From assembly GCA_019510485.1 (NCBI GenBank), contig JAEKKI010000135.1, forward strand, positions 1 to 48,884: a DNA stretch of 48,884 bases, in the 5' to 3' direction. A program made the translations under genes and the position numbers. The number at the start of each line of letters is the position of its first letter. The stretch's first letter is position 1. Positions 1 through 48,884 of the stretch are shown piece after piece. The DNA is from Catenulisporales bacterium (GTDB taxonomy: Bacteria > Actinomycetota > Actinomycetes > Streptomycetales > Catenulisporaceae). Below the pieces are notes generated by a model. The model ran no database searches. It was not told the DNA's origin and worked only from the letters and a program-made list of their open reading frames with translations.

Positions 1-101
1 GTACCCTGCCCGGTGCGGCGCTTGATGAGAACACATTGACGACCGCCGAGCGGGACGCCGCCTCGCTCGCCTCCGCCGCCGCGAAAGGCCGAGATCGTTG
101 A
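1..101 (+). CDS. 3' end of an unidentified upstream gene (partial)
   Basis: Reading frame 3 is open from the window edge to a TGA at 99-101 and gives about 32 residues of an Ala/Asp-rich C-terminus ending in GRDR. The stop overlaps the TTG start of the mannosyltransferase gene (98-100), a typical translational-coupling arrangement, so the fragment is probably the last part of an upstream gene in the same operon. The other two forward frames are closed. In streptomycetes the gene before ppm is often an apolipoprotein N-acyltransferase or an amidohydrolase, but this tail is too short to decide. Confidence 0.45.
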
Positions 102-856
102 GTGACCAGCCCGACCCGACCAGCCCGCGCGTCCTGGTGATCATTCCGACCTACAACGAGGCGGAGAACCTGGAGAAGATCGTCGGCCGTGTGCACGCGG
201 CCAACCCGGACGTGCACGTCCTGGTCGCCGACGACAACTCCCCGGACGGCACCGGCAAGCTCGCCGACGGCCTGGCCGGCGCCGACGAGCGGGTCAAGGT
301 CCTGCACCGGGCCGGCAAGGAGGGCCTGGGCAAGGCGTATCTGGCCGGGTTCGCCTGGGGCATCGAGCACGGCTACGACGTGATCTGCGAGATGGACGCC
401 GACGGCTCGCACCGGCCCGAGGACTTCCCGGCGCTGTTGAAGACCCTGATCGATCAGGATGCCGATCTGGTGATCGGCTCGCGGTATGTGCCCGGCGGTA
501 GGACGGTGGGTTGGCCGAAGCGGCGGGAGGTGTTGTCCAAGGGCGGCAACACCTATGTGCGGCTGGTCACCGGTATGCGGCTGCGCGATGCGACCGGCGG
601 CTATCGGCTGTTCCGGCGGCACACGCTGGAGAAGATAGACCTGGCTTCGGTGGCCAGTGCCGGCTACACCTTCCAGGTCGATCTGGCCTGGCGTACGGTG
701 CGGGCCGGGTTGAAGGTCGTGGAGGTGCCGATCACCTTCGTCGAGCGGGAGCTGGGCGCGTCGAAGATGAGCGGGAACATCGTGGCCGAGGCGCTGTGGC
801 GGACCACGGTCTGGGGAACCAAATACCGCCTGGGCCGCCTGGTCGGCAGGAAATGA
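98..856 (+). CDS. ppm1: Polyprenol monophosphomannose synthase (GT2 family)
   Basis: A 252-residue GT-A glycosyltransferase of the dolichol/polyprenol-phosphate mannose synthase type. These enzymes move mannose from GDP-mannose to a polyprenyl phosphate on the inner membrane face for protein O-mannosylation and lipoglycan synthesis. The N-terminal Rossmann half has IIPTYNE (15-21), DDNSPDGT (45-52) and the metal-binding EMDADGSH segment (98-105). There is no C-terminal membrane domain, as in Streptomyces Ppm and unlike GtrB-type enzymes, and no fused N-acyltransferase as in mycobacterial Ppm1. The TTG start overlaps the upstream stop. A strong hairpin follows at 868-906, and rbpA converges from the other side. 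Confidence 0.9.
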
Positions 857-867
857 GCACGAAAAGG

Positions 868-906
868 CCCGAGCCGCACTGTCGGGGGGATGCAGTGCGG
901 CTCGGG
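868..906 (+). terminator. Perfect 14-bp hairpin between ppm1 and rbpA
   Basis: The arms at 868-881 and 893-906 are exact reverse complements (CCCGAGCCGCACTG and its partner) around an 11-base loop. The hairpin sits 12 bases past the ppm1 stop, in the gap where ppm1 and rbpA converge. There is no T-run, which is usual for actinobacterial terminators. By symmetry it could work in both directions. Confidence 0.8.
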
Positions 907-1019
907 GATCGTGGCGCGTCCGCGATGAGCGGCGCTACGCGTCTTCTACTGTAGTCGTATCCGTCGGTTCTGTGCGCGCTCCAGTGCCCGCCCCAGGCTC
1001 GGGCAGCCGGCCGGGGCGA

Positions 1020-1520
1020 TCAGCTGTCGGCGCGCGCCGCGGTCTTGCGCGCGGCGGAGCGGCCGGCGGTGTTCTTCGGCTTTCCGGCCGGGGCCTTGAC
1101 CGCCGAGGCCTTCGCGGCGGCCGCGGACTTCTTCGCCCGGCCGGCGATGGTGCGCGCCGGGGCCGGGCGGACGATGTCGGCGCCGGCGATGCCGCCGTCG
1201 CGCAGCACGGCGAGCCGCTCGGCCAGGACTTCCTCCAGGTCGGCGACGCTGCGCCGCTCCAGCAGCATGTCCCAGTGGGTGCGGGCCGGCTTGCCGGCCT
1301 TCTCCTCCGGCGGGGCGCCGTCCACCAGCAGGGCCACGGCGCCGCATACCTTGCATTCCCAAGTTGGGGGTACGTCGGCCTCGACCGAGAACGGCATGAT
1401 GAAGCGGTGCTCGTTCGGGCACACGTACTCGATGTCCTGGCGCGGGGCGAAGTCGATTCCCGCGTCGTTTTCATAGCTGGTCGCGCCCAGGCGCGTCCCG
1501 CGCAGTGCCCGCTCGCTCAT
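1020..1520 (-). CDS. rbpA: RNA polymerase-binding protein RbpA, with a Lys/Ala-rich tail
   Basis: RbpA binds the principal sigma factor and RNA polymerase and stabilises the open complex in actinobacteria. This 166-residue copy has the core zinc-type fold, with Cys34, His38, Cys56 and Cys59 (VCPNEH and CKVCG). It also has the sigma-interaction helices around 80-107 (THWDMLLERR, then LEEVLAERL). Family members are usually about 110-125 residues. Here residues 117-166 add a tail of repeated Lys, Ala, Arg and Pro, resembling histone H1 or HupB tails. An SD-like GGAGGG lies at 1528-1533, 7 bases before the ATG, and a SigR-like promoter lies just upstream. It transcribes toward ppm1. Confidence 0.93.
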   Translation of the reverse strand: MSERALRGTRLGATSYENDAGIDFAPRQDIEYVCPNEHRFIMPFSVEADVPPTWECKVCGAVALLVDGAPPEEKAGKPARTHWDMLLERRSVADLEEVLAERLAVLRDGGIAGADIVRPAPARTIAGRAKKSAAAAKASAVKAPAGKPKNTAGRSAARKTAARADS

Positions 1521-1553
1521 TGGTGTTCCCTCCAGACGGTCTCACCCGCTCAC

Positions 1554-1580
1554 AACGCGTTGCGGCGCACGTTTTGTTCC
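1554..1580 (-). promoter_or_regulatory. SigR-like promoter of rbpA
   Basis: On the minus strand GGAAC (1576-1580) is followed after exactly 19 bases by GTTG (GTT at 1554-1556), close to the SigR/SigH consensus GGAAT-N18/19-GTT. The predicted transcription start near 1547 leaves a leader of about 27 bases containing the GGAGGG ribosome binding site. S. coelicolor rbpA is known to be under SigR (thiol stress) control, which supports the call. The fifth base of the -35 differs from consensus. Confidence 0.45.
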
Positions 1581-1745
1581 GCGTCGGGCGCCTGGCGTGG
1601 GCGGGTGTGCTCCGGTCAGGCTCCCATGGATGGGTTCCACCGGGCAAAAACGGGCAAACTTCGCTTGTCGGCTCACCGGACTAACTGCAGCGCAACATCA
1701 GCGCGAGGCCGGGCAAGGGGAGCGTAACGCATCTCACAGTCGTTC

Positions 1746-3167
1746 TCATAGTCTTTCCGGCACCGGGTTCCCGGCGGTGCGGATCGCGGTGCGCAGATCG
1801 GTGCGGCCCAGCAGCGCCAGTCCGAGGGCGAAGAACACCACCAGCGAGATGATCGCCAGCCGGTAGGAGCCGGTGAACTGGATGGCCAGGGCCACGGTGA
1901 GCGAGCCGATCCAGGCCACGCCGTTCTGGCTCACCTCGTAGAGCCCGAAGTATTCGCTCTCCTGTCCGGCCGGGATGATGTGCGCGAACAGCGAGCGTGA
2001 CAGAGCCTGTGTGCCGCCGAGCACCAGCCCGATCGCGCAGCCCAGGGCGTAGAACTGCAAGGCGGAGTGCTTGGCCACGAAGAACGCCGCCGCCAGCAGC
2101 GCGATCCAGGCCAGCAGCGAGCCGGCGATGGTACGGCGGGTGCCGTGCCGGGCGGCCAGCCGGCCCAGCCACAGCGCCCCGCCGAACGCCACGAACTGCA
2201 CCAGCAGGATCGCGCCGGCCAGCGTCGCCTGCCCGAGGTCCAGCTCCTTGGTGCCGTAGGTGGAGGCGAAGGAGATGACGGTCTGCACGCCCTCGTTGTA
2301 GGCCATGTAGGCCAGCAGGAACAGCAGTGCGTCGCGGTTGCGGGCCAGCGCCGCCAGTGTGCGGCCGAGCTGCCGGTAGCCGGTGCCGGACTCCGCCGAA
2401 TACCCCGGGGGGCGGCGCGCGGCGGGCAGCCGGGAGGTGCCGGCGGTCAGGCGCCGCACCCCGGCGGTGCCGAACACCAGCCACCACAGGCCGGCCGAGG
2501 CCAGCGCCACCCGCGCGGCGTGGCCCTGGGACAGGCCCAGCGGGCCGTGCGCGGTGTAGACGGCGAGGTTCAGCACCAGCAGCACAGCGCCGCCGAGGTA
2601 GCCCACGGCCCAGCCCCGGGAGCTGATCGCGTCGCGCTCGTCGGGCTCGGCCAGTGTTGGCAGGTAGCCGTTGGCCAGCACGTTGGCGGTGGAGTAGCCC
2701 AGCGACGCGGCCAGGAACAGCGCCCCGCCCCACAGGTACGCCCCGCCGGTGACGGTGTAGAACAGCAGCGTCGCGCTCACCCCGAGCACCATGGCGGCGG
2801 TCAGGAAGGCGCGGGTGCGGCCGCTGCGGTCGGCGGCGGCGCCGACCAGCGGCAGCAGCGCGGCCTGCAGGAGTGCGGCGGCGGTGACGGCGAAGGGGTA
2901 GAACGACTCGGCGCGGATGCTCAGGCCGGCCGGGTGCAGGTAGTGGTTTTCCCCGCCGGCGGCGTCGCGGGCGATGTCGGTGAGGTAGGGGCCGAGGAAG
3001 ACGGCGGTGACGGTGGTCGGGAAGGCATGGGCGCCCCAGGCGTAGCGGTACCAGCCGGTGCGGCGGGAGGCCCGGCCCGGGTCGGTCGCGGGTGGCGGCG
3101 CGGGCAGTTCGGCGGTGAGGTCCGGATCGGTGGCCGGTGGTGCGTCGGCGGTGTCGTCGATCTGCAT
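1746..3167 (-). CDS. MFS transporter, UMF1/Atg22-like
   Basis: A 473-residue, roughly 12-TM major facilitator protein. The cytosolic N-terminal 35 residues are Pro/Asp/Ala-rich. They are followed by WYRYAWGAHAFPTTV, typical of the UMF1/Atg22-like branch, and AAADRSGRTRAF, a match to the loop 2-3 signature. The frame extends further upstream, but the ATG at 3165-3167 is the sensible start because its A is shared with the stop of the GDPD gene (TGATG), giving translational coupling. The substrate is unknown. Pairing with a glycerophosphodiester phosphodiesterase suggests a lipid-breakdown product, but that is inference. Confidence 0.8.
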   Translation of the reverse strand: MQIDDTADAPPATDPDLTAELPAPPPATDPGRASRRTGWYRYAWGAHAFPTTVTAVFLGPYLTDIARDAAGGENHYLHPAGLSIRAESFYPFAVTAAALLQAALLPLVGAAADRSGRTRAFLTAAMVLGVSATLLFYTVTGGAYLWGGALFLAASLGYSTANVLANGYLPTLAEPDERDAISSRGWAVGYLGGAVLLVLNLAVYTAHGPLGLSQGHAARVALASAGLWWLVFGTAGVRRLTAGTSRLPAARRPPGYSAESGTGYRQLGRTLAALARNRDALLFLLAYMAYNEGVQTVISFASTYGTKELDLGQATLAGAILLVQFVAFGGALWLGRLAARHGTRRTIAGSLLAWIALLAAAFFVAKHSALQFYALGCAIGLVLGGTQALSRSLFAHIIPAGQESEYFGLYEVSQNGVAWIGSLTVALAIQFTGSYRLAIISLVVFFALGLALLGRTDLRTAIRTAGNPVPERL

Positions 3168-3961
3168 CAGGACCAGGATCCTCGTTTCGTCAGCACGGTC
3201 TTCAGGGCGTCGAGATCGTCGGTCATGATGCCGTCCGCTCCCAGGTCGAGCAGCTCTTCCATGGTGGCGGCGTCGTTGACCGTCCACACGTGGACCGGCA
3301 GGTCCAAGGCGTGGGCGGCGGTGAGCAGCCGGCTGTCGACGACGACGATCCTGCCGAGTGCGGGCGGTAGCTGTAAACAGTCCGCGGCCAGGCGCGGCAG
3401 CGTGGCCGGGTCGGGCTGTTCGCCGGGCCGCAGGCGGCGGGAGGCGCGCCACAGCCGCCAGGCCTCGCGGGGTCCGGCGCTGGTGCACAGGCGCGGGCCC
3501 AGGGCGGCGCGGATGGCGGCCAGCCGGGTGTCGGAGAAGGAGCTGATGCAGACCCGGTCCAGGGCGTCGGTGCGGCGCAGCAGGTCGGCCAGCGGCGCGA
3601 TGGTGTTGGGTTCCTTGACGTCGATGTTGAAGCGGGCCTCGGGGAACGCTTCCAACAGCTCGGCCATGGTGGGAATGGGCTCGTCGCCGATGCGGGCCCG
3701 GGCGATCTCGGCGGCGCTCAGGGCCTTGACGCGGCCGCGGCTGTCGGTGACCCGGTGCAGCCGGCGGTCGTGGAAGGCCAGCAGGACGCCGTCGGAGGAG
3801 GCGTGGACGTCGGTCTCCAGATACCGGTATCCGGCCTCGACGGCAAGGCGGAACGCGGTCAGCGTGTTCTCGACGGCCGGGCCCGCCGCGCCGCCGCGGT
3901 GGGCGAACGGGATCGGGCCGGGATGGTTCAGGTACGGGTGCCGGGCGGTGCGTTCGGGCAT
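3167..3961 (-). CDS. Glycerophosphodiester phosphodiesterase (GDPD)
   Basis: This enzyme hydrolyses glycerophosphodiesters to glycerol-3-phosphate and an alcohol. The 264-residue TIM-barrel protein has the family landmarks: His21 in AHRGG, Glu31-Asn32, Glu49 and Asp51 in LETDVH, and the second catalytic His64 in FHDRRL. Late in the barrel WTVND and DGIMTDD are also present. No signal peptide is visible, so it is probably cytosolic. It is the first gene of a two-gene unit, with its stop sharing one base with the MFS start. The divergent gene beginning at 4147 leaves a gap of about 185 bases for promoters. Confidence 0.92.
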   Translation of the reverse strand: MPERTARHPYLNHPGPIPFAHRGGAAGPAVENTLTAFRLAVEAGYRYLETDVHASSDGVLLAFHDRRLHRVTDSRGRVKALSAAEIARARIGDEPIPTMAELLEAFPEARFNIDVKEPNTIAPLADLLRRTDALDRVCISSFSDTRLAAIRAALGPRLCTSAGPREAWRLWRASRRLRPGEQPDPATLPRLAADCLQLPPALGRIVVVDSRLLTAAHALDLPVHVWTVNDAATMEELLDLGADGIMTDDLDALKTVLTKRGSWS

Positions 3962-4146
3962 GGCGGCCAGTATCGCAAGCCCGCGGCCGACAGCCCGGTC
4001 ACCGGGTCACAACTTAGTCAAACTGAGCGTGGCGGCGTGCGGGCCGGCGCGCGGAGTCCCTACTCTGATGCGATCGCTGCCGCCAGGGGAGCGCGGTCGA
4101 ATGTGAGCGGTGGCGCGCCTGACGCGCCGAGGCGTGGGGAGTGTGC

Positions 4147-5925
4147 GTGAAGGCGGCGGGCCGAGCGGAAGACGGTGCCGGCTCGGCCGGCGGCGGCGGC
4201 GACGAGCCCGGGTCCTCCGCGCCGCGTGAGGGGCGGTTACGGCGCGCCTCGGACGTGTTGTTCGGCGGGGCCGGGCCGGGTCGCTCGCGGACGGCTCGCG
4301 AGAGCGAGGCCGGCGGCGATGCCGATCCGGGAAGCGGCGGCGACAGCGGAACCGGTGCCGGGCCGGGCGATTTCGGTATCGGTGGTGCCGTGCCGCCGGC
4401 GGCGGCTCCGGCAAGTGCGCGTCGCACGGCGACGCTGTCCTGGGACGCCCCGGGCCCCGGCGATGAGGCGACCCGCTACCTGTGTGCCGCCGCGCACGTC
4501 GACGCGGGTTTCGCGCGTCGGGCGTTGAAGGAGTTCGTGTTCGACGACGGCCGGGCGCCGGCGCCGTCGGCCGGGATCGACGAGATCCTGGTCCTGCGGC
4601 ACTGCCTGGCGGCGCGGGCGCGGCGGCTGCACCGCGATGCGGCGTTGGTGGCGCTGACGGTGGTCGCGTTGCTGGTTTCGGTGTGGACTGTGGCGGCGTG
4701 GCTGGTGTGGGGTGCCGGACTGCGGCTGTTGCTGTCGGGCGGTGGCCAGGCCCCGGCTTCCCGTTCGGGCCTTGATCCGCGGGAGCCGCGCTCTGCCCCG
4801 ACCGCCCCTGTGGCGCGCTTCGCCGCGCTGCTGTGGGGCGTCGGCGGCGCGGCGCTGATCCTGGCCGCCGCCGGGCTGGCGCGGCCGTTCGGCCTCACCG
4901 TCGCGGCGCGCGCGGAGGACGTCGGCCCCGGGTCGCCGGCGGTGGCGTGGCTGTTCGTGCCGGCGGTCGGAGCGGTCACGGCGTGGCTGATCGTGTTCGT
5001 CGAGCGGCTGGCGGCCCGGCACGTGCTGGTGGACCGGCTGCGCCGGGACCGCTTCGGCACCCACCGCTGGGTGTCCACCGAGACCGTGTGGGCCCGCCGC
5101 GCCCTGGCCGAGCTCGCCGCGCGCGACGCCTCGGACCGGCAGCTGCTGGCCGACCCGGCGCGGCCGTTCGCCGGCTCCGGACGCCAGGTGCTGCGGCGGC
5201 GCTGGCTGCTGGCGACCGGGCCGATCCGCTACGACGTCGAGGACCTCATCGAGCGCGTCACCGACGCCCTGGCCGGCGGCGTGCCGGGGCTGGGCCCCGA
5301 AGGGCTGCTGGACGCGGTGGCGTGGGACGACTTCGTGGTCGCGACCGGCCCGGTGCTGGCGGTCGGGCAGACCACCGACGCCTCGCTGCGGCTGCTGCCC
5401 TCCCCGCGCGGCTCGGCGGCGCCGCGGGTGTTCCGCCGCTTCCGCATCCAGTCCGACCCCGCCGAGACCGTGGTGACGGTCTACCTGTCGGCGTCGGCCG
5501 CGCCCGGGCTGGCGCTGGTGGAGCTGCACGGCCTGGTGCTGGAGCCGGTGGCCGCCGCCTACCGGGGCGTGGACCGGCTGCCGCGGCTGAACCTGCCGGC
5601 GGTGCTCGTCGAGAGCTGGCAGGCCGCCGCCACGCTGCCGCGTCTGCTGTTCGGCGCGCCGAGGGGGGCCTGCGGCGCGGCCGCGGACCCGCTGCGGCGG
5701 CGGCACCGCCGCGCGGTATTGGACCGGGCCGCCGCGACCGGGTTGCCGGCCGCCGACGGCGCGCGCACGTCGCTGCGGGAGCTGGCGGTCGCGGGCTCGG
5801 CCGGCTCGGGGGTCCGCGCGCCGCTGGTGGATCGGGAAGGTGCGCCGTTCGCCCGCGAGGACGCGAACTTGGCGCTGGCAGTCGTGGAACGACGGGTGCG
5901 GGACGCGCTGCGGCCGCTGATCTGA
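4147..5925 (+). CDS. Multi-TM protein of unknown function
   Basis: I do not recognise this 592-residue protein. A Gly/Ala/Ser-rich, probably disordered N-terminus (1-85) leads to about three hydrophobic stretches near residues 163-188, 225-248 and 265-290. A soluble C-terminal part of about 300 residues follows, with DVEDLIERV near 365. GGGGA at 4136-4140 touches the GTG at 4141 but is 6 bases from the GTG at 4147, so 4147 is preferred. An almost equally long minus-strand frame over the same DNA is arginine/glutamine-rich low-complexity and is treated as a shadow. It stands alone, divergent from the GDPD unit. Confidence 0.65.
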   Translation: MKAAGRAEDGAGSAGGGGDEPGSSAPREGRLRRASDVLFGGAGPGRSRTARESEAGGDADPGSGGDSGTGAGPGDFGIGGAVPPAAAPASARRTATLSWDAPGPGDEATRYLCAAAHVDAGFARRALKEFVFDDGRAPAPSAGIDEILVLRHCLAARARRLHRDAALVALTVVALLVSVWTVAAWLVWGAGLRLLLSGGGQAPASRSGLDPREPRSAPTAPVARFAALLWGVGGAALILAAAGLARPFGLTVAARAEDVGPGSPAVAWLFVPAVGAVTAWLIVFVERLAARHVLVDRLRRDRFGTHRWVSTETVWARRALAELAARDASDRQLLADPARPFAGSGRQVLRRRWLLATGPIRYDVEDLIERVTDALAGGVPGLGPEGLLDAVAWDDFVVATGPVLAVGQTTDASLRLLPSPRGSAAPRVFRRFRIQSDPAETVVTVYLSASAAPGLALVELHGLVLEPVAAAYRGVDRLPRLNLPAVLVESWQAAATLPRLLFGAPRGACGAAADPLRRRHRRAVLDRAAATGLPAADGARTSLRELAVAGSAGSGVRAPLVDREGAPFAREDANLALAVVERRVRDALRPLI

Positions 5926-6149
5926 GCGCCGCCGGGGATCCGCCATGGGCGCCGCCGACAGCCGACATGGGTGCCGCAGCGCCGCTAAGCGCTCACAGCC
6001 GCCGAGCACCGAGCCACCGCTCGGGCACCGACCGCCGCGGCGTCGCTAACCGTCGCTGGGCACTGAGCGTGACTGAGCGCCGCGGCGCCGCCAGGCATCG
6101 CCACCCACCGGCGAGCGCCGCCAACCGCCGCCGCCGACAGCGACCCGGC
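5926..6149. other. Convergent gap with a small hairpin only
   Basis: This gap lies between two converging genes and has no credible reading frame. It is rich in GCCGCC-type repeats. The clearest element is a 6-bp stem with a CACC tetraloop (arms 6009-6014 and 6019-6024), a weak candidate terminator. Confidence 0.3.
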
Positions 6150-8933
6150 TCACACCGCGTCCGCACCCATCTCCGCACCCATCTCCGCCCACACGATCTT
6201 CCCGCGGTCGGTCGGCCGCACGCCCCACCGCCGCGACAGCTGCCCCACTATCAGCAGCCCGCGATGCCGCTCGTCCATCACCTGCGTCACCGCCGGGCGC
6301 GGGATGCGGCCGTCGCAGTCGGCGACCTCCACCATCAGCCGGCCCGGATGCGAGCGCAGCGCCAGCTGGCTGGTGGTGGCCGCGTGCTGGGTGGCGTTCG
6401 GGTCCGGGTCCAGGTCCAGCGCCGCCTTGCGGATGACGGTGGCGCGGGTGCGGACCAGCAGTAGCGCCACGTCGTCGTGTTCGTCCCCGGACAGCATCGC
6501 GTGCAGCAGCCGGTCGCAGGTGCGCTGGACCGTCTCCGGCTCGCCGGGCGCGCGGCGCGGGGCGGCGAGCGTGCCGCCGGCCGGGCCGACCGTGCCGACC
6601 AGCGCCGGGCCGTCGTCGTCGCGCACCAGCTCCGTCGACAGCCGCGTCAGCCGCTCGGACAGCGGGGCGTTGTGGCATTCCACCAGGCCGTCGGTGTAGA
6701 GCAGGAGCCTGGTTCCGGCGGGCAGCCGCTCCACCTTCTCGTCGAACACCGCCTCCTCGATGCCCAGCGGCATCCCGAGGTCGTCCTCCAGCAGGTGCGC
6801 GATGCCGCCCGGGGTGATCAGCGCCGGCGGCATGTGTCCGGCACTGGCCCAGGTCAGCGCCTCCTGCGCCGGGTCGTAGACGGCGTAGACGCAGGTGGCG
6901 ATCTGCTCGCCGATGCCGTCGTCGAACGGCACCTGCGTCCCGGCCGCCGGATGCGTGCCCGTGGCACTCAGGCTGCTGCTGGTGGGCGCCGAGGACGAGG
7001 ACATCGTGCACACCAGCCGGTTCAGCAGGTGCATGATCTGCCCCGGCGGCAGGTCCATCACCGCATAGGCCCGCACCGCCGTGCGCAGCTGCCCCATGAT
7101 CGCCGCGGCCCGGATGCCGCGGCCCATCACGTCCCCGATCACCAGCGCCACCCGGCCGCCGGCCAGCGGGATCACGTCGAACCAGTCGCCGCCGACCTGG
7201 GTGCCCTGCGCCCCGGGCAGGTAGGTGAACGCGATCTCCAGCTCCGCGATGTGCGGCGGGGAGGCCGGCAGCAGCGAGTTCTGCAACTCCACCGCGGTCT
7301 CGCGCTCCTGCCGGTACAGCCGCGCGTTGTCCATCGCCGAGGCGGCCTGGGCGGCGATGCCCTTCACGATCTGCTCGTCGCGCTCGGTGAACCGGCCCGG
7401 CTCGGAGTGCCCGAAATACATCGAGCCCAGCACCGTGCCGCTGATCGTGGTGATCGGCAGCGCCAGGAACGACTTCACCGGCGGATGCCCCGGCGGCAGC
7501 CCGTGGAACGGCGCGCGCTGCCCGTAGCGGGGGTCGGTGGTGACGTCGGCGCAGCGGATCGGCGCCGTGCTCGGGAACACCGCGCCCACCAGCTGCGTGG
7601 GCCGCGGCATCGGCAGCGACTCGAACCGCTCGGCCGGGATCTTCCCGGCCAGCACGAACCGGGTCTGGGCCTGCCCGTCGGTGGAAACCAGCGAGTAGAA
7701 GCAGGTCCCGAATTCGGCGTCGATAGCGGTCGTCGCCGCGTCGGTCGCCAGTTTCGCGATCTTGCGGGTGTCCAGCTCGCGGGCCAGCGACTGCCCGATC
7801 ATGTAGAGGGTCTCGACGATCCGGGTCTCCTGCGTCAGCCGCCGCTGGGAGGCCCGCAGTTCGGCTTCGGCGGCCAGGGCCGCGGCGTTGCCGTCGCCCG
7901 GCGGCGTCGCGACCGACGAAGGCGGCGGAAGCGGCGGAAGCGGAGGATGCGGCGGCTGGGTCGGCGCCGGCGCGGCCGGTGACGCCGGCGAGGCGGAAAC
8001 CTGCTGGGGGACCAGCGTCACCGACGGCCGGTGCCCGTTCCCCGCGCCGTTCTCCCCGCCGCCGGTCTCGGCGGGCACCCCGTTGCCGGCCCCGAACAGC
8101 TGATGCCCCGATCCCGGTCCGGCAGGGGAGAACAGCGGCGCGGCGAGCAACGGCGTCAACGCCAACCGGATCGCCGCCGCCAGTGTCCGGAAAAGCGCCG
8201 CCGTTTCCGCCGGGACCTGCACCCGCGAATACAGCAGCGCCGTGTAGAGGGACGTGTTGCGCACGCCCGGCAGATCCGGGTGATCCGGCCCGCCGGAATC
8301 CAGCACCGCCCCCAGCGCGATCGCCGAGCGGATCTGGTAGTCCCGCACGAACTCCGGCGTCGGCACATACGGGCTGCCCAGCGCCTCCGGCACGTGGAAC
8401 ACGTCGAACCGGTCCCGCAGCCGCGCCGACAACCCCGGGCCGTGATCGCCGCCGGCGCCGTTGGACCGCGAACCGGTCGCCGCCGGCTGCGGCGCCGGCT
8501 GCAAGCCCAGCAGCCGGTCCAGCAGCGCCAGTGCCAGCGGCGCGCGCCGTACCACGTCGGCCGCGGACAGCGGGATCGCCTGGTGGTCGCGGGAGTTGCG
8601 GCGGTCCGACCAGTGCGGGTGGTCGCCGGAGGTGGCCAGCAAAGTCAGATAGGGCAGGCCGTCGTCGTTGGCGGCGGCGGCCGGGTCCCGGGTGGCGATG
8701 TAGGAGTGCAGGTCCGGGGTGAGGCGGTCCCAGGTGACGGTGTGGAACATGCGGGCCAGCGCGAACGCCGGGCGGCCGGACGCGGGGTCGGTGAAGGCGC
8801 GCCGCAGCCAGTCCACGACCGCGGCCGAGGCCTCCTCCATGGTGGCCGCCCCGGCGGTGGCGGCCCGAACCTCCCCGGAGGCGACGACCATGTCGGTGAC
8901 CGAGAAGCCGGTGAGGTCGAAGCCCGACGCCAT
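6150..8933 (-). CDS. GAF-SpoIIE (PP2C-type) phosphatase with a remnant HATPase domain
   Basis: A 927-residue signalling protein. Residues 1-265 are a helical region I cannot name, and 310-345 is a Pro-rich linker. A short coiled coil (355-375) precedes a GAF domain (about 385-540) and a SpoIIE-type Ser/Thr phosphatase (about 545-830). The phosphatase has GGDWFD (581-586), IGDVMGRG (599-606), SAGHMPP, YTDGLVE and HDDVALLL, the expected metal and fold motifs. The last 60 residues match only the second half of an RsbW-like ATPase (EVADCD, RHRGLLIV, GKIVWAEM). The usual N-terminal helices are missing. Such proteins usually dephosphorylate anti-anti-sigma factors. The start MASGFD is chosen by homology-like content; upstream sequence in frame looks non-coding. 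Confidence 0.85.
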   Translation of the reverse strand: MASGFDLTGFSVTDMVVASGEVRAATAGAATMEEASAAVVDWLRRAFTDPASGRPAFALARMFHTVTWDRLTPDLHSYIATRDPAAAANDDGLPYLTLLATSGDHPHWSDRRNSRDHQAIPLSAADVVRRAPLALALLDRLLGLQPAPQPAATGSRSNGAGGDHGPGLSARLRDRFDVFHVPEALGSPYVPTPEFVRDYQIRSAIALGAVLDSGGPDHPDLPGVRNTSLYTALLYSRVQVPAETAALFRTLAAAIRLALTPLLAAPLFSPAGPGSGHQLFGAGNGVPAETGGGENGAGNGHRPSVTLVPQQVSASPASPAAPAPTQPPHPPLPPLPPPSSVATPPGDGNAAALAAEAELRASQRRLTQETRIVETLYMIGQSLARELDTRKIAKLATDAATTAIDAEFGTCFYSLVSTDGQAQTRFVLAGKIPAERFESLPMPRPTQLVGAVFPSTAPIRCADVTTDPRYGQRAPFHGLPPGHPPVKSFLALPITTISGTVLGSMYFGHSEPGRFTERDEQIVKGIAAQAASAMDNARLYRQERETAVELQNSLLPASPPHIAELEIAFTYLPGAQGTQVGGDWFDVIPLAGGRVALVIGDVMGRGIRAAAIMGQLRTAVRAYAVMDLPPGQIMHLLNRLVCTMSSSSAPTSSSLSATGTHPAAGTQVPFDDGIGEQIATCVYAVYDPAQEALTWASAGHMPPALITPGGIAHLLEDDLGMPLGIEEAVFDEKVERLPAGTRLLLYTDGLVECHNAPLSERLTRLSTELVRDDDGPALVGTVGPAGGTLAAPRRAPGEPETVQRTCDRLLHAMLSGDEHDDVALLLVRTRATVIRKAALDLDPDPNATQHAATTSQLALRSHPGRLMVEVADCDGRIPRPAVTQVMDERHRGLLIVGQLSRRWGVRPTDRGKIVWAEMGAEMGADAV

Positions 8934-9228
8934 TCCCGCCGTCCTGTGGGTGGTCCGTGTGGCCCCCGGCGGGGGCCCAGACACAATCATGCCGACACAT
9001 CCTCGTCCGCCGCGGTGGTTTCCTCCATCCGGCGCGCCGCCGCCGCCGGGTCCGGCGGCCGTCCGACCTGCGCCTCTGCCACCGGTGTTGTGCCCGGGGC
9101 AGGCCGGGGCGATAGCTTTTGCCCACGATCGGGGCACCGGCGGCAGCAGATCGCGGCAATGCCTGGCAGCGCCGGGGCGGCGGCAGCGGAGGCGGACGGG
9201 ACAGCGGACCGGTCGGAAGCGGATCGCA

Positions 9229-9651
9229 GTGGGTGAGCACGCGACGACGGCGGCCACGCGGGCGCCGGACGCGGCGCGGCGGACACCGGGCAGCGCCGCG
9301 CCGGGCGCCGGCGTACCCACCGCGCCCGAGCAGCGCCAGGGCCACTCGCTGCCGGCCTCCTCGGCCGCTCCGCCCGCCGCCGCATCCTCGGCTCCCGTCT
9401 CAGCCTCCGCACTCGTGCAGTTCAAGGTAACCAGTCATGGGGACGACGGCTATCGCGCGGCCGTTACGATCACCGACACCCGGCCGCGCCGCCCGACCGC
9501 ACGGCACCTGACGTTCCGCGTCACCGGCTCCACATTAGATCAGCCTACTGATACTGGCGAGAGGGTGGCGGTGGGTGGCGTGGTGACCCGTCACCCCGCC
9601 GGCCGTCGGATCGACGGGGCGCCGTGCCACCTGCGGTACGTACCTGGATAG
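9229..9651 (+). CDS. Possible small protein with a CBM2-like or Ig-like C-terminus
   Basis: This 140-residue frame from a GTG at 9229 has fairly high GC at third positions, in contrast to the surrounding gap. An Ala/Pro/Ser-rich N-terminal 60 residues precede a beta-rich stretch reading VQFKV, YRAAVTITDTR and HLTFRV. That layout is reminiscent of bacterial CBM2 or DUF11-like sandwiches. No clear signal peptide is visible from this start, and the SD (GGAAG, about 9 bases away) is poor. A longer upstream start would run antisense to the phosphatase gene, which I doubt. It diverges from the phosphatase gene. It could also be a chance frame. Confidence 0.35.
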   Translation: MGEHATTAATRAPDAARRTPGSAAPGAGVPTAPEQRQGHSLPASSAAPPAAASSAPVSASALVQFKVTSHGDDGYRAAVTITDTRPRRPTARHLTFRVTGSTLDQPTDTGERVAVGGVVTRHPAGRRIDGAPCHLRYVPG

Positions 9652-9729
9652 GCGTTCGCGACAGGGCTCAGCGTTACAGGGCCGGCATGACAGGGCCCGA
9701 TATGACAGGGCAGAGGACTGAAGCGGGGT

Positions 9730-10401
9730 TCAGAAGCGGCCGACGCCGCCGAGCACCGAGCCCACGACGCTGCCCAGCGGGCCCAGCACCCCGCCGAGCA
9801 GTCCGCCGAGACCGCCGTCACCCTGGGTGCCGTCGCCAGGCGAAGAAGGATTGCTGTGTGAGGGCTTCGACGGGGTGGTCGACGAGGGTGACGGCTCGGT
9901 CGGCTGCGAGGGCTGCGCTGGCTGCGAGGGCTGCTGCGTCGGCTGGGTCGGCGGCGGCGAGGAGATCGACCGGGAGCGCGGCAGCGGCTCGGGAATCGGC
10001 GTCTCCTGCGTCGGCGGCGGGGAGAAGCTGCCGTTGGCGTGCGGCGGCAGCGTGGACGCCGGGGGCGCCGGTGACGTGGCGCTGTGGTACGCCGGGGCGT
10101 CCTGTATCCGGTGATCGAACGGTGCCGAGCCGCCGGTCGTGGTCGGGACGGCCGTGGGTGAGCCGGTCGCGCTCGGCGCTCCCGGGGAGGACACCACGAT
10201 CGCCGAGTTGGACGCGTCGCCGCCGGCGACGGCACTGGACGACCCGGGCGCGGCCGACGCCGGCGAGCCGGCCGAGACGGTCCCGGAGCCGGAGTGCAGC
10301 GCGGTGGCCACGGCCGTCACCGCCCCGATCCCGGCGGCCCCGCCCAGCAGCGTCTCGGTGGCCTTGCGTATCGGGCCGGTCTTCCTGTGCCGGGTCGCCA
10401 C
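9730..10401 (-). CDS. Pro/Ser/Thr-rich membrane-anchored or surface protein
   Basis: A 223-residue protein of unknown function. A basic start (ATRHRKTG) leads to one hydrophobic segment at about 19-36. A long Ser/Pro/Thr/Ala-rich region follows, with runs such as PTQPTQQPSQ, looking like a wall-spanning stalk and a likely O-mannosylation substrate. The last 26 residues are a Gly/Leu/Val pattern (LGGLLGGVLG). The GTG at 10399-10401 is chosen because GGAGGT lies 6-7 bases upstream; the ATG at 10521 has no such site. It lies downstream of the LLM oxidoreductase gene, separated by about 260 bases in which I see no gene. Confidence 0.65.
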   Translation of the reverse strand: MATRHRKTGPIRKATETLLGGAAGIGAVTAVATALHSGSGTVSAGSPASAAPGSSSAVAGGDASNSAIVVSSPGAPSATGSPTAVPTTTGGSAPFDHRIQDAPAYHSATSPAPPASTLPPHANGSFSPPPTQETPIPEPLPRSRSISSPPPTQPTQQPSQPAQPSQPTEPSPSSTTPSKPSHSNPSSPGDGTQGDGGLGGLLGGVLGPLGSVVGSVLGGVGRF

Positions 10402-10662
10402 GCGCCCACCTCCGTCTGCGCCGCACGCGACACCGGTGCGGACTTCGACGATCAGTGTGCTGCCGCCCCGGAGCGGCGCGCCGCGCTCCCAACCCCTGGT
10501 TCCCTCGAACGAGTGATGCAAAGGCCTGGGAAAGCCCGCCCCGGTGCGTCGGAGACCCGCGCGAGTCCGGTCGCCTGCGATACTCCGCGCCGGCCCGGAT
10601 GTCAGCCATCCGGGCCGATCGGCCTACCGCCCCGCGATCGGACTCTTCGGACTCTTCGCCGC

Positions 10663-11652
10663 TCACCGGTGCAGCTTCGGCAGCACCTCGCGCCCGAACA
10701 CCTCGATCCACTCGGCCTGGTTGCGGCCCACGTTGTGCAGATAGATCCGGTCCACGCCCAGGTCCAGGAACTCCTGGATCGACGCCCGGTGCACGTCGGG
10801 ATCCGAGGAGATGACCATCCGGCCCTCGAAGTCCTCCGGCCGCACCAGCTTGGCCATCTGCTCGAAGTCGAACGGCGAGCGGATGTCCTGCTTGGGGAAC
10901 TTCATCCCGCCGTTCGGCCACTCCTTCACCGCGTTGCCCAGCGCCTCCTCGTCGGTCGGCGCCCACGACAGGTGCAGCTGCAGGATCTTCGGCATCGCCT
11001 CGGGGTCCTTGCCGGCCTTGCGCGCCCCGGCGGCGAAGTTCTCGAACACCCCGGACACCTTCGAGTGCGCCGCGCCCGGCGTGATGATCCCGTCGGCCAG
11101 CTCCCCGGTCTTGCGGGAGGTGTAGGGGCCGGCGGCGGCGATGTAGATCGGCGGCGGCGCCTGGGGCATCGTCCACAGCCGCGTGGTCTCCAGCGTGAAG
11201 TACTTCCCGGCGTACTTCACGTCCTTGCCGGTGAACAGCTTCTGGATGACCTCGATCGCCTCGAACATCATCGCCACCCGGGTCGGGGCCTCCGGCCAGT
11301 ACCCGCCGATGACGTGCTCGTTCAACGCCTCACCGGAGCCCAGGCCCAGCCAGTGCCGCCCCGGGTACATCGCCTCCAGCGTCGCCGAGGCCTGCGCCAC
11401 CATCGCCGGGTGCATGCGGAACGACGGGCACGTCACGCCCGGCCCCAGGTCCGTCGTGGTCTGCGCGCCGATCGCGGTCAGCACGTTCCACACGAACGGC
11501 GCGTTGCCCTGCTGCGGCACCCAGGGCTGGAAATGGTCCGCGGCCATGGTGCCGGTGAAGCCGTGCTGCTCGGCCAGCGCCGAATAGTCCGTCACCTCCA
11601 CCGGGCCGAACTGCTCCAGCATGGCGGCGTAACCGATGTGCGGTGCGCTCAC
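10663..11652 (-). CDS. F420-dependent LLM-class oxidoreductase (G6PDH-like)
   Basis: A 329-residue luciferase-like (beta/alpha)8 protein closest in pattern to the coenzyme F420-dependent glucose-6-phosphate dehydrogenase-like group. Visible landmarks are ADHFQPWVPQQG in the N-terminal third, LGLGSGEALNEH, and IYIAAAGP followed by ADGIITPG. Such enzymes transfer hydride to or from F420; the substrate cannot be read from sequence. The longest frame begins at 11682, but the GTG at 11650-11652 is preferred because GGGAG lies 8 bases ahead. Two copies of a 10-bp direct repeat sit just upstream. The DinB-like gene lies 75 bases upstream on the same strand. Confidence 0.88.
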   Translation of the reverse strand: MSAPHIGYAAMLEQFGPVEVTDYSALAEQHGFTGTMAADHFQPWVPQQGNAPFVWNVLTAIGAQTTTDLGPGVTCPSFRMHPAMVAQASATLEAMYPGRHWLGLGSGEALNEHVIGGYWPEAPTRVAMMFEAIEVIQKLFTGKDVKYAGKYFTLETTRLWTMPQAPPPIYIAAAGPYTSRKTGELADGIITPGAAHSKVSGVFENFAAGARKAGKDPEAMPKILQLHLSWAPTDEEALGNAVKEWPNGGMKFPKQDIRSPFDFEQMAKLVRPEDFEGRMVISSDPDVHRASIQEFLDLGVDRIYLHNVGRNQAEWIEVFGREVLPKLHR

Positions 11653-11666
11653 GTTTTTGGCTCCCA

Positions 11667-11690
11667 ACGAAACTGGCCCCACGAAACTGG
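11667..11690. repeat. Direct repeat ACGAAACTGG x2 upstream of the LLM gene
   Basis: Exact 10-bp copies occur at 11667-11676 and 11681-11690, with a 14-bp period, starting 15 bases before the LLM start codon. Their position in the leader or promoter suggests an operator or an RNA-level site, but no regulator is known. Confidence 0.5.
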
Positions 11691-11727
11691 AACGTGTTCA
11701 CTTCCTCGTCATCCCCGACTTTAGCGG

Positions 11728-12243
11728 TCAGCGGCGATCGCGCAGCGTGACCCCGCGCACATACGCGGCCTGTCCGACGTGCTGCAACGTGTCGGAGACG
11801 ACGCTGACCAACCGCACCCCCAGCGTCACCGGCGGATCCCACCGCCGGTCGACGATCTGGTCGAAGTCGGCGTCGTTCAGAGCGCTGACGTAGGCCACCG
11901 TCTGCTCGTGGACCGCGTCGTGGTAGCCGGTCAGCAAGTCCGCGGCGGACACCCGCAACTCGCCGACGTCCCGCGCGGACTGGCCGTAGCCGGTGGCGCC
12001 GGGGGCGTACGGCGTGCCGAAGCGCTCGGCCCAGCCCTGCGCCGTCCACACCTGCTCCAGCCCGGCGACGTCGGCGACATGGTCGTCCTGTACCCGCGCC
12101 AGATGCCACAGCAGCCAGGCGATCGGGTTGGACTCGGCCGCCGGCCGCCAGTGCAGCTGCTCGACGGTGAGACCGTCGACGGTGGCGTGGACTTGTTCGC
12201 GCACCCGCCCGAAGGCGTCGATGAGGAGATCGTTACCTTGCAT
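11728..12243 (-). CDS. DinB-like (DUF664-type) protein
   Basis: A 171-residue four-helix-bundle protein. It has the metal-site pattern of the DinB/mycothiol-dependent superfamily: His in LLWHLARVQDDH near residue 50 and LQHVGQAAYVRG near the C-terminus. Actinobacterial members are often mycothiol S-transferases or maleylpyruvate isomerase-like enzymes; the substrate here is unknown. The ATG at 12241-12243 (MQGNDLL) is chosen because the protein body starts there. The 21 extra codons to 12306 encode non-family sequence. The SD is weak (GACGAG). It may be co-transcribed with the downstream LLM gene, although a repeat-bearing gap of 75 bases separates them. Confidence 0.8.
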   Translation of the reverse strand: MQGNDLLIDAFGRVREQVHATVDGLTVEQLHWRPAAESNPIAWLLWHLARVQDDHVADVAGLEQVWTAQGWAERFGTPYAPGATGYGQSARDVGELRVSAADLLTGYHDAVHEQTVAYVSALNDADFDQIVDRRWDPPVTLGVRLVSVVSDTLQHVGQAAYVRGVTLRDRR

Positions 12244-12333
12244 TCTCGTCACGCTACCGGACCCTCGCGAGTTCGGTATGGACAGCGTCCCGGCCCTACG
12301 CCACACTCGGTCAGGAGTTCTATCAGATTACTG

Positions 12334-12357
12334 ACATCCGGACATCCGGACATCCGG
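12334..12357. repeat. Three tandem copies of ACATCCGG
   Basis: Exact octamers lie at 12334-12341, 12342-12349 and 12350-12357, in the 218-base gap between the divergent DinB-like and sedolisin genes. Each junction also reads as the palindrome-like CCGGACATCCGG. It could be a simple-sequence expansion or a cluster of regulator sites. Confidence 0.6.
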
Positions 12358-12461
12358 ACCTTCAGGCATCCCACCTCTGTAGAGCACAGCGCGACGGGGC
12401 GCCGCGTGTCCGGCGGCGCCGCGGGACATGGCAGCCACCGCCATTTGCAGAGGAGCCGCAC

Positions 12462-15400
12462 GTGCACATTCCCCGATCTCGTCATCTGGGCCGGGCCATC
12501 GCCCTCACCACGGCGCTCGCGCTGACGGCTACCGTCAGCACAGCGACCGCCGGTACCGCCACCGCATCGGCCAAAACCGTGACGACCAAACCCGCCGGCA
12601 CCGCCGGCGCCAAGCCCGACGCCCGCGCGGTCTGCCCGCCGGCCGCCAAGGGCGCCTTCACGTGCTTCGCCTTGCAGCGCACTGACATCCCCGCTTCTCC
12701 CGCCGCCGGCCGCCTTGCCACCACCCCCGCCGGCTTCGGCCCGGCCGACCTGCGCAGCGCCTACAACCTGCCGCCCGACGGCGGCGCGGGCGCCACCGTG
12801 GCCGTCGTCGACGCCTACGACGACCCCAACGCCGAAGCCGACCTCGCCCTATACCGGGCCCAGTTCGGCCTGCCCGCCTGCACCACCGCCAACGGCTGCT
12901 TCAGCAAGGTCGACCAGACCGGCGGCACCACCTACCCGGCGCCGCACCCCGGCTGGGCCGGGGAGATCTCCCTGGACCTGGACATGGTCTCGGCCGCGGC
13001 CCCGCGCGCGCACATCATCCTGGTCGAGGCCAACACCCCGAACTTCACCGACCTCGGCGCCGCCGTCGACGAGGCCGTCGCCCTCGGGGCCGGCTACGTG
13101 TCGAACTCCTACGGCACCGACTACAGCTCCACCTCGGGCAGCGGCGAGGACCCCTCCGAGCTCACCGCGATGGACCCCTACTACAACCACCCGGGCGTGG
13201 CCGTCGTCGCCAGCTCCGGCGACAGCTCCTACGGCGTGTCCTACCCGGCGGCGTCGCAGTACGTCACTTCCGTCGGCGGCACCTCGCTGATCAAGGACGG
13301 CAGCGGCCGCGGCTGGTCGGAGTCGGTGTGGCAGAACTCCTACGGCGGCCCCGGCTCGGGCTGCTCGTTGTATGAGCCCAAACCGGGCTTCCAGCACGAC
13401 TCCGGCTGCGCGAAGCGCACCCTGACCGACGTCTCCGCCGTCGCCGACCCGGTCACCGGCGTGTCCGTCTACGACAGCTACCAGGCCGAGGGCTGGGCGG
13501 TCTACGGCGGCACCAGCGTCTCGGCGCCGCTGATCACCGCGGTCTACGCCGACGCCGGAGCCCCGGCCGCCGGGACCTATCCCAACGCCTACCCCTATGC
13601 GAACGTCTCAGGGCTCAACGACGTGACCCAGGGTTCGACCAGCACCTGCACCCCGTCCTACCTGTGCACCGCCGGCACCGGCTACGACGGCCCCACCGGC
13701 CTGGGCACCCCGAACGGCCTGACCGCCTTCACCAGCGGCCCGCACGCCGTCGTCACCGGCAAGGTCACCGACGGCACCGACCCGGTGGCCGGCGCCCGCG
13801 TGTCGCTGGGATCGGGCGGAGCGCCTAGCACCACCACCGGCGCCGACGGCAGCTACACCCTGACGGTGCCGCCCGGCACCTACACGATCACCGCCAGCGC
13901 CTTCGGTTACGCCGACCAGTCGGTCCCCGGCGTCCAGCTCGCCGACGGCGCCACCGTCACCGAGAACTTCGCCCTCGCGGCCGTGGCCCGGGTCACCGTC
14001 AGCGGCAAGATCACCGACGGCTCCGGCCAAGGGTGGCCGCTGTACGCGACGATCTCCGTCGACGGCATGCCCGGCGGACCGGTGTACACGAATCCAAAGA
14101 CCGGCGCGTACTCCATCCAGCTGCCGGTCAACCAGACCTACCAACTGCGCACCGTCGCCGCCTACCCCGGCTATCAGGCCACGACCACCCCGGTCACCGT
14201 GGGTGTGAGCGCCGTGACCCAGCCGATCCCGGTACCGGTGGACACCGCGTCCTGCACGGCCGCCGGATACGCCGTCGGCCATCGGGGCCCGTACCAGAGC
14301 TTCGACGGCACCACGGCCCCGGCCGGCTGGACCGTCACCGACGACACCACCACCGGCGGCTGGGAGTTCGACGACCCCGCCGGACGCGGCAACCGCACCC
14401 CGGGCGCCGGCGGGTTCGCGATCGTCGACAGCGACTACCACGGCAGCGGCAACTCGCAGGACACGTATCTGACGTCCCCGGCCGCCGACCTGTCCGGGAT
14501 CAGCGCGCCCGAGCTGGACTTCGCCACGTACTACAAGCCCTACGGCAACTCCGCCGCGACCGTCGAGGTCAGCCTCGACGGCGGCGCCACCTGGTCCGCG
14601 GTGTGGTCGCAGACCACCACCGCCGTCAGCGGTACGAAGGTGCGCATCCCGCTGCCGCAGGCCGCGGGCAAGACCGGGGTGCAGGCCCGCTTCCACTACA
14701 CCGGCACCTGGGCGTACTACTGGGAGGTCGACGACGTCCTGCTCGGCGTGTCGACCTGCGACCCGCTGCCCGGCGGCCTGGTGATCGGCCAGGTCACCGA
14801 CGCCAACACCAAGGCCGCGCTGCCCGGCGTCACCGTCACCGAGACCGCCGCGCCCAGCGTCGGCGGCACCTCGGCGACCACCACCGACCCGGCGCTGAAG
14901 GGCGCGTTCTACTGGTTCTTCTCACCGGCCACCGGCTCGGTGCCGCTGACCGCGACCAAGTCCCACTACAGCACCGGGACCGCGACGGCGACCGTGACGG
15001 CCGGCAAGGTGGTCGAAGCCGACTTCGCGCTCAAGGCCGGGCGGCTCACCGTCACCCCGGGCGCCATCACCAAGACCGTGCCCTGGGCCGGCACCGCCGG
15101 CCAGACGGTCACGGTGAAGAACACCGGCACCGCCCCGGCCACGCTGAACCTCGGCGAACAACCCGGCGGGTTCGTCATCGCCGGCGTCCCGGCCGCGCCG
15201 ACCCAGATCGTCCCGGCCCATGTCATCACCGGCAGCGCGCTGCTGGCGGCCAAGCAGCGCGGCGCGGCGGCGGTGCACAACACCGCCCCGACCGCCGGCG
15301 ACACCTGGCAGCCGCTGGCCAACTACCCGACCCAGATCCAGGACGACATCGCCGACTTCTCCGGCGGCAAGCTCTACGCCGGATTCGGCTACGACGGCAC

Positions 15401-16625
15401 CACCGACTCCAGCAAGCTCAACTCCTACGACCCGACCACCGGGGCCTGGACCGCACTGGCCGGCGCCCGCGACACCCGTGAATCCCCGGCCCACGGGTTC
15501 ATCGGCGGCAAGCTGTATGTCGTCGGTGGCTGGGGCCCCACCGGCGACCCCGACCCGAGCATGGAGATCTACGACCCGGCAGCCAACACCTGGAGCGCGG
15601 GCACGCCCGCGCCGGTGGCCTACGCCGGCTCCGGCAGCGCCGTGATCGGCTCGAAGCTGTACGTCGTCGGTGGCTGCGCCTCCACCTGCGGCACCACCGA
15701 CGTCTACGCCTACGACACCGCCACCACCACCTGGAGCAAGCTCGCCGCCTACCCGGAGACCACGTCATGGCTGTCCTGCGCCAACGCGCAGAACAAGCTC
15801 TACTGCGCCGGCGGCACCGCGACGACCGCCAGTAAGAACACCTATGGCTACGACCCGGCCACCGGCACGTGGACCAAGCTCGCCGCCGCCCCGGCCGCGT
15901 TCTGGGCCGCCGCCACCGCCGGCGCCAACGGCAAGCTGCTCGTCACCGGCGGCGTCGTCGACGGCGGCCTGACCAACCAGGCCTTCGCCTACGACCCGAC
16001 CGCCGACGCCTGGTCGGCGCTGCCGAACTCCAACGTCAGCGCCTACCGGTTCGCCGGCGCCACCGGCTTCTACACCGTCGGCGGCGGCCAGGGCTCGCTC
16101 ACCCCGCCGCTGGCCGCGACCCAGGTGCTGCCCGGCTACACCGGCGGCCCGACCAACGACGTGCCCTGGCTCAGCGAGAGCGCCACGACCCTGACCCTGG
16201 CCCCCGGCGCCTCCGGGACGGTACAGGTCACCGTGGACGCCTCCGACGCCTCGATCACCCAGCCCGGCGCCTACACCGCCGGCGTGGCGCTGAGCTCCGA
16301 CACCCCCTACCCGCTGGCCGCGCTGCCGGTGACGATGACCGTGAAGCCCCCGACCACCTGGGGCAAGATCACCGGCCTCGTCGAGTACACCGACGCCGGC
16401 GGCGCCAAGGTCCCGCTGGCCGGGGCCACCGTCCAGATCGACACCTGGGCCACCCACTACACCCTGCACACCGACATCAACGGCAGCTACGCGCTGTGGC
16501 TGGACTACCGCAACAACCCGCTGACCGTCATCGCCGCCAAGGACGGCTACCAGCCGCAGGTCACCACGGTCAAGATCAAGAAGGGGGCGACGAGCACGGT
16601 GACGTTCGTGCTGCTGAAGGACTGA
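12462..16625 (+). CDS. Secreted sedolisin (S53) protease with Kelch and CarboxypepD-reg-like modules
   Basis: A 1387-residue secreted protein with a signal peptide at about 1-36. The S53 serine-carboxyl protease domain (about 90-430) has Glu168 and Asp172 (GEISLDLD), oxyanion Asp254 (SSGDSS) and Ser352 in GGTSVSAP. It ends in GYDGPTGLGTPNG, near the usual calcium site. The large activation propeptide of most sedolisins is missing; only about 50 residues precede the domain. Then follow two carboxypeptidase-regulatory-like domains (430-600), a MAM/jelly-roll-like domain (about 610-765) and another regulatory-like domain. Next are an Ig-like strand region, about five Kelch repeats (about 945-1220; KLYVVGG motifs) and a final regulatory-like domain. 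GTG start with AGAGGAG 8 bases upstream. Likely extracellular nutrition or matrix remodelling. Confidence 0.9.
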   Translation: MHIPRSRHLGRAIALTTALALTATVSTATAGTATASAKTVTTKPAGTAGAKPDARAVCPPAAKGAFTCFALQRTDIPASPAAGRLATTPAGFGPADLRSAYNLPPDGGAGATVAVVDAYDDPNAEADLALYRAQFGLPACTTANGCFSKVDQTGGTTYPAPHPGWAGEISLDLDMVSAAAPRAHIILVEANTPNFTDLGAAVDEAVALGAGYVSNSYGTDYSSTSGSGEDPSELTAMDPYYNHPGVAVVASSGDSSYGVSYPAASQYVTSVGGTSLIKDGSGRGWSESVWQNSYGGPGSGCSLYEPKPGFQHDSGCAKRTLTDVSAVADPVTGVSVYDSYQAEGWAVYGGTSVSAPLITAVYADAGAPAAGTYPNAYPYANVSGLNDVTQGSTSTCTPSYLCTAGTGYDGPTGLGTPNGLTAFTSGPHAVVTGKVTDGTDPVAGARVSLGSGGAPSTTTGADGSYTLTVPPGTYTITASAFGYADQSVPGVQLADGATVTENFALAAVARVTVSGKITDGSGQGWPLYATISVDGMPGGPVYTNPKTGAYSIQLPVNQTYQLRTVAAYPGYQATTTPVTVGVSAVTQPIPVPVDTASCTAAGYAVGHRGPYQSFDGTTAPAGWTVTDDTTTGGWEFDDPAGRGNRTPGAGGFAIVDSDYHGSGNSQDTYLTSPAADLSGISAPELDFATYYKPYGNSAATVEVSLDGGATWSAVWSQTTTAVSGTKVRIPLPQAAGKTGVQARFHYTGTWAYYWEVDDVLLGVSTCDPLPGGLVIGQVTDANTKAALPGVTVTETAAPSVGGTSATTTDPALKGAFYWFFSPATGSVPLTATKSHYSTGTATATVTAGKVVEADFALKAGRLTVTPGAITKTVPWAGTAGQTVTVKNTGTAPATLNLGEQPGGFVIAGVPAAPTQIVPAHVITGSALLAAKQRGAAAVHNTAPTAGDTWQPLANYPTQIQDDIADFSGGKLYAGFGYDGTTDSSKLNSYDPTTGAWTALAGARDTRESPAHGFIGGKLYVVGGWGPTGDPDPSMEIYDPAANTWSAGTPAPVAYAGSGSAVIGSKLYVVGGCASTCGTTDVYAYDTATTTWSKLAAYPETTSWLSCANAQNKLYCAGGTATTASKNTYGYDPATGTWTKLAAAPAAFWAAATAGANGKLLVTGGVVDGGLTNQAFAYDPTADAWSALPNSNVSAYRFAGATGFYTVGGGQGSLTPPLAATQVLPGYTGGPTNDVPWLSESATTLTLAPGASGTVQVTVDASDASITQPGAYTAGVALSSDTPYPLAALPVTMTVKPPTTWGKITGLVEYTDAGGAKVPLAGATVQIDTWATHYTLHTDINGSYALWLDYRNNPLTVIAAKDGYQPQVTTVKIKKGATSTVTFVLLKD

Positions 16626-16962
16626 GGACTTCGGGCCGGCCGCCGCGGTCTTGCGGGCCGCGGCGGCCGACACCGATCCAACGCATCCGCCCAATACATG
16701 TCGCACTATTTTGCGATCCCTGCGGTCGCCGCGCTGACCCGGCCGCGGCGCAGCGCCAACCGGCCGCCGCCGAGAAACTTTCGCAGAACCCTGTCCACCC
16801 CGACCGCCGCCGAACCCGCCGAACAAGGCCCCTGACATGCCGATTCACGAACCGGTCCAGCCCCGCCCGCACGGCCGCGCCCCTGACCGGCGCAACCGTA
16901 CGCGGTGATCGAGCTACGCTCCGCCCGACACAGTCCGCCACATGTGTGGAAAGGCGAGCGAT
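16626..16962. other. Gap between sedolisin and LPMO genes
   Basis: After the terminator-like hairpin at 16637-16669 I find no gene. TACGCT at 16915-16920 could be a -10 element for the LPMO gene, giving a leader of about 36 bases, but no convincing -35 accompanies it. Confidence 0.3.
16637..16669 (+). terminator. 12-bp GC hairpin after the sedolisin gene
   Basis: The arms 16637-16648 and 16658-16669 pair perfectly (CGGCCGCCGCGG with its complement) around a 9-base loop, 11 bases past the sedolisin stop. No T-run follows. Confidence 0.75.
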
Positions 16963-18012
16963 GTGAGAGGAAACATCCGCAGAAAGCTCACCGGCGCGTT
17001 GTTAGCGCTGGCCGGCCTGATCGGGACCGTGATGGCCGCGCCGGGGGCTTCGGCCCACGGCGCGATGATGATCCCGGGCAGCCGGACGTTCTTCTGCTAT
17101 GAGGACGGCCTGACCTCCACCGGTCAGATCGTCCCGCAGAACCCCGCCTGCCAGGCGGCGGTGGCCCAGAGCGGCACCAATTCGCTGTACAACTGGTTCG
17201 CCGTGGGCAACCGCGCCGGCGCCACCAGCGGCGGGACGGTCGGCTTCATCCCCGACGGCAAGCTGTGCAGCGGCAACAGCAACTACTACGACTTCTCCGG
17301 CTTCGACCAGGTCAGCGCGGACTGGCCGGTCACCCACCTGACCGCCGGGGCGAACGTCACCGTCAACTACAACCGGTGGGCCGCGCACCCCGGTACCTTC
17401 CGGCTCTTCATCACCAAGGACGGCTGGGACCAGACCAAGCCCTTGACCTGGGCCGACATGGAGGCCGCGCCGTTCTCCACGGTCACCGACCCGCCGAACA
17501 CCGGCAGCGTGGCCACCCTGGGCAGCTACTACCACTGGGACGCGACCCTGCCGGCCAACAAGACCGGCCGGCACGTCATCTACTCGGTGTGGGCGCGCTC
17601 GGACAGCTCCGAGACCTTCTACGGCTGCTCCGACGTCGTGTTCGACGGCGGCAACGGCCAGGTCACCGGCATCGGCGTCACCGGCGGGACACCGCCGCCG
17701 CCCACCCCGTGCCAGGCCACGTACTCGGTGGCCGGCAGCCCGTGGTCCGGCGGTTTCCAGGGCCAGATCACCGTGAAGAACCCGAACACCACCGCCATCA
17801 ACAAGTGGACGGTCAGCTGGGTCCTGGCCAACGGTGAGACGGTGACCAGCGTCTGGAACGGGACGCTGACCCAGTCCGGCTCGCTGGCCACGGTGAAATC
17901 CGCCGACTGGAACTCCCAGCTGGCGGCCGGGGCCAGCACCAGCTTCGGCTTCGTCGCCAACCAGACGACGGCTCCGAGCCCACCGGAAAGCATCTCCTGC
18001 ACCAGCCCCTAG
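16963..18012 (+). CDS. Lytic polysaccharide monooxygenase AA10 with CBM2
   Basis: A copper enzyme that oxidatively cleaves crystalline cellulose or chitin outside the cell. The signal peptide runs to about residue 31, giving a mature protein that begins with His32 (HGAMMIPGSR). This is the N-terminal copper ligand of the histidine brace. The second ligand is His142 in RWAAHPGTF, and Phe227 (DVVF) is at the axial position typical of AA10. A Pro-rich linker (TPPPPTP) joins a CBM2 from about 250 to the end, flanked by Cys and with conserved Trp residues, which favours cellulose binding. GTG 16963 is preferred (AAAGG 8 bases ahead) over the ATG at 16942. Hairpins at both ends suggest its own transcript. 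Confidence 0.93.
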   Translation: MRGNIRRKLTGALLALAGLIGTVMAAPGASAHGAMMIPGSRTFFCYEDGLTSTGQIVPQNPACQAAVAQSGTNSLYNWFAVGNRAGATSGGTVGFIPDGKLCSGNSNYYDFSGFDQVSADWPVTHLTAGANVTVNYNRWAAHPGTFRLFITKDGWDQTKPLTWADMEAAPFSTVTDPPNTGSVATLGSYYHWDATLPANKTGRHVIYSVWARSDSSETFYGCSDVVFDGGNGQVTGIGVTGGTPPPPTPCQATYSVAGSPWSGGFQGQITVKNPNTTAINKWTVSWVLANGETVTSVWNGTLTQSGSLATVKSADWNSQLAAGASTSFGFVANQTTAPSPPESISCTSP

Positions 18013-18025
18013 CAGCACCACCCCA

Positions 18026-18053
18026 GGCGGCCCGCCATCCCCGGCGGGCCGCC
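18026..18053 (+). terminator. 11-bp GC hairpin after the LPMO gene
   Basis: GGCGGCCCGCC at 18026-18036 pairs exactly with 18043-18053 around the six-base loop ATCCCC, 14 bases past the stop. It separates the LPMO gene from the Met-rich lipoprotein gene. Confidence 0.78.
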
Positions 18054-18122
18054 GCCCGGCGGCGTCTCCCACCTTCGCGCCGTCTCCCCGCATCCACGCC
18101 GTCGTCGATGAAGGGCCCTGCC

Positions 18123-19094
18123 ATGCCTGTCCCCACCCGCCGCGCCCTGGCCGCCGTCGCAGCCGCCTGCCTCACCGTCGCCGCCCTGGCCGGCTGCGGC
18201 GGATCGGCGAAGAGCAGCGCGCCCCGTAACGTCCCGCCGTCGTCCCTGAGTCAGGACGGCATGGACATGAACGGCATGAACGGCATGGACGGCATGAACA
18301 TGAACGGCTCCGGGGACGACATGCCCGGCATGGGCCAGCCCAGCGGCCCGAAGATCGCCGCCGCGACCCCGGCCGACAACGGGCTGCACGCCGGCCTCGG
18401 CGGCTATTCCTACGTCGCCGACACCGCGATGCTGCCCGCCGCCTCGGCGGCGCCGTTCACGTTCCACATCACCGGCCCGAGCGGCAAGACCGTCACCAGG
18501 TTCCAGCCGTATGAAGCCCAACTCCTGGTGTTCTACATCGTCCGCAGCGACCTCGCCGACTTCCACCAGCTCACCGCGACGATGCGCGAGGACGGCACCT
18601 GGACGGTCCCGATGCCCGCCCTCGCGGCCGGTTCTTACCGCACCTACGTCACCTTCGCCGCGCCGGACTCCAGCGCCGGGACCCCGCTGTCGTACTCGCT
18701 GTCCCAGCCGCTGACCGTATCCGGAAACGCCACCGCCGCCCCGCTGCCCGCCGGGAACGACACCGTCACCGCCGACGGCTACACGCTCCACCTCACCGGC
18801 TCACCGCGGCACGGAACCGACACCGACCTCGGCGTCACGGTGACCAAGAACGGCCAGCCGGTCAAGCAGTTCGACCGGATCCTCGACGGATACGCGCACC
18901 TCACCGCCTTCCACAGCGGTGACGCCGCGTTCGTCCGCGCCCTGTCCACCGGACGCTCGGCCGGCGGCCCCAGCGGCGCCGGGGCCCTGACCGCGAAGAT
19001 CCTCTTCCCCCAGTCCGGCACCTGGCGGCTGTTCGTCCAGTTCGACACCGCCGGTGCCGAACACACCGCGGCGTTCACGGTCGACGTGCCCTGA
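18123..19094 (+). CDS. Met-rich lipoprotein, possible copper-binding protein
   Basis: A 323-residue lipoprotein. The signal peptide ends in LAGC with Cys25 as the lipidated residue. Residues 47-70 carry eight Met in short MDM, MNGM and MNMN units, like Met-rich Cu(I) sites; the DNA repeats a GGCATGRAC unit here (18258-18306). Two similar beta-rich segments follow. One reads VRSDLADFHQLTA and the other YAHLTAFHSGDAAFVRA, resembling the His-bearing repeats of secreted heavy-metal-associated proteins. Some usual His positions are replaced. ATG 18123 is chosen over 18108 because GAAGGG lies 7 bases before it. Its place directly after a copper-dependent LPMO suggests copper supply or protection, which is inference. 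Confidence 0.75.
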   Translation: MPVPTRRALAAVAAACLTVAALAGCGGSAKSSAPRNVPPSSLSQDGMDMNGMNGMDGMNMNGSGDDMPGMGQPSGPKIAAATPADNGLHAGLGGYSYVADTAMLPAASAAPFTFHITGPSGKTVTRFQPYEAQLLVFYIVRSDLADFHQLTATMREDGTWTVPMPALAAGSYRTYVTFAAPDSSAGTPLSYSLSQPLTVSGNATAAPLPAGNDTVTADGYTLHLTGSPRHGTDTDLGVTVTKNGQPVKQFDRILDGYAHLTAFHSGDAAFVRALSTGRSAGGPSGAGALTAKILFPQSGTWRLFVQFDTAGAEHTAAFTVDVP

Positions 19095-19126
19095 GATCTA
19101 CTTGAGGCCTTGCCCGGGGGAGTGAT

Positions 19127-19966
19127 TCAGTGCTTGACGGCCACGCCGGCGTACATCGCGATGTCCTGGTCGCGGATCGGCTCGGCGTCGGCGTCCGGAT
19201 GCCAGTGGTGGACCAGGGTGACGCCGGGGTCGAGCAGCTCGTAGCCCTTGAAGAACGCCTCGGTCTCGGCCTTGTCCCGGACCTGCAACGGGATGCCGCG
19301 CGCGTTGTACTCGCGGCTGACCCCGCCGACGCCCTCCGGATCGGTATCGCCGGTGAACACCGTCAGCGCCAGGTAGCTGCCGGGTGCCAGCGCGTCCATG
19401 AAGCGCCGCACGATGCCCTGCGGGTCGTGCTCGTCCAGCACGAAGTGCACGATCGCGATCAGCGACAGCGCCACCGGCCGCGTGAAGTCGATCACGTCGC
19501 GCAGCTTCGGGTCGTCGATGATCGACTCGGGATCGCGGAAGTCGGCGTCCAGATAGCAGGTGCGGCCCTCGGCCGTGCTGGACATCAGGGCCCGGGCGTG
19601 GGTCAGCACGATCGGGTCGTTGTCCACGTACGCCACCCGGGCCTCGGGGGCGATCGCCTGGGCGACCTCGTGCAGGTTCGGCGAGGTGGGGATGCCGGTG
19701 CCGATGTCCAGGAACTGCCGGACCCCGTGCTTCTCGGTGAGATGGCGCACCACACGGTGCATGAACGAGCGCGTGGTGCGCATCGATATCGGCAGCGACG
19801 GCCAGGCCTCCACCGAGGCGTGCGCGGCGATCCGGTCCGCCTCGAAGTTGGTCTTGCCGCCGATCAGATAGTCGTACACCCGCGCCGAGTGCGGCACGTC
19901 CATCCGCAAGTCCACCGAAGGGTAATCGTCCTCCGGACCCGGCCCGGACCCGACCTCGTTCGCCAT
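19127..19966 (-). CDS. SAM-dependent methyltransferase (PF04672/DUF574 type)
   Basis: A 279-residue protein of the actinobacterial S-adenosylmethionine-binding family that opens with a substrate-side motif and ARVYDYLIGGKTNFEADR. The SAM-binding glycine motif is FLDIGTGIPT near residue 85, followed by acidic VAYVDNDPIV and DADFRDP. These genes are abundant in streptomycete-like genomes, and their substrates are mostly unknown. Start MANEVG at 19964-19966 is chosen because GGAGAGGG lies just upstream. The frame continues 9 codons to 19993. It converges on the Met-rich lipoprotein gene with only about 30 bases between and no obvious terminator. Confidence 0.85.
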   Translation of the reverse strand: MANEVGSGPGPEDDYPSVDLRMDVPHSARVYDYLIGGKTNFEADRIAAHASVEAWPSLPISMRTTRSFMHRVVRHLTEKHGVRQFLDIGTGIPTSPNLHEVAQAIAPEARVAYVDNDPIVLTHARALMSSTAEGRTCYLDADFRDPESIIDDPKLRDVIDFTRPVALSLIAIVHFVLDEHDPQGIVRRFMDALAPGSYLALTVFTGDTDPEGVGGVSREYNARGIPLQVRDKAETEAFFKGYELLDPGVTLVHHWHPDADAEPIRDQDIAMYAGVAVKH

Positions 19967-20083
19967 GCTCGCCCTCTCCTCGGTGCTGGACATCGGCCGC
20001 GAACCGCCACGACGGCCCGGCGCATCGAGACGATACTACGGGCCGTCACCGGGAACTGATATAGGGTGCGCGCCGGCGGTCCG

Positions 20084-21067
20084 CTATGACGGATAGGCCA
20101 CGCCGATCTGAGCGCGCGCCGCGTCCATCGTCCGCATCACCGCGAGGGTCTCCGACCACGGGGCCAGCGGGCTCTGCCGAAGTCCTTCCCGCAGGCAGCG
20201 CTGGGCCTCGATCGCCTCGTGCACCATGCCCCGGGCCAGATACGGCACCTCGACCCGCTCGACGACGTCGTCGTGGCGGAACACCGTGAACCCCGCCGGC
20301 GCGGTGAAGTTCCGCCCGAACTCGATCCGGCCCCCGGTGCCGGACACGGTCGCGCTCCAGGGCCCGTCGGCCGAGATCGAACACGTCAGCGCCGACACAC
20401 CGCCGCCGGGATGGACCAGGGTGACGGCGGTCGTGTCGTCCACGCCCTCCGGGGTCAGCGTCGCCACGGCCTGGACGACGTCCGGCTCGCCGAAGACCAG
20501 CCGGGAGATCGCCAGGGGATAGATGCCGAGGTCCAGCAGCGCGCCGCCGCCCAGCGCCGGGTCGCGCAGCCGGTGTTCGGGGCCGACGTCGAAACCGATG
20601 GAGAAGTCGGCGGTGACCAGGCGCGGCTCGCCGATGGCCCCGGCCCGCACCATCTCCACCATCCGCAGCACGGCCGGCACGCAGCGGGTCCACATGGCCT
20701 CCATGAAGAAGACCCCCGCGGCCTCGGCGCGGCCGATGAGGTCCTCGGCCTGGCCGGCGTCCAGGGTCAGCGGCTTCTCGCAGAGCACCGCCTTGCCCGC
20801 GTTCAGGCACAGCGCCGCCGCGCCGTGGTGGGCCGAGTGCGGGGTCGCGACGTAGACGATGTCGACGTCGGGGTCCGCGGCCAGGTCGGCCCACGACCCG
20901 TGGGCCCGGGGGATGCCGTACCGGTCGGCGAAGGCGCGCGCCGATTCCGGAGAGCGCGATCCGACCGCCGCGACTTCGGCGTCGTCCAGGGTGAGGAGGT
21001 CCTCGGTGAAGGTGGCGGCGATGGCGCCGGTCGCCAGGATGCCCCACCGGATCTTGCCTTCAGCCAC
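20084..21067 (-). CDS. Gfo/Idh/MocA-family NAD(P)-dependent oxidoreductase
   Basis: A 327-residue two-domain dehydrogenase. The N-terminal Rossmann fold begins with WGILATGAIAATF. The family motif CEKPLTLD carries the Lys that helps catalysis. The C-terminal alpha/beta domain has GGGALLDLGIYPL, with the His of the usual GGG-x-x-D-x-G-x-H replaced by Tyr. Substrates in this family are sugars, inositols, dihydrodiols or biliverdin-like molecules and cannot be assigned here. GTG at 21065-21067 is preferred (GAGG 8 bases upstream) over the ATG at 21145, whose extra 26 residues are not family-like. It is probably monocistronic. Confidence 0.85.
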   Translation of the reverse strand: MAEGKIRWGILATGAIAATFTEDLLTLDDAEVAAVGSRSPESARAFADRYGIPRAHGSWADLAADPDVDIVYVATPHSAHHGAAALCLNAGKAVLCEKPLTLDAGQAEDLIGRAEAAGVFFMEAMWTRCVPAVLRMVEMVRAGAIGEPRLVTADFSIGFDVGPEHRLRDPALGGGALLDLGIYPLAISRLVFGEPDVVQAVATLTPEGVDDTTAVTLVHPGGGVSALTCSISADGPWSATVSGTGGRIEFGRNFTAPAGFTVFRHDDVVERVEVPYLARGMVHEAIEAQRCLREGLRQSPLAPWSETLAVMRTMDAARAQIGVAYPS

Positions 21068-21225
21068 AGGTTCAGCCTCGCTCTGGGGGTTCGACGATGC
21101 AGGGAGTTCGACGATGTCGGTAGACGATATCCCTCGACCGCGCACACCTGATCACCCGGCCTGGTCGTCCCGCGACCTGCGCGTCGCCCCGGGCGCCGGA
21201 GGCGCGATCCGGTGCGGCCGGCGCG

Positions 21226-22200
21226 TCACCTCCGGACGTCGGCTTCGCCGCGTCGAGCCCGGGAGCTCCAGAAGGTGAACGTCCGAAGCGGGTCGGCGGT
21301 GGTGCTCCACGGGAACGGGGTCATGTGGCGCCCGACGCGGTGGAAGACCGGTTCGGCTTCCCGGGTGCGCTGCGTCATCGTCAGGGCGAAGGCCAGGATG
21401 TTCAGGTCGGCGATGGCCTGGGCATGGGGCCGCGCGGTCGTGCGGACGCGGAACCAGCGTTCGAGGGCGGCGTCGGTTTCGCGGGCGACGGCGGGTCCGT
21501 GCCAGTGGCCGCTCAGTGCCGGCGCGTCGCGGCCCATGGTGGAAACGCGGTGAGCGTAGTACTCGGCGCGGGCCGCCAAGGGCAGCACCGCCATCGGCGA
21601 ACCGGGCGCGGCGATCGCCGCCCGGTGGTCGGCGAAGTCCTTCATCTCGAACGCCGAGGTGCCGGACGCGCGGGGCGACAGGCAGCGCAGCATCTCGTGG
21701 TGGGCGGTTCGGTTCCAGGGGTCGCGTCTCACGGCTTCGTCCCAGACCGGCCAGGCATGGCCCACCGGTATCCGATGACTGCGGAACAGGGACAGCAGGG
21801 CGATCCACGGGGTGGGGTCGTCCGGAACGGCGAGGGCGGCTTGTGCGCATGCCGCTTCGGCCGTGTGCAGGGCCGCGAGGTTGTCAGCCCTGCCTGCGCG
21901 CACCACTTGTACGTACGCGCGCACGGTGAGCATGTCCCTGTCCTGAGGATTGCGGGTGGCCCAGGCGTCGACCACGGCGGCCGGCAGCGTGCGGGCCAGG
22001 ACCGACACCCGGTGGGCGCGCCGGTCCCAGTCCGCGGCGGTCTCGCGCAGCAATTTGGCGACCGGCGTCCACACCGCCGTGCCGCCCCCGGCTCCCAGGC
22101 CGTGCATCTGCTGGACCGGCCGGGTGGCCGTGATCGTGCGGTGCAGAGGTTCGTCGTCGAGCTCCGGGCGGATCAGCACCTTGTGTCGTCGATCGAACAT
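21226..22200 (-). CDS. Conserved-looking helical protein of unknown function
   Basis: I do not recognise this 324-residue protein. It is soluble, Ala/Arg-rich and mostly helical, with no signal peptide or membrane segment. PHAQAIADLNILAF and repeated helix pairs resemble TPR or SEL1-like solenoids but are below what I can call. WPVWDEAVRRDPWNRTAHHEML looks like one such repeat. The second ATG (22198-22200, MFDRRHK) is chosen since AAAGG lies 7 bases upstream. The upstream neighbour on the same strand is ybdD, but a strong hairpin at 22231-22274 separates them. Confidence 0.6.
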   Translation of the reverse strand: MFDRRHKVLIRPELDDEPLHRTITATRPVQQMHGLGAGGGTAVWTPVAKLLRETAADWDRRAHRVSVLARTLPAAVVDAWATRNPQDRDMLTVRAYVQVVRAGRADNLAALHTAEAACAQAALAVPDDPTPWIALLSLFRSHRIPVGHAWPVWDEAVRRDPWNRTAHHEMLRCLSPRASGTSAFEMKDFADHRAAIAAPGSPMAVLPLAARAEYYAHRVSTMGRDAPALSGHWHGPAVARETDAALERWFRVRTTARPHAQAIADLNILAFALTMTQRTREAEPVFHRVGRHMTPFPWSTTADPLRTFTFWSSRARRGEADVRR

Positions 22201-22230
22201 CGTCATGCCTTTCGCGGGGCTGATCCGGGT

Positions 22231-22274
22231 GCCGGGTTCCGCCGCCCGCCCCTGAGCGGACGGCGGAACCCGGC
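22231..22274 (-). terminator. 14-bp hairpin ending the cstA-ybdD unit
   Basis: The arms 22231-22244 and 22261-22274 are perfect reverse complements (GCCGGGTTCCGCCG and partner). A short inner stem CCGC/GCGG lies in the 16-base loop. It lies 40 bases past the ybdD stop and before the next gene. Confidence 0.8.
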
Positions 22275-22313
22275 GCGCCAGGCGGTGAGGGGATGAGCGT
22301 GCCTGACGCCGAT

Positions 22314-22508
22314 TCAGCAGCAGCGGCTCGCGGGGTGGTGCTCCCGGTGCCGTGCGCGGTCCCGCTCATACTCACGCCGCGAGGGCGCCGGCGCGCCGGG
22401 GTGCTCGCGGCGGTGCCTGTCGACGTGGCGGTCATAGGCGGCGTCGCCGGAGATCTCGCCGAGGTACCAGTGCAGAAAACGCAGAGCCCGGATCAGGATC
22501 TTCGTCAT
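22314..22508 (-). CDS. ybdD: YbdD/YjiX-family small protein, partner of CstA
   Basis: A 64-residue protein with the family pattern FLHWYLGEISGDAAYDRHV followed by a basic, His/Arg-rich tail with HREHHPAS. E. coli YbdD and YjiX are needed for the pyruvate transport activity of CstA and BtsT. The start ATG (22506-22508) overlaps the cstA stop as ATGA, so the two are translationally coupled and presumably made in a fixed ratio. It is easily missed because it lies inside a long frame that otherwise runs antisense-like through cstA. The C-terminal Cys-Cys is unusual but may have no role. Confidence 0.9.
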   Translation of the reverse strand: MTKILIRALRFLHWYLGEISGDAAYDRHVDRHRREHPGAPAPSRREYERDRARHREHHPASRCC

Positions 22509-24649
22509 TTGCTGGGCCCGACGCCGCCGGCGCCACTCGTGACCAGCTCCCCGCGGCCGGCACCGATGTCGAGACCGGACTCGACGTACGCCGCCTCGGC
22601 GAGGGGGAGCTGCGAGGGCGAACGGATGGCGCGCAGACACACCCAGGCCGCGTTGGCGATCACGATCGTGACCAGGAGCAGGAACGTCGCCATCAGGACG
22701 CCGTCGACGGTGGAGTTCAGCACGACGGTGTGCATCGCGGCGGGGGTTTTGGCCGGGGCCAGGACCTTGCCGGCGTGCAACGCCGTCGCGTAGGTGTGGC
22801 GCTGGGCGAAGAAGCCGACGCGGGGGTCGCCGGAGAAGATCTTCTGCCAGCTCGCGGTGAAGGTCACCGCCACATCCCAGGCCAGCGGGAGCCCGGTGAT
22901 CCACGCCCAGCGCAGCTTGCCGGATTTGATCAGCACCGTCGTGCACAGCGTGAGGGCGATCGCCGCGAGCAGCTGGTTGGCGATCCCGAACAGCGGGAAG
23001 AGCTGGTTGACGCCGCCCAGCGGATCGGTCGCGCCGACGTAGAGGAAGTAGCCCCAGGCGGAGACCACCAGTGCGCTGGACAGCCAGATGCCCGGCTTCC
23101 AGTTGATCCGCGCGGCCGGCTTCCAGATGTTGCCGAGCATGTCCTGGAGCATGAAGCGGCCTACCCGGGTGCCAGCGTCGACCGTGGTCAGGATGAACAA
23201 GGCCTCGAACATGATCGCGAAGTGGTACCAGAACGCCTTCATCGAGGCGCCGCCGAACGTGCTGAGGATCTGCGACATCCCCACGGCCAGCGTGGGCGCT
23301 CCGCCGGTGCGCGCCACCAAGGTGTTCTCGCCCACCGCGGAAGCCGCGGCGTGCAGCTGCTCGGGGCTGATGCTGAAGCCGAGATGGGTGACCGCCTGGG
23401 ACGCGGTCTGGACCGTCGGGCCGAGCAGGCCGGCCGGTGCGTTCATCGCGAAGTACAGGCCCGGGTCCAGGACGCACGCGGCCGCAAGAGCCATCACGGC
23501 GACGAAGGACTCCATGAGCATCGCGCCGTAGCCGATCATCCTGACCTGGGATTCCTTCCGGATCAGCTTGGGCGTGGTGCCGGAGGCGACCAGCGCGTGG
23601 AACCCCGACAGCGCGCCGCACGCGATCGTGATGAACAGGAACGGGAACGCCGATCCGCTGAACACCGGGCCGGTGCCGGAGCTCGCGAAGCGGGTGACCG
23701 CCTGGGCCTTGAAGTGCGGCGCGGTCACGAGCACACCGGCCGCCATGAGCGTGATCGCGCCGATCTTCATGAACGTGGACAGGTAGTCGCGGGGGGCCAG
23801 CAGCAGCCACACCGGCAGCACCGAGGCGACGAAGCCGTATCCGGCCAGGCAGAACACCAGCGTCGTCGGGCTCAGGGTGAACGCGGAGGCCAGAGCCGAA
23901 TGATCGACCCAGTCCCCGGCGACGATGGCGCCCAGCAGCAGCGCGACCCCGATGCCGCTGGCCTCGACGACTCGGCCGGGACGCAGGAAGCGCAGGTAGA
24001 CGCCCATGAACAGGGCGATCGGGATCGTCGCCGCGATGGAGAAGGTGCCCCAGGGCGAGCGGGCGAGGGCGTTGACCACGATGAGCGCCAGCACCGCGAG
24101 CAGGATGATCATGATGGCCAGGACTGAGACCAGGGCCGCGATCCCGCCGACCGTGCCGATCTCCTCGCGCACCATCTGCCCCAGGCTCTTGCCGTCGCGG
24201 CGCATGGACAGGAACAACACGACCATGTCCTGCACGGCCCCGGCGAAGATCACCCCGGCGACGATCCAGATGGTGCCGGGCAGGTATCCCATCTGCGCCG
24301 CGAGCACCGGCCCGACCAGCGGTCCGGCGCCGGCGATGGCCGCGAAGTGATGGCCGAGCAGGACCCTGCGGTCGGTGGGTTCGTAGTCGACGCCGTCGGC
24401 CAGCCGCTCGGCCGGGGTCGCCCGCCGGTCGTCGGGGCGCAAGGCGCGCCGCACGATGAACCGGGCGTAGAAGCGGTACGCGATGGCGTACGACCCGAGT
24501 GCGGCGACGACCAGCCACACGGCCGAGACCCGCTCGCCGCGGGACAGCGCGAGCACGCCCCACGCCACCGCGCCCGCGAGGCCGACACAGCTCCACCCCA
24601 GGATCGACGCCGGGGTCGTTCTTCTACGATTGCTGCCACGTGCGGACAA
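22505..24649 (-). CDS. cstA: Carbon starvation protein CstA, pyruvate/peptide transporter
   Basis: A 714-residue polytopic membrane protein with about 16-18 TM segments, the usual length for CstA/BtsT. These carriers take up pyruvate, and CstA has been linked to peptides, at the cytoplasmic membrane. Recognisable conserved stretches are LLGHHFAAIAGAGPLVGP near residue 96, WIVAGVIFAGAVQDM, SGFHALVASGTTPK, and the C-terminal GVNQLFPLFGIANQLLA. The TTG at 24647-24649 is chosen because AAGGAG sits 5 bases upstream. Longer in-frame starts run into the divergent promoter region. It is coupled to ybdD downstream and is divergent from an SSS-family symporter, which suggests coordinated organic acid uptake. 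Confidence 0.92.
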   Translation of the reverse strand: MSARGSNRRRTTPASILGWSCVGLAGAVAWGVLALSRGERVSAVWLVVAALGSYAIAYRFYARFIVRRALRPDDRRATPAERLADGVDYEPTDRRVLLGHHFAAIAGAGPLVGPVLAAQMGYLPGTIWIVAGVIFAGAVQDMVVLFLSMRRDGKSLGQMVREEIGTVGGIAALVSVLAIMIILLAVLALIVVNALARSPWGTFSIAATIPIALFMGVYLRFLRPGRVVEASGIGVALLLGAIVAGDWVDHSALASAFTLSPTTLVFCLAGYGFVASVLPVWLLLAPRDYLSTFMKIGAITLMAAGVLVTAPHFKAQAVTRFASSGTGPVFSGSAFPFLFITIACGALSGFHALVASGTTPKLIRKESQVRMIGYGAMLMESFVAVMALAAACVLDPGLYFAMNAPAGLLGPTVQTASQAVTHLGFSISPEQLHAAASAVGENTLVARTGGAPTLAVGMSQILSTFGGASMKAFWYHFAIMFEALFILTTVDAGTRVGRFMLQDMLGNIWKPAARINWKPGIWLSSALVVSAWGYFLYVGATDPLGGVNQLFPLFGIANQLLAAIALTLCTTVLIKSGKLRWAWITGLPLAWDVAVTFTASWQKIFSGDPRVGFFAQRHTYATALHAGKVLAPAKTPAAMHTVVLNSTVDGVLMATFLLLVTIVIANAAWVCLRAIRSPSQLPLAEAAYVESGLDIGAGRGELVTSGAGGVGPSK

Positions 24650-24825
24650 GGTGACTCCTTGCTGGGCGGGGGACCGTTGGCGCGATGCCACGGGTGCGAT
24701 GAAGGCGTGTGTGGTGCCGGCGATGGGCGCGAAAAGGCCTGTCAGATCCCTTGCGCGCCTGCCGAGGCGGTGATCCACTTGCGGGGTGGCCGCAGTCTGA
24801 ACAGGAGTTGCGGGCACTCCCGTAT

Positions 24826-24874
24826 CGGTTGACACGAGATTTCGCGAAGGTTTCCGAGGATTCCCTGTCAACCG
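24826..24874. promoter_or_regulatory. Divergent TTGACA inverted repeat between cstA and the symporter
   Basis: CGGTTGACA (24826-24834) and TGTCAACCG (24866-24874) are perfect 9-bp inverted copies, 31 bases apart. The perfect palindrome TTCGCGAA (24841-24848) lies between them. Each arm contains a consensus -35 TTGACA pointing toward one of the two divergent units. I do not see matching -10 boxes at 17 bases, so this may be an operator instead of paired promoters. Confidence 0.45.
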
Positions 24875-24935
24875 AACCAGCCCTCGCGCAACTGGCCAGT
24901 ACAGAGTCCGCGCACGGCATCCCGGATGGAGAGAC

Positions 24936-26501
24936 ATGGCGCAAGGTGCCACGGTCGCCGCGTTCTTCGCCGTGGTCGTCGGAGCATCGCTGTTCGCCGC
25001 CACCGCGCGTCGGCTGGCCGTCTCCGGCGACCTGCCCAGCCTGGACGGCTGGGCGCTGGCCGACCGGCGGCTCGGCGCGGGCTGGACGTGGCTGGTGCTG
25101 GGCGGCACGATCTTCACCGCCTACACCTTCATCGCGGTCCCGGGCCTGGTGTACGGGGTGGGCGCTTTCGGTTTCTTCGCCGTGCCGTACACGGTGGTCG
25201 TCTGCCCGGTGATCTTCCTGCTGCTGCCGAGGTTCTGGGTCGTCGCGCGCCGGAACGGTTACGTGACGGCGGCCGACTTCGTCCGCGGCCGTTTCGGATC
25301 GCCCGCGCTGGCGCTGGTGATCGCCCTCACGGGGATCCTCGCGACGATGCCTTATCTGGCACTGCAACTGGTCGGGGTACGCGCCGTGCTCGCGGCGGCC
25401 GGACTGCATCCGGCGGGCGCGCGGGGCGACCTCGTGATGGTCGCGGTGTTCGCCGCGCTGGCCGTCGCGACATACCGCCACGGGCTGCGGGCTCCGGCCG
25501 TCATCGCGGTGGTGAAGTCCGTGGCCGTCTTCGGGTCGGTGGTCGCCGTCGCCGCGTTCGCGCTGCACACGCTGGGCGGACCCGGTGCGATCTTCGATGC
25601 CGCAGCGCCGCGCCTGGCCCGGCACGCTCCTCCGGGAGCGTCCCTCACCGGACTCGAACCGAATCAGTACGCGGCCTACAGCAGTCTCGCGCTGGGCTCG
25701 GCACTGGCGTTGCCGATGTACCCGCATGTGCTCACCGCCGGATTCGCCGCGTCCGGGCCGGACGCCCTGCGCCGGGCCGCGGTCGCCCTGCCCGCCTGGA
25801 CCATGGTGCTCGGGGTGTTCGGCCTGCTGGGGGTCACGGCGCTGGCCGCGGGCATCCACACCCCGCCGGGGCACACCGAGGAGGCACTGCCGCTGCTGGT
25901 GAACAGGCTGATGCCGCCGGCCGCGGCCGGGCTGGTCTTCGGCTCGATCGCCGTCGGGGCGCTGGTGCCGGCCGCGGTGATGTCGATCTCGGCGGCGACG
26001 TGCTTCGTGCGGAACATCCACGTCGAGTTCTTCGACCCGACGGCGACCCCCAAGCGGCAGGTCCGCACGGCGCGGTGGGTCTCGATCGCGGCGAAGGCCG
26101 GCGCGGTCGCCTTCGTCTTGGGCCTGCGCGCCCAGGACGCCATCGATCTGCAACTCCTCGGCGGAGTGTGGATCCTGCAGACCTTCCCGGCGGTGGCCGC
26201 CGGGCTGTACACACGGTGGCTGCACCAGGGCGCGCTGCTGGCCGGCTGGGGCGTCGGCATGGCGGCCGGCACGGCTCTGGTCCTGCGCGGGGGGTTCTCC
26301 CAGGTCGTTCCCATCACGATCGGCAGCCACGCGGCGCGGCTGTATGCGGGTCTGGTGGCCTTGGCGGTGAACATGGCGGTCGCCGTCGTGCTCACGCTGG
26401 TGCTGGACCGGCTCGGTGTGCCCCGTCGGCGAGATCTGACCGCGATGGTGCCGTCTCCAGCCCCGGCGTCGGGCCTGCAGGCCGGAGGTGTCGCCGCATG
26501 A
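24936..26501 (+). CDS. Sodium:solute symporter (SSS family), monocarboxylate-type
   Basis: A 521-residue, roughly 13-TM permease of the SSS family. LADRRLGAGWTWLVLGGTIFTAYTF in TM1-2, FWVVARRNGYVTAADFVRGRFGS, and the conserved TM8-9 block SSLALGSALALPMYPHVLTAGFA fit monocarboxylate permeases of the MctP/YjcG side of the family. Substrates could be pyruvate, lactate, acetate or propionate. GGAGAG lies 3 bases before the ATG. The stop overlaps the next gene as ATGA, so a transporter and a sigma factor are made together. The unit is divergent from cstA-ybdD. Confidence 0.88.
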   Translation: MAQGATVAAFFAVVVGASLFAATARRLAVSGDLPSLDGWALADRRLGAGWTWLVLGGTIFTAYTFIAVPGLVYGVGAFGFFAVPYTVVVCPVIFLLLPRFWVVARRNGYVTAADFVRGRFGSPALALVIALTGILATMPYLALQLVGVRAVLAAAGLHPAGARGDLVMVAVFAALAVATYRHGLRAPAVIAVVKSVAVFGSVVAVAAFALHTLGGPGAIFDAAAPRLARHAPPGASLTGLEPNQYAAYSSLALGSALALPMYPHVLTAGFAASGPDALRRAAVALPAWTMVLGVFGLLGVTALAAGIHTPPGHTEEALPLLVNRLMPPAAAGLVFGSIAVGALVPAAVMSISAATCFVRNIHVEFFDPTATPKRQVRTARWVSIAAKAGAVAFVLGLRAQDAIDLQLLGGVWILQTFPAVAAGLYTRWLHQGALLAGWGVGMAAGTALVLRGGFSQVVPITIGSHAARLYAGLVALAVNMAVAVVLTLVLDRLGVPRRRDLTAMVPSPAPASGLQAGGVAA

Positions 26502-27097
26502 AGCGAATACGGATGGACGCCCTGGCCGCATCGCCGTCACCGGAGCTTTCCGCTCCGGACTTCAACGAGGCGATCGCCGTCGGCCGGCAGTATGTCGAGG
26601 GAGCGGCGGACGCGGAACGCGAAGCCGCGATAGCCCGCCTGTTCGACGTCAACTACACACCGCTGCTCCGGCTGGCCGCGCTCCTCGGCGCGGACGACCC
26701 GGAGAACATCGTGGCCGAAGCCTTCTACGAGCTCTACCGCAAGTGGCGCAAACTGCGTGCGACCGACTCCGCGGAGGCCTATCTGCGGTCCGTCGTCCGC
26801 AACCTGACCCGGATGCGGATACGGCATCTACAGGTCGCGCGGCGGCACGTCGACGACCCCGTCGAGTCCGACACGTCCGCGGAGAGCAAGGCTCTGCTGA
26901 ACGACGATCAGCGAGTCCTGATCAGCCAGCTCGGGCGGCTGCCGGTCCGGCAGCGCGAGGCGCTGGTGCTGCGCTACTGGCTGGGCTTGCGGGAGAAGGA
27001 GATCGCCGACGAGATGGGGATCTCGGTCGGGTCGGTCAAGACTCATACCTCGCGCGGACTCGCGGCCCTCACCAGCGCGATGGAGGCGCGGCGATGA
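26498..27097 (+). CDS. Sigma-70 family (SigE-like ECF) sigma factor
   Basis: A 199-residue sigma factor. Region 2 covers about residues 45-112 (LFDVNYTPLLRLA, ENIVAEAFYELYRKW, EAYLRSVVRNL). Region 4 covers about 138-190, with LPVRQREALVLRYWLG and the helix-turn-helix KEIADEMGISVGSVKTHTSRG. Regions 1 and 3 are absent, as in ECF sigma factors. A GGAGGT site lies 8 bases before the ATG, and its ATG overlaps the symporter stop. The next gene, also overlapping by ATGA, encodes a one-TM protein with a basic juxtamembrane stretch that could act as an anti-sigma or membrane anchor, but no zinc anti-sigma motif is visible. Confidence 0.88.
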   Translation: MKRIRMDALAASPSPELSAPDFNEAIAVGRQYVEGAADAEREAAIARLFDVNYTPLLRLAALLGADDPENIVAEAFYELYRKWRKLRATDSAEAYLRSVVRNLTRMRIRHLQVARRHVDDPVESDTSAESKALLNDDQRVLISQLGRLPVRQREALVLRYWLGLREKEIADEMGISVGSVKTHTSRGLAALTSAMEARR

Positions 27098-27408
27098 ACC
27101 ACACGTACGACATGAACGAAACCCATGACGCGTATGACACCGAACAGCAGCTGTCCCAAGCGTTCGCCGCGTTCGCCGACACGATCCACCCGGCCGCGGA
27201 CGCCTACCGCAGCGCGCAGCGCGAGTGGCACCGACGGGAGCGGCGGCGGCGCATGATCCTCGCCACGCTGATCATGGTGGTGTTCGCCTCGGCCACGCTG
27301 ATCGGGCTGTGGGTCCTCAACCAGGCCTCCGCCGCGCCCCACTCGGTCTTCGGGGGCGCGGTCTCCGCGCCGGTGGCTCGCGTTACTTCGACAGCATCGT
27401 GGTCATGA
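27094..27408 (+). CDS. Small single-TM protein coupled to the sigma factor
   Basis: A 104-residue protein. The acidic N-terminal 50 residues (likely cytosolic) end in a basic cluster WHRRERRRR, followed by one TM helix at about 54-75 and a short outer tail. The topology is right for a membrane-tethered regulator of the sigma factor encoded immediately upstream, with which it overlaps by ATGA. However, I see no HxxxCxxC anti-sigma motif. Its last 26 bases overlap the 3' end of the convergent gene at 27383, so one of the ends may differ or the transcripts are antisense there. Confidence 0.7.
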   Translation: MNHTYDMNETHDAYDTEQQLSQAFAAFADTIHPAADAYRSAQREWHRRERRRRMILATLIMVVFASATLIGLWVLNQASAAPHSVFGGAVSAPVARVTSTASWS

Positions 27409-27883
27409 TCTCCCGGTATCCCAGGAGCGTCGACCTCAGAGCCTCGGTGTCGAACGTGGCTCCGTCGCCGTTATTCACGGCGGAAAGTCGCGATCGACGT
27501 TCCTCGACGGCTTCCTGGTACGCGGCGGCGACCTCGCTTAGGAGAGCCTCCGCGTCTGTGACGGATTTGCGCGGATCCTCCACGAAAGCGATCTGCACCT
27601 CCGACCAGCGCTCAAAGAACTCCTCGGCCTGGGAGGGTGCCAACAGCGGCTCCGTCACCGGGGCCGAGGGCTCGGTGACCTGTTCGTCAGCCTCTGGGTC
27701 CGGCGACTCGGCGACGTGCTCCTGCTCGTGCTCGTCGGCCTGAGCGTCTGACAGCTCGACGGGATCTTCCCCGCGGAGTTCCTCTGTCTCGTCAGGCTCG
27801 ACCTCGACCGCTCCCTCGTCCGCGGCACGTTCGCGGCTGTCGTCAACGTCCTCGGCGTATGCCTCGACGGCTTCCCTGTTCAT
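27383..27883 (-). CDS. Acidic protein of unknown function, paralogue of its neighbour
   Basis: A 166-residue soluble protein. The first 95 residues are extremely acidic (Glu/Asp in most positions) and probably disordered. The C-terminal part reads RWSEVQIAFVEDPRKSVTDAEALL, a region later ending STLLGYREIMTTML. The same signature, WxxVQxAFVDDPRxAVxDADAL plus an AL-x-x-Y-x-x-x-x-x-x-ML end, occurs in the gene directly upstream. The two therefore share a domain and probably arose by duplication. The ATG overlaps the upstream stop by ATGA. The function is unknown to me. Confidence 0.7.
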   Translation of the reverse strand: MNREAVEAYAEDVDDSRERAADEGAVEVEPDETEELRGEDPVELSDAQADEHEQEHVAESPDPEADEQVTEPSAPVTEPLLAPSQAEEFFERWSEVQIAFVEDPRKSVTDAEALLSEVAAAYQEAVEERRSRLSAVNNGDGATFDTEALRSTLLGYREIMTTMLSK

Positions 27884-28476
27884 CGCCGCTCCTCCAAGCT
27901 GAGTGCCCGTCTGGAATCCCGATCCCGCGTCGGCGGGGCGTCGTCCGCCGCACCGGATGCGGCGAGCATGTCCTCGAAGAAGGCGCCGTAGCGCTGGAGC
28001 GCTTGCCGCAAATCTTCGGTGGATGCCCCCTGCGGATCCCTCTCCATCGCCTGACGGACCCCGGTCGCTTCGCGGTAACCGGTGATGGTGGTCCTGTGGG
28101 CTACGGACAGCAGGCTCAGCAGGTCCTCTTCGCCGGTGTCCGGGTAACCCCTGGACCGGGCCAAGCGACGAACCAGGGCGTCGGCGTCGGCCACCGCGGC
28201 GCGGGGATCGTCGACGAACGCTCCTTGGACGTGCTGCCACTCCTCGGCGTAGTCCGCACGCTCGTCATCGCTCAGAGCTCTGAGATCGAGCTCCGCATAC
28301 GCCTGGCGGCGGCGGCTCAGCTCGTGGTCGGCGGCCCGCGTCCCGCCCTGCCGGCGGACGATCTCGTCATACTCCGGGCCGAAAGACGCCCGCATCCGGC
28401 GCTTTTGGTATTCGACCACTGCGATGGCGGCCACGGCGGCGATGAGGAGTATCGCGACGATTACACCAATGATCAT
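27880..28476 (-). CDS. Membrane-anchored protein of unknown function with a shared C-terminal domain
   Basis: A 198-residue protein with an N-terminal TM helix (about residues 2-21, IIGVIVAILLIAAVAAIAVV). A charged helical region SRRRQAYAELDLRALSDDER comes next. Then comes the domain shared with the downstream neighbour: EWQHVQGAFVDDPRAAVADA, then STEDLRQALQRYGAFFEDML. This TM-plus-domain layout is frequent in actinobacterial stress genes, but I cannot name the family. It is first in a two-gene coupled unit. A membrane form and a soluble acidic form of one domain suggest that they bind the same partner. Confidence 0.75.
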   Translation of the reverse strand: MIIGVIVAILLIAAVAAIAVVEYQKRRMRASFGPEYDEIVRRQGGTRAADHELSRRRQAYAELDLRALSDDERADYAEEWQHVQGAFVDDPRAAVADADALVRRLARSRGYPDTGEEDLLSLLSVAHRTTITGYREATGVRQAMERDPQGASTEDLRQALQRYGAFFEDMLAASGAADDAPPTRDRDSRRALSLEERR

Positions 28477-28669
28477 GATCGCTCCCTGAGTCGGGGCTCT
28501 CCGGGTACCCCGTCAGAGCGGTTCAAACAAGCGAACGAACGCTGCGACTGTGGCGGGGCCGCCGACAGCTGTCTATTGCAAGTTCTCGCCGGATGTGATG
28601 AACGTGTTCTCGTTTCGCGCGACACGCCGGTCGCCACGGCCGGACCGGCCATCATGAGGGGACGACACC

Positions 28670-29464
28670 ATGGGCGGCACCGAGCACTGCACCGTCGAGC
28701 GCGACGGCCACACGATGATCGTCACGATGAACCGGCCCGAGGCCAAGAACGCGCTGTCGCTGCCGATGCTGGTCGGCATGGCCGACGCGTGGGTGGCGGC
28801 CGACGACGATGACGACGTGCGCAGCATCGTGCTCACCGGCGCCGGCGGCGCGTTCTGCGCGGGCATGGACCTCAAGGCCATGAACATGTCGCAGGGCTCT
28901 CCCTATGCCGACCGCCTCAAAGCCGATCCCGACCTGCACTGGAAGGCACTGCTGCGGCACTACAGCCCGCGCAAGCCACTGATCGGCGCGGTCGAGGGCT
29001 ACGCGGTGGCCGGCGGGACCGAGCTGATCCAGGCCTGTGACATCCGCGTCGCCGCCGCCTCGGCCACGTTCGGGCTGTTCGAGGTGCGGCGCGGCCTGTT
29101 CCCCGTCGCAGGCTCCACCGTGCGGCTGCCGCGGCAGGTGCCCTATACGCACGCCATGGAGATGCTGCTCACCGGACGCCCCTATACCGCCGCCGAGGCG
29201 CGCGACATCGGGCTGGTCGGCCACGTCGTCGACGACGGCAAGGCGTTGGAGAAGGCGCTGGAGATCGCCGGCCTGATCAACGCCGCCGCCCCGCTGTCGG
29301 TGGAGGCGGTCAAGCGGTCGGTGAAGGAGGCCATCGGCATGAGCGAGGCCGACGGACTGGCCCGGGAGTTCGAGATCGGGTGGCCGGTGTTCGCCACCGA
29401 GGATGCCAAGGAGGGGCCGCGCGCGTTCGCCGAGAAGCGCGAGCCGCGGTGGAAGCGGAGGTAG
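28670..29464 (+). CDS. Enoyl-CoA hydratase/isomerase (crotonase) family protein
   Basis: A 264-residue crotonase-fold enzyme that hydrates trans-2-enoyl-CoA, as in fatty-acid beta-oxidation or related acyl-CoA pathways. It has the first oxyanion-hole motif GAFCAGMDLK (60-69) and the second in AVAGGTELI (112-120). The two active-site glutamates are Glu118 (GGTEL) and Glu138 (FEVRRGL), both present, which favours hydratase activity over a dead homologue. The early motif NRPEAKNALS is typical. GAGGGGAC lies a few bases before the ATG. It stands alone, with gaps of about 190 and 160 bases on its sides. Confidence 0.92.
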   Translation: MGGTEHCTVERDGHTMIVTMNRPEAKNALSLPMLVGMADAWVAADDDDDVRSIVLTGAGGAFCAGMDLKAMNMSQGSPYADRLKADPDLHWKALLRHYSPRKPLIGAVEGYAVAGGTELIQACDIRVAAASATFGLFEVRRGLFPVAGSTVRLPRQVPYTHAMEMLLTGRPYTAAEARDIGLVGHVVDDGKALEKALEIAGLINAAAPLSVEAVKRSVKEAIGMSEADGLAREFEIGWPVFATEDAKEGPRAFAEKREPRWKRR

Positions 29465-29627
29465 CCCTTGCGGCCCGCGCCGGGGGCCGAAGTCCGTACC
29501 AGATGAAGATCACAGAACATCGCCGCTGGTCACGGCGTGGTCGCGGACCGTACCAGAACCCGATGTAAGGGGCATCCGGCGGGCCTCGATTGGGTTACGG
29601 AGGCATTCGCAGGGCAGAGTATGAACC

Positions 29628-30269
29628 GTGCGCCTCGATCACGTTTCTTACGCTGTGTCCAACTCCGAGCTCGGCTCCACCGTGAACCGGCTCGGCACGC
29701 TGCTAGGCGCGACCTTCCACGACGGCGGAGTCCACCCGCGCTTCGGCACCCGCAACTTCGTGCTGCCGCTGGCCGGCGGCTCCTACGTCGAGGTGGTCGC
29801 CCCGCTGGACCATCCGGCGACCGACTCCGCGCCGTTCGGCAAGGCCGTCAAGGCCCGCGCCGAGGACGGCGGCGGCTGGCTGGGCTGGGTGGTCGGCGTC
29901 GACGACATCAGCCCCTGGGAGCAGCGCCTCGGCCGGCCCGCCGCCCAGGGCCACCGCGTCCGCCCCGACGGCTTCGACCTGTGCTGGAAGCAGATCGGCG
30001 TGCTGGACCTGATGGCCGACCCGCAGCTGCCGTACTTCCTGGCCTGGGACGTGGCCGCCGAGCAGCGCCCCGGCGCCGGCGCCGGCGACACCCCGGCCTT
30101 CGAGCGCCTGGAGATCGCCGGCGACCGGAGCCAGGTGCTGTCCTGGATCGGCGGCTCGCCCGAGCACGACCCGCTCGAGGAAGTCAAGGTCGACTGGGTC
30201 GACGCCGAGGAGCCCGGCGTGCTCGCCGTGCACTTCAAGTGCAACGGCGGCAGCGTCCGGATCGACTGA
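29628..30269 (+). CDS. VOC-superfamily (glyoxalase-like) protein
   Basis: A 213-residue protein with the Glyoxalase-3-like (PF13468) pattern. RLDHVSYAV opens a beta-alpha-beta-beta-beta module, followed by a second, more divergent module containing LLGATF and YVEVVAP. The GTG at 29628 has no clear SD, with AGAGTATGAACC immediately before it, so a leaderless transcript is possible. Members of this family range from dioxygenases to resistance proteins; the function is unknown. It lies just before the kinase gene in the same direction, with 38 bases between. Confidence 0.8.
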   Translation: MRLDHVSYAVSNSELGSTVNRLGTLLGATFHDGGVHPRFGTRNFVLPLAGGSYVEVVAPLDHPATDSAPFGKAVKARAEDGGGWLGWVVGVDDISPWEQRLGRPAAQGHRVRPDGFDLCWKQIGVLDLMADPQLPYFLAWDVAAEQRPGAGAGDTPAFERLEIAGDRSQVLSWIGGSPEHDPLEEVKVDWVDAEEPGVLAVHFKCNGGSVRID

Positions 30270-30307
30270 GGGCGCCGGCGCCGAAGGGCGGAAAAGGGGG
30301 GCTCGTC

Positions 30308-31546
30308 ATGTCCGGAGCCGACGCCGAACACGTCGTCGCCGACCGCTACCGGCTGCTGACCCGCATCGGCCGCGGCGGCATGGGCGAGGTGTGGTCCGGG
30401 CGCGACCTGCGGCTGCACCGCGATGTGGCCGTGAAGATCTTCCACGGCGGGCCGGGCGCGACCGCCTCAAGCCTGCCGGGCTGGCTGCGCCGCGAGGGCA
30501 TCGCCGCGGCGCAGATCGTGCACCCGAACGTCGCGGTGCTCTACGACCAGGGCGCGCACCAGGACCAGATCTTCCTGGTGATGGAGCTGGTCTCCGGCGC
30601 CACGCTGGCCGACGTCATGCGCGGCGGCCGGCTGTCGGTCCGCGACACGCTGAAGATCGGCTCGCAGGTCGCCGAGGCCCTGGCCGCCGCCCACGCCGCG
30701 CGCGTGGTGCACCGCGACATCAAGCCGCAGAACGTGCTCGTCACCCCGGACGGCACGGTGAAGGTCGTCGACTTTGGCATCGCCGGCTTCCTGGCCGACA
30801 CCCGGTCGTGGAGCCTGGGCGGATCCAGCGCCACGGTCAAGGGCTCCGGCACCCCGGACTACGCCGCCCCCGAGCAGGTGATGGGGAACAACGCCGACGC
30901 CCGCAGCGATCTGTACTCGCTCGGGACGCTGCTGTACGCGATGCTCACCGGCGAGGTGCCGTTCCAGGCGGCGAATTTCCTGGACGTCATGCGCCAGAAG
31001 GCGACGGAGGACGCGCCGCCGCTGCCGCCGGGCTCGGGTGCGCCGCGGGAGCTGGCCGAGCTGGTCGCGGAACTGCTGGCACGGGAGCCGGAGCGGCGGC
31101 CGACCGCTGCGCGGCAGGTCGCGGCGCGGCTGCGGGCGATGCTGGAGCGTTCGGGGCGGAGTGAAGCTGAGGTTGAGGTTCAGGGTTCGACCTCACTCGA
31201 TGAGACGTTGAGGGTTGGGGAAGCGGGCGGTGCGAAGGCGCTGCTCACTGAAACAGGGCCCGAAACGCCGCCGGTGTGGGGCCCCGGCCCGTCCAAGGAT
31301 CAGGTCGCGCCACCGGAGCCGTCGGCGTGGGAGCCGCTGGCGGCGACCGGCGCGACGGTTCTGTCGGCGCTGGCCGCCGTCGAGGTGCGCGGCCGGTCGT
31401 TGTTGCCGTCCCCGGCGCCCCTGCCGTCGGGGGAGCCGGTAGGGGAGAGCGGGTATCCGTTCCCCTGGCGCTCAGTCTTGATCAGAGCTCTTCTGCTGCT
31501 CGTCGCGGCGGCGGTCACGCTGGTGGTGGTTTTCGCGACCGGCTGA
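30308..31546 (+). CDS. Ser/Thr protein kinase (PknB-like) with a bare C-terminal TM
   Basis: A 412-residue Hanks-type kinase. The domain (about 14-275) has the glycine loop IGRGGMGEVW, catalytic Lys43 (AVKIF), HRDIKPQN (135-142, Asp137) and DFG (155-157), so all active-site residues are present. About 110 Pro/Glu-rich juxtamembrane residues follow. A single TM at about 388-410 ends the protein, leaving no extracellular sensor domain. GGGG-rich SD (AAGGGGGG) lies before the ATG. It converges on the TPR-CHAT gene with stops one base apart (31544-31546 and 31548-31550), so the two transcripts probably overlap. Confidence 0.93.
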   Translation: MSGADAEHVVADRYRLLTRIGRGGMGEVWSGRDLRLHRDVAVKIFHGGPGATASSLPGWLRREGIAAAQIVHPNVAVLYDQGAHQDQIFLVMELVSGATLADVMRGGRLSVRDTLKIGSQVAEALAAAHAARVVHRDIKPQNVLVTPDGTVKVVDFGIAGFLADTRSWSLGGSSATVKGSGTPDYAAPEQVMGNNADARSDLYSLGTLLYAMLTGEVPFQAANFLDVMRQKATEDAPPLPPGSGAPRELAELVAELLAREPERRPTAARQVAARLRAMLERSGRSEAEVEVQGSTSLDETLRVGEAGGAKALLTETGPETPPVWGPGPSKDQVAPPEPSAWEPLAATGATVLSALAAVEVRGRSLLPSPAPLPSGEPVGESGYPFPWRSVLIRALLLLVAAAVTLVVVFATG

Positions 31547-31547
31547 T

Positions 31548-34217
31548 TCACCCCCCGAAACCGAAGCACACGAAGCCCCCGATCCCGGTCGCCGCCGACG
31601 CCTCGGCCAACGCCAAAGCCGGGGGACGTCCCTTGGCCAGGGCGGCGTGCAACGCGAGCATCAGGGTGCGGGTATCAGAGTCGTCGACCGGGGTGACGCT
31701 GGCTATCAGGGTGCGGGTGCCCAGCGCGAACACCGCCGAGGCCAGGCCCATCAGCTCATCGCCGGGACGCACGCCGGACAGGGCCGACTCACATGCCGAC
31801 AGCACCAACAGCTCCGGTGTTGAGCCCAGGCGTTCGAGGTCGTAGACGTATAGCGGGCCGTCGTGGGCGTCCAGGCTGGAGAACAGCGGATGATCGGACC
31901 GGAACCGGCCGTGGGTGGCGACATGCGCCAGCGTCGCGCCGTCCAGCGCCCGGGTGACGTTCGTGGCGGTGGCTTGCTCCCCGGCGAGCACCACGGCCTC
32001 CGGATACCGCGCGGCCAGCGCGGTGATCTCCGGCTCGGCGTGCGCCAGGCCCGGGCCGGCCATCAGGACCGTGCCCCGGCCGGTGGCCGAGGCGCCGTGG
32101 CCGGCCGCGGCCGCCCGCGCCGCCGCCTTCCACAGCCGCGCCGACGGCGTCACGCTCACCGCCCGCCCGGCACATGTCGGCAGCGCGGTCCAGGGCAGCG
32201 CGTGCAGCGACCCGGTCGGGACGATCACCAGCGGACGCTCGGTCCCACCGGCCTCGCCCCCGCGCCCGCCGTCCATCGCCCGCCGCACCGGCCCGAACAG
32301 CAGCCCGTCCAGCACCGCCCGGCTGTGGTCGTAGGCCTCGACCGCGGCCTTCTGCATCACCGGCGACCCGAACCGCCGCGACATCCGGTTCATCGTGAAC
32401 CGCACCGCGTCCAGCTGCCGCAGGACCGCGGCGTACGAACCCAGACGGTGCCGCCGCACCACCCCGTCGCGCACCGTCACCGCGTGCAGGTCGTCGTCCA
32501 GGCGCATGAACTCCACCAGCACCCGCTCGCCCAGCGTCTCGGCCAGCGCCGCCGGCGCGAACGGCGGCTCGGGGGCGTAGGCCCCGCGCGCATACCGCGA
32601 ACGGTCCCGCACCGCCGCCTCCAGCCGCAGCCGTTCGGCGTTCAGCCGCGACACCTCCGAGCGCGCGGCCCCCCGCATCGCCGGCGACTCGATCGTCGCC
32701 AGGTCCGCCACCACCCGCCGCAGCTGCGCCAGGTCCGCCGCCAGCTGCTCGTCGTCCGGCGGCCGCACCGGACGCCGCCGCAGCGACGCCGCCCGCCACG
32801 TCTCGGCCCACCGCAGCACCGCTCGCGCATCGCCGCGCTCCAGCGCCAGCCGCAGTCCGAGCGTGGCCAGCTCCTCGCCGCGCGCCGCCGCGTGCGCCCG
32901 CAGGTCGGTGGCGCCCAGGACGGCGTTGTTCTCCGCGTGCACCCGCAGCCCCGCGCGCAGCGCCTGCTCGGCCGCCGAGGGACGGCCCGCGCTGAGTGCG
33001 TGCAGCGCCTGGGCGTGCCAGGCCAGAGCCCTGATCTCGGCTACGCCCCGGTGCCGATGCCGCGCCACCTGCTCGAACAGCTCCCGTGCCTGGTCGTGCC
33101 GCCCCAGGTCGGTGGCGACGCGTCCGGCGATCAACCGCGCCTCGTGCGGAGCCACCGGCCACTTGGCCGCCGTCAGCCGGTCGCCGAGGCCGGAGGCCTC
33201 GCGCAGCAGGGCCGGGGTGCGCTCGCCGGTGGCGAAGCGGGCGGAGACCTCGGTGTGGCGGGCCAGGTCGGCCCAGGCGGCGCGACGCTGTCGGCTGAAC
33301 ATGCCGCGCGCAGTGCGCGCCGCTGTGGCCGCCGCGGCGGGGTCGCCGTCGGCCAGCGCGGTGCGCGCGTGCATGAGATGCGATTCGGCCAGGTTGTAGC
33401 GGAATCCGCTCCTCTCCTGCTCGGCGATCGATTCCGTGACGGTGGCGCGGGCTTCGGTGGCCAGCCCGGCAGCCAGGAGCATGTCGGCTCGGTCGGCGTA
33501 CAGGTTCGTGCCGCGCTTGCCGTGCGCGGCGTACAACTCGGCCGCCGAGTCGAGCCGGTCCAGGGCTTCGGGCAGGTTGCCGGTCATGCGGGCGAGGTAG
33601 CCCAGATTGAGCTGGATCATGGCGTTGAGCAGGCGGTAACCCGCTTGGCGGCTGAGTTGTTCGCCCCGGAGCAGGTTCGCGGCTGCCTCCCGGTATCGCC
33701 CGGCATACAGGTGCAGCACGGCGCGGCAGTTCAGCAGCAGCGTCTCCCAGCGAGCGTCGCCCGCGGCGCGCAGCACCGGCTGGCCGCGGTCGAACGCCGC
33801 CAGTGCCTCGCTGGTGCGGCCGATGCGAATCAGGACCAGTCCCAGGTTGACGTCCAGCCGGGCTGAGTCCGCGCCGGTCAGCACCGCGGCGGCCAGTGTC
33901 GCCTCGGCCAGCGCGGCCTCGGTCTGCCCCAGGTCGGAAAGGATCACCACCAGCGACATCCGGGCCTCGGCGGCGCGATAGCGCTCGCCGCACTTCTCGG
34001 CCACGGCGATCGCTCGGCGCAGGGTTCGCACGGCGCGCGCCAGGTCGCCGTTCTCCTTCCACGACAGGCCCAGTGCGCGCAGGGCTATGGCGGCGGCCTC
34101 GTCGTTCCCGGAGTCGGCCAGCACGGATTCGGCGGCCGAGCGTCCCGCGGCCGGGTCGGCGAGCACCAGATCCACGGATTCCAGTGCTCGCGCGAGCCGG
34201 TCGGCGAAGATTGGCAT
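31548..34217 (-). CDS. TPR-CHAT caspase-like protease
   Basis: An 889-residue protein. Residues about 25-440 are tetratricopeptide-type helical hairpins. After a helical linker (about 440-560) comes a CHAT domain, a caspase-like cysteine protease fold, from about 560 to the end. The catalytic dyad is His769 (ATHGRF) and Cys809 (LSACES), both intact. The C-terminus GGFVCFGFGG is typical of actinobacterial TPR-CHAT proteins. It is the last gene of a minus-strand cluster encoding an S8 protease, a sigma factor and a small Ig-like protein, 134 bases after the last of these. CHAT proteases elsewhere cleave a specific protein after a TPR-sensed trigger. Confidence 0.9.
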   Translation of the reverse strand: MPIFADRLARALESVDLVLADPAAGRSAAESVLADSGNDEAAAIALRALGLSWKENGDLARAVRTLRRAIAVAEKCGERYRAAEARMSLVVILSDLGQTEAALAEATLAAAVLTGADSARLDVNLGLVLIRIGRTSEALAAFDRGQPVLRAAGDARWETLLLNCRAVLHLYAGRYREAAANLLRGEQLSRQAGYRLLNAMIQLNLGYLARMTGNLPEALDRLDSAAELYAAHGKRGTNLYADRADMLLAAGLATEARATVTESIAEQERSGFRYNLAESHLMHARTALADGDPAAAATAARTARGMFSRQRRAAWADLARHTEVSARFATGERTPALLREASGLGDRLTAAKWPVAPHEARLIAGRVATDLGRHDQARELFEQVARHRHRGVAEIRALAWHAQALHALSAGRPSAAEQALRAGLRVHAENNAVLGATDLRAHAAARGEELATLGLRLALERGDARAVLRWAETWRAASLRRRPVRPPDDEQLAADLAQLRRVVADLATIESPAMRGAARSEVSRLNAERLRLEAAVRDRSRYARGAYAPEPPFAPAALAETLGERVLVEFMRLDDDLHAVTVRDGVVRRHRLGSYAAVLRQLDAVRFTMNRMSRRFGSPVMQKAAVEAYDHSRAVLDGLLFGPVRRAMDGGRGGEAGGTERPLVIVPTGSLHALPWTALPTCAGRAVSVTPSARLWKAAARAAAAGHGASATGRGTVLMAGPGLAHAEPEITALAARYPEAVVLAGEQATATNVTRALDGATLAHVATHGRFRSDHPLFSSLDAHDGPLYVYDLERLGSTPELLVLSACESALSGVRPGDELMGLASAVFALGTRTLIASVTPVDDSDTRTLMLALHAALAKGRPPALALAEASAATGIGGFVCFGFGG

Positions 34218-34351
34218 GCGGATACTGTCTCAAACCTGGTGCGTATCCTCACGCCCCGTACCGAAAGAGGCTGCCGCGGCCGCGGCCCGAGCGCGGCGGC
34301 GATCACGAGTTCGGCGGCGGCCGCGGGGGAAGTCGCGGTCGCGGCCGGGTC

Positions 34352-34819
34352 TTAGACGGTCACCCAGCTGGTGACCACGGCGCCGCCGCCGGGTGTGCTC
34401 AACGCGACCCGTGCGGGTCCGGCTGGCACCGCCTCAGCGCTGAACAGGCCCTGCTCGTCCACGGCGACGGTGGTGGCGCCGGCCGGATGCTCGATCCGCA
34501 GTGTGTCCGAACATGCCGGTATCAGCTGCCCGACGAGCTTGCGGCGGTCGCCGATCTCGGTGACCTCCACGACCACGTTCACACTCGGCGCCTCGAACGT
34601 CAGCAGCCTGGTGTCGGTCCCGCGCACCGAGCCGACGCCGGCCAGCCGGGAATCCTCGGCCAGCTCGGCCAGCTCGGCGTCTATGGTCCGCCAGGTGAAG
34701 GCCGCGTGGCCGGCCCGCAGCACCCCCGGCGGCACCGGGTCCACCTTGTCGAACATCTCGCCCACGGCGGACAGCAGTCCGATGTCCTCCGCTGAGGCCC
34801 CGTTCGTCAACTTCGGCAT
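34352..34819 (-). CDS. Small two-part protein linked to the sigma and CHAT genes
   Basis: A 155-residue soluble protein. The helical N-terminal part has DPVPPGVLRAGHAAFTWRTID near residues 27-47. The C-terminal part is a beta-rich domain reading LVGQLIPAC, VAVDEQGLF and AGPARVALS, like the carboxypeptidase-regulatory/transthyretin-like fold. GGAGGGGG lies 4 bases before the ATG, which is better than the longer frame from 34846. It sits between the ECF sigma gene and the TPR-CHAT gene. From this position I infer a partner or target, for example a sigma-binding protein cleaved by the protease. No enzyme residues are evident. Confidence 0.75.
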   Translation of the reverse strand: MPKLTNGASAEDIGLLSAVGEMFDKVDPVPPGVLRAGHAAFTWRTIDAELAELAEDSRLAGVGSVRGTDTRLLTFEAPSVNVVVEVTEIGDRRKLVGQLIPACSDTLRIEHPAGATTVAVDEQGLFSAEAVPAGPARVALSTPGGGAVVTSWVTV

Positions 34820-34876
34820 CGTTCCCCCTCCGGTCGTGTCCCTCATCGGGCGCTGATGTGTCGGTGTGCTGGATGT

Positions 34877-35461
34877 TCACGAGCCGGTGGTCTCCGGCAC
34901 GCTGGATAACGCCTTCAGAGCCCGCTTGAGATGCTCCAGGCAGCGCGAGCGGGTCGGCCCGATCGACCCGACGCGCATGCCCAGGGACTCGGCGACGGCC
35001 GTATAGCTCTCCAACGGCGTCACCGCGACCACCCGCAGCAGGTTCCGGCAGCGCTCCGAGAGCGTGGCGAACGCCTGCCACAGATCGCTGCGGTCCTGCT
35101 CGGCGACCAGCGCCGCCTCCGGATCGCCGTCGTCCTCGGCATCGCTGAAGAACGACGGGTTCTGATCGGCTTCCTCCGAGTCCGGGATCTCCCGCTGTGC
35201 CTTGCGGAGCAGGCGCAGCGACTCCCTTCGCGTCGTGGTGGCCAGCCACCCCGCCAACTGGTCCGGGTTCTGGATCCGGTCGAGGTTCTCCACCAGGCGG
35301 AGCCAGGTGGTCTGGCTGACGTCGGCGGAGTCGGCGACCGACAACCGGAACCCGCGCGCCACGGACCACACCAGCCGGTGATAGTCGTCGACGATCTGGT
35401 TCCAGGCTTGTTGGTCGCCGTCCGCCGCCGCTTTCAGCAGCAGCGCGGGGGAGCGGTCCAT
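34877..35461 (-). CDS. ECF-like sigma factor of the CHAT/S8 cluster
   Basis: A 194-residue sigma-70 family protein. Region 2 covers residues 20-90 (AWNQIVDDYHRLVWSVARGF, SQTTWLRLVENLDRI, LAGWLATTTRRESLRLLRK). An acidic linker (94-125) follows. Region 4 covers 128-183 (LWQAFATLSERCRNLLRV and the helix SYTAVAESLGMRVGSIGPTRSRCL). The start at 35459-35461 has GAAGG 7 bases upstream. A longer frame to 35596 lacks sigma-like sequence. It lies 52 bases after the S8 protease gene and 57 before the small Ig-like gene. No dedicated anti-sigma factor with a TM is present nearby. Confidence 0.88.
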   Translation of the reverse strand: MDRSPALLLKAAADGDQQAWNQIVDDYHRLVWSVARGFRLSVADSADVSQTTWLRLVENLDRIQNPDQLAGWLATTTRRESLRLLRKAQREIPDSEEADQNPSFFSDAEDDGDPEAALVAEQDRSDLWQAFATLSERCRNLLRVVAVTPLESYTAVAESLGMRVGSIGPTRSRCLEHLKRALKALSSVPETTGS

Positions 35462-35513
35462 GTCGTGCCTTCTCACTGTGTTCGGTACTCGGGGGGTGAG
35501 TGCGGGTCGGCCG

Positions 35514-36704
35514 TCAACGGCTCTCCGCGGGGCCCACGACCACCCCCAGGTCGGGGATCCGGTAGCGGTTGGGGTCGAGCAGCTCGCTGACGGCATCGCG
35601 CGCTGCCATGTCCTTGGCGGCCATCAGGGCCGCGATACTACCGGTCACGTACGGGGCGGCGAAGCTGGTTCCGCTCCACGTGGCGAAGCCGTGGAAGTCC
35701 TCGCCGTGCTCCCGGCCGTGGGTCAGGAAGCAGCTGGTGACATTCTCCCCCGGTGCGGCGGCGTCCACCCACCAGCCGTAGTTGGAGAACGAGGCCCGCT
35801 CAGGACCGTCGGCACCGTTCTCGCTCGCCAGCGCCGCCACGGCCACGACCTCTTTGAGCGCGGCGGGCCAGTACGGCCGGTCCGTGCCCTGATTGCCGGC
35901 CGCGGCAACCACCACGCTGTGCCGGGACACCCTGGCCACCGCGTTGGCCAGCACCGGCGAAGGGCGGTCGTCGAAGGTGTAGCAGCCCAGCGACAGGCTC
36001 ACGAGGTCCAGCCGGTCGGAGTCGGCCGCGGCTCGCGCCTGCACCCGGGTCAGGCCGCGCAGCAGCTCCAGCTCGTCGGTGATGCCGTCGTCGCTCAGGA
36101 CGCGCTCCACGCGCAGGTAGGCGTTCGGGGCCTGCTGCAGCACCATGCCGGCGATGAAGGTGCCGTGCCCGGCCTCGGAGTCCAGTTCCCAGTCGGTGTC
36201 GGCCTCGGCGCTCTCGTGTTCGTCCGGAGTGCAGCAGCCGTACCACTCGGCGCCGTCGAACCACGGGTGCGCGGCGATGCCGGTGTCCAGGACGGCCACG
36301 GTGACCCGACGGCTGTCGGTGCCGTTCGCCGTCGGCGCGGGCAGCGTGTCGGTCGGCCACGGTGCGCCGAACGGGCCGCCGGTCATATCCGGTGCCCCCC
36401 GCATCACATGGTTCGGCGTCACACTCATCCGCCGATGCGCCCCCGCCCCGCCCCGCAAGTCGTGCACCAGCCCCGGCGCGTCCACCCCGGCGTCGGGCCG
36501 CAGCCGCAGCCGCGCCACGCCGAGTTCGCTGAAGTCCTCCCGCGAGTCGACCCAGCGCCGTGCCTGCTCGTGCACCGCGTCGGCGTGAGCGCCGAGCACC
36601 AACAGCTCGTCCTTCTTGATCAGCGCCTCGGTGGCACCTTCGACGTGGACTATGTCGGGGTGATTCTCCAGCAGCCGATTCAGGCGCGCCGCATGATCCC
36701 TCAT
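35514..36704 (-). CDS. Cytosolic subtilisin-like (S8) serine protease
   Basis: A 396-residue subtilase. The triad is Asp140 (VAVLDTGIA), His180 (AGHGTFIAG) and Ser347 (SGTSFAAP), with oxyanion Asn271 (AAGNQG), all intact. There is no signal peptide. Residues 1-125 form a helical N-terminal region with no recognisable inhibitor propeptide, so the protease is probably intracellular. GGGAGGG lies 5-7 bases before the ATG at 36702-36704, favoured over 36740. It is the first gene of the S8-sigma-small protein-CHAT unit. A leader with many G-runs lies upstream (see 36817). Confidence 0.9.
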   Translation of the reverse strand: MRDHAARLNRLLENHPDIVHVEGATEALIKKDELLVLGAHADAVHEQARRWVDSREDFSELGVARLRLRPDAGVDAPGLVHDLRGGAGAHRRMSVTPNHVMRGAPDMTGGPFGAPWPTDTLPAPTANGTDSRRVTVAVLDTGIAAHPWFDGAEWYGCCTPDEHESAEADTDWELDSEAGHGTFIAGMVLQQAPNAYLRVERVLSDDGITDELELLRGLTRVQARAAADSDRLDLVSLSLGCYTFDDRPSPVLANAVARVSRHSVVVAAAGNQGTDRPYWPAALKEVVAVAALASENGADGPERASFSNYGWWVDAAAPGENVTSCFLTHGREHGEDFHGFATWSGTSFAAPYVTGSIAALMAAKDMAARDAVSELLDPNRYRIPDLGVVVGPAESR

Positions 36705-37156
36705 CCTGCCCTCCCTAGAAACTTCGTTGTCAGCAGCCATGGTGCACTGCTACACCCGTAGGCGGAACTGGACCCCCGTCCCAGTCCCGCCCTTGGCCCC
36801 TCCGGGTTGTGCGATTCCCCCCCAGCCCCTTGCCGTGCCCCCCCAGATGGTGCAACCCCGTGTCCCCCGCGGGGTCCCCCTCTTTCCCTCCTTGCCGGTG
36901 CGGTCGCTGTCCTGGACCCGGTTGTGGTGTGCCGCACCCACCCCCCGGCGTCACGGCACACCACATCCACCCCGGTCCGGCCGGCGGCGCGTCCCCCCTA
37001 GAGATCACACCGACGTGGACCACACCAGCGGGCCCCCCGACCCGCTCACTTACAAGAGCCGCCGGATGCGCCCCTGATACATCCGGCGCCATATTTTTTT
37101 GCGGAAGTTTTCGACACCCCGTCAGAGCTGTCACCGGCTGCGGATAGGTTCGGCGT
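36705..37156. other. Gap between the S8 protease and ung genes
   Basis: This gap of 452 bases has no protein-like frame: the frames on both strands give low-complexity Pro, Gly and Arg sequence. It is strongly C-rich on the plus strand (G-rich in the S8 leader). It ends in a short AT-rich patch at 37080-37120 and a TAGGTT (37145-37150) six bases before the ung ATG. That could be a -10 element of a leaderless transcript or simply part of a weak SD. Confidence 0.5.
36817..36844 (-). promoter_or_regulatory. G-quadruplex-prone run in the S8 gene leader
   Basis: On the minus (S8-sense) strand this reads seven G, eight bases, four G, CT, seven G. Further G-runs follow upstream to about 36895. This can satisfy G3-N1-8 quadruplex rules as DNA or RNA. 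It lies 113-140 bases ahead of the S8 start codon. Whether it is transcribed is unknown. Confidence 0.4.
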
Positions 37157-37834
37157 ATGCGTGAACTCATCCCCGCCTCCTGGGCGCCGGTGCTGGCCGC
37201 CGAGACCGAGCAGCCGTACTTCGCCGACCTGGAGGCCTTCCTGAAGAACGAGCGCGCCGAGCACCAGGTGTTCCCGCCCGAGGACGAGGTGTTCGCCGCG
37301 CTGGCCGCGACGCCCTACCAGGACGTGAAGGTCGTGCTGATCGGCCAGGACCCGTACCACGACGACGGCCAGGCCCACGGCATGTGCTTCTCGGTGCGCC
37401 CCGGTGTGCGGATCCCGCCGTCGCTGCGGAACATGTACAAGGAGCTGGAGACGGACCTGGGCATCCCGCCGGTCAAGCACGGCTATCTGAAGGCGTGGGC
37501 CGATCGGGGCGTGCTGCTGCTGAACACGGTGCTGACCGTGCGGGCGCACGAGCCGGCCTCGCACAAGGACCGCGGCTGGGAGAAGTTCACCGACGCGATC
37601 ATCAAGGACGTCTCGGCGCGGTCCCAGCCGGCGGTGTTCGTGCTCTGGGGCGCGCACGCGAAGAAGAAGGCGAAGCTGATCGACAGCTCGCGGCACGCGA
37701 TCGTCGCCGGCGCGCACCCCTCGCCGCTGTCGGCGAAGTTGTTCTTCGGGTCCAAGCCGTTCTCGGCGGTCAACGAGGCGCTGGCCGGCTTCGGGGCGGA
37801 GCCGATCGACTGGCGGCTGCCGGAGAGCGTGTAA
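37157..37834 (+). CDS. ung: Uracil-DNA glycosylase, family 1
   Basis: This enzyme removes uracil from DNA at the start of base-excision repair. The 225-residue protein has the family-1 water-activating motif GQDPYHDDGQAHG with Asp65 and His68, LLLNTVLTV with the uracil-binding Asn123, and the Leu/His intercalation motif HPSPLS with His187. The length and motifs are standard. The ATG at 37157 is preceded only by GATAGG at 8 bases or so. A TAGGTT six bases upstream hints at leaderless expression. A strong hairpin with a T-rich tail follows at 37853-37889, between ung and the convergent ABC gene. Confidence 0.95.
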   Translation: MRELIPASWAPVLAAETEQPYFADLEAFLKNERAEHQVFPPEDEVFAALAATPYQDVKVVLIGQDPYHDDGQAHGMCFSVRPGVRIPPSLRNMYKELETDLGIPPVKHGYLKAWADRGVLLLNTVLTVRAHEPASHKDRGWEKFTDAIIKDVSARSQPAVFVLWGAHAKKKAKLIDSSRHAIVAGAHPSPLSAKLFFGSKPFSAVNEALAGFGAEPIDWRLPESV

Positions 37835-37852
37835 AGGCTCGCGCATGCGCGC

Positions 37853-37889
37853 CGGCCCGGCGGAAAGTGCTTCCGCCGGGCCGTTGTTT
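37853..37889. terminator. Bidirectional-type hairpin between ung and the ABC exporter
   Basis: The arms 37853-37865 and 37871-37883 form a perfect 13-bp stem (CGGCCCGGCGGAA and its complement) with a 5-base loop. TTGTTTC follows, so this is the most canonical terminator in the window. It lies between two convergent genes and can serve both. Confidence 0.88.
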
Positions 37890-37925
37890 CGCCGGTTCCA
37901 CGTTTCCAGCTGCGGAGCCGGCGTA

Positions 37926-40900
37926 TCAGCCCACGACCGCCGCCGTCGCCGCCCCGCTCTCCTCGTGCCCGGCCGCGAACGCCTCCCACAGCGCCGCGTA
38001 CGTCCCGCCGGCCGCGACCAGCTCGGCGTGCGTGCCGTCCTCCACGATCCGCCCGCCGTCCAGCACCAGGATCCGGTCGGCGCGCGCCGCCGTGGTCAGC
38101 CGGTGCGCGACCACCAGCGTCGTGCGGACCCGCTCCCCGCTGCTGTGGCCCGGGCCCGTGACGCGCGCCCGCTCGGCCCGCGTCACGGCCGCCTCGGTGG
38201 CCAGGTCCAGCGCCGAGGTGGCCTCGTCCAGGATCAGCACGTCCGGATCGGCGAGCTCGGCCCGGGCCAGCGCGAGCAGCTGCCGCTGCCCGGCCGACAG
38301 GTTCCGGCCGCGCTCGGCGACCCGGTAGCCGAACCCGCCGGGCAGCGCCGCGATCATCTGCTCGGCGCCGACGGCGCGCGCGGCGGCCTCGATCTCGCGG
38401 GGTGCGGCGTCCGGGCGGGCGTAGGCGATGGCCTGGGCGACGCTGCCGTCGAACAGATACGCCTCCTGCGGAACCACGCCCAGCCGGTGCCGCCAGTCAG
38501 CGAGCTGATAGCGGCGCAGATCGTGGCCGCCGGCGGTGACCGCGCCCTCGGTGGGGTCGTAGAACCGGGCGATCATCTTCACGAAGGTGGACTTGCCCGC
38601 GCCGGTCTGCCCCACCAGCGCCACCGTCTGCCCGGCCGGGATCCGGACGCTGACACCGTCCAGGGCCGGCCTGGCGGCCGAGCTGTAGGCGAAGGTGACG
38701 TCGTCGAACACGATCTCGCCGATCCGCTCCGGTACGGCTACCCGCTGCTGCGGGGCCGGCTCCGGCGTGGACGGCGCGGTGCGCAGCAGGTCCCCGATCC
38801 GGCGCAGGCCGACCGCGGCCTGCTGGTAGCCGTCGAACACCTGCGACAGCTGCTGCACCGGGGAGAACACCATGTCGATGTAGAGCAGGTACGCGATCAG
38901 CGCGCCGGCGGTCAGCTCCCCGGAGTGCACCCGGGAGGCGCCGCCGATCAGCACCAGCAGGCCGGCGACGTCGGCCAGCGCCTGCACGAACGGGAAGTAG
39001 GTCGCGATGTACTTCTGCGCGCGCAGCCGCGAGACGCGGAACTCGTCCGACAGGTCGGCGAACCGCTTGGCGTTGGCGTCCTCACGGCGGAACGCCTGGG
39101 TGACGCGCATGCCCGCGACGTTCTCCTGCAGGTCGGCGTTGACCGCGGAGACCTTCTCCCGGGCCTCGGTGTAGGCCTTGCTGGACTTGGCGCGGAACAC
39201 CGCCGTGGCCACCAGCAGCGGCGGCAGCACGCTCAGGGCGATCAGGGCCATCTTCCAGTCGATGACGAACAGCGCCACCACGATCCCGGCGAACGACAGG
39301 ACGCTGACGACCGCCTGTTGCAGACCGGTCTGCAGGAACGTGGACAGGGCGTCCACGTCGGTGGTCATGCGGGTCATGATGCGGCCGGACAGCTCGCGTT
39401 CGTAGTAGTCCAGGCCCAGCCGCTGGAGCTGCGCGAACACCTTCACCCGCAGCGCGAACAGCAGGCGCTCGCCGGTGCGCCCGGTGACCAGGGCCTGGCA
39501 GGCGTTGATCCCGCTGTCGGCGACCACGATCAGCAGCGCAGCGGCCGACACGGCGAGGATCGCCGACAGCGAGTGCGCCAGGATGCCGGAGTCGACGCCG
39601 TTGCGGACCAGCGCCGGCAGCGCCAGGCCGGCCGCGGTGTCGGCGGCGACCAGCAGCAGGCCGAGCAGCAGCGCCGCGCGGAACGGGCGCAGCAGGGTGC
39701 GCAGGGAGAAGCCGGGATCGGCGGTACGGGCCGCGGCCGGGTCGACATGCGGGGTGTCGGTGGCCGGCGGGAGGGCTGCGACCTTCTCCAGTAGTTCGGG
39801 GGTCGGGGGCATGGAGGCCAGGAAGCCGCCGAAGCCGCCGCCACCGCCTGCTCCGCCGCCTCCGCCGCCCATGCCGGGGAGGGCTGTGGGGGCGCCTGCC
39901 TTGGTGGCCTTGTCGGCACCGGAGCCGGAGCCGGTCGAGGTGGTTTCGGCGGGCCACAGGCTCGGGGTGATGCCGTCGATCTGGGGTTCCAGGGCGGTGC
40001 GGCCACTTTGAGCGGCACCGCCGGCAGGGCCGATCGTCGCCGTTCCGTTGTCGGCGTGTGCGTGGGCTGCGACGGTGCCGTTGGTCGAGACTGTGCCGTT
40101 TTGGGGCTGGGCCTGAGCTTGCGCCGGGACTGTGCCGTTGGCGGTCGTCCCGGCGGCGGCGGCCGCGACCGACAGATCTCCGGCGTCGATACCCTCGGCG
40201 TCGTCACCCGGCCCCGACAGCAGCAGCCGATACAGCGGGCAGCGGGCCGTCAGCTCCTCGTGCGTGCCGGTGTCGACGACCCGCCCGGCGTCCAGCACCG
40301 CGATCCGGTCGGCGAGCGCCAGCGTGGAGCGCCGGTGCGCGATCAGGACCGTGGTGCGGCCGGCCATCACCCGGCGCAGCGTGTCGTGGATCTCCGCCTC
40401 GACGCGGGCGTCGACGGCCGAGGTGGCGTCGTCCAGGATCAGCACCCGCGGGTCGGTGATCAGCGCCCGGGCCAGGGCTATGCGCTGGCGCTGGCCGCCG
40501 GACAGGGTCAGGCCCTGCTCGCCGACCACGGTGTCGTACCCGTCGGGCAGCTGCTCGACGAACTCGTCGGCCTCGGCCATCCGGGCCGCGGCGCGCACCT
40601 GTTCCTCGGTGGCGTCGGGGCGGCCGTAGGCGATGTTGGCCCGGACGGTGTCGGAGAACAGGAAGCTGTCCTCCATCACCAGGCCGATCGCTTCACGCAG
40701 GGAGTCCAGGGTCACGGTGCGGACGTCCTCGCCGCCGACCCGGACCGTGCCGCCCTGCACGTCGTAGAAGCGGGGGAGCAGCATCGACACCGTGGACTTG
40801 CCGGAGCCGGAGGTGCCCACCAGCGCCACCGTCTCCCCGGGGCGCACGGTCAGGTCCAGGCCGCGCAGCACCGGCCGGGAGGCGACGTAGCCGAACACGG

Positions 40901-42032
40901 CGCCGTCGAACTCCACACCGGAGGCCTGCTTAGGCAGCACATCGGCATCAGGGTGCTCGGTCACCACCGGCTGGGAATCGATGATCTCGAAGATCCGCTC
41001 GACACTGGCCCGGGCCTGCTGCCCGATCGTCACCAGGGAGGAGAGCATCCGCACCGGCCCGAGCATCTGCGCAAGGTAGGTGGAGAAGGCTAGGAACGTG
41101 CCCAGCGAGATGGTGCCGCGCAGCGCCAGCCACCCGCCCAGCGCCAGCACGCCGACCTGCCCGAGCGCCGGGATCGCCATGATCGCCGGGTTGTAGCGGG
41201 CCGAGAACCGCACCGCGCGCAGCCGCGAGGCGAACAGCCGCCGCCCGGCCGCCTCCAGCTTGCCGAGCTCCTGTTCCTCCTGCCCGAACCCCTTGACCAC
41301 GCGCACGCCGCCGACGGCCGCGTCCACCACCCCGGCCAGCGCCGCCGCCTGCTGCTGCGCCTCCCACGTCGCCGGGTACAGCCGCTTGCGCGCGGCCATC
41401 GACACCAGCCACAGCCCGGGCCCGGTCGCCAGGGCCACCACGGTCAGCAGCGGCGAGAGGAACCCCATCACCACCAGCGAGACCACGAACAGCAGCGCGT
41501 TCCCGGTCAGCATCGGCATCATGGCGAGCAGCCCCTGCACCATCGTGACGTCGGAGGTGGCCCGCGAGATCAGCTGCCCGGTCGCCAGCTCGTCCTGCCG
41601 CGCCCCATCAAGCCGCGACAACGCCCCGAAGATCCGGTTCCGCAGATCGAACTGCACGTCCAGCGACAGCTTCCCGCCGACATAGCGCCGCAGCCGCGTC
41701 CCGGAGAAGTTGGCCACCGCCAACACCAGCGCGAGCACCGCCCACGGCGCGAGAGTGGAGTGCCGGGTGATGATGACGTCGTCGATGATGTGCCGCTGCA
41801 CCAGCGGCATCGCGGCGTTGGCGGCCATCGCCAGGAGGGAGCCGCCGAAGGCGATCAGGACGCTGCGGCGGTAGGTCCAGGTGACGCCCAGGAGACGGCG
41901 GAGCCAGGGGTTTCGGGGGGAGTCGGCGGCCTGTGGGCCCCCGGCATGGTCGCCACCGGCGGCTGTACCGCGGTTGTCGTTTCTCGGTTCGCGATAGCTT
42001 TCAGGCATCTCATCGCGCTCGGCGTTCGTCAC
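37926..42032 (-). CDS. Fused ABC exporter (TMD-NBD-TMD-NBD) with one degenerate site
   Basis: A 1368-residue full-size type IV ABC exporter made of two fused half-transporters. Half 1 has six TMs and an NBD with GTSGSGKST (406-414) and LSGGQ (510-514). Its Walker B is LILDDATS, so the catalytic Glu is Asp535, and the Q-loop Gln is Glu454. Half 2 has GQTGAGKST, an intact VVPQEAYLF Q-loop, LSAGQRQ and LILDEATS. This matches heterodimeric exporters with one weak ATP site. A Gly/Ala-rich linker of about 160 residues with repeated NGTV units joins the halves. GTG 42032 is chosen (AAGGGG 5 bases upstream). It lies 23 bases after marR and is probably co-transcribed. Confidence 0.88.
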   Translation of the reverse strand: MTNAERDEMPESYREPRNDNRGTAAGGDHAGGPQAADSPRNPWLRRLLGVTWTYRRSVLIAFGGSLLAMAANAAMPLVQRHIIDDVIITRHSTLAPWAVLALVLAVANFSGTRLRRYVGGKLSLDVQFDLRNRIFGALSRLDGARQDELATGQLISRATSDVTMVQGLLAMMPMLTGNALLFVVSLVVMGFLSPLLTVVALATGPGLWLVSMAARKRLYPATWEAQQQAAALAGVVDAAVGGVRVVKGFGQEEQELGKLEAAGRRLFASRLRAVRFSARYNPAIMAIPALGQVGVLALGGWLALRGTISLGTFLAFSTYLAQMLGPVRMLSSLVTIGQQARASVERIFEIIDSQPVVTEHPDADVLPKQASGVEFDGAVFGYVASRPVLRGLDLTVRPGETVALVGTSGSGKSTVSMLLPRFYDVQGGTVRVGGEDVRTVTLDSLREAIGLVMEDSFLFSDTVRANIAYGRPDATEEQVRAAARMAEADEFVEQLPDGYDTVVGEQGLTLSGGQRQRIALARALITDPRVLILDDATSAVDARVEAEIHDTLRRVMAGRTTVLIAHRRSTLALADRIAVLDAGRVVDTGTHEELTARCPLYRLLLSGPGDDAEGIDAGDLSVAAAAAGTTANGTVPAQAQAQPQNGTVSTNGTVAAHAHADNGTATIGPAGGAAQSGRTALEPQIDGITPSLWPAETTSTGSGSGADKATKAGAPTALPGMGGGGGGAGGGGGFGGFLASMPPTPELLEKVAALPPATDTPHVDPAAARTADPGFSLRTLLRPFRAALLLGLLLVAADTAAGLALPALVRNGVDSGILAHSLSAILAVSAAALLIVVADSGINACQALVTGRTGERLLFALRVKVFAQLQRLGLDYYERELSGRIMTRMTTDVDALSTFLQTGLQQAVVSVLSFAGIVVALFVIDWKMALIALSVLPPLLVATAVFRAKSSKAYTEAREKVSAVNADLQENVAGMRVTQAFRREDANAKRFADLSDEFRVSRLRAQKYIATYFPFVQALADVAGLLVLIGGASRVHSGELTAGALIAYLLYIDMVFSPVQQLSQVFDGYQQAAVGLRRIGDLLRTAPSTPEPAPQQRVAVPERIGEIVFDDVTFAYSSAARPALDGVSVRIPAGQTVALVGQTGAGKSTFVKMIARFYDPTEGAVTAGGHDLRRYQLADWRHRLGVVPQEAYLFDGSVAQAIAYARPDAAPREIEAAARAVGAEQMIAALPGGFGYRVAERGRNLSAGQRQLLALARAELADPDVLILDEATSALDLATEAAVTRAERARVTGPGHSSGERVRTTLVVAHRLTTAARADRILVLDGGRIVEDGTHAELVAAGGTYAALWEAFAAGHEESGAATAAVVG

Positions 42033-42055
42033 ATCCACCCCTTGTCGTCGTGCTC

Positions 42056-42574
42056 TTACTCGGCGCCGGCCCCGCTCCGCTCGGCCTCGGCCGCGGCCTC
42101 GGCGAGACGCCGCGCCCGGTGCTCGGCGAACCGCCGGTCCAGCGCGCCCTCCAGAGCGTCGAAGCACCCCAGCAGCGCATCGGCGCCGCCATCGAGGCGG
42201 CCCGCGGCATCGGCCAGCAGCGGCGCGACCGCCTCGGCCAACTGCTCCTCGGTGCTGCGCAGCGCGCCCAGCCCCGCAGGCGTGATCCGCACCCGCACCA
42301 CCCGCCGGTCCCCAGGATCAGCCTCCCGCTCCAGAAAGCCGGCGGCGACCAGCGCATCGGCGGCGGCGGTGAGCGTGGGCTTGCGCACCGCGAGCCGGTC
42401 GGCCAACCGCGCCGACCGCTCCCCACCGCTGCGCACCATCGACAGCAGCTGGTACTGCGGCAGGCTCAGACCGGTCTCCACACGTTCCAGGGTCCGCCGC
42501 AGCCGCACCAGGACCTGCACGGCGTCGACCACGCGTTCCGGGGGGAGGTCGGTCAGTTGGTTCGACTCACTCAT
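42056..42574 (-). CDS. MarR-family regulator
   Basis: A 172-residue winged-helix regulator. The DNA-binding part reads LSLPQYQLLSMVRSGGERSARLADRLAVRKPTLTAAADALV. The wing has DRRVVRVRITPAGL, the usual MarR pattern, and flanking helices form the dimer. MarR proteins usually repress themselves and an adjacent exporter until a small ligand binds. The gene precedes the ABC exporter by 23 bases. The ATG at 42572-42574 has no SD. A -35 TTGACA at 42605-42610 on the minus strand places the transcription start on or next to the ATG, so it is probably leaderless. A 17-bp palindrome covers the -10 region. Confidence 0.88.
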   Translation of the reverse strand: MSESNQLTDLPPERVVDAVQVLVRLRRTLERVETGLSLPQYQLLSMVRSGGERSARLADRLAVRKPTLTAAADALVAAGFLEREADPGDRRVVRVRITPAGLGALRSTEEQLAEAVAPLLADAAGRLDGGADALLGCFDALEGALDRRFAEHRARRLAEAAAEAERSGAGAE

Positions 42575-42619
42575 GGTTAGAGTGTCTAACCAAGTAGGTA
42601 GGGCTGTCAACTTGGTTAG
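42575..42619 (-). promoter_or_regulatory. marR operator and promoter with overlapping palindromes
   Basis: GGTTAGA-GTG-TCTAACC (42575-42591) is a perfect 17-bp palindrome ending at the base before the marR ATG. A second inverted pair CTAACCAAGT (42586-42595) and ACTTGGTTAG (42610-42619) shares its left half-site. TTGACA (42605-42610, minus strand) fits a -35 whose spacing puts the -10 inside the palindrome. This looks like an autoregulatory MarR operator with three half-sites. Confidence 0.7.
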
Positions 42620-42983
42620 GTCGTCGAACGATCGGCACCGACACATTCGCGACGCAGGCTTCGACGGACGCGCCGAGACCGCCAGCCCAGTTGCCGCACT
42701 CAGCCTGACCTCACGGCCGTAACGAGGCTGCACAGTCCAGTCGGTGCGGCAGCCAGCGGTCGTCGGCGGACAACACAGCAGTCCATCCCTGACTGTTGAG
42801 GTTGACCCCTGGGGAATGGTCGCAGGGGCATCACAGCGACCTGCGCCGTTCTTTGGCACCAGTCTGGGACCGTGGTCTGGCGGGCAGCAGCCGTCCTGCT
42901 CACAACGGCGCTGCTGGAGAGGAACCCGGAGCGGTAAGAAGAACCACCGATCCATCGAATCGAATAGCCGATAGGTTCGACCC
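42620..42983. other. Gap upstream of marR with no gene
   Basis: I see no credible coding frame on either strand in these 364 bases: those present are short and have third-position GC unlike real genes here. Nothing tRNA-like folds; the GGTTCGACC near 42973-42981 resembles a T-loop but its flanks do not pair. Confidence 0.4.
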
Positions 42984-43178
42984 GTGTCGCCTGCCGATCG
43001 CTACGAGCAGATGACGGTCAGAGAGCTGCTGGACGCCGCGGGACACCGCCCGCTCAGCGGCCGCCATCAGCGAAAGGCCGAGCTGATCGATGAGCTGCGG
43101 CTATGGACGAGCGGCGTGCGCGAGGAGAGCCAGAGAGTGGACTCATCCGGACGTCGCAACGCGGCCTGGCGCGCAACG
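42984..43178 (+). pseudogene. Truncated Rho-N/SAP-like domain fragment
   Basis: From the GTG at 42984 the first 50 or so residues look real. The segment MTVRELLDAAGH, then RHQRKAELIDELRLW, matches the short helix-loop-helix of Rho N-terminal/SAP-like nucleic-acid-binding domains (TVxELxxxA...KAELIxxL). The frame then runs on to 43655 but antisense to the immunity gene, where the translation becomes low-complexity. I read this as the 5' part of a gene whose rest was lost when the toxin-immunity module arrived. It could instead be a small intact protein stopping by an unseen route. Weak SD (ATAGG, 8 bases). Confidence 0.4.
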
Positions 43179-43646
43179 TCACGACCGCCGGGCGAGCTCC
43201 TCCTCCGTGACCCACTTGGCGGTCAGGTCCCGGCACACCACGCGCACCGAGCTGTCCCAGAACGCGATCTCGTGCGAGCAGCCGTCCGGATGCGGCAGCA
43301 CCTCGTCCAGGGCGAGGCTCTCGAAGCGCGTGCCGCCCTCCGGGTTCGGTGGAGCGACGTCGAGCGTCAGGCTGCTGACGTCCGAGTATCGGAGCACCAG
43401 CCATTCGTCATGTTTCAGCCCGCTTGGCGCCAGGCGGATCTCCACGTCCACCGCCTCGTACCCGATCTGGTGCGCGATCGGGCCCAGGGTCAGGTCCTTG
43501 ACGCAACGGCGGCTGTAGAAGTCGTAGTGCGCCGGGTCGCTCGCGAAGGCACGCGCGCCCGGCGGCAGCTCCGCGGCCAACTCCGGGAGCGCGGCGAGGT
43601 AGGCCTGCGCCGACAGAACGCCGTCCTCGATGCTGACGTATCGCAT
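43179..43646 (-). CDS. Putative immunity protein of the Rhs toxin
   Basis: A 155-residue soluble alpha/beta protein with no family I can name. It reads MRYVSIEDG, then GYEAVDVEIRL, WLVLRYSDVSSL and AFWDSSVRVVCRDLTAKWVTEEEL. Its ATG (43644-43646) shares a base with the stop of the Rhs gene (TGATG). Small soluble proteins encoded directly after a polymorphic toxin are nearly always the cognate immunity protein, so the role is inferred from position. Tight coupling would ensure that inhibitor is made with toxin. The 3' end overlaps antisense with the truncated plus-strand fragment. Confidence 0.75.
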   Translation of the reverse strand: MRYVSIEDGVLSAQAYLAALPELAAELPPGARAFASDPAHYDFYSRRCVKDLTLGPIAHQIGYEAVDVEIRLAPSGLKHDEWLVLRYSDVSSLTLDVAPPNPEGGTRFESLALDEVLPHPDGCSHEIAFWDSSVRVVCRDLTAKWVTEEELARRS

Positions 43647-46600
43647 CAGGAGTAGTTCCCGGGCGCGATCCGAGGCCGCTTCCAGTTGTCGCCCGTCACG
43701 TCGTCGACGCCCTTGGGGCCGAGGCGCCCCTGTTGCCGCATGGTATCGATGGCGATGCCTTTCAGGTGGTTCTCGATGTTCTGCGGCACCGTGATGTCGT
43801 CGCCAAGGCTGTGCTTGGCAAACCAGCCGTCGCTGCCGAAGGCGCCGATCTCGGTCCCGCCGCCCTTCTTCTTACCCTTCCACACGTGGATCTCGAAGTC
43901 CTGCTCGCCGGCGGTGTCGAAGCGGTCGAGCTTCAGGGTCCAGCCGTCCGGATGCCAGAACTCCCTCCGCTTCTGCGAGCCCATCAGGCCGAGCGGGTCG
44001 GCGAGGACTAGCGGGTTCCGGACGTAGGTGTAGGGGTTCGGCGCCGGCGTCAGGCCCAGCGGATCCGGTGAGGCGAAGGTGCCCGTGGCGCTGTCGTAGT
44101 AGCGGAAGTGGCTGTACTCCAGCCCGGTCTCCGGGTCGTGGTACTGGCCGGGGAACCGCAGCGGGAACACGGTTTCGGCGGCGCCGGCGACGACTGTTCC
44201 GGTCGGCGCGCCCCACAGCGTGCTCTCCCGCCGCCAGGCTATCCGGCCATCCGCGTCGACCAGCTCGGTTGGGGTGCCGACGCCGTCGGTGACGATGGCG
44301 TGGAACGCCCGGTCCACCTCGGCCGTCGACGCGCCGTCCACCCAGGTGCGCCGGGTCTGCGCTGCGACGGCGAACGTGCCGGGCTCGAAGTCCCAGCTCA
44401 GCGCGGTCCAGGTGCCGTCCGCGCCGCGGCCGGACTGCTCGGCCAGGTCGCTGCCGTCCCAGCTGAAGACAAGCTGCTCGGCTGGGGTGCCGTCGGCGCC
44501 GAGCCGGGTCTTGGCCACCCGGCGCCCCAGCGCGTCGTAGGTGTAGTGCCAGACTGTGCCGTCCGGCGTCTCGGCCCGGACCAGGCGGTCCTCGGCGTCC
44601 CATGTGTACGACCACTGCCGCACTTGCCCAGACAGCAGTCGCCGACGGACCCGGACAAGCCGGCCCTGTCCGTCGTGCTCGTAGTGGGTGCGTCCGGCTC
44701 GGCGGATGCCGAGCCCGGCAAGCTCGCGGTTGCCGAGTGTCGCCGCCGCGTCCGAGTCCGTCGACCTGCTACCGGCGGACCACGCGGCGTTCACCACCAC
44801 TCCCGCTGCATCGTAGGCGTACTCCTCGTGCCACGACCCAGCGTCCACGGCAGTTACGCGGCCCACCGGGTCCAGGCGGAATCGGCGGTCGCCCTGCCGC
44901 TCATCGACGATGTGCAGCGGGTAGCCGTCGGCGCGGTAGCCGAACTCGCGGCCGAGAACGCGGACGTCGCGTCCAGTGGGCGTGGCTGCGCCGCCCCCGA
45001 CGCTAGTTCGGATCTCCTGGCCGACCAGCCGGTCCACTGCGTCCCAGGTTTGATTGAGCACCGCGGCTGTGCCGAGCCGGCGCATAGTTTCACGTCCGGC
45101 GGCGTCGTGGCCAAACTCCAACCGTCCGCCGACCGTGGCCAGCGTGCGAGGCCGTCCCGCGTCGTCGTACGCCCACTCGCTGACCGCCCCGGTTGGCGTG
45201 ACCCGCCGGACCCGGCGGCCGGCGGCGTCGTACTCGGTCGCCGTGGTGCGTCCGTTCACCGTCTCGGCGACGACCCGGCCGCAAGCGTCGCGGGTGATCA
45301 CCACCTCGGCATCCGGCGTGGTGGCACGGGTCAGCCGTCCGGCCAGGTCGAAGCGGTAGCCCGCGAGCACGGCGCCGTAGGAACTGGTCTCGATGATTCG
45401 GCCGCAGGCATCGCGCCGATGCCGGATCTCCTGACCGGCGCCGTTGACCCGGCCGATCAGGCGCCGCGTCGGGTCCCGAGCATAGGTCAGGGTTCGGCCA
45501 TCGAAGTCGGTCTCACCGATCAGCCGGCCGGCCGCGTCGTACACGTAGCTCCAACGCGGGCCGTCGGCCCCGTCGGTGAGCCCCGGTCCGGTGACGGCGG
45601 TGAGCCGCAGCTCGGTGTCGAACGCGAAGGCGTAACGCACACCGTCCTGCGCGGTGCGGGCGACCGGCTTGGCGAAGGGCCCGTACTCGGTGCTGATCAC
45701 GCCTCCGGCCGGGTCGATCTCGCGGACCAGGTTGCCGGCGGCGTCGTACTCACGTTCCTCGCGCGTGCCGTCCGGCAACACCCGCCACAGCAGCGCGCCC
45801 TCGACGGACCAGCCGGTGCAGGACCGACCGCCGAGCGGGTCAACGGACTCCACGACCCGGCCGAATGCGTCGCGGCGCAGCCGGGTGATCGCGCCGAGCG
45901 GATCGGTCACCGCGACGGGCAGACCGGCTATGTCGGTCTGGAAACTGGTGGCCGCGCCGAGCTCGTCGACCACGGCAGTCAGCCGGCCCCGCTCGTCGTA
46001 TTCATAGCGGGTCTCGGCGCCAGCCGGATCGACGACCACGACGACGTTCCCACGGTCGTCGTACCGCCGACGCCACTCCGCGCCGTCGGGGAGGACAGCA
46101 CGCGTCGGCAGGTGGTGCACGTCGTACTCGAAATCGACCGCGCCGCCGTCAGGCCGCTCGATGCGCACCAGGTCGCCGCGATCATCGAGGTCATAGTGGT
46201 AGACGTGGCCGAGCTGGTCGGACTCGTGCAGGAGCCGGCCGTACCGGTCGTACCCGAAGGCCTCGGCGTGGCCCAGCGGATCGGTGATCCGTACGATGTG
46301 GCCGTTCTCGTCGTATTCATAGGTCATCGCGTGGCCGAGCGAGTCGGTGACCGTGGTGGTACGGCCCTCCTCGTCGTAGGCGAACCCGGCGGACAGCACA
46401 CCCCCGACACCGACGCTGCGCCACACCCGACACCACTGGTCGTACTCGTACTCGTAGCGGAACCCGACCCGGTCGATCCAAGCCGTGATCTGGTGCAGCG
46501 CGTCGTACTCGTAGCGGTACGGGACGCCGCTGGAATCGACGATCTTCGTCAGTCGGCCAAGCTCGTCGTAGCCGAACTCCTTGACCGTAGTGCCGGCGTC

Positions 46601-48121
46601 CGGCCCGTCGGTGGAGAGCAGCCGCAGCGCGACTACCCGGATCCCGGCAGCCGACGCCGCGGTGTCAACAGCGATCCGATAGCCGGGGTGCTCTATCGCG
46701 GTCGGCGTGCCCTCGGCGTCGCGGTGGAACTCGATCCGGTTGCCGTTGCGATCGGTGAGCGCGGCCAGGTCCCTGATCTGGCCCCGGTCGTCGGTATGGT
46801 GCACGGTCGGGAAGTGCCGCACATGGCCGGTCTCCGGGTCGGTGATCCGAATCTCATCGGTCGACCGGTCCCAGAGCAGCGGCCAGCGCACGCCGTCCTC
46901 GGGCAGGACCTCCTCGCCACCGGCGGGCAGCGGGTAACGCAGGGTCCTGGCATCATCACCGGCGAAGTGGATCCCCGTCGCGGTGACCGCGATCCGCTGG
47001 TCCAAGCTCGACGACCAGCCAGGCCCGAACAGTCGGCCGGTCGCATAGCTCGACGCGTAGGCCCGCTCCAGGACCAGCGGGAGCACGCCGGGCAGACTCA
47101 GGTCGACGGCCTCGGCGATCATCTGCCCGCATACCACGTCCACCGGGTCGCCGGCCTTGGTGGCAGCCCGGTTGCCGCGGGCCTCGATGCGCTCCATCAA
47201 CTTGCCGCCGAACTTCTGCAGCAGCTTTCCACCGACCATGGTGCCGACCAGCATGCCGCCATCCAGCAGGGCGTCGCCCCAGTGGCCCTGCATCGCGTCG
47301 CCGCCGACCTGGATCACAGCCCCAGCGGTGGCGACACCGGCCAGCACGTTGGCACCCACAGCCAGACCAGCGGTGATGACGTCCAGGCCAGGGACCCAGG
47401 ACGTGGCCAGGGCGACGACGTCGAGGACCACCGCCGCCTCGCCCGCGTACTCGGCGATCTTCCCGCCCCACTCGGCCAGGTCCTCGCCGACGTGCTCCCA
47501 CCAGTGTTTGTTGTGGATCCCGTCGGACTGTGCATGGTGCAGGGCCTTCGCGCATTCCTTCGCGGCGGCAATGCGGTCGTCGTGGGCCTGCTTGGCTTGT
47601 GCGGTCAGCGCATCCAGCTTGCCCTTGGCGGCGTCCAGGTTCTTCTGGGCGGCGTCGTGCGCGGTCTGCGCGTCCGTGACCGCCTGCGGGTTCGGTGCTG
47701 CGGCCTGGTTTTGCCGCGCGGTCTTCAAGTCGGACACGGCACTATTCGCGGCGGTGGTGGCGCGCTGCAGATCGGCATGCGCGTCCTGCGCCTGGCGCAG
47801 TGCGGAGTCGGCCTTGTTCTGCGCCGCCAGAAGCTTCGGCGCATACGCGGACAGCGCGTCGGAGGCCTCGCTGTAAGAGACGTACAGCTTCTGCAACCGT
47901 CCCGGCAACGGACCGAAGTTGCTCTTGAACGCATCAGCGGTCTGACCGATCCATGTCAAGGCGGCAGTGTCACCGCCGAACGAGTTCAGGCTCCGAAATG
48001 CAGACTCGACATCGTGCGCAAAATCCCCGAACTCCTTCGCCAGCGCTTCGACCGACTCCACCACCCCTGGCGTTGGATCCCCATCCAGACCCAGAACATC
48101 CCAGCCAGACGGACGCGCCAT
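43646..48121 (-). CDS. Rhs-repeat polymorphic toxin with WXG-type N-terminus
   Basis: A 1491-residue polymorphic toxin. The N-terminal 100 residues are helical with W57-I-G59 (TWIGQTADAF), like WXG100/ESX substrates, then a coiled coil (about 95-200). Hydrophobic Gly/Ala helices (225-290) and a DUF6531-like segment (GDPVDVVCGQM) follow. About 900 residues of YD/RHS repeats come next, such as YEYDENGHIVRITDPLGHA, building a shell that encloses the toxin. The core closes with RYYDSATGTFASPDPLG and a second DPLGLMG. The last 110 residues (1382-1491) are a separate domain, presumably the toxin, with no family I recognise. GGGGAGGG lies 7 bases before the ATG. Immunity gene downstream. Confidence 0.9.
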   Translation of the reverse strand: MARPSGWDVLGLDGDPTPGVVESVEALAKEFGDFAHDVESAFRSLNSFGGDTAALTWIGQTADAFKSNFGPLPGRLQKLYVSYSEASDALSAYAPKLLAAQNKADSALRQAQDAHADLQRATTAANSAVSDLKTARQNQAAAPNPQAVTDAQTAHDAAQKNLDAAKGKLDALTAQAKQAHDDRIAAAKECAKALHHAQSDGIHNKHWWEHVGEDLAEWGGKIAEYAGEAAVVLDVVALATSWVPGLDVITAGLAVGANVLAGVATAGAVIQVGGDAMQGHWGDALLDGGMLVGTMVGGKLLQKFGGKLMERIEARGNRAATKAGDPVDVVCGQMIAEAVDLSLPGVLPLVLERAYASSYATGRLFGPGWSSSLDQRIAVTATGIHFAGDDARTLRYPLPAGGEEVLPEDGVRWPLLWDRSTDEIRITDPETGHVRHFPTVHHTDDRGQIRDLAALTDRNGNRIEFHRDAEGTPTAIEHPGYRIAVDTAASAAGIRVVALRLLSTDGPDAGTTVKEFGYDELGRLTKIVDSSGVPYRYEYDALHQITAWIDRVGFRYEYEYDQWCRVWRSVGVGGVLSAGFAYDEEGRTTTVTDSLGHAMTYEYDENGHIVRITDPLGHAEAFGYDRYGRLLHESDQLGHVYHYDLDDRGDLVRIERPDGGAVDFEYDVHHLPTRAVLPDGAEWRRRYDDRGNVVVVVDPAGAETRYEYDERGRLTAVVDELGAATSFQTDIAGLPVAVTDPLGAITRLRRDAFGRVVESVDPLGGRSCTGWSVEGALLWRVLPDGTREEREYDAAGNLVREIDPAGGVISTEYGPFAKPVARTAQDGVRYAFAFDTELRLTAVTGPGLTDGADGPRWSYVYDAAGRLIGETDFDGRTLTYARDPTRRLIGRVNGAGQEIRHRRDACGRIIETSSYGAVLAGYRFDLAGRLTRATTPDAEVVITRDACGRVVAETVNGRTTATEYDAAGRRVRRVTPTGAVSEWAYDDAGRPRTLATVGGRLEFGHDAAGRETMRRLGTAAVLNQTWDAVDRLVGQEIRTSVGGGAATPTGRDVRVLGREFGYRADGYPLHIVDERQGDRRFRLDPVGRVTAVDAGSWHEEYAYDAAGVVVNAAWSAGSRSTDSDAAATLGNRELAGLGIRRAGRTHYEHDGQGRLVRVRRRLLSGQVRQWSYTWDAEDRLVRAETPDGTVWHYTYDALGRRVAKTRLGADGTPAEQLVFSWDGSDLAEQSGRGADGTWTALSWDFEPGTFAVAAQTRRTWVDGASTAEVDRAFHAIVTDGVGTPTELVDADGRIAWRRESTLWGAPTGTVVAGAAETVFPLRFPGQYHDPETGLEYSHFRYYDSATGTFASPDPLGLTPAPNPYTYVRNPLVLADPLGLMGSQKRREFWHPDGWTLKLDRFDTAGEQDFEIHVWKGKKKGGGTEIGAFGSDGWFAKHSLGDDITVPQNIENHLKGIAIDTMRQQGRLGPKGVDDVTGDNWKRPRIAPGNYS

Positions 48122-48884
48122 CAGCGAACCCTCCCCGTGTTCCGGCTCTCAACCACACGGGTATGACAGGACTCTGCCATACCAGTAATCGCCTCACGGG
48201 AGTGTACTCAGATGCGCTGCGTTCCGGTAACCCCTTTGCTCGCCTTGACTACGCGCAGTAATCTTCCCGCGCCGGTCGGGGTGTGCGTGATGGGCGATAT
48301 CAATGTCATCCATGGCAAGCCCTACGCGTCCGTGCAGAGCACCTCGGTGCCCTTGAGAAGATCCGAAGTTCGTATACGCCTGGGGCGTCAAATAGCTGAC
48401 CCGCGGGTTTGTAGCCCGAGAGGTCAATAAATATCCGAGTTGAGTAATTTCGGCGATTCGAGTGACACACCAGTGACACAAGACGTCGCCAGATCGCGAG
48501 TCGCCAGGCGGACAGGCGACTGAGTCTGGTCCCGCGCTGACCTTCACCACGGACGGGAAGCGGGCCAGACGGTGCGGGCTGTGCCGCGTCCATCGACGCC
48601 GTAGCCGGCCGGGCCCCGACGTTCGGCGGCGTCCGTGCTCCCGTCGGAACACGCTCGCCGATGCGCTCGCCCATCCGATCAGCGTCTCCTCAAGATCCGC
48701 CCGGCGGCCAGCCGAATGGGCCAACTCACGCCAGTGCGCGCGACGCGATCGGCCGCACCTCGTAGGGTCGGTGCATCACGAGAGTCGCGCCGACGCCTCC
48801 AGACCAGAGCCGGTGAAGATCAGTGCCCCCACGCCATCCGTCCCCGCCGGTCGACCGCCGGATTCCCCTGCTGATCGTCAAGGT
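48122..48884. other. Upstream region of the Rhs gene, end of window
   Basis: I find no well-supported gene in these 763 bases. A frame on the minus strand (48194-48724) and one on the plus (48635-48874) have unusual composition and no domain. A GTG at 48771 opens a frame to the window edge (48771-48884), but only about 24 of its 38 codons end in G or C, low for this genome. A relatively AT-rich stretch (48421-48460) and a direct repeat AGTGACACA (48461-48469 and 48472-48480) are the only other structures. This may be a recent insertion or a regulatory region. Confidence 0.3.
48160..48183 (-). promoter_or_regulatory. Near-palindrome ahead of the Rhs gene
   Basis: GGTATGACAG (48160-48169) and CTGCCATACC (48174-48183) pair at 9 of 10 positions around a four-base loop, 38-62 bases before the Rhs start. 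It could be an operator, or an RNA hairpin in the leader, where the mismatch would become a G-U pair on the Rhs-sense strand. Confidence 0.4.

Follow-up and report, generated by a model that had tools for sequence, protein, structure and literature searches.

ECF54 is a named group of actinobacterial sigma factors whose gene context has conserved domains of carboxypeptidase, subtilase and CHAT type. A 2022 review reports a proposal that these factors are controlled by proteolysis and have no anti-sigma factor (PMC8999054). In the literature surveyed, this mechanism is still a proposal. Proteolytic control of sigma factors has also been published in other settings. In the type III-E Craspase, Csx29 cleaves Csx30, an inhibitor of CASP-sigma (PMC10028731), and the CalpL-CalpT-CalpS system brings a soluble protease, an anti-sigma target and an ECF sigma factor together in one unit (PMC11417357). 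SAVED-CHAT, a cA3-triggered CRISPR effector, is a CHAT protease that feeds a proteolytic cascade (PMC11229360). A coupling of sensing to transcription has also been proposed for EACC2-caspase neighbourhoods, in which genes for a caspase-type protein, an ECF sigma factor and a TPR protein lie together (PMC8195603).

The locus examined here lies in a window of 48,884 nucleotides, the whole stretch of DNA that was analysed, from the 77%-complete draft genome of a Catenulispora-like soil bacterium. Four genes follow one another on the minus strand with gaps of 52, 57 and 134 bases. They encode a subtilisin-type S8 serine protease of 396 residues (35514..36704), an ECF-type RNA polymerase sigma factor of 194 residues (34877..35461), a small protein of 155 residues that is a candidate sigma-binding target (34352..34819) and a TPR-CHAT caspase-like protease of 889 residues with the dyad H769/C809 (31548..34217). 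The original prediction had described this four-gene unit, and its coordinates, its gene order, the shared strand and the catalytic sites of both proteases are confirmed. Like ECF54, the locus combines an actinobacterial ECF sigma factor with subtilase and CHAT genes, and on the strength of the sigma factor and this gene context we take it to be probably of ECF54 type. The printed "carboxypeptidase" of the ECF54 context corresponds, we infer, to the CarboxypepD_reg domain of the small protein. Both the association of sigma with protease genes and the notion of control by proteolysis have been published before for ECF54 (PMC8999054). Unlike that proposal, which does without an anti-sigma factor, we propose the small protein as a partner of the sigma factor, and the proteases here form a separable module in which a trypsin-like protein can take the position of S8. 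The small protein as candidate sigma partner and target, the separable CHAT-S8 module, the pro-enzyme appearance of S8 and the trypsin-like stand-in are put forward as new, although parts of these points may already stand in the primary papers on ECF54 (Huang 2015; Casas-Pastor 2021).

The analogy with Craspase drawn in the original prediction is a fair parallel in function. A TPR-CHAT protease with a His/Cys dyad, an ECF-like sigma factor and a two-part partner are encoded together in both systems. Unlike Craspase, a second protease is present here, and the small protein has 155 residues against 565 in Csx30 (PMC10028731). Membership of Craspase was rejected: positions 22000-46000 of the window hold no CRISPR-like direct repeats (at least 22 bases long and within 120 bases of each other), and RAMP (PF03787, Cas7-11) has no match in the 77%-complete genome. 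The suggested role in phage response likewise found no support in these searches or in PADLOC, where only a generic subtilase model matched S8 (1.3e-20) and the sigma factor, the small protein and CHAT matched no model at E <= 0.001. With no defence-specific PADLOC match, and with the flanking genes of the locus retained in the Catenulispora relatives compared, a phage defence island was rejected as well. The locus also differs from the CalpL system, in which the protease is of Lon type with a SAVED sensor (PMC11417357) whereas here CHAT with TPR repeats stands beside S8, and from SAVED-CHAT (PMC11229360), in that Pfam reports no SAVED domain in the window CHAT protein. The EACC2-caspase neighbourhoods are built on the EACC2 domain and on caspase domains, accompanied by a DUF1822 TPR protein, and CHAT, S8 and the small protein are absent from the description of them surveyed here (PMC8195603).

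The largest protein of the unit matches the CHAT domain at E 1e-35 together with TPR models in Pfam. The dyad had been placed at the exact positions, and it is conserved in 43 of 43 aligned sequences, namely the window protein and the 42 of 54 matches that were long enough to align. A phmmer search of the PDB with this protein gave nothing at 0.01, and a profile was used in its place; the only CHAT-named chain among the best 60 of its 148 matches was 8rot ("CHAT domain-containing protein"), which we take to be SAVED-CHAT. In the SAVED-CHAT cascade, the second enzyme is reportedly a caspase-like protease.

In the sigma factor, Pfam finds Sigma70_r2 (E 5e-13) and no region-4 match, while the NCBIfam sigma-70/ECF model TIGR02937 spans residues 19-182 and scores 86.2 bits (cut-off 42.9). 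A profile search of the PDB returned ECF sigma factors, and relatives are present in titled Catenulispora records. The motif GSIGPTRxRCL lies close to the C-terminal end, and the conservation counts retained 53 of 58 matches. In one relative stretch (L067), a sigma-like gene of another kind, bearing a SnoaL-like domain, lies nearby on the opposite strand.

The small protein had been called two-part, and its AlphaFold2 model agrees: two helices are followed by a beta sandwich resembling CarboxypepD_reg, a regulatory-like beta domain and not an enzyme. Of 54 small proteins, 13 matched this domain (best E 1.7e-7), and the match of the window copy is weak and below the cut-off (E 0.033); conservation counts retained 53 of 53 matches. 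Foldseek with the model found nothing at E <= 0.001.

Across actinomycetes, the small, sigma and CHAT genes are nearly all-or-nothing. Among 396 genomes, the sigma factor was found in at least 56, the small protein in at least 52, CHAT in at least 48 and all three in at least 47; these counts are lower bounds because 2 to 9 candidates were scored per genome, and the Fisher values for co-occurrence ignore kinship. Every genome with CHAT (48 of 48) also had the sigma factor. Of the sigma-only genomes, three (G120, G188, G276) reach no better than about 4e-31 and may carry other ECF factors. An earlier test had found the sigma factor (E <= 1e-20) in 33 of 35 genomes that carry the small protein, as against 0 of 20 that lack it, the latter being the first misses listed in the small-protein search. 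At the level of gene neighbourhoods, 45 stretches around small genes were compared. One genome search supplied 33 of its 40 non-own matches, another supplied 7 of its 17, and 5 further loci were included. Of the remaining seven of the 40, two lay inside stretches already covered, three were read later, and G391 and G123, both weak, were left out. The sigma gene was present in 41, CHAT in 34, S8 in 31 and all four genes together in 31. Some stretches, L055, L069 and L091 among them, cover little sequence or are cut off where the contig stops, and absences there carry little weight. All four genes were also clustered in 11 of 11 stretches read from a family outside profile building, and chance clustering was rejected on this and on the co-occurrence in 396 genomes. 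Random neighbours among homologues had been named as a refutation of the original prediction; when this comparison was run, the neighbours were non-random.

We hold with middling confidence that this is an ECF54-type signalling unit acting as a cytoplasmic proteolytic switch that frees the sigma factor. The small protein would bind the sigma factor and hold it inactive, and TPR-CHAT would be a sensor-protease, its TPR array receiving a signal that activates the caspase-like domain. CHAT and its partner serine protease S8, modelled as pro-enzyme-like, would then together bring about cleavage of the small protein, and the released sigma factor would transcribe its targets. The small protein is the best candidate target because it is the usual neighbour of the sigma factor, adjoining it in 41 of the 45 stretches, and is also found beside the proteases without it. 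The latter arrangement, in which the small gene accompanies S8 and CHAT with no adjacent sigma gene (L082 and L083, both from a single genus but separate genomes), is expected of a link between two modules, and the earlier suggestion of a sigma-linked target fits these data. The adjacency to sigma and the three-gene co-occurrence argue for the switch, as do the published cases in which a protease cuts a sigma inhibitor, Csx29-Csx30-CASP-sigma (PMC10028731) and CalpL-CalpT-CalpS (PMC11417357). Against it, Pfam assigns the small protein to no anti-sigma family, and the PDB sequence and fold matches listed include no anti-sigma chain. The small gene is also apart from the family sigma gene in 4 of the 45 stretches (L054, L056, L067, L073), which come from three genomes that all encode the family sigma factor elsewhere, and four genomes (G282, G331, G395, G399) have sigma and the small protein without detected CHAT.

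Partial correlations of distance matrices, suggestive only with 26 loci thinned to 16, bear on the same question. Higher values were obtained for small-sigma (0.53), S8-CHAT (0.48) and small-CHAT (0.43) than for small-S8 (-0.08) and sigma-CHAT (0.02), a pattern in favour of the switch. Two points count against it: the bounds on the S8-CHAT value are wide (5-95% range 0.03 to 0.64), and a simple chain would not predict the 0.34 obtained for sigma-S8. The sigma-S8 value would fit better if the proteases degraded the sigma factor itself and kept its level low, with the small protein, as adaptor or chaperone, either delivering it or protecting it. Degradation of the sigma factor without an anti-sigma factor is the printed proposal for ECF54 (PMC8999054, section 3.3), which weighs against the switch. 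We nevertheless regard this explanation as unlikely, given that the sigma-CHAT correlation is about 0, that the sigma gene is steadier around small genes than either protease gene, and that a degradation module alone needs no sigma-adjacent partner.

The S8 protein matches Peptidase_S8 in Pfam (E 1.8e-30), and its catalytic D/H/N/S residues are conserved in 44 of 44 aligned sequences (the window protein and the 43 of 44 matches long enough to align). An alignment with four other Catenulispora loci favours a start at 36704, with which the predicted numbering D140/H180/S347 agrees, over the longer ORF from 36740. No signal peptide was seen by eye. The AlphaFold2 model (mean pLDDT 91.5) has a confident N-terminal prodomain-like domain at about residues 15-100. 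In Foldseek, it matches pro-subtilisins, with 407-410 columns including gaps to pro-subtilisin E (3whi; TM 0.59, rmsd about 6), as against about 280 columns to mature subtilisins; residues 1-117 alone have no Pfam match. By this model, S8 looks like a cytoplasmic pro-enzyme, which counts in favour of the switch.

CHAT and S8 form a module that is able to lie elsewhere, apart from sigma and the small protein. They occur as a divergent pair with neither of these genes within the stretch in L096, L097, L100, L103 and L104, and also in L113, where a weaker sigma-like gene (E 1e-34) is 1.2 kb off, and in L126, whose contig is only 4.7 kb. The second-protease position can hold an unrelated protease: in two genomes (L061, L125), the place of S8, divergent to CHAT, is taken by a trypsin-like protein that has H, D and S motifs. 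Among 29 ORFs sampled, rather than every neighbour, near small genes without CHAT or S8, most were unrelated (penicillin-binding proteins, NadA, an acyltransferase, an aldehyde dehydrogenase and others) or had no Pfam match. Two of the sampled ORFs encode proteases: in L064, a PmbA/TldD metallopeptidase lies beside the sigma gene, with no second case in this sample, and the one in L061 is the trypsin-like protein described above.

The divergent pairs, the trypsin-like stand-in and the modelled prodomain-like domain of S8 would all suit a relay of two proteases, in which CHAT activates pro-S8 or its stand-in and this second protease then cleaves the small protein or further substrates; the sigma factor would be one of several outputs, as in a caspase cascade. 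The SAVED-CHAT effector works through a proteolytic cascade (PMC11229360). The small-S8 correlation is about 0, which lends no weight to S8 being the protease in contact with the small protein. Moreover, an activating protease may be unneeded, since subtilisin prodomains usually self-process. This relay is somewhat doubtful in our judgement; it would be one form of the cytoplasmic switch, and the chances of the two overlap.

Same-strand clusters in many genomes could also reflect shared transcription only, with the sigma factor autoregulating a stress-protease set and having no physical link to the small protein. We consider this improbable: the co-occurrence holds where the modules are apart, as 6 of the 7 genomes whose sigma-small pair has no CHAT or S8 in its stretch carry the family CHAT elsewhere, and the gene set persists while gene order and strand vary among loci. 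Motif discovery upstream of 35 S8, 25 CHAT and 30 sigma genes, near relatives dropped, found no shared promoter and mostly coding-sequence words, which also counts against the switch.

Once the small protein is proposed as sigma partner and CHAT with S8 as a module of its own, the ECF54 proposal becomes testable by binding and cleavage. If the switch is true, the known systems where sigma factors are released by a soluble protease would gain a non-CRISPR case, and the second protease would prove exchangeable between unrelated folds. A bolder version, which we rate as unlikely, would be a widespread actinobacterial non-CRISPR relay in which TPR-CHAT triggers a cytoplasmic serine pro-protease of subtilisin or trypsin type, and the small sigma-binding protein that is cut, leading to transcription, would represent a new class of soluble anti-sigma factor.

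Upstream of the S8 gene, a 31-base inverted repeat (36761..36791, minus strand) is a candidate operator or leader hairpin. It matches its pattern with 0 mismatches at the locus in 10 of 10 Catenulispora genomes, and the fold of the RNA at 36755-36797 has -27.3 kcal/mol (z -4.6). Rfam gave nothing at E <= 0.1 for 36500-37300. In a scan of 14 genomes, exact sites were confined to the locus and one further copy in G010; weaker sites (2-3 mismatches) were few and scattered, and there is therefore no regulon in these genomes. A second conserved inverted repeat lies further upstream (36924..36964, minus strand), in a region covered by 3 of 4 aligned relatives, and the RNA at 36918-36972 folds with -35.6 kcal/mol (z -4.2).

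The original prediction of a four-gene unit on one strand was confirmed: an S8 protease (35514-36704), an ECF-type sigma factor (34877-35461), a 155-aa protein (34352-34819) and a TPR-CHAT protease (31548-34217) were observed together on the minus strand of the window, which is a contig (G000:C151) of a 5.5 Mb draft genome. The nearest titled relatives are Catenulispora records, with small-protein identities of 86-93%, and the S8 start proposed at 36704 is backed by alignment with four other Catenulispora loci. Both proteases had been described as catalytically intact, and the residues concerned are present in the window and in every aligned relative: the S8 Asp/His/Asn/Ser were kept in 44/44 aligned sequences and the CHAT His/Cys in 43/43, counting the window and omitting shorter matches. 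Stretches fetched later retained the S8 residues in 12/12 cases, the CHAT His in 13/13 and the CHAT Cys in 12/13, the remaining position being a gap. Elsewhere in the same genome there is a further CHAT match (G000:C167:10798-11256), whose score of 21.6 bits is below the family cut-off.

The unit is real and conserved, and the clustering of its four genes is not due to chance. The small protein was observed in all 14 genomes of the window's family (10 of the genus; own genome counted) and, with a single-sequence query, in 36/396 phylum genomes. Around 45 small-protein genes, the sigma gene was adjacent in 41, CHAT was present in 34 and S8 in 31, with all four genes in 31; without the 12 own-family stretches, the corresponding values were 29/33, 22/33, 20/33 and 20/33. 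Profile searches of the 396 phylum genomes detected sigma in 56, the small protein in 52 and CHAT in 48; 47 genomes had all three. In these searches, sigma occurred without the small protein in five genomes (G120, G188, G276, G283 and G394), the small protein without sigma in G228 (E 6.9e-6), and sigma plus the small protein without detected CHAT in G282, G331, G395 and G399. CHAT was found without the small protein only in G283, where locus reading did reveal a small-protein gene. Genomes of bacterial family f19 entered none of the profiles, and in the 11 read of its 16 CHAT genomes the four genes form a single same-strand cluster (11/11). A 7.5 kb contig (MT838002.1), labelled 'Bacteriophage sp.' and flagged as unverified, carries S8, sigma, small-protein and CHAT genes on one strand at 6-4710, in the order of the window; this is possibly a piece of bacterial DNA under a wrong label. 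In Nonomuraea gerenzanensis (NZ_LT559118.1, filed as an 11.85 Mb plasmid and probably the chromosome), S8, sigma and small-protein genes accompany a divergent CHAT gene whose match is split across two frames.

The gene association is already known from print as the context of ECF54, since the description of this sigma factor group in a review (PMC8999054) closely fits the locus; the review lists ECF54 under control by proteolysis, in a context of carboxypeptidase, subtilase and CHAT domains. Among the papers searched, the term ECF54 occurs in this review and in a survey of resistance in E. coli; the search listings showed no experimental work on an ECF54 system. Parallels to the unit appear in portions of PMC10028731, PMC11417357 and PMC11229360, and PMC8195603 describes caspase neighbourhoods that include ECF sigma and TPR-protein genes, a similar idea applied to different proteins. 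The passages of PMC13118837 consulted make no mention of the unit.

Gene order and strand vary among loci, and the set was observed to break mostly along one line, between sigma-small and CHAT-S8. Sigma and the small protein stand without CHAT or S8 in seven stretches (L055, L058, L059, L063, L064, L065 and L070), and six of these seven genomes (G249, G099, G175, G330, G131 and G321; not G399) encode a CHAT of this kind elsewhere. Five of these remote CHAT genes have their 5' side within the contig, and each is flanked by a serine protease gene in divergent orientation, which is trypsin-like in G249 and S8 in the other four genomes. Divergent CHAT/S8 pairs without sigma or small protein occur in L096, L097 and L100. 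The small protein is the piece common to both modules, because in the tandem arrays of L082 and L083 (two CHAT, two S8 and one sigma gene) the extra small-protein genes sit with S8 and CHAT, all adjoining one sigma-small pair. Its gene stands apart from this sigma in four cases (L054, L056, L067 and L073), which fall in three genomes (G055, G202 and G282) that encode this sigma elsewhere.

The second-protease position is not always held by S8. In L061 (11334-12926) and L125 (8553-10112), both from bacterial family f48, a trypsin-like protein lies divergent to CHAT; its Pfam and PDB matches to plant NARROW LEAF 1 are weak, and by our own reading its motifs NWHV, MDAA and GGDSG form a putative catalytic triad. 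A related gene in L084 (11956-13449) is found close to one for S8. The AlphaFold2 model of the window S8 (mean pLDDT 91.5) best matched PCSK9, unprocessed pro-subtilisin E and mature subtilisins in Foldseek. Its N-terminal domain looks like a prodomain, because alignments to pro-forms run ~120 columns longer (gaps included), but with an rmsd near 6 and a TM of ~0.59; a Pfam search of this domain gave no named family. No signal peptide was seen by eye in the window S8, and 42/44 relatives lack a strongly hydrophobic stretch within the scanned part.

AlphaFold2 models the small protein as a beta sandwich preceded by two helices at the N-terminus (mean pLDDT 81.7, with lower confidence for residues 41-70). 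This model gave no Foldseek match at E 0.001, and CarboxypepD_reg was found in 13/54 family members. The case for it as an anti-sigma factor draws on gene company and on distance-matrix partial correlations, the latter suggestive and not independent. We propose that the small protein would keep sigma inactive and that CHAT would act as the sensor; CHAT together with S8 (or with its trypsin-like counterpart), either protease acting first, would then bring about cleavage of the small protein and set sigma free. No anti-sigma signature was found in the small protein's sequence or fold, and, as in the published alternative, the proteases may instead degrade sigma itself. The mechanism proposed here, with cleavage of the small protein, is now more sharply testable.

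Two inverted repeats lie 5' of the S8 gene in Catenulispora (36761-36791, 31 bases, and 36924-36964 in the window), both predicted to form stable RNA structures (z -4.6 and -4.2, respectively). The proximal repeat is exact at this locus in 10/10 Catenulispora genomes. There is weak evidence that it may be an RNA hairpin rather than an operator, because the sole variable arm position observed (A or G opposite U) keeps the RNA pair. A genome scan with the inverted repeat found no regulon. On the other side of the unit, a protein kinase domain (Pkinase, 1.2e-46) is encoded at 30272-31546 on the plus strand, flanked by CHAT and by a glyoxalase-like gene. In three relatives (L005, L006 and L007) the matching interval spans only ~120-210 bases, which suggests that the kinase gene was gained in the window or lost from the relatives. 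Further away, window DNA at 11738-12243 shows 77-79% identity to a stretch 3' of the enoyl-CoA hydratase gene in the same three loci, and gene order therefore differs there.
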